A stretch of DNA of 42,869 bases from an uncultured Nocardioidaceae bacterium (GTDB taxonomy: Bacteria; Actinomycetota; Actinomycetes; Propionibacteriales; Nocardioidaceae): positions 1 through 42,869 of the forward strand of contig CADCUI010000027.1 of NCBI GenBank assembly GCA_902805845.1, given 5' to 3'. Both the position numbers and the translations under genes were made by a program. The notes under the pieces were generated by a model that worked only from the letters and a program-made list of their open reading frames with translations, did not search any database and was not told the DNA's origin. Every line of letters starts with the position of its first letter. Position 1 is the stretch's first letter. This document shows, piece after piece, positions 1-42,869 of the stretch.

Positions 1-619
1 CCGCGACCAGGACGACGTCGGGCGCGAGCACGTCCATCAGGCCCTGCACGTCGCCCGCGGTGAGGGCGGCGAGGAACCGCTCCACGACCTGCCGCTGCTC
101 GGTGCGGCCCACCTCCATCCGCGGGCGCCGCGCGGCCACGTGCCGGCGCGCCCGGTGCGCGATCTGCCTGACCGCCGCGGAGGATTTGCCCACGGCCTCG
201 GCGATCTCCTCGTAAGGCACGTCGAACACCTCGCGCAGAACGAAGACCGCGCGCTCGGCCGGCCCGAGCGTCTCGAGTACGGTGAGCATCGCGAACGAGA
301 GGCTCTCGGCGAGCTCGACGTCCTCGGCCACGTCGGGGCTCGTCAGCAGCGGCTCGGGCAGCCACTCCCCGACGTACTCCTCGCGCCGCCGCGCCAGCGT
401 GCGCAGCCGATTGAGCGCCAGCCGGGTGACGATCCGGACGAGGTACGCGCGCGGGTCGCGCACCTCGTCCCTGGCGGCGTCGCCGATGCCGGCCCACCGC
501 AGCCAGGTCTCCTGCACGACGTCCTCGGCGTCGGCGGCGGAGCCGAGCATCTCGTAGGCGACGGTGAAGAGCAGGCCGCGGTGGGCGACGAACGGGTCCT
601 GCGTGACCGTCACGTTCAC
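1..619 (-). CDS. ECF RNA polymerase sigma factor, ECF41/SigJ-like (3' end cut by window)
   Basis: I translated the minus strand from a GTG at 619. It reads as an ECF sigma factor: region 2 with the segment DAEDVVQETWLRW, then region 4 with PAERAVFVLREVF and the helix-turn-helix YEEIAEAVGKSSAAVRQIAHRARR. After that comes the start of a SnoaL-like C-terminal extension (VVERFLAALTAGDVQGLMDVL), and the gene then leaves the window. This extension and the neighbouring carboxymuconolactone-decarboxylase gene are hallmarks of the ECF41 group, where the extension tunes activity and no classical anti-sigma factor is needed. The GTG overlaps the TGA of the upstream gene (GTGA), so the two are probably translationally coupled. 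The trigger is unknown. Confidence 0.92.
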   Translation of the reverse strand, partial: MNVTVTQDPFVAHRGLLFTVAYEMLGSAADAEDVVQETWLRWAGIGDAARDEVRDPRAYLVRIVTRLALNRLRTLARRREEYVGEWLPEPLLTSPDVAEDVELAESLSFAMLTVLETLGPAERAVFVLREVFDVPYEEIAEAVGKSSAAVRQIAHRARRHVAARRPRMEVGRTEQRQVVERFLAALTAGDVQGLMDVLAPDVVLVA

Positions 620-1200
620 GACCCTATGGCGGATGGCGGGGCGAGCGGCTCGAGGCCGCACGCCGTGGCGAAACCGTCCGACTCGATGCCGAGCGCCACG
701 TTCGGGCGCGTCGTGAAGTTGGCGAACGCGATGACCGCCGTGAGCTCGACAAGGGCTGCCTCACCTAGTCGAGCGCGCAACGACGCCACCATCTCGTCGC
801 TCACCGTCGGCTCCGTCACGGTCATCGCCTCGGCGTACGCCAACACCTCGCGCTCGAGCACCGTGAATGCGCTCGACTCGCGCCACCGCGGTACTTCGCG
901 GGCCTTGTCCATGTCGAGGTTCCTGTTGTGGGCCTCGAAGTAGTTGAAGTCCAGGCACCAGCTGCAGCCGACCTGAGCGGCAACCGCCATGTGCGCGAAC
1001 GATTTGAGCTGCTCGTCGCAGGCGTTCCACTTCCGGACCTTGGCGCCAACGCCGGCCATGTCCATCAGCACCTTCTGGTTGTGCCAATAGACACCGAGCG
1101 AGCTCGGCACCCGGCCCAGGCTCCTCTTCGCGAACCTCTTGATCAGCGCGCCCTTGAAACCGGTGATCTCGGCGGCAGGGATGCGGGTCGTCCCGGTCAT
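616..1200 (-). CDS. Carboxymuconolactone decarboxylase / AhpD-like protein
   Basis: A protein of about 194 residues with the AhpD-type core: a CxxC pair in VGCSWCLDFNYFEAHNRN followed by a conserved His, and helical flanks typical of the CMD family. AhpD-like proteins use the Cys pair for peroxide or disulfide chemistry; the substrate here cannot be read. I chose the ATG at 1200 because AGGAGG lies six bases upstream. The earlier start at 1230 has no ribosome site and would fall at the expected transcription start of the ECF41-type promoter. It is the first gene of the operon with the sigma factor, and it is the usual partner and regulatory target of ECF41 sigma factors. Confidence 0.9.
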   Translation of the reverse strand: MTGTTRIPAAEITGFKGALIKRFAKRSLGRVPSSLGVYWHNQKVLMDMAGVGAKVRKWNACDEQLKSFAHMAVAAQVGCSWCLDFNYFEAHNRNLDMDKAREVPRWRESSAFTVLEREVLAYAEAMTVTEPTVSDEMVASLRARLGEAALVELTAVIAFANFTTRPNVALGIESDGFATACGLEPLAPPSAIGS

Positions 1201-1233
1201 GTCGTCCTCCTGTGTGAGTCGGTTCGACATCCA

Positions 1234-1260
1234 GACGACGACCGAGCACCAGTTGTGACA
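1234..1260 (-). promoter_or_regulatory. ECF41-type promoter of the CMD-sigma operon
   Basis: Read on the minus strand there is TGTCACA (1260-1254) and, 16 bases further, CGTC (1237-1234). A second CGTC lies at 13 bases (1240-1237). TGTCACA with a CGTC -10 at about 16 bases is the motif published for ECF41 sigma factors. Its position about 35-60 bases before the ATG at 1200 suggests that the sigma factor drives its own operon. Confidence 0.7.
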
Positions 1261-1377
1261 CTCGGCTGCCGCTGTCCAACCTCGCCGTGGCTGAGGCAGG
1301 GGCCGTACTCGCGGCGATGTGACGCAGGAGCGAGAGCGCGGACCGCAGCAGCGGAGGCCGATGTCAGGTCCGAAAGG

Positions 1378-1710
1378 TCACAGCCGCAGGATCGCTGCAG
1401 AGATGAGGTAGGCCGCGGAAACACCTTCTGGGTCGTGCAGATCTCCAGGATGCGCCAGGGTCGCGAGGGAACGTGCGCGCACGGCCGCGCCGGGATCCTC
1501 AGCCACGAGGTCGACGCACAGCTCAGCGACAAGGGCACGAGCGTCGTGTTCGTCCAGCCCGTCAAGGGCGAGGCCGTTGTGGAGGAGGGTCGCCGCCTCC
1601 TGGAACACCTCACGTGCCATTTCGAGGTCGACCTCGGGTCGCTCTTGGGCTACTGCCTCTGCGGTTGCGAGGAACTGATCGAACGGTCGGCCTACGGTGC
1701 TGGGCGGCAT
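1378..1710 (-). CDS. Small helical protein of unknown function
   Basis: A 110-residue reading frame with normal high-GC codon use and an acidic, helix-rich composition (for example VDLEMAREVFQEAATLLHNG and DEHDARALVAELCVDLVAED). It has no Cys pair, signal peptide or membrane segment, and I do not recognise the family. The ATG at 1710 has a weak GAGAGG about nine bases upstream. It is transcribed away from the GAF-ANTAR gene, with about 105 bases between them that must hold both promoters. The opposite strand is also open here, but its product looks like compositional noise. The divergent arrangement hints at a regulatory link with the GAF-ANTAR protein; that is inference. Confidence 0.6.
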   Translation of the reverse strand: MPPSTVGRPFDQFLATAEAVAQERPEVDLEMAREVFQEAATLLHNGLALDGLDEHDARALVAELCVDLVAEDPGAAVRARSLATLAHPGDLHDPEGVSAAYLISAAILRL

Positions 1711-1815
1711 TGCGCGAGCCTCTCAGCGGGCTCCACGTGCCGGCAACCGGATTTGTCCGCCAGTCGCTACTTCAGCCAGTGCGTGCGCCCGAGGACTTCG
1801 GGTACCGGCCCGACT

Positions 1816-2514
1816 GTGGAGCCCATCCCCGAGACCGCCGCGCTGATCGAGGAGTTCGGCACGTTCTACGACCGTGACTTGCTGGAAGAGCTCAAGGGAC
1901 AGGCCGAAGCGGTCAGGAAGCTGGTCCCGGACCTGGTCGGGTTGAGCTTGGCTGCGTCCCAGGAAGGGATAGCTTTCACCCTGGTGGCATCGGCTGCGGA
2001 TGTGGCGGTCCTCGATGCCGTCCAGTACATCGTGGGGGGACCCTGCGTTGAGTCTCCGCAGGCCGAGCAGGTCCTGGAGTATGACTGCGACGTGGCGGAT
2101 GAGCTGCGCTGGCAGACCTTCGCCAGGGCAACGGCCGCTAGGGCGGTGGCTACGACCCTCACCCTCCCGGTTCTGCAGGGCGGAAGTGTGGTCGGCACGG
2201 TGAACCTGTACGCCGCTTCCGCGGGGGCCTTCCGCGGACTCCACCGGGAGATCGCCGCGGTTTTCGGCGCATGGGCGCCCGGTGCCATCACCAACGCAGA
2301 CCTGTCATTCCAGACCCGCAGGACCGCCGAGGAGGCCCCGGTAAGGGCCCGCGCCGCCATGCGCATCGATCTAGCTGTGGGGATGCTGATCGAAGCCCAC
2401 TCCGTCGACCCCACCACGGCCCGAGAGCTGCTGGAGGAGGCGGCGCGGCGCGCCGGGGTGAACACCGAGGAGCTCGCCGCATCCCTGATCGAGGCCAATC
2501 GGGCCGGCGACTGA
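1816..2514 (+). CDS. GAF and ANTAR domain-containing regulator
   Basis: A protein of about 232 residues. Residues about 35-165 look like a GAF sensor domain (VASAADVAVLDAVQYIVGGPC, then LTLPVLQGGSVVGTVNLYA). Residues about 172-225 are an ANTAR domain (MRIDLAVGMLIEAHSVDPTTARELLEEAARRAG). ANTAR proteins bind tandem hairpins in nascent RNA and act as antiterminators; this GAF-ANTAR layout is common in actinobacteria and is thought to respond to small ligands. The start is uncertain: the GTG at 1816 precedes the first convincing family sequence, but it has no clear ribosome site. The reading frame stays open upstream because it is antisense to other genes. No dual-hairpin target was identified nearby. 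Confidence 0.85.
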   Translation: MEPIPETAALIEEFGTFYDRDLLEELKGQAEAVRKLVPDLVGLSLAASQEGIAFTLVASAADVAVLDAVQYIVGGPCVESPQAEQVLEYDCDVADELRWQTFARATAARAVATTLTLPVLQGGSVVGTVNLYAASAGAFRGLHREIAAVFGAWAPGAITNADLSFQTRRTAEEAPVRARAAMRIDLAVGMLIEAHSVDPTTARELLEEAARRAGVNTEELAASLIEANRAGD

Positions 2515-2671
2515 CCCATGACGCCCGAGGCGGACGTGCCTGCGGCACGGGTGGAGACCATCCGGGCGTGGCCTGACCCGATCGCCGCCGCGTGCCGAAT
2601 ATCCGATCCGGCCCTGTGCCGGGAAAGATGATCCTCACGATCTGAGTGTCGACCCGGGGTCAGGAGACGCG

Positions 2672-2767
2672 ATGGCCAAGCCGCACCACCAGCCGATCTG
2701 CGCCTTCATCAACCTCACGCGTCAGGCGCCTCGCCGCATCGAGCTCCAGGAGGGCCGACCGACATGA
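2672..2767 (+). CDS. 31-residue small ORF coupled to the BCCT transporter
   Basis: An ATG at 2672 with AGGAG seven bases upstream opens a 31-codon frame beginning MAKPHHQPICAFINL. Its TGA (2765-2767) overlaps the ATG of the transporter (2764), forming ATGA. The ribosome site is better than anything directly in front of the transporter. The product is short and basic, with no membrane segment, so it is not an obvious transporter subunit. It may be a leader ORF that sets transporter translation, or a small protein. The sequence supports its translation, not its function. Confidence 0.55.
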   Translation: MAKPHHQPICAFINLTRQAPRRIELQEGRPT

Positions 2768-4350
2768 CCGACACCGAGCGGGGTCAGGCATTGCACCCAG
2801 CGCCCACCGGCCGCGCCGAGCGCCTTCGGCAGTTCGGAAGCATCTTCTGGATCACCGTCGCCATCTCCCTCGCCTTCGTGCTGGGCGGGGTGCTGGTGAC
2901 CCAGCCCTTCAGCGATGCCTTGAGCGCCAGCGTCGGGTGGATCGTCGAATCACTCGGCTGGTTCTACCTGCTCTCGAGCACCTTCTTCCTGGTTTTCATC
3001 CTGTTCGTCGCCTTCAGCAAGTACGGGCGAATCAAGCTCGGCGGCCCCGACGAGGAGCCTGAGTTCGGTCGGTTCCCCTGGTTCGCGATGCTGTTCCAAG
3101 CAGGCATGGGGATCGGCCTGCTGTTCTGGGGGGTGGCACAGCCGTTGCTGCACTACCGGACGCCGCCCTTCGACCTCGAGGAGCCGGGCACATCCGGAGC
3201 GGCTGCGCTCGGGCTGCAGTTCTCGCTGTTCCACTGGACGCTGCACCCGTGGGCGATCTACGCGGTGGTCGGGCTCGCCGTGGCCTACTTCAGCTTTGTG
3301 AGGGGCACCAAGAGCCTGCGCATCAGTTCGGTGTTCAGGCCGTTGTTGGGCGATCGCGTCGACGGGCCAGTGGGCAAGGCGATCGACGTGGTCTCGATCA
3401 TCGCGACCCTGTTCGGGGTGGCGGTCTCGCTGGGGCTGGGAACGCTTCAGATCAACGCAGGGTTGGGGGAAGCGTTCGGCGTCCCTTCCGGCATTCCCCT
3501 GCAGATGCTGATCATCACCGTCACTGCGGTCGGCTACATGCTCTCGGCCTCGACCCCCATCGAAAAGGGGGTCAACATGCTCAGCCAGGCGAGCATCGTC
3601 CTCGCCGTCGTGCTCCTCGCCTACATCGTCGTCGTAGGACCGACGCTGCTCCAAGCGAACGCAGGTACGCAGGCCATCGGCGACTACATCACCGGCCTGG
3701 TGCCCATGAGCCTGGAGATGCGCGCCTTCGACCCGACCCCCTGGCTGGGGGAGTGGACGATCTTCTTCTGGGCCACGTGGATCGCGTGGGCGCCGTACGT
3801 CGGCGCCTTCATCGCGCGGATCTCCCGCGGTCGGACCATCCGGGAGTTCCTGCTCGGAGTCCTGATCGCCCCCAGCCTCTTCACGTTGATCTGGTTCGCC
3901 GTCTTCGGCTCGACCGCAATCGACGTCGACCGGCGGGTGGGCGGGGCCGTCAGCGACGCGGCAGAGCAGGACCCAGCCGTGGCCCTCTTCACGTTCCTGC
4001 GCGAGTTCCCGCTGTTCTACGCGACGGCCGTGCTGGCGCTCTTCCTCATCTGGATCTTCTTCGTCGCGGGTGCCGACGCAGGGACGATCGTGCTGGGCAG
4101 CATGTCCGGCGGAGTGCTGGAGCCCAGCCGACTCATCAAGTTGACCTGGGGCGCCATCATGGCCGCTCTCGCCGCGATCCTCCTCGTGGTGGGGGGCTTG
4201 GATGCTCTGCAGAACGGCGCCATCCTCGCGGCGACCCCGTTCGCGGCGATCATGCTGCTGATGTGCTGGTCGCTGCACAAGGCGATGTCCGAGGACCTGG
4301 CCTCCGGATCCGTCCGTCCGCAGGAGTCGCGCCGGTCCGTCAAGGCCTGA
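2764..4350 (+). CDS. BCCT family betaine/choline/carnitine transporter
   Basis: A 528-residue membrane protein with about 12 hydrophobic segments and clear BCCT features: FQAGMGIGLLFWGVAQP near residues 111-127 (the glycine stretch of TM3 that lines the substrate and sodium sites) and the signature region WTIFFWATWIAWAPYVGAF near residue 330-350. The GMGIG form is the one found in sodium-coupled betaine carriers such as BetP. The N-terminal tail is about 20 residues and the C-terminal tail is short, so the long osmosensing tail of BetP is missing. Uptake of a quaternary ammonium osmolyte is the likely role. Translation is probably coupled to the small ORF in front of it. Confidence 0.93.
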   Translation: MTDTERGQALHPAPTGRAERLRQFGSIFWITVAISLAFVLGGVLVTQPFSDALSASVGWIVESLGWFYLLSSTFFLVFILFVAFSKYGRIKLGGPDEEPEFGRFPWFAMLFQAGMGIGLLFWGVAQPLLHYRTPPFDLEEPGTSGAAALGLQFSLFHWTLHPWAIYAVVGLAVAYFSFVRGTKSLRISSVFRPLLGDRVDGPVGKAIDVVSIIATLFGVAVSLGLGTLQINAGLGEAFGVPSGIPLQMLIITVTAVGYMLSASTPIEKGVNMLSQASIVLAVVLLAYIVVVGPTLLQANAGTQAIGDYITGLVPMSLEMRAFDPTPWLGEWTIFFWATWIAWAPYVGAFIARISRGRTIREFLLGVLIAPSLFTLIWFAVFGSTAIDVDRRVGGAVSDAAEQDPAVALFTFLREFPLFYATAVLALFLIWIFFVAGADAGTIVLGSMSGGVLEPSRLIKLTWGAIMAALAAILLVVGGLDALQNGAILAATPFAAIMLLMCWSLHKAMSEDLASGSVRPQESRRSVKA

Positions 4351-4358
4351 GCCCTGCC

Positions 4359-4772
4359 TTAACGGCCGGCTGCAGCGGGCGAACCCTGTTCAGACCCCTT
4401 CGACTCGTCCTCGAGGGTGAACCAGACGGTCCGTCTACGGGCTGCCAACTTCTCTCCCCATGTCGAAGACAAGCGGGCAAGGATCGCCATGCTCGGCGGC
4501 TGTCGGTGCCGGCCCGGGCCGGGTTCCGGTGCTGCCTGCGGGCCTTCTTCGCGGACGTCCACTCGCAAGCCTTGCGGACCCTTGCGAGCGACGAGCCGCA
4601 GCGTGCTCGGGTGGCGTTGGAGCGCCCTCGTCACCAACTCACTGACCAGAAGCTTGGCGACATGGACCCGTTCGCTGTCCATGCCCGCACATGATCGCGC
4701 GACCCATCTCCTCGCCGCGCTCACCTGATCGGCTCGCGGTTCCAACTCAGCTGTAACTCGGCCTGCCTCCAT
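4359..4772 (-). CDS. Degenerate RsbW-like (HATPase_c) anti-sigma homologue
   Basis: A 137-residue protein aligned by eye with the short actinobacterial ATP-binding anti-sigma family: the N-box region is AKLLVSELVTRALQRH and the final strand is RRTVWFTLED. The Asn that normally binds magnesium in LVSELVTNA is Arg49 here, the glycine-rich lid (GGRGL in relatives) is replaced by PPSMAIL, and no clear DxG box is seen. ATP binding is therefore doubtful, and it may only bind partners. I chose the ATG at 4772 with AAAGG eight bases upstream; a longer form from 4814 is possible. It lies on the same strand as a STAS gene. Its stop is eight bases from the stop of the convergent BCCT gene. Confidence 0.72.
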   Translation of the reverse strand: MEAGRVTAELEPRADQVSAARRWVARSCAGMDSERVHVAKLLVSELVTRALQRHPSTLRLVARKGPQGLRVDVREEGPQAAPEPGPGRHRQPPSMAILARLSSTWGEKLAARRRTVWFTLEDESKGSEQGSPAAAGR

Positions 4773-4951
4773 GGCTCGCGCCTTTCGTCGGTGACGGGCT
4801 GGTCCTCCTGGCACCCTCCCAAGCGCCAGGGAGAACCAGCGTCACGGGAACCAGCGTGACCACCGCGGCAATCCGTAAACCGGACAGCAACTGCGAAAGG
4901 GTGCAGCGCGAGATAGTGCAGTTCCCGAGTATCGGCCTGGGGCGCCCCTGG

Positions 4952-5287
4952 TCATGCCGAGACGGCGTGCTCCTCACCCATCAGCGAACAGAGCCGTTGG
5001 ATGAGTGGGCAGGCGTTGACGATCCGGACCTCGCGATCAGGTGTCTGGTTTCCGGCCCGCAGGTCGAGTAGTGCGCGCATTCCGGTTGAGTCGCTGAAGG
5101 TCAGGGGCGCTAGGTCAACGACGATGAACGTCGTGTGACTCAGGTCTCCGAGCGTGATGTCTCGAACGAGACCCGCGCAGCCGGCATCGAGCTCCCCTTG
5201 GAGGGTGATCACCAGAACGGGGGGCACTGACTCGACGTCGATGCGCAGTGGAGCGTTCGGCACGATCGTGTGGTCCATCGGCGTCAT
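4952..5287 (-). CDS. STAS-domain anti-sigma factor antagonist
   Basis: About 111 residues, nearly all one STAS domain: the strand VLVITLQGELDAG, then FIVVDLAPLTFSDSTGMRAL with the conserved DSTGM loop whose Ser is phosphorylated by RsbW-type kinases in partner switching. Unphosphorylated, such proteins bind the anti-sigma factor and free a sigma factor. The nearest kinase-like gene (4359-4772) has lost key ATP-site residues, so the true kinase may be elsewhere. The start at 5287 (MTPMDHTIV) is chosen because the reading frame upstream is Cys- and Arg-rich and unlike the family; the ribosome site is weak. Confidence 0.85.
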   Translation of the reverse strand: MTPMDHTIVPNAPLRIDVESVPPVLVITLQGELDAGCAGLVRDITLGDLSHTTFIVVDLAPLTFSDSTGMRALLDLRAGNQTPDREVRIVNACPLIQRLCSLMGEEHAVSA

Positions 5288-5422
5288 CCCGATCTCACGT
5301 GCGGAGCAACCCCCACAGCTCCGCGACCGCGAACAGGCCCTCTGCCCAAGCCTGCAATTGCTTGCCATCCGTAGTGCGCCCGACTCAGTCGTGCACCCGC
5401 CCCCAGTCAAGCGGGTACTCGC

Positions 5423-5623
5423 TCACTCATGCAAGGTGGCATCCGAGGCGATCCCCAAGACCGTCGCTGCCACCTCACTCCGCCGGTCATCGGGTACCTC
5501 CGACACACAGAAGGCGAAACGGTCGCCGAGCCGCCGCGGCGGAATGTCGCACTCAAAGCCGCGCAGCCTGAGCTCGGACATCGCCCTATCGCGTTGAGCT
5601 CGCTCCTCGACGTCCCAGACCAT
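5423..5623 (-). CDS. Small protein of unknown function (66 aa)
   Basis: An ATG at 5623 with GGAG eight bases upstream opens a 66-residue frame starting MVWDVEERAQRDRAMSELRL and ending DATLHE. It contains CDIPPRRLGDRFAFCVSEVP, so two Cys, and is otherwise a plain soluble alpha/beta-looking protein. A GTG nine bases earlier is also possible. I do not recognise the family. It is on the same strand as, and upstream of, the STAS and RsbW-like genes, with about 135 bases to the STAS start, so it may be the first gene of that group. Confidence 0.55.
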   Translation of the reverse strand: MVWDVEERAQRDRAMSELRLRGFECDIPPRRLGDRFAFCVSEVPDDRRSEVAATVLGIASDATLHE

Positions 5624-5725
5624 GTCCCCCACTCCACGATCGTGCCCGGAACAGAGGCGCCTCGCCGACCGGTCAGAGGTAAAGATTTGCGCCCGGGGAC
5701 GACGACGGGATCGAGCGGCTGCTCG

Positions 5726-6322
5726 TCACAGCCCCCGCATCCGCAGCGCGGCCTGGGTCCGGTCCTGCACCTGGAGCTTCGCCAGCACACGGGAGACGTG
5801 GTTCTGGACGGTCTTCAGGCTGAGGTCGAGCTCACGGGCGATCTCGGTGTTGGACGAGCCGCGGGAGAGCAGCGCCAGCACCTCGGACTCGCGCGCGGTC
5901 AGGTCGGCGCCGGGTGGCGTGGAGCAAGCGGTCGACAGTCCGGCGCCGATGACCTGGCCGCCGGCGGCGACGGTGCGCAAGGCGGCGACCACCGCCTCCT
6001 GGCCGGCCTCCTTGAGGAGGTAGCCGCGTGCGCCGACGCGCAACGCCGCCGTCACGCTGGCCCCGTCGGCGAGCATGCTCAGGACGAGGACGCCGCACTC
6101 CGGCGCGGACGCGATGATGCGGCGGGTCGCCTCCAGACCGGGAGTACCGGGCAGGTTGAGATCCATCAGCACGACGTCCGGCGTCAGCTCGTGTGCGAGG
6201 CGGACAGCGCTGTCGCCGTCACCAGCTGACCCGATGACGTCGACGTCCGGCACCGTCGCCAGCAGTCCTGTCAGGCCGTCGCGGAAGAGCGGGTGGTCGT
6301 CCACGACGAGGACCCGGATCAT
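5726..6322 (-). CDS. NarL/FixJ-type response regulator
   Basis: 198 residues. The receiver domain (1-120) has the acidic pair Asp8-Asp9, the phosphoacceptor Asp54 in VVLMDLNLPG and the conserved Lys104 in YLLKEAG. A LuxR-type helix-turn-helix follows at about 140-198 (LTARESEVLALLSRG, then SLKTVQNHVSRVLAKL). Phosphorylation should come from the histidine kinase just upstream: the kinase stop and this ATG overlap as ATGA, so they form one two-component system. The target genes are unknown; the first gene of the operon, a membrane protein, may be the signal input or a target. Confidence 0.95.
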   Translation of the reverse strand: MIRVLVVDDHPLFRDGLTGLLATVPDVDVIGSAGDGDSAVRLAHELTPDVVLMDLNLPGTPGLEATRRIIASAPECGVLVLSMLADGASVTAALRVGARGYLLKEAGQEAVVAALRTVAAGGQVIGAGLSTACSTPPGADLTARESEVLALLSRGSSNTEIARELDLSLKTVQNHVSRVLAKLQVQDRTQAALRMRGL

Positions 6323-8280
6323 GTCACCGCTCCTGCTCGCCGAGGGAGGCTCAGCGTGACAGCAGTCCCGCGCTCCAGGCCGCGCACGTCCAGGCAGCCG
6401 CCGATCTCGCCGGCGCGCTCGCGCATGCTGCCGATGCCGACCCCGGCTCGCGCCCCGGCGCCGCCACGGCCGTCGTCGGTGACCTCGACCTCCAGCGCGT
6501 CGGGAGTCAGGCGCGCGACCACGCGGCAGGTGGTGGCGCCGGCATGGCGCACCACATTGGTGAGCGCCTCCTGGATGATGCGGTACGCCGCGACCTCCGC
6601 GGCCGCCGGGAGCAGCGGTCGCTCCGCGGGCAGGTCGAGCGTCAGGTCGAGCCCAGACCCGGTGGCGAGCTCGTGCCCCAGCTCAGCCACCGCGGCGAAC
6701 AGGCCGAGGTCGTCGATCGCCGCCGGCCGCAAGCCCTCGACGATCCGTCGGACCTCCACGACGGTCCCGCGAAGTCCGGTGCGCAGAGCGTCGAGCCGAT
6801 CGTCGATGGGCTGGCCGGACGCCAGGAGGTTCTGGACGGTGTCGACCTGGAAGCCCAGCCCGGCCAGCGAGGGTCCGAGCCCGTCGTGAAGGTCGCGCCT
6901 GAGCCGTCGGCGCTCCTGCTCCCGGGCCAGCACCAGCCTCTCCTGGGCAGCCTGCAGCTGGTCGACGAGCCCGGCGGCGTGCACGACGCCGCCCATCTGG
7001 TGGGCCAGGTCGGCCAGGAGCGCGCGATCGGTCCTCCGGAGCGCCGCTCCCGACCAGGCCAGGGTGCCGACACGGATGCCGTATGCCGTGAGGTCGAGGT
7101 GGTCGACCGGTTCCCGGGGGGTGCCGCTGCGGGACAGGACGTGGTCGGTGTGGTCGCGGATCTCGGCGTGCTCCAGCCCGAGGCCGTGCACCAGCTCGTC
7201 GGTGAGCGCGCGCAGCAGGGTGCGGCCGTCCGAGGCGCCCGCGAGGCGTCGACTGGCCTCGGCCAGCACTTCGGCGGGCGCCGACCACGCGCCGTACGTG
7301 AGCCGGTTGGCCGCGCGCTGCAGCGAGTCGCGCAGGGGAGCGAAGGCGACGGCCACCACGCCTGCCGCAGCCCACGGCAGCCACGGCGCACTGCCCTCGC
7401 GGAGCATCGCGCCGACCCCGCCGATGACCAGCGCGTAGGTGGCCGCGAGGACGACGGAGAGCGCGACGTAGGTGACTGTGCGGTTCACCGCAAGCTGCAC
7501 GTCGTAGAGCCGGCGCTGGAGGAGCGCGACCCCGACCACGAGGGGCACGGGCAGGGTCGCCAGTGCGAACATCCACGGCTCGGCCCACGGTGTCGCCACC
7601 AGGGGGAGAACCGCCAACGGCGCAGCGAATGCGAGGCCGAAGACCAGGACCTGCTGGCGGAGCAGGTCGTCACCGCGTCGCCAGCGGCGCACGAGGCTCC
7701 CGACCGCGAGGCCAAGGCAGACGAACGCCAGCGCGATGGCCCCGATCGCCACAAAGTCGGTGACCGGGCGCCAGGACCCCGGCAGGCCGATCGGGTTGTC
7801 GGCGCCGACGAGCCGCTCCTCGAGTGGTTCCGGGGAGAGCAGGGTCGCGAGGGTGAACGCCGCGATACAGGCGGCCGTGAGTCGGGTGGCCACGCGCCAC
7901 GGCACCCGACCGTCGGGGAACGCCAGCGGCAGCGCGACGACCAGGACCAGCCAGCCGAGCCCGCGGGCACTCGAGCCGAGGACGCCGAGCATGACATGCA
8001 CAGGCTCGCCGGGTCGGTCGTCCAATCCGCTGACGCCGAGGGCGAGCAGGCCCTCGCCGACGCCCCAGGCCGTGGCCCCCGCGAGCATGAGCCGCCCGAC
8101 CGGATGACCCGGCCGGGCGAGCTCGACGACCAGTGCGACGACGGTGTAGGTCGCCACCACCACGGCGATGGCGACGTCGTCGAAGCGGCCCCGGCCGGTC
8201 GCGAGCAGCGTCGGGGCGAGCGCTCCGGCGACCGCCAGCGCGCCGAGGACGAGCACCGACGACACCCTCACCCAGCGCAT
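6319..8280 (-). CDS. Membrane sensor histidine kinase (HisKA_3 family)
   Basis: About 653 residues. The first ~290 residues hold about eight hydrophobic segments, then comes a GAF-like linker, then the HisKA_3 dimerisation domain with the phosphoacceptor His465 in RRDLHDGLGPSLAGLGF. The C-terminal HATPase has an N-box in EALTNVVRHAG and a glycine-rich lid (DGRGGAGARAGVGIGSMRER). This is the NarX/DesK-like kinase class that pairs with LuxR-type regulators. I chose the ATG at 8280 because GAGGTGAG sits just upstream; a TTG at 8298 lacks this. The signal may be something membrane-related. It follows the membrane protein gene by 14 bases. Confidence 0.94.
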   Translation of the reverse strand: MRWVRVSSVLVLGALAVAGALAPTLLATGRGRFDDVAIAVVVATYTVVALVVELARPGHPVGRLMLAGATAWGVGEGLLALGVSGLDDRPGEPVHVMLGVLGSSARGLGWLVLVVALPLAFPDGRVPWRVATRLTAACIAAFTLATLLSPEPLEERLVGADNPIGLPGSWRPVTDFVAIGAIALAFVCLGLAVGSLVRRWRRGDDLLRQQVLVFGLAFAAPLAVLPLVATPWAEPWMFALATLPVPLVVGVALLQRRLYDVQLAVNRTVTYVALSVVLAATYALVIGGVGAMLREGSAPWLPWAAAGVVAVAFAPLRDSLQRAANRLTYGAWSAPAEVLAEASRRLAGASDGRTLLRALTDELVHGLGLEHAEIRDHTDHVLSRSGTPREPVDHLDLTAYGIRVGTLAWSGAALRRTDRALLADLAHQMGGVVHAAGLVDQLQAAQERLVLAREQERRRLRRDLHDGLGPSLAGLGFQVDTVQNLLASGQPIDDRLDALRTGLRGTVVEVRRIVEGLRPAAIDDLGLFAAVAELGHELATGSGLDLTLDLPAERPLLPAAAEVAAYRIIQEALTNVVRHAGATTCRVVARLTPDALEVEVTDDGRGGAGARAGVGIGSMRERAGEIGGCLDVRGLERGTAVTLSLPRRAGAVT

Positions 8281-8294
8281 GGACTCACCTCGGC

Positions 8295-8990
8295 TCAATC
8301 CTGCCCGACCGTTTCCCGTGGTGCCGGCGAAACAGCGGTTGACGCGACCACCTCACGGTGCCGCAGCATCAGGACACCGACGCCGACGAACCACACCGCC
8401 CAGACCAAGGTTCCCCAGTCCTGCTGGCCGACCCCGGCCAGCGGCGTGGAGGCGAGCAGGGCCACGCCGCTCACCAGACCGAACGTGCCGAACCAGCCGG
8501 TGTGCACCCGGTCGGCGAGCGCCGCGGCGGCGAAGCCCAGGGTGCTGCCGCCGAGCAGCAGCAGGCTGAGGAAGTAGCTGAAGATCCGCACGTTGTTGAG
8601 CGCGAACGCGGTGTCGACGTCCAGACCGTGCTGGGCGCCGTACATCGCCGCGCCCCCGGCGGGAAAGCCGACCGCGAACGTGACCGCGACGTAGGCCAGG
8701 CCGCAAGCGAGGCCGGTCCGCGCCGCCCAGCGCCCGGCCTCGTTGCTGCGGCCGAGGGCGCCGGCGAGAAACGTCAGGACCACGACCAGCAGGAGGAAGC
8801 CGAACGACGCGACGATGCCGCCGGTGAAGCTGCGGGCCAGGTCCCCGCCGACGTAGTCATCCTCGATGCCTTGGACGCCGTCGCTGAACAGGGGGCCGTT
8901 CTGCAGGTAGATGCCCAGCAGGATGAGCACGACGTGGGCGATGGCGAGGCCGCCGGCTATCTGCCAGAGGCGTCGGGGAACAGGGTGCAT
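8295..8990 (-). CDS. Multi-pass membrane protein (DUF4386-like), first gene of a two-component operon
   Basis: About 231 residues with six or seven hydrophobic segments, for example LWQIAGGLAIAHVVLILLGI near the start and GFLLLVVVLTFLAGALG. Size and segment spacing resemble the DUF4386 group, but this is a loose match by eye. The ATG at 8990 has GAGGAG about six bases upstream. It is transcribed first in the order membrane protein, histidine kinase, response regulator, with only 14 bases to the kinase. A role as accessory sensor or transporter for the kinase is inference. Confidence 0.8.
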   Translation of the reverse strand: MHPVPRRLWQIAGGLAIAHVVLILLGIYLQNGPLFSDGVQGIEDDYVGGDLARSFTGGIVASFGFLLLVVVLTFLAGALGRSNEAGRWAARTGLACGLAYVAVTFAVGFPAGGAAMYGAQHGLDVDTAFALNNVRIFSYFLSLLLLGGSTLGFAAAALADRVHTGWFGTFGLVSGVALLASTPLAGVGQQDWGTLVWAVWFVGVGVLMLRHREVVASTAVSPAPRETVGQD

Positions 8991-9132
8991 GGTGTCTCCT
9001 CGAGTCGGGCGCCCGGTCGGCGCGGTGACTCGAGCGTGGTCGCGATCCGGCTCGCGCACATCGGGCCGGTTCCCGGGTGGACGGGGAAGATCTCCCGGCC
9101 TGTGCGCCTGTGGTCGCCGACCCGGGAGACCA

Positions 9133-10500
9133 CTACGTCAGCTCGCTGAGCCGGCTCAGCCCCGAATGCGTGTGGGTCGCCAGGCGCTGGCGGGCGTCGT
9201 CCAGAGCCGGCGATCCGGGATGTTCCGGAGGGACCCGCGCCGGGTTGAGCGCCACCCGGTCTGACCACGCCTTGATGTCCGGCTCGGCCGCGAACGACAT
9301 CGCGGCGCGGGTGCCGAGCACGGTCATCCGTGCCCACTCCCTCATCGAGCCGGCGTACGGCGACGGTGGGCAGAGCCGGTTCTTCTCGTCGTCGTCCTCG
9401 CGGGTCGCCTCGACGTACCCGATGAGGGCCGCACCGAAGCAGGGGAAGCCGGCCCGGATCGGCTGCAGCGTGATCACGTCGTCGCGCCACACAGGGACGA
9501 GCGGCGGGTACTTCAAGCCGTCCGCCGCACAGTGCACGACGAGGGCGTCGCCGGCGACGGCCACCGACCCGTCGGCGAAGGTGAGCCTGCCCCGGTCGAC
9601 CGTCTCGACGTGCCCCCGTCGCACGACGTGCTCGAGGGTGCGTAGCTGCTCGAGCTCCCACGTGGCGAGGGTCGGCGTCTTCGCCATGGTCGGCATCACC
9701 GTGCGGTCGATGCGCAGCATGATGCCGCGATCCTCGAGTCGTAGGAACAGACTCTCCAGCGAGGCCGCGTCCTCGGCTGCCTGCATCACGTCCGCGGCCA
9801 TGCCGAGGAAGATCGCTGGATCCGGTTGCACGACAGCCCGGTTCAACATCCACGGGTCCCGGGGTCGCACCCAGCAGATCGCATCAGGGTCCACACCCCG
9901 CGAGAGCAGCCAGATGCAGGCGTCCGTCGCGGTCTTGCCCGAGCCGACGATGACGTACTGGCTGGGCGCATGCTCGACGCGAGCCAGATCGTTGACCGGC
10001 AGCACGTGGGCGTCGTCGGCCACGCCGAACGGGGGAGGCTTCTCCGCGGGGATGCTGGGGGCCAGGTAGCGGGCATCGACGATCCGGCAGTGTCCGGGCA
10101 CCTCGAACCGCCTGCCGGAGATCCGCGAGACCACAGCGCGGTCGCCGACGTAGTCGCTGTTGGGAAGGAACTCGACAGCCCCCGACTCGACCATGCGGTC
10201 CAGCACCCGCGCGAAGTAGGCGCAGATCTCCGACTGGTTCGCCCGCTCCTGGAGCCCCTCCTCGGGTCCGTGCTCCTGCAGCTGGCCGCCACCCAGCAGG
10301 GTCGACGCGACGCCGTAGAAAGCGGAGGCCTGGTGGAGGCGGACGAAGGGGTACGCCTCGAGCCAGTGTCCGCTGACACTGTGGCGACGGTCGACCAGGG
10401 CTACGCGTACGTCGGCGTGGTCGGTCAGGGCGTCGGTGAAGGCCATCCCCATGGCGCCGGCCCCGACGACCAGGTAGTCCGCCTCGATGATGCGCGTCAC
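9133..10500 (-). CDS. FAD/NAD(P)-dependent oxidoreductase, flavin monooxygenase-like
   Basis: 455 residues. An FAD-binding Rossmann motif lies at residues 10-18 (LVVGAGAMG) and a second dinucleotide motif lies near residue 180 (YVIVGSGKTATDACIWLL), the two-fold layout of flavin-containing monooxygenases and related enzymes. FAD would be reduced by NADPH; the substrate cannot be told. The GTG at 10500 is chosen because the FAD motif follows directly; the ribosome site is weak. The stop is TAG. It lies 44 bases behind the ribulokinase on the same strand and may be cotranscribed, although a sugar-pathway role is not obvious. Confidence 0.82.
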   Translation of the reverse strand: MTRIIEADYLVVGAGAMGMAFTDALTDHADVRVALVDRRHSVSGHWLEAYPFVRLHQASAFYGVASTLLGGGQLQEHGPEEGLQERANQSEICAYFARVLDRMVESGAVEFLPNSDYVGDRAVVSRISGRRFEVPGHCRIVDARYLAPSIPAEKPPPFGVADDAHVLPVNDLARVEHAPSQYVIVGSGKTATDACIWLLSRGVDPDAICWVRPRDPWMLNRAVVQPDPAIFLGMAADVMQAAEDAASLESLFLRLEDRGIMLRIDRTVMPTMAKTPTLATWELEQLRTLEHVVRRGHVETVDRGRLTFADGSVAVAGDALVVHCAADGLKYPPLVPVWRDDVITLQPIRAGFPCFGAALIGYVEATREDDDEKNRLCPPSPYAGSMREWARMTVLGTRAAMSFAAEPDIKAWSDRVALNPARVPPEHPGSPALDDARQRLATHTHSGLSRLSELT

Positions 10501-10544
10501 GGATCCACGGTGGCACCACGGGCGCGCCGCGTCCACGGGCTGCG

Positions 10545-12206
10545 TCAGCGCCGGTGTCGATCGCGGGCCGCGCGACGCAGCGCCCGAAGCCGGTGCATCG
10601 CCGGCGTGGTGCGGCCGAAGTGGTCGTGCAGCTCGCGGTACTCCGCGAACAGCACGTCGTACGTCGCCGTGCGACTCGGATCGGGGAGGTGCTGGGCCTC
10701 GGGTTCGCTGCCCATCGCCGCCGCGGCGGCCGGCACGTTCGGGTGCGCTCCGGCCGCGACGGCCGCGTGGATGGCGGCGCCCAGTGCGGCGCCGTGCTCG
10801 GTGCCGATGACCGAGAGCGTAAGTCCGAGGACGTCGGCGTACACCTGCAGGAGGAACGGGTTCCGCACCAGCCCTCCAGCGACGACGACGTCGTCGACGG
10901 GCAGCCCGCCGGCACGGAAGGCCTCGACGACGACGCGGGTGCCGAAGGCGGTCGCCTCCACGAGGGCGCGGTAGACGTCCTCGGGCCGCGTGGCGAGCGT
11001 CAGCCCGATGACCGCTCCCGCCAGCTCGTGATCGTTGAGCACCGACCGGTTGCCGCTGTGCCAGTCGAGCGCGACAAGACCGTGCTCGCCGACGCCTTGA
11101 GCTGCGGCCAGTCGGCTGAGGTGCTCGTGGAGGCTCTCGCCGGCGTCGGCCGCGGCGCGCTCGTACGACGCGGGCACCGCTGACCTCGTGACCCACGCCA
11201 GCACGTCGCCGACTCCGCTCTGCCCGGCCTCGTAGCCCCACGACCCCGCGACGATGCCGCCGTCGACAACTCCGGAGATCCCGGGCACCTCCCTCAGCAC
11301 GTCGGCGTTCAGCATGTGGCAGGCCGACGTGCCGAGGATCAGCGTGAGCCGCCCCGGCGCAACGCTTCCGGCGGCCGGGACGGTGGCGTGCGCGTCGATG
11401 TTGCCGACCGCGACCGCGATGCCCTCGGGGAGCCCCGTCCATGCCGCCCCGCGCGCCGTCAGTGAGCCCGCGCGGGTCCCCAGCGGCCGCACGGGCTGGC
11501 CCACCTTCCCGGCCCAGCTGCTGAAACCGGGAGCCAGCGCCTCGAGGAAGCCCGGCGACGGGTACCGGTCGTCCTGCCACAACCCCTTGTAGCCGGCCGT
11601 GCTGGCGCTGCGCACCAGCTCGCCGCTGAGCTGCCACACGATCCAGTCGGCCGCCTCCGCCAGGACGTCGGCCCGGTCGTACAGCGCGCCGTCCTCCTCG
11701 AAGACCTGCAGGGCCTTGGCGAGCTCACCCTCGGCGGAGACCCGTCCGCCGTACCGCGCCAGCCAGGGTTCGCCCCGCTCCTCGGCGAGCCGGGTGATCC
11801 GGTCGGCCTGCGATTGGGCCGCCTGGTGCTTCCACAGCTTCGGCCAGGCGTGCGGCCGGTCGGCAAGATCGTCGACCTCGCACAACGGAGTGCCGTCGGC
11901 CCGGCACGGCAGCATCGTGCAGGCCGTGAAGTCGGTGCCGATCCCGATGACGTCGGCCGGGTCGATCCCGGCCCCGGCCACGGCGGCGGGCAGGGTGACC
12001 CTTAGCGCCTCGCGGTAGTCCTCGGGGTCCTGGAGCGCCCAGGACGGAGACAGCGGTCGCCCGGTGGGCAGGGCGGTGTCGAGCACACCGTGGGTGTACT
12101 CGTGAGTGGCCGCGCCGAGCTCGGCGCCGTCAGCCACCCGGACGACCACGGCGCGGGCGGAGAGAGTGCCGAAGTCGACGCCGACGACGTACCGGGTCCG
12201 ACCCAT
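10545..12206 (-). CDS. araB: Ribulokinase (FGGY family)
   Basis: 553 residues, the usual length for AraB-type ribulokinases. The N-terminal motif VVGVDFGTLSARAVVV is the phosphate-binding loop. TDFTACTMLPC, WPKLWKHQAAQ and GNIDAHATVP follow in the expected order, and the C-terminal FGGY domain has VVAGGLVRNPFLLQVYADVL. It phosphorylates ribulose (L- or D-form not decidable) with ATP. No arabinose isomerase or epimerase gene is present in the window. Instead it is divergent from a zinc polyol dehydrogenase with 44 bases between the starts, which fits a pentitol to ketose to ketose-phosphate route. No ribosome site is seen before the ATG, so the message may be leaderless. Confidence 0.9.
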   Translation of the reverse strand: MGRTRYVVGVDFGTLSARAVVVRVADGAELGAATHEYTHGVLDTALPTGRPLSPSWALQDPEDYREALRVTLPAAVAGAGIDPADVIGIGTDFTACTMLPCRADGTPLCEVDDLADRPHAWPKLWKHQAAQSQADRITRLAEERGEPWLARYGGRVSAEGELAKALQVFEEDGALYDRADVLAEAADWIVWQLSGELVRSASTAGYKGLWQDDRYPSPGFLEALAPGFSSWAGKVGQPVRPLGTRAGSLTARGAAWTGLPEGIAVAVGNIDAHATVPAAGSVAPGRLTLILGTSACHMLNADVLREVPGISGVVDGGIVAGSWGYEAGQSGVGDVLAWVTRSAVPASYERAAADAGESLHEHLSRLAAAQGVGEHGLVALDWHSGNRSVLNDHELAGAVIGLTLATRPEDVYRALVEATAFGTRVVVEAFRAGGLPVDDVVVAGGLVRNPFLLQVYADVLGLTLSVIGTEHGAALGAAIHAAVAAGAHPNVPAAAAAMGSEPEAQHLPDPSRTATYDVLFAEYRELHDHFGRTTPAMHRLRALRRAARDRHRR

Positions 12207-12218
12207 GGCGGAATGGTG

Positions 12219-12242
12219 TCATCTCACCCGCGCCGGAGATGA
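12219..12242. promoter_or_regulatory. Inverted repeat between divergent ribulokinase and dehydrogenase genes
   Basis: TCATCTC (12219-12225) and GAGATGA (12236-12242) form perfect 7-base arms around a 10-base centre. They lie in the middle of the 44-base gap between two divergent starts. The position suits an operator shared by both promoters; the regulator is not in the neighbourhood. Confidence 0.45.
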
Positions 12243-12250
12243 TGTGACGC

Positions 12251-13264
12251 GTGCACCGTGCCGCGAAGCTCCATGCCGTCGGGGATCTGCGCCTAGAGGA
12301 GGTGATGAGTCCGACCCCGCCCCCCGAAGGCTGGTCGACGGTCGCCGTCACCTCGGTCGGCCTCTGCGGCTCCGACCTGCACTGGTACGCCGAGGGCGGC
12401 ACCGGTGAAGTGACGCTGGCCGAGCCGGTCGTGCCGGGCCACGAGTTCGCCGGCGTCGCGCTGGACGGCCCGTACGCCGGGCGGCGGGTCGCGGTCGACC
12501 CGGCCATCCCGTGCGGCCGCTGCGAGTCCTGCCGCGACGGTCACGGCAACCTCTGCCCCCAGGTGCAGTTCGCCGGCCACGCCGGCCTCGACGGAGGCCT
12601 GCAGGAACGACTGCTGTGGCCCGACGAGCTCCTCCACCCACTGCCCGACGGGGTCAGCGACGACGCTGGCGCGCTTCTCGAGCCGCTCGGCGTCGCGCTC
12701 CATGCGGTGCAGCACGCGCACGTCCGGCTCGGCCAGGACGTGCTCGTCGTCGGCGGCGGACCGATCGGTGTGCTGGTGGGTGCTGTCGCCCACCGGGCCG
12801 GCGCCGCGCGCGTCTTCGTCGCTGAGCCGCTCGAGCACCGCAGGCGGACCGCGCTGCGCTTCGGGGCCGACGCCGCGTGGTCACCGGACCGGGTCGAGGA
12901 CGAGCTGATGGCGGCGACCTCAGGCCGCGGCGTGGACGTCGTGGTCGAGATGGCAGGCGCGGACGAGGGCATCGCCATGGCGATCGCTTGCGCACGGCCG
13001 GGGGCCCGGGTCGCGCTCGGCGGGATCCCGTCGACTCCGCTGTCGGCGTTCCCGGCTGCGCCGGCACGCCGCAAGGGGCTCACCTTCGCGATGGTGCGGC
13101 GGATGCACGACACCTACCCGCGGGCGATCCGCCTCGCCACCACGGGCATCGAGCTCGACGATCTGGTGAGTGACCGGTTCCCGATCGAGCGGTCGGCCGA
13201 GGCATTCGAGCACGCCGTCCGCCGCACCGGCGACAAGACGGTCATCACCGTGTCGCGGTCGTGA
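12251..13264 (+). CDS. Zinc-dependent polyol/alcohol dehydrogenase (MDR family)
   Basis: 337 residues. Catalytic zinc ligands are Cys39 (GLCGSDLHWY) and His64-Glu65 (VPGHEFAG). The structural zinc site has four Cys at 88, 91, 94 and 102 (CGRCESCRDGHGNLC). The NAD-binding motif is VLVVGGGPIGVLVG. It resembles sorbitol/L-iditol dehydrogenases, oxidising a polyol to a ketose. The GTG at 12251 has no strong ribosome site, like the divergent ribulokinase. The pairing suggests a pentitol pathway in which this enzyme makes the ketose that the kinase phosphorylates; that link is inference. Confidence 0.9.
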   Translation: MHRAAKLHAVGDLRLEEVMSPTPPPEGWSTVAVTSVGLCGSDLHWYAEGGTGEVTLAEPVVPGHEFAGVALDGPYAGRRVAVDPAIPCGRCESCRDGHGNLCPQVQFAGHAGLDGGLQERLLWPDELLHPLPDGVSDDAGALLEPLGVALHAVQHAHVRLGQDVLVVGGGPIGVLVGAVAHRAGAARVFVAEPLEHRRRTALRFGADAAWSPDRVEDELMAATSGRGVDVVVEMAGADEGIAMAIACARPGARVALGGIPSTPLSAFPAAPARRKGLTFAMVRRMHDTYPRAIRLATTGIELDDLVSDRFPIERSAEAFEHAVRRTGDKTVITVSRS

Positions 13265-13362
13265 CCCGTGCACGCGCGCCTCAGCGCGAAGCTCGTCGCG
13301 GTCGACCCGGGCGGCAGCGAGGATCGTCATGCCTTCCGGGCCTCAACGCGTAGGCTCCGAGC

Positions 13363-13662
13363 ATGTTCATGCTGCACGGCCGCCTCAGTGCACAACCTGG
13401 GAAGCGCGACGAGCTGCTGGCCATCCTGGCTGAGGAAGACCAGGCCGAACGGCTGCCGGGATGCCGGCTGTACCTGGTTGCGGTCGACGGGACCGACGCG
13501 GACGGCGTCTGGGTGACGGAGGTGTGGGAGTCCGAGGACGCCCACACCGCCTCGTTGCAGCTGGACCGGGTCACCGAGCAGATCGCCCGAGCTCTGCCCA
13601 TCCTCGACACCACGGGCTTCAGGCGCCAGCAGCTTGATGCCCGTGCGGGCGTTCCGGGCTGA
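13363..13662 (+). CDS. Antibiotic biosynthesis monooxygenase (ABM) domain protein
   Basis: 99 residues, one ABM/YgiN-like ferredoxin fold: MFMLHGRLSAQPGKRDELLA, then the strand LYLVAVDGTDADGVWVTEVWES and EDAHTASLQLDRV. The VWVTEVWES segment is typical of this family. Small ABM proteins act as cofactor-free monooxygenases on quinols or polyketide rings, or have no known substrate. It starts 98 bases behind the dehydrogenase on the same strand. The stop at 13662 faces the P-loop gene on the other strand. Confidence 0.82.
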   Translation: MFMLHGRLSAQPGKRDELLAILAEEDQAERLPGCRLYLVAVDGTDADGVWVTEVWESEDAHTASLQLDRVTEQIARALPILDTTGFRRQQLDARAGVPG

Positions 13663-13718
13663 CGAGCCGCCGGCGCTCCGACCTCCCAGATTCGTCCACT
13701 GTTCCGGGCACGGGTTCG

Positions 13719-14228
13719 TCAGGGGTGCCGGATCGCCCCGTCCTCCACCAGGTGAGCGATCCGCAGGGCAATCTCTGTCGGGGACTGACCCTGGTCGGAG
13801 ATGAGGTGCCGCGGCGCCAGGTCGGCTCGGCGCATCTCCCACCACATGTGCTCGGCCGCCCGGGAATCGGTGAAGCCGTGCTCCTGTCTCGTCCTGACTC
13901 GTTCAAGGCAGACCTCGAGGGGCGGCAGCACCATGGCGTAGTGCACATGGGTGAGGCTCGCTGCTAGTAGGAAGTCCGGGAGAAACCACGGCCCCACGAC
14001 TCCGTCGTAGACCACATGGCAGTGACGGGAGAGCCGTCCGGTCGCGGCGGCCGCCGCCTGCACGACGGCTGTGTTCTGGGCGTGGGCTTCGTCGAGCCAC
14101 GGCGCGACGGCGCCGTTCCTGAGGAACCCGAAGAAGTCGTCACCCGACACCAGCGCGCTTGGATGCAGCAGTTGCACGAGTCTGTCGGCGATCGCCGACT
14201 TTCCCGCCCCCGGTGGTCCCGTGACCAC
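13719..14228 (-). CDS. P-loop ATPase / small-molecule kinase-like protein
   Basis: 169 residues starting at a GTG, with the Walker A motif GPPGAGKSAIA at residues 4-14. Later features include SGDDFFGFLRNG and the helical Arg-rich segment CLERVRTRQEHGFTDSRAAE, resembling the lid of small kinases. The overall pattern is of an AAA/kinase-like P-loop protein of the shikimate- or gluconate-kinase size class; no substrate can be named. The frame stays open before the GTG with only Val and Ser codons, so the true start may be slightly earlier. It lies 22 bases behind the small secreted protein gene. Confidence 0.72.
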   Translation of the reverse strand: MVTGPPGAGKSAIADRLVQLLHPSALVSGDDFFGFLRNGAVAPWLDEAHAQNTAVVQAAAAATGRLSRHCHVVYDGVVGPWFLPDFLLAASLTHVHYAMVLPPLEVCLERVRTRQEHGFTDSRAAEHMWWEMRRADLAPRHLISDQGQSPTEIALRIAHLVEDGAIRHP

Positions 14229-14250
14229 AACGACGACGATGACGACGCTG

Positions 14251-14505
14251 CTACGGACGGTTGGCGGTGTTGTCGATGGGGTTGTAGAGCCCCGGCGTCT
14301 CCTTCACGCAGAGAATCCCGTCACTGTTCTTGTCTACCTGCGCAAATTGTTCGATGGTCACCCTGGGTCGGTCCTCGAGCACCTGCGCATACGTGCGCGG
14401 CTGAAAGGAGTCGGGGCATCCCCGAGCCGGCTTGTCGGCCGAGGCCGGTGCCGCGGCACCCAGTAGTCCAGCCACCAACATGATCGCCGCCACCGTTGCC
14501 TTCAT
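14251..14505 (-). CDS. Small secreted protein with an EF-hand-like loop
   Basis: 84 residues. MKATVAAIMLVAGLLGAAAP plus ASA is a clear signal peptide, cut near residue 23. The mature part has Cys30 and a loop starting at Asp58, DKNSDGILCVKE, with Asp, Asn, Asp and Glu at positions 1, 3, 5 and 12 of a calcium loop and Cys66 at position 9. Similar DxNxDGxxC loops occur in the excalibur family of secreted actinobacterial proteins, where Cys and calcium are linked. The ATG at 14505 has GGGGAAGGA six bases upstream. Function is unknown. Confidence 0.75.
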   Translation of the reverse strand: MKATVAAIMLVAGLLGAAAPASADKPARGCPDSFQPRTYAQVLEDRPRVTIEQFAQVDKNSDGILCVKETPGLYNPIDNTANRP

Positions 14506-14647
14506 GCGTTCCTTCCCCTGCCGCACCCGCCCCGGTCCCGGACCTCGCAGCCTGAGTGCTCGGATCGAACCTAGGTCAAGGACCGCCGAGCCGCCAGACC
14601 CGCGCGGCGACGCGGGGCCGGTGGCACCGGTGCTTCAGAGGAACGTC

Positions 14648-15151
14648 TCAGCCCTGGGCGTACATCAGCGAGCCGGGGGTGGTGAGCAGCTCCCCGGTCT
14701 CCAGCAGCGTCTTGAGACCCGAGAGGATCATCGGCCAGCCGCCGTACAGCTCGGCGTTCGCGCCCTCGGGGAGCTGGTCGTGCACCACGGTGAGCCGACA
14801 GGAGTCGCCGACCTGCTCGATCTCCCACGTCACCCGAGTGGAGCCCTGGGCCTTCACGTTGTCGCTCCACATCGCCGTGAACGACTGCACGAGCAGAGAG
14901 GGCGGCTCGACGACCAGGTTCTCGCCCTCGGCGATGTCGACCATGCCGGGCACGCCGGCGCGGTACGAGGAACCGATCGTCCAGTCCGAGTGCGTCTGGA
15001 CGCCGAAGCTGTACTTGGCGCGCTGCTCCGGATCGGTGATGGCCTTCCAGATCTGTTCCGGACTGGCCTTGATGTAGATCTCGAACACCGCGGTGCCGCT
15101 GACCGGGGCTGTGCCCCGCGCGAACGAAACGGTGGTCAGGTCGGTGTTCAT
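14648..15151 (-). CDS. SRPBCC (AHSA1-like) domain protein
   Basis: 167 residues from the ATG at 15151. It begins with the family pattern VFEIYIKASPEQIWKAITDP, then TWEIEQVGDSCRLTVVHDQL, and ends in a helix (WPMILSGLKTLLETGELL). These START-like folds bind hydrophobic ligands. The ATG overlaps the stop of the ArsR gene (ATGA). ArsR plus AHSA1-like SRPBCC is a very common bacterial pair, in which the ArsR protein controls both; ligand and role are usually unknown. Confidence 0.9.
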   Translation of the reverse strand: MNTDLTTVSFARGTAPVSGTAVFEIYIKASPEQIWKAITDPEQRAKYSFGVQTHSDWTIGSSYRAGVPGMVDIAEGENLVVEPPSLLVQSFTAMWSDNVKAQGSTRVTWEIEQVGDSCRLTVVHDQLPEGANAELYGGWPMILSGLKTLLETGELLTTPGSLMYAQG

Positions 15152-15456
15152 GAGTCCTCCAGCTGTGTCTTGAGCTCGGTGAGCGCAGCGGCCCACGGCT
15201 CGGCGTACTTGCTCACCCAACGGTCGTGGATGAGCCGGATAGGGACCGGGTTGAGGAAGTGCAGCTTCTCCCGCCCGCGCTTGCGGGTCACGACGAGGCC
15301 GGCCTCCTCGAGGACCTTGAGGTGCTTCATCACTCCGAATCGCGTCATCGGCACCCGCTCCTCGAGGGCGGTCAGGGTCTGACCGTCCTCCGCGAACAAG
15401 GCGTCGAGGAGGTCGCGCCGGGTCGAGTCGGCGAGAGCCTTGAAAACCGCGTCCAC
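15148..15456 (-). CDS. ArsR-family transcriptional regulator
   Basis: 102 residues from a GTG at 15456. The start reads VDAVFKALADSTRRDLLDAL, the normal N-terminus of this family. The winged helix follows with MTRFGVMKHLKVLEEAGLVVTRKRGREKLHFLNP. There are no Cys residues for metal binding, so it is not a metal sensor. A palindromic operator ends only about a dozen bases before the GTG, and no ribosome site is present, so the mRNA may begin at the start codon. It probably represses its own operon with the SRPBCC gene. Confidence 0.92.
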   Translation of the reverse strand: MDAVFKALADSTRRDLLDALFAEDGQTLTALEERVPMTRFGVMKHLKVLEEAGLVVTRKRGREKLHFLNPVPIRLIHDRWVSKYAEPWAAALTELKTQLEDS

Positions 15457-15462
15457 GGGAGA

Positions 15463-15492
15463 AAGATATGTGACCTTAAGGTCACATGTCAA
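15463..15492 (-). promoter_or_regulatory. ArsR promoter with a perfect palindromic operator in the spacer
   Basis: Read on the minus strand: TTGACA (15492-15487), an 18-base spacer, TATCTT (15468-15463). The spacer is exactly TGTGACCTTAAGGTCACA (15486-15469), a perfect palindrome that extends one base on each side. A dimer bound here would sit between the -35 and -10 boxes. The expected transcription start, about seven bases past the -10, coincides with the GTG at 15456. Confidence 0.85.
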
Positions 15493-15602
15493 GGGCGTGC
15501 CCGGGCCTGGATGACGCTCAGGAGTCGAGCCGGTGGAGGGACATGGTCCGCCGCGCGAACGGGGAAGGTTCCTGGAGAAGCCATCGACAGGATGAGGACG
15601 CC

Positions 15603-15758
15603 ATGACGACCACACCAGAAGGCCCGACATCGGACCAGGACCAGGACGTCGTTGCTGACGACACGTCACCTGCTTCCGGTGGCGCCGGCGCGGAGATCGG
15701 CATCTCGGAGGGCGAGGGCAGCACCTTCGAGCCCGAGGAAGACCCCGAGGGTCAGTGA
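15603..15758 (+). CDS. Small acidic protein of unknown function (51 aa)
   Basis: ATG at 15603 with GAGGA seven bases upstream. The 51 residues are strongly acidic and low in complexity (MTTTPEGPTSDQDQDVV at the start, STFEPEEDPEGQ at the end), with a central GGAGAEIGIS. There are no Cys and no hydrophobic segment, so it is probably disordered in the cytoplasm. I do not know a function. Confidence 0.6.
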   Translation: MTTTPEGPTSDQDQDVVADDTSPASGGAGAEIGISEGEGSTFEPEEDPEGQ

Positions 15759-15877
15759 GCACGACCCGGCCGGTCGCTTCGCAGGCGAGGACTGGGAGAC
15801 GCCGGACGGGGTAGGGAAGCACTAAGGCCGCGTGACCATGAGCGGCCGCCATGAGCGACCGAAGAGGAGAAGCCGCA

Positions 15878-16015
15878 ATGGGAATTCTCAGCAAGCTGAC
15901 CAAGGCTGGTGTCGCGAAGAAGGCGATGACCGAGGCACAGAAGCCGGAGAACCAGCGGAAGCTGAAGGGGCTGGTGGCGAAGGCCCAGAGCAAGCGCGGG
16001 ACGCGGCCGCGCTGA
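15878..16015 (+). CDS. Small basic protein of unknown function (45 aa)
   Basis: ATG at 15878 with GAGGAG eight bases upstream. The product starts MGILSKLTKAGVAKKAMTEA and ends AQSKRGTRPR. It is Lys/Arg-rich and could form one amphipathic helix with a basic tail. It follows the small acidic gene by 119 bases on the same strand, and the opposite charges are striking. No known family is recognised. It is convergent with the MMPL gene, with 48 bases between the stops. Confidence 0.6.
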   Translation: MGILSKLTKAGVAKKAMTEAQKPENQRKLKGLVAKAQSKRGTRPR

Positions 16016-16063
16016 CCCCGGCCGGACGTCCCCGCTGGACACGGACCCCCGCGCCGGAGGTGA

Positions 16064-18124
16064 TCACGGCCCGAGGCGGCGCGGCCACCAGAATCGATGG
16101 CCGAGCAGGACACCCAACGCCGGCACGACCACCGTTCGGACCAGCAGCGTGTCCAGCAGCACCCCGACGCAGATCACTACTCCGAGCTGTGCGAGCACGA
16201 CGAGGGGCAGCACGCCCAGGACCGCGAAGACGGCTGCGAGCAGGATGCCGGCGCTCGTGATCACGCCCCCCGTCGCCGTCAGCCCTCGCAGCATGCCCGC
16301 CTTGGCGCCGTAGGTCCGTGCCTCCTCACCGGCGCGCGTGACGAGGAAGATGTTGTAGTCGACACCGAGGGCGACGAGGAAGAGGAAGGACAGCAGCGGC
16401 ACCCCGACGTCGAGCGCGGGGAACCCCAGCACGCTGGTGAACAGCAGCCAGGAGATCCCGAGGCTCGCCAGGTACGTCGCCAGCACGGTCGCCACCAGCA
16501 GCACCGGGGCCACCAGGGATCGCAGGAGCAGGACGAGGCAGCCGAGCACCAGCAGGCCGATCAGGGGAAGGATCACCAGCCGGTCGCGCGCTGCGGCCTC
16601 GCCGGCGTCGATGCTCTGGGCCTCCGTGCCCCCGACGACCGTGGCGGGATCCCGGGCCAGCCGTTCCCGGAGGTCCAGGACCGTCGCCCTCGACGCCGTG
16701 GACCCCGGCTCCGCCTCGATGACGGCGGTGACCTCCGTGAGACCACCCTCCTCGCGCGTGATGTCGGCGGAGGTCACTCCGTCGACCTCGCGCACTCCCG
16801 CCAGGACGGCCCGCGGCTCGCTGCGGGTGAGGACCTGGACGGGATCCGAAGTTCCCCCCGGGAAGGACTCGACCAGCCGCTCGCCCGCCGAGATGGCCTC
16901 GGGCTTGTCGAGGAACTGGTCGGCCGGAGCCAGCCCGGTGTCGATCCGGAACACGTTGAGCGACACCGCACCCAGCGCCAGGAGGGAGGCGACGACGTAC
17001 ACCGCCGGACGCCGCGCGACGGCGTCACCCACCCGACGCCACAGCGACCGCGACTCGACCAGGGAGCGCTGCCCGACCCGGGGGATGCGTGGCCAGAAGA
17101 CCCAGCGTCCGCACAGCACCAGGGCCGCCGGCAGCACGACGAGCACGAACGTGGCGGCGGTCAGCACGCCGATGGCGCACGCCAGCCCGAGCCCACGCGT
17201 CGTGGGGATCACCGACAGCAGCAGGACGAGCAGCCCCGCGATGACGGTCGTGGCGCTGGAGAGCACTGCCTCCGCGGTCCGCGCGAGCGCGTGGCGCATC
17301 GCCTCGGCCCGGTCGGCCCGGTGGCGGAGCTCGTCGCGGTAGCGGGAGATGAGAAGGAGCGCGTAGTCGGTGCCGGCGCCGAAGACGAGCACCGAGAGGA
17401 TCCCGATGGTGGACTCGTCCCAGGCGACGTCGAGCACCGCCATGGCGTGCGTGGCCAGCACGGCGGACAAGCGGTCGGCGACCCCCACCACGGTGAGCGG
17501 CACCAGCCAGAGCACGGGGCTGCGGTAGGTGATCAGCAGCAGGATCGCCACCACCACGGTCGTGGCGAGCAGCAGGCTGCTGTCGGCGCCGTCGAACACC
17601 GCCGCGAGGTCGGCCTCCACCGCCGCGGGACCGGTGACGGCGGCCTTCACGCCAGGTGGGACGGCTTCGTCGAGCGCCCGTCGCAGGTCGGTCACCTGGG
17701 CCGCGGTCTCGGTGGCGGATCCCTGGGCGAGGGGGAGTACGGCGAGGGCTGCGGTCCCGTCCGCGCTCAGCTGCAGCGGAGGCCCGGTCCGGAGGGAGAG
17801 CTCGTTCCGGATCGTGTCGAGGGTCCGCGGAAGCGATCTTCTCGTTTCGGCATCGAGGCGTCCGCTGTCGGCGGTGAACAGCGCGACCGCCGTCGAGGCG
17901 TCGTTGGGGAGCTGCTGCTGGAGCTCGGTGGCCACCGTGCTGTCGGCCCCCCGCGGGAGGGAGTCCAGGGGGGACGGCTTCCGGTCGGCCTCGCCGAGCA
18001 GCGCGGTCACCGCGATAGCCACCACGAGCGGGACGAGCGCGAACGCCCAGGCGGTGCGCCCCCCGGTGACCAACGCCGACAGAGCGGTGAGCGGTCCCCG
18101 CCGTCGGGCGGATGGATGCGACAT
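16064..18124 (-). CDS. MMPL/RND-family membrane transporter
   Basis: About 686 residues. The topology is the MMPL one: an N-terminal membrane helix (FALVPLVVAIAVTALLG), a large outer loop, then a bundle with VLVFGAGTDYALLLISRYRDELR, the canonical GxxxDY relay motif, then a second loop and a second bundle with LVALGVDYNIFLVTRAGEEAR. The Asp-Tyr pairs are the proton relay. Such pumps export lipids or drugs. I chose the ATG at 18124, with GGAG ten bases upstream; an upstream in-frame start at 18169 would overlap the operator region. It is divergent from a MarR regulator that probably controls it. Confidence 0.93.
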   Translation of the reverse strand: MSHPSARRRGPLTALSALVTGGRTAWAFALVPLVVAIAVTALLGEADRKPSPLDSLPRGADSTVATELQQQLPNDASTAVALFTADSGRLDAETRRSLPRTLDTIRNELSLRTGPPLQLSADGTAALAVLPLAQGSATETAAQVTDLRRALDEAVPPGVKAAVTGPAAVEADLAAVFDGADSSLLLATTVVVAILLLITYRSPVLWLVPLTVVGVADRLSAVLATHAMAVLDVAWDESTIGILSVLVFGAGTDYALLLISRYRDELRHRADRAEAMRHALARTAEAVLSSATTVIAGLLVLLLSVIPTTRGLGLACAIGVLTAATFVLVVLPAALVLCGRWVFWPRIPRVGQRSLVESRSLWRRVGDAVARRPAVYVVASLLALGAVSLNVFRIDTGLAPADQFLDKPEAISAGERLVESFPGGTSDPVQVLTRSEPRAVLAGVREVDGVTSADITREEGGLTEVTAVIEAEPGSTASRATVLDLRERLARDPATVVGGTEAQSIDAGEAAARDRLVILPLIGLLVLGCLVLLLRSLVAPVLLVATVLATYLASLGISWLLFTSVLGFPALDVGVPLLSFLFLVALGVDYNIFLVTRAGEEARTYGAKAGMLRGLTATGGVITSAGILLAAVFAVLGVLPLVVLAQLGVVICVGVLLDTLLVRTVVVPALGVLLGHRFWWPRRLGP

Positions 18125-18158
18125 GGCGTCACCACTCCAAGGTAGTAAGGCAAACAAG

Positions 18159-18193
18159 TAGTCAATCAACTTGACTAATACCTTGGTAAGGTA
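18159..18193. promoter_or_regulatory. Two inverted repeats between the MMPL and MarR genes
   Basis: TAGTCAA (18159-18165) and TTGACTA (18171-18177) form one perfect repeat with a 5-base centre. TACCTT (18179-18184) and AAGGTA (18188-18193) form a second one with a 3-base centre. Both lie in an AT-rich 75-base gap between divergent starts. MarR dimers bind palindromes of this size. The second site overlaps the AAGG that serves as ribosome site of the MarR gene. Confidence 0.65.
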
Positions 18194-18199
18194 CTGCCC

Positions 18200-18691
18200 A
18201 TGTCAGCACGTGACAAGGCGGAAGACGCCCCCGCGCGGCCGGCGAGCGGCTTCGTCGCCGGGTGGTCGCAGACAGCCACGCTCGTGGCCCTGCGAGAGCT
18301 CCTGGACATCGCGGCCCGCGTGCGGCCGACGGTGGCCGACCGGGCCGGCCTCACCCAGTCCGAGCTCGTGGCGCTCGAGCACCTCATCAAGGGCCCGGTC
18401 GGCCCCGGAGAGGTCGCGCGACAGCTTCAGGTGACCTCGGCCGCGGCCACCGGCATCGTCGACCGGCTCGCCGCGCGCGGTCACGTGGAGCGGCGCCCGC
18501 ACGCCACCGATCGGCGCCGCACCGAGCTCGTCATCACGGAGTCGGCACGTGAGGAGGTGCTGGCCCAGCTGCTGCCGATGTTCCGAGCCCTGGCCGAGAT
18601 GGATGCCGAGCTCGATGCCAGGGACCGGGAGGTCGTGGAGCGCTACCTGCGGCGGGCCGCCGAGGCGGTCCGACAGGTGCTCGTGACATGA
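18200..18691 (+). CDS. MarR-family transcriptional regulator
   Basis: 163 residues. The winged helix is clear: LTQSELVALEHLIKG, then GPGEVARQLQVTSAAATGIV and the wing VERRPHATDRRRTELVIT. A C-terminal dimerisation helix pair follows. AAGG eight bases before the ATG at 18200 serves as ribosome site. The gene is divergent from the MMPL pump and leads a coupled operon with the YdeI-like and HemK-like genes. Most likely it represses itself and the pump until a drug or lipid ligand binds. Confidence 0.93.
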   Translation: MSARDKAEDAPARPASGFVAGWSQTATLVALRELLDIAARVRPTVADRAGLTQSELVALEHLIKGPVGPGEVARQLQVTSAAATGIVDRLAARGHVERRPHATDRRRTELVITESAREEVLAQLLPMFRALAEMDAELDARDREVVERYLRRAAEAVRQVLVT

Positions 18692-19272
18692 GCAGCGACC
18701 TCGAGCGCGTCGACATCGTCTCTGTCGAGGAGCTGCACGACTGGCTCGCCGCGCACCACGCCGACAGCCCCGGCTGCTGGCTGGTGACCTGGAAGAAGGG
18801 CCGCGGACCCTACGTGCCGTGGGGCGAGGTCGTCCGGGAGCTGCTGTGCTTCGGCTGGATCGACTCCCGCGGTCAACGGGTCGACGACGACCGGACCTCG
18901 CTGCTGGTGAGTCCCCGGCGTCCGGGCAGCGGCTGGTCGAGGGTCAACAAGGAGCACCTGGAGGTGCTCTTCGCCGAGGGCCGCATGCGGCCGAGCGGCA
19001 TCGCAGCGGTCGAGCGCGCGAAGGCAGACGGCAGCTGGGCCCGGTTGGACGAGGTCGAGACGCTGCGCGAGCCGGAGGACCTGCGACGGGCGCTGGACGG
19101 CGAGCCGAGGGCACGACAGACGTGGGACGCCTTTCCGCGGTCGACCCGCCGCGCCCTCCTCGAGTGGATCTCGTCTGCGAAGCGCGAGCCCACCCGGGCC
19201 CGTCGGGTGGCGCTGACGGTCAGTGAGGCGGCAGCGGGGCGCCGTGCGAACCAGCCGGCCCAACCGGGATGA
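18688..19272 (+). CDS. YdeI/OmpD-associated family protein
   Basis: 194 residues. The family pattern is visible: CWLVTWKKGRGPYVPWGEVV, then ELLCFGWIDSRGQRVDDDRT, then SRVNKEHLEVLFAEGRM and a basic tail with TWDAFPRSTRRALLEWISSAK. YdeI-like proteins are soluble and of uncertain role, some linked to stress and antimicrobial tolerance. The ATG at 18688 overlaps the MarR stop, and its own stop overlaps the next gene, so three genes are read as one unit. Confidence 0.88.
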   Translation: MSSDLERVDIVSVEELHDWLAAHHADSPGCWLVTWKKGRGPYVPWGEVVRELLCFGWIDSRGQRVDDDRTSLLVSPRRPGSGWSRVNKEHLEVLFAEGRMRPSGIAAVERAKADGSWARLDEVETLREPEDLRRALDGEPRARQTWDAFPRSTRRALLEWISSAKREPTRARRVALTVSEAAAGRRANQPAQPG

Positions 19273-20072
19273 CCGACGGGCCTGCCCCTGATCTGGCATC
19301 GCTGGTGGCGCGGCTGCGGGTCGCCGGCTGCGTGTACGCCGAGGAGGAGGCAGCCCTCTTGTCCGAGGCGGCGAACGGTCTCGCGAGCCTCGACGTGCTG
19401 GCCGGGCGACGCCTCGCGGGCGAGCCGTTGGAGCAGGTGGTCGGCTGGGTCGCGTTCGCCGGGCTGCGGCTCGCCGTGGCTCCGGACGTGTTCGTGCCTC
19501 GGCGGCGGACCGAGCTGCTGGTCCGCGAGGCAGCGCGGTGGGCGCAGCCCGGCGCGGTCGTGCTCGACATGTGCTGCGGCTCCGGCGCTGTCGCGGCGGC
19601 GCTCGAGGCCGCGGTCCCGGGCCTGGATGTCTGGGCCACCGACGTGGACCCCGCTGCGCAGGCGTGCGCGCGACGGAACCTGCCCCCGCCCGCCCGTGTG
19701 CTCGGCGGCGACCTCTTCGCGGCGCTGCCCCCGGCGCTGCGGGGGCAGGTGGATCTGCTGGTGGCCAGCCCGCCGTACGTGCCGACCGCCGCGTTGCCGC
19801 TCATGCCGCGGGAGGCGCGGCTGCACGAACCGCGGGCCGCGCTGGACGGCGGGCACGACGGCCTCGCCGTGCACCGCAGGCTGCTCGCGGAGGCCGTCGA
19901 CTGGTTGGCGCCCGGAGGTCACGTGGTGCTCGAGTGCGGTGAGGACCAGACGGCAGAGCTGACGCGGCAGTTCTCGACGTACGGGCTCGGGGCCCACGGC
20001 GTGCACGACGCGCTGACCGGAGGTTCCGTGGTCGTCGGGACGGGGGAGGGACCGTCTGCAGGGTTTCTGTGA
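19269..20072 (+). CDS. HemK-like N5-glutamine methyltransferase homologue
   Basis: 267 residues. A class I methyltransferase core is seen: VVLDMCCGSGAVAAALEAA is the SAM-binding motif I, followed by WATDVDPAAQACARRN. The catalytic position usually reads NPPY in PrmC/HemK; here it is ASPPYVPT (residue about 171), so Asn is Ser. PrmC methylates Gln of release factors, and this divergent actinobacterial paralogue may act on another target or none. Its stop is 63 bases before the SsgA-like gene, which has its own good ribosome site. Confidence 0.85.
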   Translation: MTDGPAPDLASLVARLRVAGCVYAEEEAALLSEAANGLASLDVLAGRRLAGEPLEQVVGWVAFAGLRLAVAPDVFVPRRRTELLVREAARWAQPGAVVLDMCCGSGAVAAALEAAVPGLDVWATDVDPAAQACARRNLPPPARVLGGDLFAALPPALRGQVDLLVASPPYVPTAALPLMPREARLHEPRAALDGGHDGLAVHRRLLAEAVDWLAPGGHVVLECGEDQTAELTRQFSTYGLGAHGVHDALTGGSVVVGTGEGPSAGFL

Positions 20073-20135
20073 CGTGCCCCACGGGTATCTCACCGGTGCG
20101 CCCGTCGTCGGCCACGACGCCCGGAGGAGGTCCCC

Positions 20136-20537
20136 ATGCACGGTGTCGAGGTCAGGACGGCGGGGTGGGTCCGCGCGGAGGCCGAGGTCGAGACGGTCGA
20201 GGTGCGGCTGGGCTATGACCCTGCCGATCCCTTCGCCGTCCGCGTCGACATCAGCGGGCCGGCCCGGCAGAGCACCTGGGTCTTCGGCCGTGACCTGCTT
20301 GCCGACGGGCTCCGGTCGATGACACCGATCGGCGACGGTTGCGTGCGGGTGCAGGCAACCTCGGTGCTCACCGAGATCTCCCACGTGGCGGAGTCGGGCG
20401 ACACCGTGCTGCTGCGGCTCCCGTGGTGGAACACCCGGGAGTTCGTCCGACTCAGCCAGGCACAGGTGCCCCGGGGGCACGAGAGCTGCGACGTCGACGC
20501 GTGGGTCGCTGCGCTGACCTCGCCGCGGGAGCCCTGA
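20136..20537 (+). CDS. SsgA-like sporulation/cell-division regulator
   Basis: 133 residues with the SALP pattern: VRLGYDPADPFAVRVDIS, then STWVFGRDLLADGLRSMTPIG and CVRVQATSVLTEISHV. SsgA-like proteins recruit FtsZ partners and steer septation in filamentous actinobacteria, and single-copy versions occur in non-sporulating relatives. GGAGGAGG lies about six bases before the ATG at 20136. Finding one here supports an actinobacterial host with this division module. The gene is followed by a repeat-rich gap. Confidence 0.88.
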   Translation: MHGVEVRTAGWVRAEAEVETVEVRLGYDPADPFAVRVDISGPARQSTWVFGRDLLADGLRSMTPIGDGCVRVQATSVLTEISHVAESGDTVLLRLPWWNTREFVRLSQAQVPRGHESCDVDAWVAALTSPREP

Positions 20538-20551
20538 GCCGCGTCGACCTG

Positions 20552-20767
20552 GGTCACTGCCCGGGTGACCCTGGGCCACCCCAGTGACCACCCCGGTGAC
20601 CACCTCGTGATCACTTCGCCGGGCGCCGACAGGTCACCTCGCCGCCGTTCGTCCAGGAAACGCCACCCCGACTAGTCATCTCGGGGACCAATAGCCCGAA
20701 ATCGTTGAAGCCGGGATGTCGGGGGACGATGCTGTTCAACACGTGGCCTCATTGGGAGATAGGTCAC
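20552..20767. repeat. Cluster of GTGACC / GGTCAC hexamers
   Basis: GTGACC occurs at 20565, 20584 and 20596 and GGTCAC at 20552, 20632 and 20762, with a near match GTGATC at 20607. Three of the forward copies are 12-19 bases apart. The cluster fills the 249-base gap between the SsgA-like gene and the DUF5999 gene. The gap also holds a small hairpin CTGGG/CCCAG at about 20571-20584. Binding sites for a regulator are possible. Confidence 0.5.
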
Positions 20768-20786
20768 ACCTTTGGGAGGTTGCACC

Positions 20787-20969
20787 ATGAGCTGTGCGCA
20801 CACACCGGCATGCCCGAGCGTCAGCGACCGCTCCTGCTGGACCGCTCACGTCGTCGCCGATCACTCCGAGCAGGGCTGGTGCCGGCTCTGCAACGGCGTG
20901 ATTCTCTTCGACGACGGCTACTACCTGGCACCGGACGGCCACAGCGAGCCCGTGCTGGTCTCCGCCTGA
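20787..20969 (+). CDS. DUF5999 family small protein
   Basis: 60 residues from the ATG at 20787, with GGGAGG eight bases upstream. It starts MSCAHTPACPS and contains AHVVADHSEQGWCRLCNGVI followed by LFDDGYYLAPDG, which matches the conserved DUF5999 pattern (HTPxCP, ADHxEQGW, LCNGVxLFDD). Cys3, Cys9 and the later CRLC suggest metal binding. The function is unknown; relatives are widespread in actinobacteria. Its stop is one base before the GTG of the secreted peptidase-like gene. Confidence 0.82.
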   Translation: MSCAHTPACPSVSDRSCWTAHVVADHSEQGWCRLCNGVILFDDGYYLAPDGHSEPVLVSA

Positions 20970-20970
20970 C

Positions 20971-21537
20971 GTGCGGCTGATCGTCGGCACCGTCCTCGCG
21001 ACCGTGCTCCTGGGTGGGTTCCCCGTGTCGGCCGTGGCCGTCGAGTACGACGGCCCGCCCGAGGACTACGCCTCCTACCAACCGCAGACCCGCTGCCGGG
21101 ACACGGCCCGACCCGGCACGCGCATGCTGGCCCGCTGGATGAACCGCAGGTTCTCGGGCGGTACGGCGAGCGCGTCGGTGCGCGCCTGCTCGAGCGGCAC
21201 CTCGGAGCACAAGGACGGTCGCGCCATCGACTGGACCATGGACGCCGGCAAGCGCGCTGACCGGCGCGAGGTGAAGCGCTTCCTGGACCGGCTGTTCGCC
21301 ACCGACTCCGAGGGCAACGCCCACGCGCGGGCCCGCCGGATGGGGGTCATGTACGTCATCTGGGACGACCGCATGTACGCCTCGTACAGCTCCTTCGCGC
21401 AGCGGGACTACCGCAGCTCCTCGTGCCCCCGGCTGCGCACCTGCTCCGCCACCCTTCGCCACCGCGACCACGTGCACATCTCGCTGAGCAAGCCCGGGGG
21501 GCGCGGCGCCACCAGCTGGTACACCGCCCGCAGCTGA
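20971..21537 (+). CDS. Secreted M15-like (VanY/ARB-07466-type) peptidase homologue
   Basis: 188 residues from a GTG. MRLIVGTVLATVLLGGFPVS is a signal peptide. The mature part has the metal-site motifs of the D-Ala-D-Ala carboxypeptidase-like fold: SEHKDGRAIDWTMDAG with His80 and Asp87, and RHRDHVHISL with His167/His169. A cell-wall peptidase role is likely, though the catalytic Glu is not obvious by eye. It starts one base behind the DUF5999 stop, so the two are cotranscribed. Confidence 0.82.
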   Translation: MRLIVGTVLATVLLGGFPVSAVAVEYDGPPEDYASYQPQTRCRDTARPGTRMLARWMNRRFSGGTASASVRACSSGTSEHKDGRAIDWTMDAGKRADRREVKRFLDRLFATDSEGNAHARARRMGVMYVIWDDRMYASYSSFAQRDYRSSSCPRLRTCSATLRHRDHVHISLSKPGGRGATSWYTARS

Positions 21538-21574
21538 GCTGACCGTCGTCCTGGTCGCGATCCTTGCACCGGGA

Positions 21575-21624
21575 GTCGACCCCCGCCGCCGGTCGACCCC
21601 GCCGCCCGTCGACCCCGTCGGCCG
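21575..21624. repeat. Three tandem 16-17 base GTCGACCCC repeats
   Basis: GTCGACCCC begins at 21575, 21592 and 21608, and each is followed by a GC-rich stretch beginning CGCCG or close to it. The units are 16-17 bases. They lie between the peptidase gene and the DUF2231 gene. The 155-base gap has no other feature I can name besides the ribosome site AGGAGG before 21693. Confidence 0.55.
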
Positions 21625-21692
21625 GAGCGGCGTAGCGTGCGGTGCGCAGGTCCCGGGTGCTCCGGCCCGCGACGGACCGACCAGGAGGTCGC

Positions 21693-22292
21693 ATGCACAG
21701 CACGTTCGCCGACAAGCCCGCCGTCGTCGGCTGGACCGAGCGGCTGGAGGCGAGCACGAGGGTGGACAGCCTGGTGCGGCTCGCCCAGCCGCTGGTCGAT
21801 GCCCTCCTCGCCGATCCCGACCGCGCCGATGCGCTGCAGGGACGCTGGCTCGGCCACGCGATCCACCCACCGCTGACCGACGTGCCGATCGGTGCGTGGA
21901 CGTCCGCGACGATCCTCGACCTCGTCGGCGGGCGGCAGGCCCAGCCCGCCGCCAAGCGGCTGGTCGGGGTGGGCATCCTGGCGGCGCTGCCCACCGCGGT
22001 CACCGGCTGGGCCGAGTGGGGCGCCACCGAGCAGCGCGCCAAGCGCGTCGGCGTCGTGCACGCGGGATCCAACGTCGCCGCTCTCGTGCTCTACGCCGCG
22101 TCCTGGCGTGCCCGGGCGCGCGGGAAGCAGCTGCGCGGCGTCGCCCTCGGTCTCGGCGGCGGGCTCGCGCTCGGCTTCGGTGGCTACCTCGGCGGTCACC
22201 TGGTGGAGGCACGCAACGTCTCGAGCAGGCACCCCGCCTTCGACGACGACGACGACGGGCCGGGATCCCCCGCCGGACCCGTCGCGCCCTGA
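21693..22292 (+). CDS. DUF2231 membrane protein
   Basis: 199 residues. The DUF2231 signature is present: LGHAIHPPLTDVPIGAWTSA with the conserved His-Pro. Hydrophobic segments follow (VGVGILAALPTAVTGWAEW, NVAALVLYAASWRARARG, GVALGLGGGLALGFGGYLGG), then an acidic tail with DDDDD. The ATG at 21693 has AGGAGG five bases upstream; an earlier in-frame start is less likely. The role is unknown; the family is often near heme or redox proteins. It is convergent with the alcohol dehydrogenase with 8 bases between stops. Confidence 0.88.
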   Translation: MHSTFADKPAVVGWTERLEASTRVDSLVRLAQPLVDALLADPDRADALQGRWLGHAIHPPLTDVPIGAWTSATILDLVGGRQAQPAAKRLVGVGILAALPTAVTGWAEWGATEQRAKRVGVVHAGSNVAALVLYAASWRARARGKQLRGVALGLGGGLALGFGGYLGGHLVEARNVSSRHPAFDDDDDGPGSPAGPVAP

Positions 22293-22300
22293 GACTGCGC

Positions 22301-23476
22301 TCAGCCGCCGGGGGTCAGGACGACCTTGGTGCAGCCGTCCTTCTTCTTCTTGAACAGGTCGTAGCCCTTCGGCGCCTCCTCCAGGGGGAGCCGGTGGCTG
22401 ATCACCGAGGTGGTGTCGATGTCGCCGCGGCGGATGTGCTCGAGCAGCGGCCGCAGGTAGCGGTGGACGTGGCACTGCCCGGCCTTGATCGTCACCGAGC
22501 GGTTCATCACCGAGCCGATCGGGAACTTGTCCATGAAGCCGCCGTAGACGCCCGTGATCGAGACGGTGCCGCCGTTGGCCACCGAGAGGACCGCCTCGCG
22601 GACCGCCTGGGGGCGCTCGGTCTGTGACTTGGTGAGCTGCTTGGCCTTGTCGTAGACGTGGATGGCTGTGATGTCGGTGTGTGCCTCCATGCCGACCGCC
22701 TCGATGCAGTGGTCGGGCCCTCGCCCGCCGGTGAGCTCGCGGAGCTCCTCGAGGACGGTCGTCTGCTCGTAGTCGACGGCGTGGGCGCCGAGCTTCTCCA
22801 CGAGCTTCAGCCGCTCCGGGATCCGGTCGATCGCGATCACCTTGGAGGCCCCCAAGAGGTAGGCGCTCTGGATGGCGAAGTACCCCACGGGACCGGCGCC
22901 CCAGACGGCGACCACGTCACCCGGCTCGATGCCGCACAGGTCGGCGCCCATGTAGCCGGTGGGGAGGATGTCAGTGAGGAACAGCACCTGCTCGTCGGTC
23001 ATGTCGTCGGGCACCGGGAGCGGACCGACGTCGGCGAACGGCACCCGGACGTACTCCGCCTGGCCGCCCGCATAGCCACCGGTCATGTGGGAGTACCCGA
23101 AGATGCCGCAGGGGGAGTGGCCCATGATCTTCTCGGCCAGGCCGGCGTTGGGGTTGGAGTTCTCGCAGATCGAGGTCAGCCCCCGCTTGCAGCTGCGGCA
23201 CTGACCGCACGCGATGGGGAACGGCACGACGACACGGTCGCCGACCCGGAGGTTGGTGACCTCGCTCCCGAGCTCGACCACCTCTCCCATGAACTCGTGG
23301 CCCAGCACGTCACCCGGCTCGACGCTCGGGACGTAGCCGTCGTACAGGTGGAGGTCGGAGCCGCAGATGGCCGTCGACGTCACCTTGACGATGGCGTCCC
23401 GGCTGTCCAGCAGCGTGGGGTCGGGAACGGTGTGGACGCCGACCTTGGCAGGGGCCTCCCAGCACAGGGCTCTCAT
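22301..23476 (-). CDS. Zinc-dependent alcohol dehydrogenase, glutathione-independent formaldehyde dehydrogenase-like
   Basis: 391 residues. Catalytic zinc ligands are Cys38 (TAICGSDLHLYDG) and His60-Glu61 (LGHEFMG). Structural zinc Cys residues are 90, 93, 96 and 104. The long middle insertion and the NAD motif VVAVWGAGPVGYFAIQSAYL fit the formaldehyde dismutase/FdhA branch of the MDR family. A role in aldehyde or alcohol oxidation is likely; the substrate is not certain. Its ATG overlaps the stop of the SRPBCC gene in front (ATGA), so they form one operon. Confidence 0.92.
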   Translation of the reverse strand: MRALCWEAPAKVGVHTVPDPTLLDSRDAIVKVTSTAICGSDLHLYDGYVPSVEPGDVLGHEFMGEVVELGSEVTNLRVGDRVVVPFPIACGQCRSCKRGLTSICENSNPNAGLAEKIMGHSPCGIFGYSHMTGGYAGGQAEYVRVPFADVGPLPVPDDMTDEQVLFLTDILPTGYMGADLCGIEPGDVVAVWGAGPVGYFAIQSAYLLGASKVIAIDRIPERLKLVEKLGAHAVDYEQTTVLEELRELTGGRGPDHCIEAVGMEAHTDITAIHVYDKAKQLTKSQTERPQAVREAVLSVANGGTVSITGVYGGFMDKFPIGSVMNRSVTIKAGQCHVHRYLRPLLEHIRRGDIDTTSVISHRLPLEEAPKGYDLFKKKKDGCTKVVLTPGG

Positions 23477-24408
23477 CGGTGGTTGCTCGCTCTCTCGCTC
23501 TTGACGGGCTGGGCGGGCCGTTGCGCGACCTGATGGCGGGCGTCGGCGCCCGAGGGCAGGCCGTCGGAGCGGACCACGCGCCCGGTCTCCATCACCTGCT
23601 TGAACCGGCGGAGGTCGTCGCGGACCTGCTGCTCGGGCTCCTCGCCGAGGAGCTTGGCCACCAGCCGGCCCGCACGGCCTCCTGGCACGTCGTAGTGCAG
23701 GACGACCTTGACCTCGGTGCCGCGGTCGCCTGGCGCGGGGGCGAAGTGCACCGTGCCGGCGTTGGCGACGCGGCTGCCCGGCAGCGACTTCCACGAGATC
23801 CGGCGTCCCGGCTCGTCCCCGGTGAGCTCCGCGTCCCAGGAGACCGACCGCCGTAGTGGCGCGTTGGCCTCCCAGCGCGAGCGTCCGTCGCCGTGCTCGG
23901 TCACCGAGCGGAGGTGCAGCATGAACGTCGGCAGGTTCTCGAAGTCCCGCCAGAACCGGTAGACCTCCTGCGGCTCCTGCTGCACGGTGACCGAGGCGTG
24001 CAGCTGCAGCGGCCCGGGCCGGCCGCGGCCGTGCTGCTCGCGCAGGGTGCGGCTCGCCACCCAGACGTCCGCGGCGGTGATCGCGGCGACCGCCGCGGTG
24101 GCGGCGGTGGCGCGAGCACGGCGCTCCCCCTTCCGGTCGGCGAGGGCTCGCCCCAGGACCGCGAGGTCCATCGCGTCCCCCGCCACCCGCGTCCACACGG
24201 TTCGGTGCGGTCCGAGCAGGAGCAGGGCGGCGTGGACCAGCTCGCGGGCACCCACGGCCTGGATCACCAGGGGAGCCCCGGCGTCGTCGTCGACCCCGGC
24301 GAATCGGGCCACTGCGTCGGTGCGCACCAGCATCGGTACGCCGAGGCCCGCGCTCGCGACGCCCAGCGCTCGCACCAGGCGGTCGGTGGTCCGCTCGGGG
24401 TTCTGCAT
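23473..24408 (-). CDS. SRPBCC / cyclase-dehydrase family protein with N-terminal hydrophobic region
   Basis: 311 residues. The first ~130 residues contain hydrophobic segments (RALGVASAGLGVPMLV and APLVIQAVGARELVHAALLL). A polyketide-cyclase-like SRPBCC domain follows at about 140-270: ASVTVQQEPQEVYRFWRDFE and VKVVLHYDVPGG. The ATG at 24408 has GGAGG upstream. The coupled dehydrogenase suggests a shared response, for example to stress. The substrate is unknown. Confidence 0.85.
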   Translation of the reverse strand: MQNPERTTDRLVRALGVASAGLGVPMLVRTDAVARFAGVDDDAGAPLVIQAVGARELVHAALLLLGPHRTVWTRVAGDAMDLAVLGRALADRKGERRARATAATAAVAAITAADVWVASRTLREQHGRGRPGPLQLHASVTVQQEPQEVYRFWRDFENLPTFMLHLRSVTEHGDGRSRWEANAPLRRSVSWDAELTGDEPGRRISWKSLPGSRVANAGTVHFAPAPGDRGTEVKVVLHYDVPGGRAGRLVAKLLGEEPEQQVRDDLRRFKQVMETGRVVRSDGLPSGADARHQVAQRPAQPVKSERASNHR

Positions 24409-24577
24409 GGGTGTGCCTCCGTCGACTGGGGTGTATGTCGGCCTTACCCCTTGCCGGCAGCGCCATGCGCATACCCGTAGCTGCAGGGCTCCCACATTCC
24501 GCGGTGGAGCGGTAGCATCAAGAGGCCGGGTTGAGCATCCAGGTCGGCGTCCGCTCGTTCACCGAACAGGACGAACC

Positions 24578-24931
24578 ATGGAGCTCCTCACTGACACACC
24601 CACCGACGACACCGTCTTCCTCCAGGTGCAGGGCGAGCTCGACCTCGACTGCCAGGACGACTTCGAGAAGGCGCTCTGCTGCCACCTCGACTCCTCCTCG
24701 GTGGTCGTCGACCTGTCCCGCCTCGAGTTCCTGTCGATCGCGTCTCTGCGTTCGCTGCTCGTGGGCCGTAGGTCGGCGACCGCTGCGAACCGCGAGCTCG
24801 CCTATGTCGGGGCGCCCGCCCAGGCCCGGCGGCTGGTCACCGTGGCGGGGCTTCAGGAGGAGGTCGGGCTGTCCGCGACCGGCTCCAGGAGCGAGCGCTC
24901 CTCGACCAGGTCGAGCGCCAGCGTCTTGTAG
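24578..24931 (+). CDS. STAS-domain protein overlapping recQ at its 3' end
   Basis: 117 residues. The STAS core is FLQVQGELDLDCQDDFEKAL and VVVDLSRLEFLSIASLRSLL. The phospho-loop reads LSIASL rather than DSTGL, so it retains a Ser but not the usual motif. The ATG at 24578 has AGGA six bases upstream. The last ~26 codons run antisense into the 3' end of recQ (24853-24931). The tail is Ser/Arg-rich, as expected where the frame is constrained by the other gene. It is divergent from the SRPBCC-ADH operon. Confidence 0.78.
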   Translation: MELLTDTPTDDTVFLQVQGELDLDCQDDFEKALCCHLDSSSVVVDLSRLEFLSIASLRSLLVGRRSATAANRELAYVGAPAQARRLVTVAGLQEEVGLSATGSRSERSSTRSSASVL

Positions 24932-26502
24932 CCGACGTCCTCGAAGAGCACCGTCACCCGGTCCTCCTCGAGGTCGGTGACGACGCCGGGGCCGAAGGCG
25001 TCGTGCGTCACCGGCGACTGCGGGGTGAAGGGCGAGCTCTTCTCTGCGCCGTCCCAGGCGAGCTCGGCGACGCCGGTCCGGCAGTTGTCGCAGATGCCGC
25101 AGAGCCTGGTCACCGGCTCACCGAAGTAGCCGAGCAGGTAGCCGGAACGGCACCGGGTCGTCTCGGCGTACCCGCGCATCATGTCCACGCGTGAGTGCTG
25201 CAGCCGTCGATGGGCCTCCGCCCGCTCGAGGACGGCAGCGACAGCGCGCTTGCCCGTGCCCGTCCGACCTCCCGACTCCGCGACCTGCTCGGCGAGGTTG
25301 AGGATCCGGGCCGAGGTCCGCACCCCGACCCCGGCGCGGTCGGACACCTGTCGCCGCCAGCCGCTCGACGACGGGTCGATCGCCGCTGCCGCACGCAGCA
25401 CCGCGGCGGTGTCCTCGGCGTTGGGCACGCCTCCGGAGAAGAAGCGACCCAGCGACAGGTCCTCGGAGCGGTAGACGAGGGCCGCCAGGGCGGGCTCCCC
25501 GTCCCGGCCGGCGCGGCCGACCTCCTGGTAGTAGGTGTCCGGTGACTCCGGGACCTGGGCGTGGACCACGAAGCGGATGTCGGGCTTGTCGATGCCCATG
25601 CCGAATGCCGACGTCGCGGCGATGATGTCGAAGTCACCTGCCAGGAAGGCTTCGTGCACCTCGCGGCGCCGGCGCTGAGGGAGGCCGGCGTGGTAGACCG
25701 CGGTGCGCCGACCGAGGGCCGCGACGTCCTCGGCGTACTCCTCGGCCGATCGCCGGGTGCGGCAGTAGACGATCCCGGTCCCGCCCTCGCCGTCGGCCAC
25801 CAGGTCGAGGACCGTGCGGCGCTGGTCCTCGGGGGTCGTGACCCGGACGACTCCCAGCGCCAGGTTCTCCCGCTCGAAGCCCGTCACGATCACCTGCGGG
25901 TCGCGGAGGCGGAGCCGGTCGACGATGTCCTCGCGCACCGGCAGCGCCGCCGTGGCGGTCATCGCGATCACCGGCGGCGACCCCAGCTCGGCGATGATGT
26001 CGCCGAGTCGGAAGTAGTCGGGCCGGAAGTCGTGGCCCCACGACGACACGCAGTGAGCCTCGTCGACGGCCACGAGACTGGGCGCGAGCGCGGCCACCGC
26101 CGCGCGCACCTCGTCGTTGCCCAGCTGCTCGGGCGAGAGGAAGAGGAACTCCAGCTCGCCGGTCCGGGCGCGCTCGAGCGACTGCGCCCGTTGAGCCTCC
26201 GTCTCGGCGGAGCTGAGCCTGGCGGCCCGCAGCTCCGGGTGCCTCTCGCCGAGGCCGGCCATCTGGTCCTGCTGGAGGGCGAGCAGCGGTGAGACGACCA
26301 CCGTGACCCCCTCGAGCAGCACTCCCGCAGCCTGGTAGGTCAAGGACTTCCCCGACCCGGTGGGAGAGATCAGCAGCACGTCCTTGCCCTCGAGCACCGC
26401 GGCGAGCGTCTCGGCCTGACCGGGGAGCAGCGCGTCGTGGCCGAAGAACCTCTTGACCGTGCGGCGGATCCGCTCCGCGTGCGGCTGCACGGCGTCACTC
26501 AC
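24853..26502 (-). CDS. recQ: RecQ-family ATP-dependent DNA helicase
   Basis: 549 residues. Walker A is PTGSGKS (47-53) and the DEAH box is VDEAHCVSSWGHDFRPDYF (from 146). The helicase C domain has GIVYCRTRRSAEEYAEDV and QEVGRAGRDGE. A zinc module follows with CRSGYLLGYFGEP and LCGICDNC. There is no HRDC domain; the C-terminus instead has a KOW-like stretch, HDAFGPGVVTDLEEDRVTVL, common in actinobacterial short RecQ. It unwinds DNA 3'-5' in recombination and repair. The GTG overlaps the stop of the MBL hydrolase gene (GTGA). Confidence 0.94.
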   Translation of the reverse strand: MSDAVQPHAERIRRTVKRFFGHDALLPGQAETLAAVLEGKDVLLISPTGSGKSLTYQAAGVLLEGVTVVVSPLLALQQDQMAGLGERHPELRAARLSSAETEAQRAQSLERARTGELEFLFLSPEQLGNDEVRAAVAALAPSLVAVDEAHCVSSWGHDFRPDYFRLGDIIAELGSPPVIAMTATAALPVREDIVDRLRLRDPQVIVTGFERENLALGVVRVTTPEDQRRTVLDLVADGEGGTGIVYCRTRRSAEEYAEDVAALGRRTAVYHAGLPQRRRREVHEAFLAGDFDIIAATSAFGMGIDKPDIRFVVHAQVPESPDTYYQEVGRAGRDGEPALAALVYRSEDLSLGRFFSGGVPNAEDTAAVLRAAAAIDPSSSGWRRQVSDRAGVGVRTSARILNLAEQVAESGGRTGTGKRAVAAVLERAEAHRRLQHSRVDMMRGYAETTRCRSGYLLGYFGEPVTRLCGICDNCRTGVAELAWDGAEKSSPFTPQSPVTHDAFGPGVVTDLEEDRVTVLFEDVGYKTLALDLVEERSLLEPVADSPTSS

Positions 26503-27317
26503 CGGCCCCCGTCCTCCCCGTGCGGCTCGGCCCCCGGGGCGTCCAGCTCGATCGTCTCGCCGCGACCCACGCTGCGCACCAGCCCGTCCAGGCCCGCGGC
26601 CCGGACGGCCTCCTCGAAGTCCGACAGCGGTGAGCGGAACACGCCGTAGTCGTCGTAGTGCACCGGCACCGCCTGCCGCGGCCGCAGCCGCCGAAGGAAG
26701 TCGACCCCTTGATCGGCGTCCATGGTGACGGTGTGGAGCAGCACGCGTGTTCCGCCGAGGTGCACCACTGCCACGTCCAGGTCGGGGTGACGCCGGGCGA
26801 TCTCGGTGACGTGGTTGCCGGTCAGCGTGTCACCGCTGAGATAGACGCGCCGGCGTACCTCGCCGTCCACCCGGTGCTCGAGGAGCGACCCCATCACCGG
26901 CGGCAGCAGGGCGCCCATCACCCCCCGGGCATGGATCCCCGGCAGCGACTCGATGCGCAGGGTCTCGGTGCCCCGGGTGAGCGTCTCGCTGCCCCAGGTG
27001 TCCAGCCCGCGGGCGTCGAAGCCCCAGTCGGTCAGCCGCCGGGCCGCCGCCGGGGTGGTGACCACAGGTTGTGAGCGGGACAACGAGCGCTTCGCGATGC
27101 GGTCGAAGTGGTCGCCGTGGAGGTGGGAGAGGACCACCGCGTCCAGGGCCGGAAGCTCCTCCGGCTGCAGTGCGGGCTCGGTGAGGCGCCGTGACCACAG
27201 CCCCTTGCCGAGGTAGGCCCGCTGCCCCCGGTGCAGGAAGTTGGGGTCGGTGAGCAGCGTGAACGACCCCAGCCTGATGAGGGTGGTGGCCGTCCCGACG
27301 AACGTCAGGCGGTCCAT
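26499..27317 (-). CDS. MBL-fold metal-dependent hydrolase
   Basis: 272 residues. The metal-binding motif is VVLSHLHGDHFDRI, with His65, His67, Asp69 and His70. LSGDTLTGNH and VPVHYDDYG provide later ligands. It resembles the UlaG/NAPE-PLD-like branch. The substrate is unknown. The ATG at 27317 is followed by MDRLTFVGTATTLIRLG, a typical start. It is the first gene of the coupled unit with recQ, a frequent arrangement that may be only positional. Confidence 0.88.
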   Translation of the reverse strand: MDRLTFVGTATTLIRLGSFTLLTDPNFLHRGQRAYLGKGLWSRRLTEPALQPEELPALDAVVLSHLHGDHFDRIAKRSLSRSQPVVTTPAAARRLTDWGFDARGLDTWGSETLTRGTETLRIESLPGIHARGVMGALLPPVMGSLLEHRVDGEVRRRVYLSGDTLTGNHVTEIARRHPDLDVAVVHLGGTRVLLHTVTMDADQGVDFLRRLRPRQAVPVHYDDYGVFRSPLSDFEEAVRAAGLDGLVRSVGRGETIELDAPGAEPHGEDGGR

Positions 27318-27500
27318 GGCCGGTCGATACCCAGGCGCAGGGTCAGCATGCGCCGCCGAGCGCCCTCGAGACCGCGCACGAGTGCGCTGTTTTCGGCGTC
27401 CGGACGCCTGGCCGTCCGGAAATCAGCGCACGGTGCTCGGTTTCCTCCGAGGCCTCGACTAAAGACACTTGAAGAAGCAACCGTCGAGTATGCTGGACTC

Positions 27501-27971
27501 ATGACGCGCTGGCTGACCGAGGACGAGCTCGCCTCGTGGTTCCCGCTCGCGGGGGTGATGCTGAAGCTCAACCCTGCCCTGGACAGCCAGCTGCAACGCG
27601 ACTCGGACATGACGCACTTCGACTACCTCTGCCTCGCGATGCTGTCGGAGGAGGAGAGCTGGACGACGACGATGAGCGCACTCGCCGGCCGCACCAACGC
27701 CTCACTCTCGCGGCTGTCCCACGTGATCTCCAAGCTCGAGGGACGCGGGTGGGTGTGCCGGTCGCGCTCGGAGGTCAGCCGACGCGTGACGCTCGTCCGG
27801 ATGACCGAGCAGGGGTACGACGTGCTGGTGGCGGCCGCCCCGGGCCACGTCGAGACGGTGCGCTCCCTGATCTACGAGGGGCTCGGTCCCGACGACGTCG
27901 CGCACCTGCGACGGCTGATGACCCACGTCCTGGAGCGGATCGAGGCCTCGGGGCTGAAGTCCAGCTGCTGA
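27501..27971 (+). CDS. MarR-family transcriptional regulator, possibly leaderless
   Basis: 156 residues. The winged helix has FDYLCLAMLSEEESWTTTMS, then LAGRTNASLSRLSHVISKLE and CRSRSEVSRRVTLVRMTEQG; a dimerisation helix pair closes it. The -10-like TATGCT at 27489-27494 places a start close to the ATG at 27501, and no ribosome site is visible, so the mRNA may be leaderless. The -35 is unclear. It is divergent from the MBL-recQ unit (183 bases, no other feature) and convergent with the uracil glycosylase. Confidence 0.9.
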   Translation: MTRWLTEDELASWFPLAGVMLKLNPALDSQLQRDSDMTHFDYLCLAMLSEEESWTTTMSALAGRTNASLSRLSHVISKLEGRGWVCRSRSEVSRRVTLVRMTEQGYDVLVAAAPGHVETVRSLIYEGLGPDDVAHLRRLMTHVLERIEASGLKSSC

Positions 27972-27987
27972 CGGCCCCGGGCGCGGC

Positions 27988-28677
27988 TCAGGGGAGCCGC
28001 CAGTCGACGGGTGCGCCGCCTTGCTGCACCAGCAGGTCGTTGACCCGGCTGAAGGGCCGGGAGCCGTGGAAGCCGCGGCTGGCCGAGAGCGGCGACGGGT
28101 GCACCGACTCCACCCACGGGACGCCGTGGAGCAGCGGCTTGAGTGCTTGCGCGTCGCGTCCCCAGAGCACCGCGACGAGCGGGCCGCCACGGGTAGCCAG
28201 CACCTCGACGGCGCGGTCGGTCACCTTCTCCCAGCCGCGACCCCGGTGGGCGGCCGACCGGCCGGGCTGGACGGTGAGCACCCGGTTGAGCAGGACGACG
28301 CCCTGGTCGGCCCACGGAGTCAGGTCTCCCGTGCTGGGCGCCGGGACGGTGAGGTCGTCGACCAGCTCGCGGAAGATGTTGGCCAGGCTCGGCGGCAGCG
28401 GCCTCACGTCCGGCGCGACCGAGAAGCTCAGCCCCACCGGGTGGCCGGGGGTCGGATAGGGGTCCTGGCCGACGATGAGGACCCGGGCAGCGTCCAGCGG
28501 CCGCTGGAAGGCTCGCAGCACCTGGTGTCCCTCCGGCAGGTAGCTGCGACCCTCCTGCAGCTCGGCACGGAGGAACCGGCCCATCGACTCCAGCGTCCCC
28601 TCGACGGGCTCGAGGGCTGCGGCCCAGTCCGGGGCGACCAGGCCGCGCTCGACGAGCGAGGTGAGCGTCCCGGTCAT
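27988..28677 (-). CDS. ung: Uracil-DNA glycosylase, family 1
   Basis: 229 residues. The catalytic water-activating loop is [19 protein letters not shown] with Asp72; [15 protein letters not shown] and [11 protein letters not shown] provide the later active-site His. It removes uracil from DNA as the first step of base excision repair. The length is normal for bacterial Ung. The ATG at 28677 overlaps the stop of the SGNH gene (ATGA), so they are cotranscribed. Confidence 0.95.
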
Positions 28678-29570
28678 CGGGCTGCGTCGGCGCTCAGCAG
28701 CGCGAGCAGGGCGTCGGCCACTGCCTGCTGCCCCTCGGGGAAGGGGTGGTAGGCAGCCGCGCGCCGGTCGTCGGTCGCCTGACCGTTCACCCACGGGTCG
28801 TCCGAGCAGATCTCGTGCCCGCGCGAGAGCGGGTGCATGTCGAGGAACAGGACGTCGGCGCGCTCGGCGGTGCGTGCCAGGGCCTTGTTCAGCGCGCGTT
28901 CCACCCTGGCCAGCACCGGGCGGTCGGCACCCCCGATCGGCATCTTCCGGCAACCCCGGGCCGGGTCGACGAGGCGTGGGTAGCCGACGAGCACGACCGT
29001 CGCCGACGGCGCTGCGGAGCGGACCGCTCGCAGCACCCGGCCGACCCGGCCGCCGGTCCGCTGGGCGACCGCGGCGGCGTCTCCGAGCTCGACGCCGCTC
29101 CGGTCGCGGACGAGGGACCCGAAGAGCTGCTCGTCGTTGCCACCGATGCCCACGGTGACCAGGTCGGTGCCTCGTCTGACGACCCGGAGCTGGGGTGGCA
29201 CCGAGGCCCGGAGGTCTCCGAGCCCGAAGACCTGGCGGCGGCTGACGTCGTGCGTCGTGGCGGCCGAGCAGCTGGCGTCGCGCAGTCGCGCGTCCAGGCG
29301 CTCGGCCAGCAAGGACGGGTAGTTGCCGGTGGACCGGAAGCAGCCCGAGGCCAGGCTCGTGGTCGGGACGTACGGCGCGGCAGTGAACGAGTCGCCGAGC
29401 GCGGCGTACGTCTCGAACTCCGGCTCGGCGCGCGGAGCCGGGGACCCCACGGGGCTCGAGCAGGAGACGAGCAGGACGACCAGCACCAGGCACGCCACGA
29501 CGGCCGCGGTGCTCTGCCTGCGCGGCCCCGATCCGACCCCGGGACCCTTGTCCGCTGGGCCCAGATCCAT
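28674..29570 (-). CDS. Lipoprotein SGNH/GDSL hydrolase
   Basis: 298 residues. A membrane segment ends in the lipobox LLVSC with Cys37. The GDSL block is [12 protein letters not shown] with Ser61; [11 protein letters not shown] supplies the oxyanion block, and [11 protein letters not shown] near the end supplies the catalytic His. It should be a surface-anchored esterase or lipase of unknown substrate. The gap before the HEAT-repeat gene stop is 9 bases. Confidence 0.9.
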
Positions 29571-29579
29571 GCGGGAAGT

Positions 29580-30179
29580 CTAGGCAGACCCGCCCCTGCT
29601 CCCACCGTCGCGGCGGTCGTCCCCGGCGACGCCACCGGGCAGGTCGAGACGTCGGACGAGGTCGTGCAGCGCTCGTGCTGCTGCCCGGCGTACCGCCTCG
29701 TCGGGATCGGCGTCACCCGCGGAGCGGACCGCGGTCACGTGCTCGGTGTCGCCGCAGGTGGCGAGGGCGCGCGCTGCGGCCACCCGCACCCGAGGCAGCT
29801 CGTGGTCGAGAAGTCCGACGGCGTCGTCGGCCACCGGCAGGTCGTGTCGCCGCGCGACCTTGAGACACATCTCGGCGACCCGCCAGGCCGGGTCGCGCAC
29901 GCCGGCGGCGACGGCGGGGGAGGCCGCATCGGCCCAGACGTAGAGCAGGCCGCGCGCAGCCCAGACCCGCGGCCAGTGCTCCGCCCAGCCGGTGGGGTAG
30001 CGCGCGCCCGGAGCGCCGGCCAGCCAGGGCAGGAGCCATCCGTACACCGCGGGGTCGGCGCCCGCGAGCAGGTCGGCGCAGTGGCCGGCCACCACCTCCT
30101 CCGGCACGAACCCGGTCAGCTCCCGCACGAGATCACGAGGACGGCGGGTCAGGTCGGTCGGGGCCGGCTCCGTGGTCAC
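29580..30179 (-). CDS. HEAT-repeat-containing protein
   Basis: About 199 residues of helical repeats, for example [20 protein letters not shown] and [20 protein letters not shown], then [18 protein letters not shown]. Such alpha-solenoids bind proteins. The GTG at 30179 is chosen because it sits 22 bases behind the otsA stop; a GTG at 30230 would overlap otsA by 29 bases. No ribosome site is clear for either. The function is unknown. Confidence 0.72.
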
Positions 30180-30201
30180 CGGTGCTTGCCGGTGGCAGAG
30201 G

Positions 30202-31638
30202 TCACTGGTTGTCGTCGGTCGGCACCTCACGGAGCCGTTTGTGGTGGTCGGGGCGGACCTCCCTGAGCCGGCCCATGAACTCCGCGGCCCAAGCGGCCAC
30301 GTCGTGCTCCTTGACCGTCTTTCGCATGGCGCGCATCCGCCGCGAGCGGTCGCGCGGCTGGCCGTCCATGGCCTCGAGCAGCGCGGTCTTCATCCCGTTG
30401 ATGTCGTAGGGGTTGATGAGGAACGCCTGCTTCAGCTCGTCAGCAGCGCCGGCGAACTCCGAGAGCACGAGCGCTCCGTCGTTGTCCACGCGGCAGGCGA
30501 CGTACTCCTTGGCGACCAGGTTCATGCCGTCGCGCAGCGGCGTGACCACCATGATGTCGGCGGCGCGGAACATCGCCGCCATCTCCTCCCGGGGGAAGGA
30601 GTTGTGCAGGTAGGAGATCGCGGGATGCCCCAGCCGTCCGTAGTCGCCGTTGATGCGCCCCACCAGCATGTCGATCTCGTCGCGGAGCCGGCGGTACTCG
30701 TCGACCCGCTCGCGCGACGGCGTGGCGACCTGGAGGAAGACCGCGTCCTCGAGGTCGACACGGCCGTCGGCCAGGAGCTCGCCGAAGGCGCGCAGCCGCG
30801 TGTAGATGCCCTTGGTGTAGTCGAGCCGGTCGACGCCGAGCAGGAGATGTCGGGGATTGCCCAGCTGCTCACGGATCTCTCGGGCCCGGGCGACGACAGC
30901 GTCGGTCTGGGCCATCTCGGCCAGGCCGGCGAAGTCGATGGAGATGGGGAAGGCGTCGGCCTCGACGGTGCGGCCGTCGGCGAGGTAGACGAGGTCGCGG
31001 TGGGTCTTGTGCCCGACCCGTTGGCGCACCAGCCGGACGAAGTTCTGCGCGCCGCCGGGGCGCTGGAAGCCGACGAGGTCCGCGCCGAGCAGGCCCTCGA
31101 GGATCTGGCGCCGCCACGGCAGCTGCACGAAGAGCTCGGTGGGCGGGAACGGGATGTGGAGGAAGAACCCGATGCGGAGGTCGGGACGGGCTTCGCGCAG
31201 CATCGCGGGCACCAGCTGCAGCTGGTAGTCGTGGACCCACACCAGGGCGTTCTCCGCGGCGAGGGCCGCGGCTCGCTCCGCGAACCGGCGATTGACGGTG
31301 ACGTAGGCGTCCCACCACTCGCGGTGGAAGGACGGCTTCGCGACCACGTCGTGGTACAGCGGCCACAGCGTGCCGTTGGAGAAGCCCTCGTAGAACTCCT
31401 CGATCTCCGCCGCCGACAGCGGCACCGGCACCAGCAGCATGCCGTTCTGGTCGAGCGGCTCGTCAGGGCCGTCCGGGCCACCGTCCCAGCCGACCCAGGC
31501 GCCGTCGTACTCCTGCATGATGGGCTCGATGGCGGTGACGAGCCCTCCGGGCGAGCGCCGCCACGAGACCGCGCCGTCCTCGTCGACCACCCGGTCGACC
31601 GGCAGCCGGTTGGCGACGACCACCAGGTCGTACGTCAT
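30202..31638 (-). CDS. otsA: Trehalose-6-phosphate synthase
   Basis: 478 residues, family GT20. The start is [18 protein letters not shown], followed by [30 protein letters not shown], and [18 protein letters not shown], which binds UDP-glucose, and later [17 protein letters not shown]. It joins UDP-glucose and glucose-6-phosphate. I chose the ATG at 31638, with GGAG nine bases upstream. A GTG at 31665 is possible and would suit a leaderless message from TAGGCT at about 31677-31672. The partner phosphatase otsB is on the other strand, beyond two genes. Confidence 0.93.
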
Positions 31639-31740
31639 GGGTGCCGGCTCCGAGTCCCCGTTCACCTCGTCAGCCTATCTGCGCGTCCAGGAGCCTCGAA
31701 GGGCGGCTTCCTGAAGCGCGGCAGCGTCGGCGTGGAGCGA

Positions 31741-31769
31741 ATGACACCGTTGTGGTTCTCGCCTACGAT
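31741..31769 (+). promoter_or_regulatory. Predicted promoter of the DUF3263 gene
   Basis: ATGACA (31741-31746) and TACGAT (31764-31769) are separated by exactly 17 bases. They match the -35 and -10 of a housekeeping promoter in actinobacteria. The ATG of the gene is 41 bases past the -10. Confidence 0.6.
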
Positions 31770-31809
31770 GACAGTCCAGGCCGAAGCAGCGCATGCCACA
31801 GGAGACCGC

Positions 31810-32106
31810 ATGGACATCGCTAACGCCGCCACCTCGCAGACGTCGGGGGTCGTCGGCGAGCTCTCGCAGCGTGATCGCGACGTGCTCGACTTCGAGCGCC
31901 AGTGGTGGAAGTACGCCGGCGCCAAGGAGCAGGCGGTCCGCGAGAAGTTCGACATGTCGTCCACCCGCTACTACCAGGTGCTCAACGCCCTCATCGACCG
32001 TCCGGAGGCGCTCGCCCACGACCCGTTGCTGGTGCGGCGGCTGCGGCGGCTTCGCGCCGCCCGGCAGCGTGCGCGTTCGGCACGCCGGCTCGGGTTCGAG
32101 GTCTGA
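31810..32106 (+). CDS. DUF3263 helix-turn-helix protein
   Basis: 98 residues. The pattern LSQRDRDVLDFERQWWKYAG followed by KEQAVREKFDMSSTRYYQVL is the DUF3263 signature, with an HTH-like helix pair. AGGAG lies six bases before the ATG at 31810. The family is small, widespread in actinobacteria and probably DNA-binding. It forms an operon with the LytR_C gene, whose start follows two bases behind its stop. Confidence 0.88.
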   Translation: MDIANAATSQTSGVVGELSQRDRDVLDFERQWWKYAGAKEQAVREKFDMSSTRYYQVLNALIDRPEALAHDPLLVRRLRRLRAARQRARSARRLGFEV

Positions 32107-32108
32107 GC

Positions 32109-32618
32109 GTGCCGCGGTCGCAGGGCAGGGCGCGCGGCCGCCCTCGTCCCGACGAGGGGTTCGCGATGTCGTCGCCGGTGGCCCTGATGAGCGCCGCCGC
32201 CGTGGCGATGGCCGGTGTCGCGTTCTTCCTGACCGACCACGAGGTCACCGCCAACGCCCCCCGGGCCACGACCGTGGCCGCCGCACCCGCCACGGTGGAG
32301 CGCACCGTGACCCTGGAGCCCCGGCGGACCGAGCCGGTGGTCAAGCGCGGCGCGGTCTACATCGACGTCTACAACAACTCCAACATCACCGGGCTGGCAC
32401 ACGGCGTCGCAGCCCGGATCGCCGGTGCCGGCTGGCAGGTCGTCGGCTCCGACAACTGGTACGGGACGATCCCGGCCACCACGATCTACTATCCCGAGCC
32501 GCTGAAAGCGGCTGCCAAGCTGCTCTCGCAGGACCTGGGCATCGCCCGCGTGCTGCCGGCGATCGACCCCATGTCCTTGGACCGGCTGACGGTCATCCTC
32601 ACCGCCGACTACGCCTGA
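32109..32618 (+). CDS. LytR C-terminal domain membrane protein
   Basis: About 169 residues from the GTG at 32109, or 150 from the ATG at 32166; both have possible ribosome sites. After a basic N-terminus comes one membrane helix (ALMSAAAVAMAGVAFFL), then a linker, and then the LytR_C domain: VYIDVYNNSNITGLAHGVAA, then AARIAGAGWQVVGSDNWYG and TTIYYPEPLKAAAKLLSQDL. It is likely anchored with the domain outside the membrane. The cell-wall link is inferred from the family name only. Confidence 0.85.
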   Translation: MPRSQGRARGRPRPDEGFAMSSPVALMSAAAVAMAGVAFFLTDHEVTANAPRATTVAAAPATVERTVTLEPRRTEPVVKRGAVYIDVYNNSNITGLAHGVAARIAGAGWQVVGSDNWYGTIPATTIYYPEPLKAAAKLLSQDLGIARVLPAIDPMSLDRLTVILTADYA

Positions 32619-32684
32619 GTCGACGCATGGCGCGTCCCTCGACGTGCCGGTGCCGCCGGGTCGAGGCTCTGGTTGGGTGGGGCC

Positions 32685-33539
32685 ATGGACCTGCGCAGCC
32701 CTCGCGCCCGTCAGCGGTACGACGACCTGGTCGCAGGCGCCGGCCAGGGCGTGGTCTGCCTCGACTTCGACGGCGTCCTCGCACCCATCGTCGACGACCC
32801 TGCCCGGGCGCACATCCACCCCGAGGCGCCCGACGTCCTCGTCGCGCTGACAGCGCAGTTCCGGGCGGTGGCCGTCGTGACCGGCCGGCCGGCACGGCAG
32901 GCAGTCAGCCTCGGTCACCTCGACGAGGTGGGGGCCCGAGCCAAGGACCACGGCCGGGACCTTCTCGTGCTGGGCCAGTACGGCCACGAGCGATGGTCCG
33001 CCTCCACCGACCGGGTGGTGGCGCCCAGGCCGCCCCGGGGGCTGGCGAGCCTGGCTGCGGAGCTCCCCGAGCTCCTGCGCCGCGAAGGGCTCGAGGACGC
33101 CCATCTGGAGCAGAAGAGCCTGGCGGTCGCAGTGCACACCCGACGGCTCCCCGACCCGCAAGGGGCGCTCGAGCGGCTGGCGCCGGTGCTGCAGCGGGCA
33201 GCAGCCGCCCACGGGCTCACGCTCGAGCCGGGGCGCATGGTGCTCGAGGCGCGGGCGCCCGGCATGAACAAGGGCAACGCCGTCCGCACCCTGCAGAAGG
33301 AGCACCACGCCGACGCGATGGTCTTCGTCGGTGACGACCTCGGCGACGTCGAGGCGTTCGAGGCGATCGCGGCGCTGCGCCGTGGCGGCATGGTCGGGCT
33401 GCTGGTGTGCTCGGGCTCGGAGGAGCAGCGGGCTCTCGTCGACCTCGCCGACGTCGTCGTGGACGGTCCCGACGGTGTCATGCAGTTCCTGCGGCAGCTG
33501 GCCACGGACGCCGGCGACCACGCGGATCCGCCGTCCTGA
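32685..33539 (+). CDS. otsB: Trehalose-6-phosphate phosphatase
   Basis: 284 residues of the HAD superfamily. Motif I is DFDGVLAPIV with nucleophile Asp27 and Asp29; VVTGRPARQA is motif II. LVLGQYGHERW is typical of trehalose phosphatases, and VGDDLGDVEAFEA is motif IV. It completes trehalose synthesis started by otsA. The ATG at 32685 is preferred over a TTG 12 bases earlier. It is followed by the riboswitch of thrC. Confidence 0.92.
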   Translation: MDLRSPRARQRYDDLVAGAGQGVVCLDFDGVLAPIVDDPARAHIHPEAPDVLVALTAQFRAVAVVTGRPARQAVSLGHLDEVGARAKDHGRDLLVLGQYGHERWSASTDRVVAPRPPRGLASLAAELPELLRREGLEDAHLEQKSLAVAVHTRRLPDPQGALERLAPVLQRAAAAHGLTLEPGRMVLEARAPGMNKGNAVRTLQKEHHADAMVFVGDDLGDVEAFEAIAALRRGGMVGLLVCSGSEEQRALVDLADVVVDGPDGVMQFLRQLATDAGDHADPPS

Positions 33540-33600
33540 CCTGTCTCACCTGACGACCCCGGGTGCGGGGTCCGTGCGGCCTTCCGTAGGCTGGGCGCTG

Positions 33601-33772
33601 CTCATCGAGAGGGGCAGAGGGACACGGCCCGCTGAAGCCCCGGCAACCCGCCACAGCCGTCACCGCTCGGACGAGTGATGACGCCTCCGAGCAGCCCGGA
33701 ACGTAGCCCGGGCTGCTGGTGGTCACGGTGCCACGTCCGTCCCGGCGCGAAGGCCGCCTCGGGGAAGATGAG
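33601..33772 (+). promoter_or_regulatory. SAM-I (S-box) type riboswitch upstream of thrC
   Basis: The P1 strands are CTCATC (33601-33606) and GATGAG (33767-33772). The core follows the S-box pattern: AGAGGGGCAGAGGGAC, ACGGCCC, GCTGAAGCCCCGGCAACC with the k-turn and pseudoknot region, and GGTGCCACGTCC on the 3' side. P3 (CCGTCACC at 33657 with GGTCACGG at 33721) is enlarged by an inner hairpin AGCAGCCCGG / CCGGGCTGCT (33690-33717). The aptamer is about 172 nt, longer than usual. It ends directly before the AAGGAGGA ribosome site of thrC. Confidence 0.85.
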
Positions 33773-33786
33773 AAGGAGGACTCCTT
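33773..33786 (+). promoter_or_regulatory. Hairpin over the thrC ribosome site and start
   Basis: AAGGA (33773-33777) and TCCTT (33782-33786) can pair around the loop GGAC. The 5' arm is the ribosome site and the 3' arm contains the first two bases of the TTG start. It follows the last base of riboswitch P1 (33772) directly. It may couple aptamer folding to translation initiation. Confidence 0.5.
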
Positions 33787-35095
33787 GAGCGCACCAGTCG
33801 TCGACCACTCCGTCCCGGCAGCGCCGGCGGCCCCGTCAGGGCCCGCGGGGCCCGCCCCTCTGCGCCCCGGCGCCTTCGGCAACGCAACCGGCCTCGTGTG
33901 CCGCGAGTGCCGCAGCACGCAGCCGCTGGGCCCGTTCTACGCCTGCGGGGAGTGCTTCGGCCCCCTCGAGGTCGGCTACGACTTCCCCGTCGTGACGCGG
34001 GAGCAGATCGAGGCGGGTCCGAAGAACATCTGGCGCTACCAGCCACTGCTCCCGGTGCCGGCGGACATCACCGGCAGCCGCAGCACCGAGCCGGGGTTCA
34101 CCCGGCTGGTCCGCGCCGACAACCTCGGCCGCGAGCTCGGCGTCAGGGACCTGTGGGTCAAGGACGACTCGGGCAACCCCACGCACTCGTTCAAGGACCG
34201 CGTCGTGGCCGTCGCCCTGTCCGCCGCCCGCGAGCTGGGTTCCACGGTGTTCGCATGTCCCTCCACGGGCAACCTGGCCAACGCGGTCGCGGCAGCCGGC
34301 GCCCGGGCGGGGATCCGCACGGTTGTCTTCATCCCTCACGACCTCGAGCCGGCGAAGGTCCAGATGACCGCGGTCTACGGCGGCTCGCTGGTGGCGGTGC
34401 GCGGGTCCTACGACGACGTGAACCGGCTCGCTTCCGAGATCGCCGGCGAGGAGGACGGCTGGGCCTTCGTCAACGTCAACGTGCGGCCCTACTACGCCGA
34501 GGGCTCGAAGACGCTGGCGTTCGAGATCGCCGAGCAGCTCGGGTGGCGCATCCCTGCCCAGGTCGTCGTGCCGGTCGCCAGCGGCTCGCAGCTGACGAAG
34601 ATCGACAAGGGATTCCAGGAGCTGATCGCCCTCGGCCTGGTCGAGGACACGCCGTACAGGATCTTCGGCGCCCAGGCGGAGGGCTGCTCGCCGGTCAGCG
34701 CGGCCTTCAAGTCCGACCACGACGTCGTACGACCGGTCAAGCCGGCCACGATCGCGAAGTCGTTGGCCATCGGCAACCCGGCCGACGGCCCCTACGTCCT
34801 CGACGTCGCCCGCCGCACCGGCGGCGCCGTCGAGGACGTCTCCGACGACGAGGTCCGCGAGGGCATCCTGCTGCTGGCGCGGACGGAGGGCATCTTCGCC
34901 GAGACGGCGGGCGGCGTGACCGTCGGCACCCTCAAGAAGCTCGTCGAGACCGGACAGCTGGACCCCGAGCGCGAGACCGTGGTGCTCAACACCGGCGACG
35001 GCCTGAAGACCCTTGACGCCATCGCGTCGCGCGTCGCGCCCACCGCCACCATCGACCCGTCGTACTCCGACTTCCGCAGCCTCGGGCTGCACTGA
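33785..35095 (+). CDS. thrC: Threonine synthase
   Basis: 436 residues from a TTG at 33785. A zinc-ribbon-like N-terminus has Cys39, Cys42, Cys54 and Cys57. The PLP lysine is Lys137 in NPTHSFKDRVV, and STGNLANAVAAAGARAGIRT binds phosphate. It matches the long actinobacterial threonine synthase that converts O-phosphohomoserine to threonine. The SAM riboswitch in front, and the sulfur-carrier gene 16 bases behind, tie it to sulfur amino acid supply. A related PLP beta/gamma-replacement activity cannot be excluded. Confidence 0.92.
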   Translation: MSAPVVDHSVPAAPAAPSGPAGPAPLRPGAFGNATGLVCRECRSTQPLGPFYACGECFGPLEVGYDFPVVTREQIEAGPKNIWRYQPLLPVPADITGSRSTEPGFTRLVRADNLGRELGVRDLWVKDDSGNPTHSFKDRVVAVALSAARELGSTVFACPSTGNLANAVAAAGARAGIRTVVFIPHDLEPAKVQMTAVYGGSLVAVRGSYDDVNRLASEIAGEEDGWAFVNVNVRPYYAEGSKTLAFEIAEQLGWRIPAQVVVPVASGSQLTKIDKGFQELIALGLVEDTPYRIFGAQAEGCSPVSAAFKSDHDVVRPVKPATIAKSLAIGNPADGPYVLDVARRTGGAVEDVSDDEVREGILLLARTEGIFAETAGGVTVGTLKKLVETGQLDPERETVVLNTGDGLKTLDAIASRVAPTATIDPSYSDFRSLGLH

Positions 35096-35111
35096 CCCCC
35101 CAGGAGCCGCA

Positions 35112-35387
35112 GTGACTGTCTCCGTGCGCGTGCCCACGATCCTCCGGACCTACACCGGCGGCGCCTCCGAGGTGACCGCCGAGGGCGACACGCTGGGCGC
35201 CGTGCTCGAGGAGCTCGACGTCAGCTACTCGGGGATCAAGGGCCGGATCCTCGACGAGTCGGGCGAGCTCCGGCGGTTCGTCAACGTCTACGTCGGCAAC
35301 GATGACGTGCGGTTCCTCGACGGGCTCGCCACCCCTACTCCGGACGGGACCAAGATCTCCGTCATCCCCGCGGTCGCCGGCGGCTGA
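35112..35387 (+). CDS. ThiS/MoaD-like sulfur carrier protein (CysO-like)
   Basis: 91 residues from a GTG at 35112, with AGGAG seven bases upstream. The ubiquitin-like fold is indicated by VRVPTILRTYTGGASEVTAE, LRRFVNVYVGNDDVRFLDGL and the C-terminal VIPAVAGG. The terminal Gly-Gly would be thiocarboxylated by an MoeB/ThiF-type enzyme. In mycobacteria CysO donates sulfur to O-phosphoserine in cysteine synthesis. It is the second gene of the riboswitch-controlled operon; whether it serves cysteine, methionine or another product is open. Confidence 0.87.
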   Translation: MTVSVRVPTILRTYTGGASEVTAEGDTLGAVLEELDVSYSGIKGRILDESGELRRFVNVYVGNDDVRFLDGLATPTPDGTKISVIPAVAGG

Positions 35388-35413
35388 CGTGTCGTCGGAG
35401 CCGGACGCGGAGA

Positions 35414-35444
35414 GGCCGGAGAAGCGCTGAGCGCTTCTCCGGCC
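35414..35444 (+). terminator. Strong hairpin at the end of the thrC operon
   Basis: GGCCGGAGAAGCGC (35414-35427) and GCGCTTCTCCGGCC (35431-35444) form a perfect 14-base stem with the loop TGA, 26 bases behind the sulfur-carrier stop. No U tract follows, as is common in high-GC actinobacteria. The next ~140 bases up to the groEL control region contain nothing I recognise. Confidence 0.7.
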
Positions 35445-35583
35445 CGAACCCCGTCGCACCCACGAGGTGAGGCCACGCTAGGGGGACGGCAGGAGGGCGT
35501 CAATGGCCCGGTCGTGCCGTCGCCGATGGCCCGACCGGTCATTCGACCCGGTGCGGGTGGTGCCGGTGGCGACGGGGGACTGC

Positions 35584-37398
<1,815 letters not shown>

Positions 37399-37421
37399 CG
37401 CCCAGCACCCCGCATCACGCG

Positions 37422-37465
37422 ACCGCCCTCCGTGCAGGACCTGCACGGAGGGCGGTTCGCTTTTT
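37422..37465. terminator. Rho-independent terminator between groEL and alkB
   Basis: A 16-base perfect stem (37422-37437 with 37441-37456, loop GAC) is followed by TTCGCTTTTT on the plus strand. It ends the groEL message. The convergent alkB gene stops just beyond it at 37471, so the stem could also help to end that message. Confidence 0.92.
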
Positions 37466-37470
37466 CGTCC

Positions 37471-38112
37471 TCAGAGCACCGCGCGCGGGCGGTACTGGAC
37501 ACTGATGCGCGGCCCGCAGGGCCGCGCAGACTTCGGGATGGCGTGCTCCCAGGTGCGCTGGCAGGAGCCGCCCATCACGAGCAGGTCACCGTGCCCCAGC
37601 GAGAAGGACAACGTCCTGCCCGCCCCGCCACCGTTGGGGCGGAGCATGAGCTTGCGGTCCTCGCCGAGGGACAGGATCGCGACCATCGTGTCCTCGTGCC
37701 GGCCGCGTCCGATCCGGTCGCCGTGCCAGGCCACGCTGTCGCGCCCGTCGCGGTAGAAGCAGAGGCCGCTGGTCCGGAACGGCTCGCCGAGCTCCTCGGC
37801 GTAGTGGCCGTTGAGCCGCTCCCGGCCCTCGACGAGCACCGGGTGCGGGAGCGGGTCGGACTCGCCGTAGAAGGCGAGCAGCCTCGGCACGTCGACGACA
37901 CGGTCGTACATCTGCCGGCGCTCGGCCCGCCACGGCACGTGGTCGACGAGCTCGGCGAAGACCTGGTCCGCGCCGGTGAGCCAGCCGGGGAGGTGGTCGA
38001 CCCAGGCGCCCCGGCTCAGCGGCGTACGACGAAGCCTGCCGGTGAGCTCACCGAACCCGGGTGGGTCGTCGGCGGCCGCGTCGAACAGCGAGGTCTGCAC
38101 GTCGATCGACAT
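37471..38112 (-). CDS. alkB: Fe(II)/2-oxoglutarate-dependent DNA repair dioxygenase AlkB
   Basis: 213 residues. The iron ligands are His130 and Asp132 in SVAWHGDRIGRGR and His190 in TWEHAIPK; the 2-oxoglutarate-binding Arg pair lies in RISVQYRPR. LPHPVLVEGRERLNGHY and LCFYRDGRDS are typical AlkB segments. It removes alkyl groups from DNA bases by oxidation. It is a single gene with an SOS-type box 22 bases before its ATG, convergent with groEL. Confidence 0.95.
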   Translation of the reverse strand: MSIDVQTSLFDAAADDPPGFGELTGRLRRTPLSRGAWVDHLPGWLTGADQVFAELVDHVPWRAERRQMYDRVVDVPRLLAFYGESDPLPHPVLVEGRERLNGHYAEELGEPFRTSGLCFYRDGRDSVAWHGDRIGRGRHEDTMVAILSLGEDRKLMLRPNGGGAGRTLSFSLGHGDLLVMGGSCQRTWEHAIPKSARPCGPRISVQYRPRAVL

Positions 38113-38133
38113 GCACGAGAGCGTACGCCCGTT

Positions 38134-38147
38134 CGAACGTATGTTCT
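38134..38147 (-). promoter_or_regulatory. LexA-type SOS box at the alkB promoter
   Basis: CGAACGTATGTTCT reads as CGAAC-GTAT-GTTC plus T, one base short of the perfect dyad known for LexA of actinobacteria and Bacillus (CGAACNNNNGTTCG). It lies 22 bases upstream of the alkB ATG, and a possible -10 (TACGCT) sits between them. The ABC transporter gene is 98 bases away on the other side and is less likely to be the target. Confidence 0.78.
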
Positions 38148-38244
38148 AGGTCTTCATGCCCGTGTGCGGCTACAACCGTCCCGATACCGTCACAGTGACG
38201 GCGACGTGAGCACGTGGGGGCGCCCAGAGCATGAGGACGGACGG

Positions 38245-39057
38245 ATGAGGAAGCGGAGCGTCGTGGGCAGGACGGAATCTCCGGCAGGGACTCTGCAGAG
38301 CGGGACGGGGCGGCCTGCCGCTGCCAGGGTGAGGGATCTGACCAAGGTCTACGGGAGCGGGCACGCGGAGGTGCGGGCCCTCGACGGAGTGTCGCTCGAC
38401 TTCCACGAAGGCGAGTTCACCGCGGTCATGGGCCCCTCGGGCTCGGGGAAGTCGACGCTGATGCACTGCTGCGCGGCGCTCGACGTCGCTACGAGCGGCT
38501 CGGTGGTCGTCGGCGACACCGACCTGTCGGGGCTCAAGGACAAGGAGCTGACCCAGCTGCGTCGCGACCACGTCGGCTTCGTCTTCCAGTCCTTCAATCT
38601 CGTGCCCACGCTCACTGCGGAGGAGAACATCCTGCTGCCGGTCTCGATCGCGGGGCGCAAGGTCGACCGGGAGTGGTACTCCCTGGTCGTCGAGACCGTC
38701 GGGCTCGGCGACCGGCTCCGCCACCGCCCCAACGAGCTGTCCGGGGGGCAGCAGCAGCGCGTCGCGGTGGCGCGGGCGCTGGCCAGCAAGCCCTCGATCG
38801 TCTTCGCCGACGAGCCCACCGGCAACCTCGACTCCCGCTCGGGGGCCGAGGTCCTGACTCTGCTGCAGCGCTCGGTGCGCGAGTTCGGCCAGACCGTCGT
38901 CATGGTCACCCATGACCCGATTGCCGCCGGCTACACCGACCGCGTGCTGTTCCTGGCCGACGGCCGCGTCGTGGACGAGATGACGGCCCCCACCGCCGAG
39001 CGGGTGCTCGAGCGGATGGCGGCACTCACGGTCGGGTCCCAGCCGGGCAAGGGCTGA
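38245..39057 (+). CDS. ABC transporter ATP-binding protein, LolD/MacB type
   Basis: 270 residues. Walker A is MGPSGSGKS (62-70); the Q-loop region is GFVFQSFNLVPTL, the signature is NELSGGQQQRVAVARAL, and Walker B is IVFADEPTGNLDSRSG, followed by VTHDPIAAGY. The segment after Walker B is typical of the MacB/LolD/BceA group of exporters. A basic N-terminal tail of ~25 residues precedes the domain. The ATG at 38245 has GAGG nine bases upstream. The permease starts six bases behind its stop. Confidence 0.94.
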   Translation: MRKRSVVGRTESPAGTLQSGTGRPAAARVRDLTKVYGSGHAEVRALDGVSLDFHEGEFTAVMGPSGSGKSTLMHCCAALDVATSGSVVVGDTDLSGLKDKELTQLRRDHVGFVFQSFNLVPTLTAEENILLPVSIAGRKVDREWYSLVVETVGLGDRLRHRPNELSGGQQQRVAVARALASKPSIVFADEPTGNLDSRSGAEVLTLLQRSVREFGQTVVMVTHDPIAAGYTDRVLFLADGRVVDEMTAPTAERVLERMAALTVGSQPGKG

Positions 39058-39062
39058 GCCGG

Positions 39063-41606
39063 ATGCTCAAGGTCACCTGGCGCAACCTGGTCGCGCGCAA
39101 GCTGCGACTCCTGCTGAGCGCCTTCGCCATCATCCTCGGTGTGGCTTTCGTGGCGGGCACGCTGGTGTTCACCAACGCGATGGGTCGCGCCTTCGACGGC
39201 GTCATCGTCGGCTCGACCGCCGATGCCCAGGTGGCGCCCAAGGGCGCCGCGAACTTCGACTCGATGCAGGACGTGCGCACCATGCCGGCGTCTCTCGTGA
39301 CCCGGCTCGAGGCACTTCCCGAGGCCGGCGCCGTCTACCCGCAGAACTCGCTGCAGACGGTGTTCGTCATCGGCCGGAACGGCAAGGTGGTGGGCGGGAA
39401 CGGCCCACCGGGGCTGGCGTTCAACGCCAGCGGGGTCAGGAACCTCGCCGGCGACCCGGTCCTCGACCTGGTGAGCGGCGAGCTGCCCGACGGCCCCCAG
39501 GAGGTCGCTCTCGCGGTCGACACCGCCAACAAGGCGAGCTACGACGTCGGCGACTCCGTCAAGCTGGTGACCTCCGGGACTCCGCCGTCGTCGACGGCCA
39601 CCCTCACCGGTCTGGTCGAGTTCGCCGGCGGTGGCCTCAACGGCGCCACCATCACCGTCTTCGACACCGAGTTCATGCAGGAGGAGTTCTTCGGGGGCAA
39701 GGACGTCTACACCTCGATCTCCCTGAGCGCGGCGGAAGGTGTCTCCCAGGAGGAGCTGGCTGCTGCGGCGCAGGAGGTCCTGCCCCAGGGCGTGGAGGCC
39801 CGGACCGGTGACGAGGTGGTGGAGACCGACCAGCAGACGCTCGACGAGATCCTGGGCTTCATCACGACCTTCCTCCTGGTATTCGCGGGGGTCGCACTCG
39901 TCGTCGGGATCTTCCTGATCATCAACACCTTCTCGATCCTGGTCGCCCAGCGCAGCCGCGAGCTCGCGCTGCTGCGGGCGTTGGGTGCCTCCCGCGGGCA
40001 GGTCAACCGGTCGGTGCTCCTGGAGGCGCTGGCCGTGGGGCTCATCGGCTCGGTCGCCGGCCTCGGGCTCGGTTACCTGCTGGCGCTGCTGCTGCGCTAC
40101 GTGTTCGGCAGGTTCGGCCTCGACCTGGGCGGGGCCGACTTCCCGCTCACCGGGACCGCGGTCGTCGCCTCGCTCGTGGTCGGCACCGTCGTGACGGCCG
40201 TCGCCGGGCTGCTTCCGGCCCGCCGCGCGTCGCGCGTGGCCCCGGTCGCCGCGCTCCGCGACGACGTCGCTCTGCCCGAGCAGACGCTGCGCAAGCGTTC
40301 GGTCGTCGGGGTCGCCCTCGTGGTGGCGGGCGTCGCGTCGGTGTTCCTCGGCTTCGAGCGTGACGGCACGCTGGGCCTCAGTCTCATCGGCCTCGGCATC
40401 CTGCTCGTCCTCATCGGCGTCTCGCTGACCAGCGCCCTGGTGGGCCGGCCGCTGATCAGGCTGTTCGGCGTGGCCTACCGCCGGCTCTTCGGGACCGTGG
40501 GGTCGTTGGCCACCGAGAACAGCGTGCGCAACCCGCGTCGTACCGCAGCGACGGCGAGCGCGCTGATGATCGGACTGGCACTGATGTCGATGATGGCGAT
40601 CTTCGGGGCCTCGGCGTCCGCGAGCACCGACGCCGCCATCGGCAAGGCCCTCACCTCGCAATTCGTCGTGTCCAACGTGGTGCAGCAGCCCTTCTCGACC
40701 GACATCGCCGAGCAGATCCGTGGCCTCGAGGGCGTGAGCTCCGTGGCGGCGCTGAAGCAGGGGTTCCCCGAGATCGATGGCCGGCCCGCCTTCGTCGGCG
40801 CGGTCGAGCCCGACGCGATCACCGAAGCCGTCGCGCTCCCGCTCCTGCGCGGCTCGCTCGACGACCTCCGGCCCGGCACCGTCGCCGTCGACGCCGCGAC
40901 AGCCGGGGACGACGGGATCGGCATCGGCAGCACGGTGAGGATGAAGTTCCAGGCAGGGACCGTGCCGGTGCGCGTCGTGGCGATCTACTCCGGCGGCAAC
41001 GCGCTCGGCCTTCCCTACCTCGTCACGCCGGCGACGCTCGTCGAAGGCGGGCTGGCGCCGCTCGACTCCTTGGTGTTCGTCACCAAGGAGCCCGGCGCGG
41101 ACACCGGCGACGTGCGGGCCGCCATCAACGGTGTCATAGAGGACCTGCCGACGGTGACCGTCAAGGACCCCGAGGGGTTCGCGGCGGAGCAGCAGGAGCA
41201 GATCAACCAGTTCCTCTCCTTCATCTACGGGCTGTTGGCGCTGTCGGTGGTGATCGCAGCCCTGGGCGTGGTGAACACCCTGAGCCTCTCGGTGATCGAG
41301 CGGACCCGGGAGGTCGGGCTCCTGCGGGCGGTCGGCGTCAGCCGGCGCCAGCTCCGCACCATGATCCGGCTGGAGTCCGTGGTGGTCGCGATCTTCGGAG
41401 CGGTGCTGGGTCTGGTGATGGGCACCGCCTTCGGCCTGGCGGTGGTGGGCGCGCTGCGGGACGAGGGCCTCACGGAGACCGCCGTACCGTGGGGCACGCT
41501 CGCGATCTTCGTCGTGGCGGCTGCCGTGATCGGCGTGCTGGCCGCGGTGTTCCCCGCCCGCCGCGCCGCCCGCCTCGACGTGCTGCGGGCCATCACCGCA
41601 GAGTAA
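39063..41606 (+). CDS. FtsX/MacB-like ABC transporter permease
   Basis: 847 residues. There is one N-terminal helix (LLSAFAIILGVAFVAGTLVF), a large extracellular domain, a set of three helices with IFLIINTFSILVAQRSRELA (residue ~280-300), another helix and extracellular domain, and a C-terminal set with ALGVVNTLSLSVIERTREVG. The repeated FtsX motif (N-T-x-S followed by a Arg-Glu turn) occurs twice, so this is a duplicated FtsX permease. It forms the exporter with the preceding ATPase; the substrate is unknown, perhaps lipoprotein, peptide or lipid. Confidence 0.93.
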   Translation: MLKVTWRNLVARKLRLLLSAFAIILGVAFVAGTLVFTNAMGRAFDGVIVGSTADAQVAPKGAANFDSMQDVRTMPASLVTRLEALPEAGAVYPQNSLQTVFVIGRNGKVVGGNGPPGLAFNASGVRNLAGDPVLDLVSGELPDGPQEVALAVDTANKASYDVGDSVKLVTSGTPPSSTATLTGLVEFAGGGLNGATITVFDTEFMQEEFFGGKDVYTSISLSAAEGVSQEELAAAAQEVLPQGVEARTGDEVVETDQQTLDEILGFITTFLLVFAGVALVVGIFLIINTFSILVAQRSRELALLRALGASRGQVNRSVLLEALAVGLIGSVAGLGLGYLLALLLRYVFGRFGLDLGGADFPLTGTAVVASLVVGTVVTAVAGLLPARRASRVAPVAALRDDVALPEQTLRKRSVVGVALVVAGVASVFLGFERDGTLGLSLIGLGILLVLIGVSLTSALVGRPLIRLFGVAYRRLFGTVGSLATENSVRNPRRTAATASALMIGLALMSMMAIFGASASASTDAAIGKALTSQFVVSNVVQQPFSTDIAEQIRGLEGVSSVAALKQGFPEIDGRPAFVGAVEPDAITEAVALPLLRGSLDDLRPGTVAVDAATAGDDGIGIGSTVRMKFQAGTVPVRVVAIYSGGNALGLPYLVTPATLVEGGLAPLDSLVFVTKEPGADTGDVRAAINGVIEDLPTVTVKDPEGFAAEQQEQINQFLSFIYGLLALSVVIAALGVVNTLSLSVIERTREVGLLRAVGVSRRQLRTMIRLESVVVAIFGAVLGLVMGTAFGLAVVGALRDEGLTETAVPWGTLAIFVVAAAVIGVLAAVFPARRAARLDVLRAITAE

Positions 41607-41707
41607 AAGTCCCGAGCGGGGGTCCGTTCGGTCCGTGTCCCCCTCCGGTATCCGCGGCTATGGTGGCTGGCGGGGAAGTGCTCGGGGGAAAAAGGGATGG
41701 GTGGCCC

Positions 41708-42451
41708 ATGGGTGATGCCGCTGTGACCTCGCGCCTGCGGGGCGTCGCGGTGCACAAGCACGTCCAGGTGCGTGAGTACGTGCGCGCCCTGATGGCCGAC
41801 GCCGAGGCGGGCAGCCCCGCTCCCTCCGAGCGCGAGCTGGTGCAGCGGTTCGGTGTGGCCCGGATGACGGTGCGTCAGGCGCTCGACACGCTGGTCGCCG
41901 AGGGACTGCTCGAACGGGTTCCGGGGCGGGGGACCTTCGTCGCGGAGTCGCGGGTCGACCATGTGCCCAGGCTCACCGGCTTCAGCGAGGAGATGGCCCG
42001 CCGGGGGATGCGCCCTGGATCCCGCACGCTGGTGGCGCGCATCGAGTCCGCCGGTCCGGGCGTCGCGCGGGCCCTCGAGATCGCCGTCGGCCAGCCCGTC
42101 GTGCACTGGCAGCGGCTGCGTCTCGCCGACGACGCCCCGATGTGCGTCGAGGACGCCTACCTCGACGCCGACATTGTCCCGGGACTGCTGGATCACCTGC
42201 CGCCCTCGCTGTACGCCGAGCTGGATCGGAGGGGGCTGACCCCGACGTGGGGCGAGGACTCCGTGGAGGCGAGTCTCGCCCAGGAGAACGAGTCGCGGCT
42301 GCTCGGCGTCACGGCTGGCCATCCCGCGCTCAGGGTGGCTCGCCGGGCCTTCTGCGACCGGACGCCGGTCGAGGTCTCGCGGTCGACCTACCGGGCCGAC
42401 CGCTTCACCATGTGGGTGCCACTGACGAGGGTTCCGCAGCCCCGTCGCTGA
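41708..42451 (+). CDS. GntR/HutC-family transcriptional regulator
   Basis: 247 residues. The winged helix at about 15-80 has SPAPSERELVQRFGVARMTV and GLLERVPGRGTFVAE. A UTRA effector domain follows (VPRLTGFSEEMARRGMRPGS, then WQRLRLADDAPMCVEDAYL). HutC-type regulators sense small metabolites such as amino sugars. The ATG at 41708 is chosen; an in-frame ATG at 41660 is possible. An inverted repeat CCCGAGC (41611) / GCTCGGG (41680) flanks the gap. No target is adjacent. Confidence 0.93.
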   Translation: MGDAAVTSRLRGVAVHKHVQVREYVRALMADAEAGSPAPSERELVQRFGVARMTVRQALDTLVAEGLLERVPGRGTFVAESRVDHVPRLTGFSEEMARRGMRPGSRTLVARIESAGPGVARALEIAVGQPVVHWQRLRLADDAPMCVEDAYLDADIVPGLLDHLPPSLYAELDRRGLTPTWGEDSVEASLAQENESRLLGVTAGHPALRVARRAFCDRTPVEVSRSTYRADRFTMWVPLTRVPQPRR

Positions 42452-42466
42452 CCGCGGGCCGGCCGG

Positions 42467-42835
42467 TCACAGCGTTCCTGCGCGCAGCGCCCCGAGTGGC
42501 GCCACCTCCCGCCCGGCCTGCTCGCACACCCAGACCGGGTCGGGGCCTCCCAGCTCGGGATGGATGTAGAGCGCATGGGTGCCGTCCTCGCACAGCGGGC
42601 ACAACGGCCAGCGACCACGGGTCTGCAGCAGGGCGTCCTGCACGTCCTGGGCGACCAGCCCCGCGGCGTAGGCCTGGCCCTGCTCCCACTGCGCGCTCCA
42701 CCATCGGCGTTGGCTGACCGCCTCCTCCAGCGCGGAGACTGTCTCGGGGTCGGCGGCCCCGGTGGCCTCCAGGTCGCGGAGCACAAGCGCCCGGGCGTGC
42801 AGCAGCGGGTCGTCGATGCCGTTCATGCCGGCCAT
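42467..42835 (-). CDS. Protein of unknown function with a zinc-ribbon-like Cys pair
   Basis: 122 residues. A helical front (PLLHARALVLRDLEATG, then EAVSQRRWWSAQWEQGQAYA) is followed by PLCPLCEDGTHALYIHPELG and WVCEQAG. The CPLC, a nearby His and a later Cys could hold a zinc ion. I do not recognise the family. The ATG at 42835 has GGAG 12 bases upstream; 42826 is an alternative. It is convergent with the GntR gene, with 15 bases between the stops. Confidence 0.75.
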   Translation of the reverse strand: MAGMNGIDDPLLHARALVLRDLEATGAADPETVSALEEAVSQRRWWSAQWEQGQAYAAGLVAQDVQDALLQTRGRWPLCPLCEDGTHALYIHPELGGPDPVWVCEQAGREVAPLGALRAGTL

Positions 42836-42869
42836 TGTCGCCGACCGCTCCAGCCCGCGCCCAGCCTGA

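Follow-up and report, generated by a model that had tools for sequence, protein, structure and literature searches.

The CysO-CysM-Mec system is the cysteine route of Mycobacterium tuberculosis, and the HcyS route of Wolinella succinogenes employs MetY, a partner enzyme of fold type I, with O-acetylhomoserine as the substrate. In plants, O-phosphohomoserine is the substrate of cystathionine gamma-synthase. In Streptomyces albulus the metO gene is said to adjoin metM, and MetO reportedly feeds MetM. According to the available part of PMC12172450 (mSystems 2025), Hasebe et al. 2024 (Appl Environ Microbiol 90:e01247-24) identified MetM in Streptomyces as a homocysteine synthase that converts O-phosphohomoserine to homocysteine; a SAM riboswitch lies upstream of metM in S. 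albulus (GenBank BHXC01000007), whose sulfur-carrier gene is named metO in that text, and MetM homologues occur in cyanobacteria. The same part describes a similar carrier gene beside thrC in Microcystis and a relative there (51.6% identity to MetM) that has threonine synthase activity and is doubted to act as a full MetM in the cell; Na2S was used to mimic MetM activity. In the literature searched, no title or abstract other than that of PMC12172450 was found to describe the arrangement, and the accessible part of PMC12452182 does not treat it.

Here we describe a locus in a window of 42,869 nucleotides, that is, the whole stretch of DNA that was analysed, from an uncultured Nocardioidaceae bacterium (assembly GCA_902805845.1, contig CADCUI010000027.1). 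With a probability of roughly 0.88, we interpret it as a metM-metO operon that a SAM-I riboswitch turns off at the level of translation. Its products would make homocysteine, the precursor of methionine, from O-phosphohomoserine with MetO as the sulfur carrier.

The window locus and its described relatives

The leader carries a SAM-I (S-box) riboswitch aptamer of 176 nt (positions 33599-33774, plus strand), which in a cmscan search against Rfam 15 is the single RF00162 match in the window above the gathering score (57.6 bits against 44.4, E 7.1e-11). The match spans the full model (1-108) and includes the S-box core and a P1 helix of 6 bp, in which the alignment pairs CUCAUC (33601-33606) with GAUGAG (33767-33772), both on the plus strand. 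A reading of the sequence without database searches (the sequence-only reading) had proposed a SAM-I-like aptamer from the matching P1 arms and the core, and the significant covariance-model match on the plus strand bears this out. P3 of the aptamer comprises 66 bases versus 5 in the RF00162 model. A genome-wide search of the genome of origin (G000) gave no RF00162 match elsewhere.

The metM-type gene (33785-35095, plus strand) encodes a threonine-synthase-like PLP enzyme of 436 amino acids (PF00291), and its TTG start at 33785 was assigned from the Shine-Dalgarno sequence AAGGAGG (33773-33779, plus strand), which shares the final 2 nt of the aptamer match. At 271.1 bits the protein passes the thrC cut-off of TIGR00260 (167.1), and its PLP lysine is K137, located in NPTHSFKDRV. 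It resembles canonical ThrC in family, in the PLP lysine motif and in the TIGR00260 score, but the two differ in several respects: the canonical ThrC encoded in G000 shares 37% identity with the window protein, the residues at the pocket positions are changed, the window protein belongs to an orthologous group of its own and has an extra N-terminal segment with four cysteines, and its gene is not part of the hom-thrC-thrB cluster, which is located on a separate contig (C2). The canonical ThrC of G000 scores 288 bits with TIGR00260 and 447 bits with M. tuberculosis ThrC (2d1f).

The residue changes were identified by comparison with ThrC of known structure, with positions counted on the alignment. 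Around the PLP lysine, NPTGSFKDRG in ThrC is replaced by NPT(H/N)SFKDRV, the last V being present in 103 of 104 orthologues. Thr88, Arg160 and Asn188 of Thermus thermophilus ThrC, which we take to be the pocket contacts of the substrate phosphate, correspond to L164, Y237 and S266; the Gln of the ThrC motif EGQKT corresponds to S241, and EP(A/G)S to ETAG. L164, Y237, S241, S266 and T374 are invariant in all 104 complete orthologues, and so are C39, C42, C54 and C57 near the N-terminus. Identity with canonical ThrC was rejected on the basis of the neighbourhood (hom-thrC-thrB on another contig) and of the residues at the pocket positions. The window enzyme would thus not be the only threonine synthase of its genome, and it is probably not one at all. 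The name threonine synthase operon, given in the sequence-only reading, is therefore not retained, since a canonical thrC is present elsewhere in G000 and in all 106 genomes with the window-type gene. That reading had also found SAM control of such an operon to be the wrong way round; the difficulty disappears if threonine synthesis is, as is very probable, the task of another enzyme, encoded in the separate hom-thrC-thrB cluster.

The metM-type gene is followed after 16 bases by the metO-type gene (35112-35387, plus strand), which has a GTG start and encodes a ThiS/MoaD-like sulfur carrier of 91 amino acids ending in Gly-Gly (...PAVAGG). The PF02597 (ThiS) score of 50.6 bits and the length of the gap agree with what had been noticed from the letters alone. 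In the PDB the carrier matches 3dwg_C best (103 bits); this entry, which bears the name cfp10A, is presumably M. tuberculosis CysO. The next match is 4n6e, a ThiS/MoaD family protein.

In the comparison with published MetM, Streptomyces orthologues stand in for the S. albulus protein. Fifteen Streptomyces-labelled orthologues, none of them from S. albulus, occur among the 80 loci listed, with 67-72% identity to the window protein; RF00162 lies upstream in 15/15 of these loci (20/20 when five further loci are included) and a carrier gene lies 3-128 nt downstream in 15/15. Like S. albulus MetM in the available text of PMC12172450, the window enzyme is threonine-synthase-like and has a SAM riboswitch upstream; unlike Streptomyces MetM, it belongs to a Nocardioidaceae host, starts with TTG and has a longer P3, and the likeness is known from sequence. 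Because the Streptomyces orthologues share both the upstream RF00162 and the downstream carrier, the window locus is counted as a member of the MetM kind, a new and well-supported instance of the system recently described in Streptomyces.

The likeness to CysO-CysM-Mec consists in the closest PDB match of the carrier, in the PF00291 PLP partner and in the presence of MoeZ and a JAB protein in G000. The differences are that the partner is ThrC-like and not CysM-like, and that the carrier lies beside metM, while a mec-cysO-cysM cluster is found apart from the window locus on contig C72. With the HcyS route of W. succinogenes the window locus would share the supply of sulfur to homocysteine from a protein thiocarboxylate; in contrast to that route, the partner here is a PF00291 protein, and neither of the acyl-homoserine synthesis genes searched for (MetX, MetA) was detected in G000.

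Distribution in the class

The sample consisted of 148 genomes of the class, namely the genome of origin and 147 others, each at least 90% complete. In this sample the orthologues of the window protein number 106, itself included; the others have 63-76% identity to it and all score at least 415 bits, whereas nothing else scores above 245 bits (40% identity). Canonical ThrC, called at 412 bits or more, is present in 145 of the 148 genomes and in all 106 that carry the window-type gene. The three genomes without it (G091, G102 and G121) also lack the window-type gene, so that in this sample the window-type gene is always additional to canonical ThrC. The window protein forms an orthologous group of its own, separate from canonical ThrC.

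Gene and riboswitch are tightly coupled: RF00162 lies upstream on the same strand for 106 of 106 orthologues. At 104 loci the distance to the aligned start is 3-91 nt, and at two loci of one genus (L120 and L122) the matches are weak (46.8 and 49.1 bits) and 304-317 nt off. With stricter filters, at which weak matches are lost, RF00162 matches were found in 111 of the 148 genomes, and 109 genomes had at least one above the cut-off. Among the 115 matches listed, nine are located away from a metM-type gene, six of these nine being above the cut-off; 106 of the 112 matches above the cut-off are at a metM-type gene. The comparison of leader, thrC-like gene and MoaD-like gene across genomes, which the sequence-only reading had proposed within Nocardioidaceae, thus gives 106/106 for the riboswitch and 79/106 for the carrier at the scale of the class.

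The 79 carrier genes lie 3' of MetM at a median gap of about 5 nt, as judged from roughly 0.6-1.5 kb of downstream sequence per locus. Over the same distance 27 loci have no adjacent carrier; two of them (L133 and L137) end at a contig edge, leaving 25 of 104 intact loci, and the riboswitch is still kept at loci without a carrier. In 16 of the 79 carriers one or two residues, mostly Cys, extend beyond Gly-Gly, and these carriers are spread over six families. The loci without an adjacent carrier bring up the possibility that MetM takes free sulfide directly and that the carrier is merely co-regulated, serving, for example, another thiolation pathway. The 25 intact loci that keep the riboswitch speak for it, as do the resemblance of the carrier to CysO and the use of Na2S as a mimic of MetM activity in the available text of PMC12172450. 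On the other side stand the retention of the carrier next to MetM in 79/106 loci at so short a gap and the presence in G000 of a Mec-type protein and of MoeZ (contig C26, 689.3 bits, cut-off 647). In addition, MetX is commoner where an adjacent carrier is absent (17/25 versus 30/79, p 0.011 with genomes treated as independent). We regard direct use of sulfide as rather unlikely.

The genes of the methionine pathway support the assignment of the window locus to homocysteine synthesis. In G000, which is 96% complete, MetX was not detectable (best match 29.5 bits) and neither was MetA in a PF04204 search; given this completeness, MetX could sit in the missing part. ThrB is present (189 bits, cut-off 168), and so is a MetB-like protein (NF005871, 649.5 bits, cut-off 513). 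For the sample as a whole MetX was called at 300 bits or more, which gave 85 genomes; this line is our own, placed in the gap between 313.6 and 168.6 bits, because the curated cut-off of 500 was reached by no genome and no control. Both MetM and MetX are present in 47 genomes, MetM only in 59, MetX only in 38 and neither in 4 (Fisher p 1.1e-7, genomes treated as independent). Counted per genus by the majority of members, the figures are 22 with both, 28 with MetM only, 18 with MetX only and 3 with neither. Among the 42 genomes that lack the window-type gene, MetX is present in 38 and MetA in one other. PF04204 matches occur in three genomes, a strong one in G069 (434.5 bits) and others in G057 (166 bits) and G075 (133 bits), and in none of the 59 genomes with MetM only. 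Among the four genomes with neither MetM nor MetX, G069 is thereby accounted for by MetA and G010 is unexplained. As side observations on the remaining two, G071 has a weak partial SAM match at a contig edge, and G007 is an assembly of 970 contigs with 6% contamination. Taken together, the distribution has the form of alternative routes to homocysteine; that 47 of the 106 MetM genomes carry MetX as well counts against the metM-metO reading.

The MetB-like protein of G000 might accept O-phosphohomoserine, as the plant enzyme does. Homocysteine could then arise mainly through this enzyme, and MetM/MetO would make another SAM-related sulfur compound. The finding of a MetB-like protein in a genome where MetX and MetA were not found is in keeping with such a division of labour; it is opposed by the lack of any further SAM riboswitch in G000, by the way MetM takes the place of MetX across genomes and by the citation of Streptomyces MetM as a homocysteine synthase in the available text of PMC12172450, and we hold it to be highly improbable.

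The leader and the direction of control

In the window leader the 3' arm of P1 (33767-33772) directly abuts the Shine-Dalgarno sequence (33773-33779), and the TTG start follows at 33785. The same compact layout is found throughout the class: in 104 of 106 leaders an in-frame start is found 6-18 nt 3' of P1, at a median of 13 nt, and a terminator would not fit in between. A scan of 33400-33850 found no transcription terminator, a result that shuffled sequences would likewise be expected to give; the short stretch between P1 and start is the stronger argument. For 99 of 104 leaders the best pairing with the anti-Shine-Dalgarno begins within the aptamer end, compared with 72.5 in shuffles of the same regions, and it begins there or at most 3 nt away in 103 of 104 (shuffles 91.5). 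When the region is counted back from the start codon, the corresponding figures are 93/104 versus 62.8 and 102/104 versus 85.3. In the window leader the pairing starts 2 nt inside the aptamer end. As the shuffles indicate, much of the overlap between Shine-Dalgarno and aptamer arises from the short spacing alone, but the overlap as a whole is more frequent than by chance.

The accessibility of the ribosome site was addressed by local fold calculations. Over all leaders the Shine-Dalgarno is unpaired with a mean probability of 0.50 when P1 is formed and 0.62 when it is free, and in 81 of 104 leaders the formation of P1 makes it less accessible, in the OFF direction. The window leader runs opposite to this tendency (0.47 with P1 formed, 0.37 with the 3' arm free). 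In ViennaRNA its P1-forced and best folds differ by at most 0.6 kcal/mol, and either fold pairs part of the Shine-Dalgarno; therefore the whole-leader folds of the window leader decide nothing. An anti-P1 complement of at least 4 nt is present in 59 of 104 leaders versus 22.9 expected from shuffles, in a post hoc test on leaders that are related to each other; in the window leader the complement is only 3 nt.

Because the start lies 6-18 nt past P1 and the Shine-Dalgarno overlap exceeds that of the shuffles, we favour a translational OFF switch as the reading of this leader. Both its binding of SAM and the direction of control are predictions from sequence. The sequence-only reading had offered an ON switch as one way out of its difficulty. 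The same spacing, with starts at this distance in 104/106 leaders and the Shine-Dalgarno inside the aptamer end in 99/104, speaks against this, and the ON switch was set aside. A second threonine synthase under a SAM-activated riboswitch, through which high SAM would send O-phosphohomoserine to threonine, is accordingly scarcely tenable: the score above the thrC cut-off, the window leader's fold, which shows no drop in Shine-Dalgarno accessibility with P1 formed, and the cyanobacterial relative reported with threonine synthase activity in the available text of PMC12172450 are outweighed by the canonical thrC in hom-thrC-thrB here and in 106/106 genomes with the window-type gene, by the residues replaced at the presumed pocket positions, by the complementarity with MetX and by the leader spacing and overlap just given.

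Proposed route and its meaning

The second way out offered by the sequence-only reading, sulfur transfer to a methionine precursor by analogy with CysO and HcyS, is supported: in gene content as well as control, the locus agrees with the MetM homocysteine route. In the metM-metO reading that we prefer, P1 would be open at low SAM, the Shine-Dalgarno at its end would be free and both proteins would be made; at high SAM, P1 would be closed by the ligand, the ribosome site would be covered and homocysteine synthesis would stop. ThrB would supply O-phosphohomoserine. MoeZ would adenylate and sulfurate the Gly-Gly end of MetO, and MetM, a threonine synthase paralogue, would eliminate phosphate from O-phosphohomoserine and add the thiocarboxylate sulfur at C-gamma, after which a Mec-type JAB hydrolase would free homocysteine. 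The chemistry, the function of MetO as carrier and the release by Mec are predictions.

Several extensions of this scheme are put forward tentatively. For roughly two in five genomes of the class, MetM may be the only visible homocysteine route (59/148 with MetM and without MetX and MetA, these three routes being compared). Loci without a carrier may borrow CysO or use sulfide, and the carriers with one or two residues past Gly-Gly (16/79) would have to be shortened, possibly by Mec, to become able to carry sulfur. A short anti-P1 hairpin may also be what links SAM binding with the ribosome site in many lineages.

Relative to the account in the available text of PMC12172450, what is added here is the coupling of riboswitch and gene in 106 of 106 cases, the complementarity with MetX/MetA, the distances between P1, ribosome site and start codon, and the carrier variants. 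For annotation, a rule follows: the MetM-type enzyme would be marked by a SAM-I riboswitch immediately upstream of its gene, by L/Y/S where T. thermophilus ThrC has T88, R160 and N188 and, usually, by a carrier gene downstream. In much of the class, a gene that TIGR00260 calls threonine synthase very probably belongs to the methionine pathway. If this is true, it explains why the initial step towards homocysteine seems to be missing from many genomes of the class, and why a gene annotated as thrC is under the control of a SAM riboswitch.

Complements of the P1 arm in the leaders

In 59 of the 104 MetM leaders, against 22.9 in shuffles, the stretch from P1 to the start codon contains a short complement of the 3' arm of P1, with pairings such as GAGG with CCUC, and examples are found in the leaders of loci L075, L097 and L113. 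As judged from sequence, this complement could possibly form an anti-P1 hairpin.

SAM-I matches elsewhere, and the surroundings of the window locus

Only a few SAM-I matches in the 148 genomes are located other than at MetM (loci L237-L243). They lie upstream of sulfonate-type ABC ATPases (L237, L241), an open frame (L238), a protein judged by eye to be GNAT-like (L239, L242) and a peroxiredoxin (L240), and the match in L243, upstream of an acetate-CoA ligase, is below the cut-off. An actinobacterial-looking riboswitch with MetM (74% identity) is also present in a MAG labelled Spirochaetaceae (L227), perhaps through a binning error.

In the window, reading by eye places an otsB-like ORF (trehalose-6-phosphate phosphatase; 32673-33539, plus strand) immediately 5' of the riboswitch and an otsA-like ORF (trehalose-6-phosphate synthase) at 30202-31665 on the minus strand. 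A GroEL-like ORF (35638-37398), likewise read by eye, is preceded by an inverted repeat, CTAGCACTC-N9-GAGTG (35595-35650, also by eye), which resembles the CIRCE element.

Presence and C-terminus of the carrier

In 25 of the 104 intact loci the riboswitch and MetM are present and the carrier gene is absent nearby, within the stretch fetched (L009, L010, L014, L016, L017, L019, L021, L022, L025, L114, L117, L119, L120, L122-L128, L130, L131 and L134-L136); in L009 a cold-shock-like protein, read by eye, comes next after MetM.

Among the 79 carriers adjoining MetM, 16 continue beyond Gly-Gly with Cys, Cys-Ala or Ala (L004, L006, L011, L013, L020, L067, L072, L078, L084, L087, L089, L098, L103, L105, L107 and L129), so that, to go by their predicted C-termini, these extended carriers would need trimming before activation.
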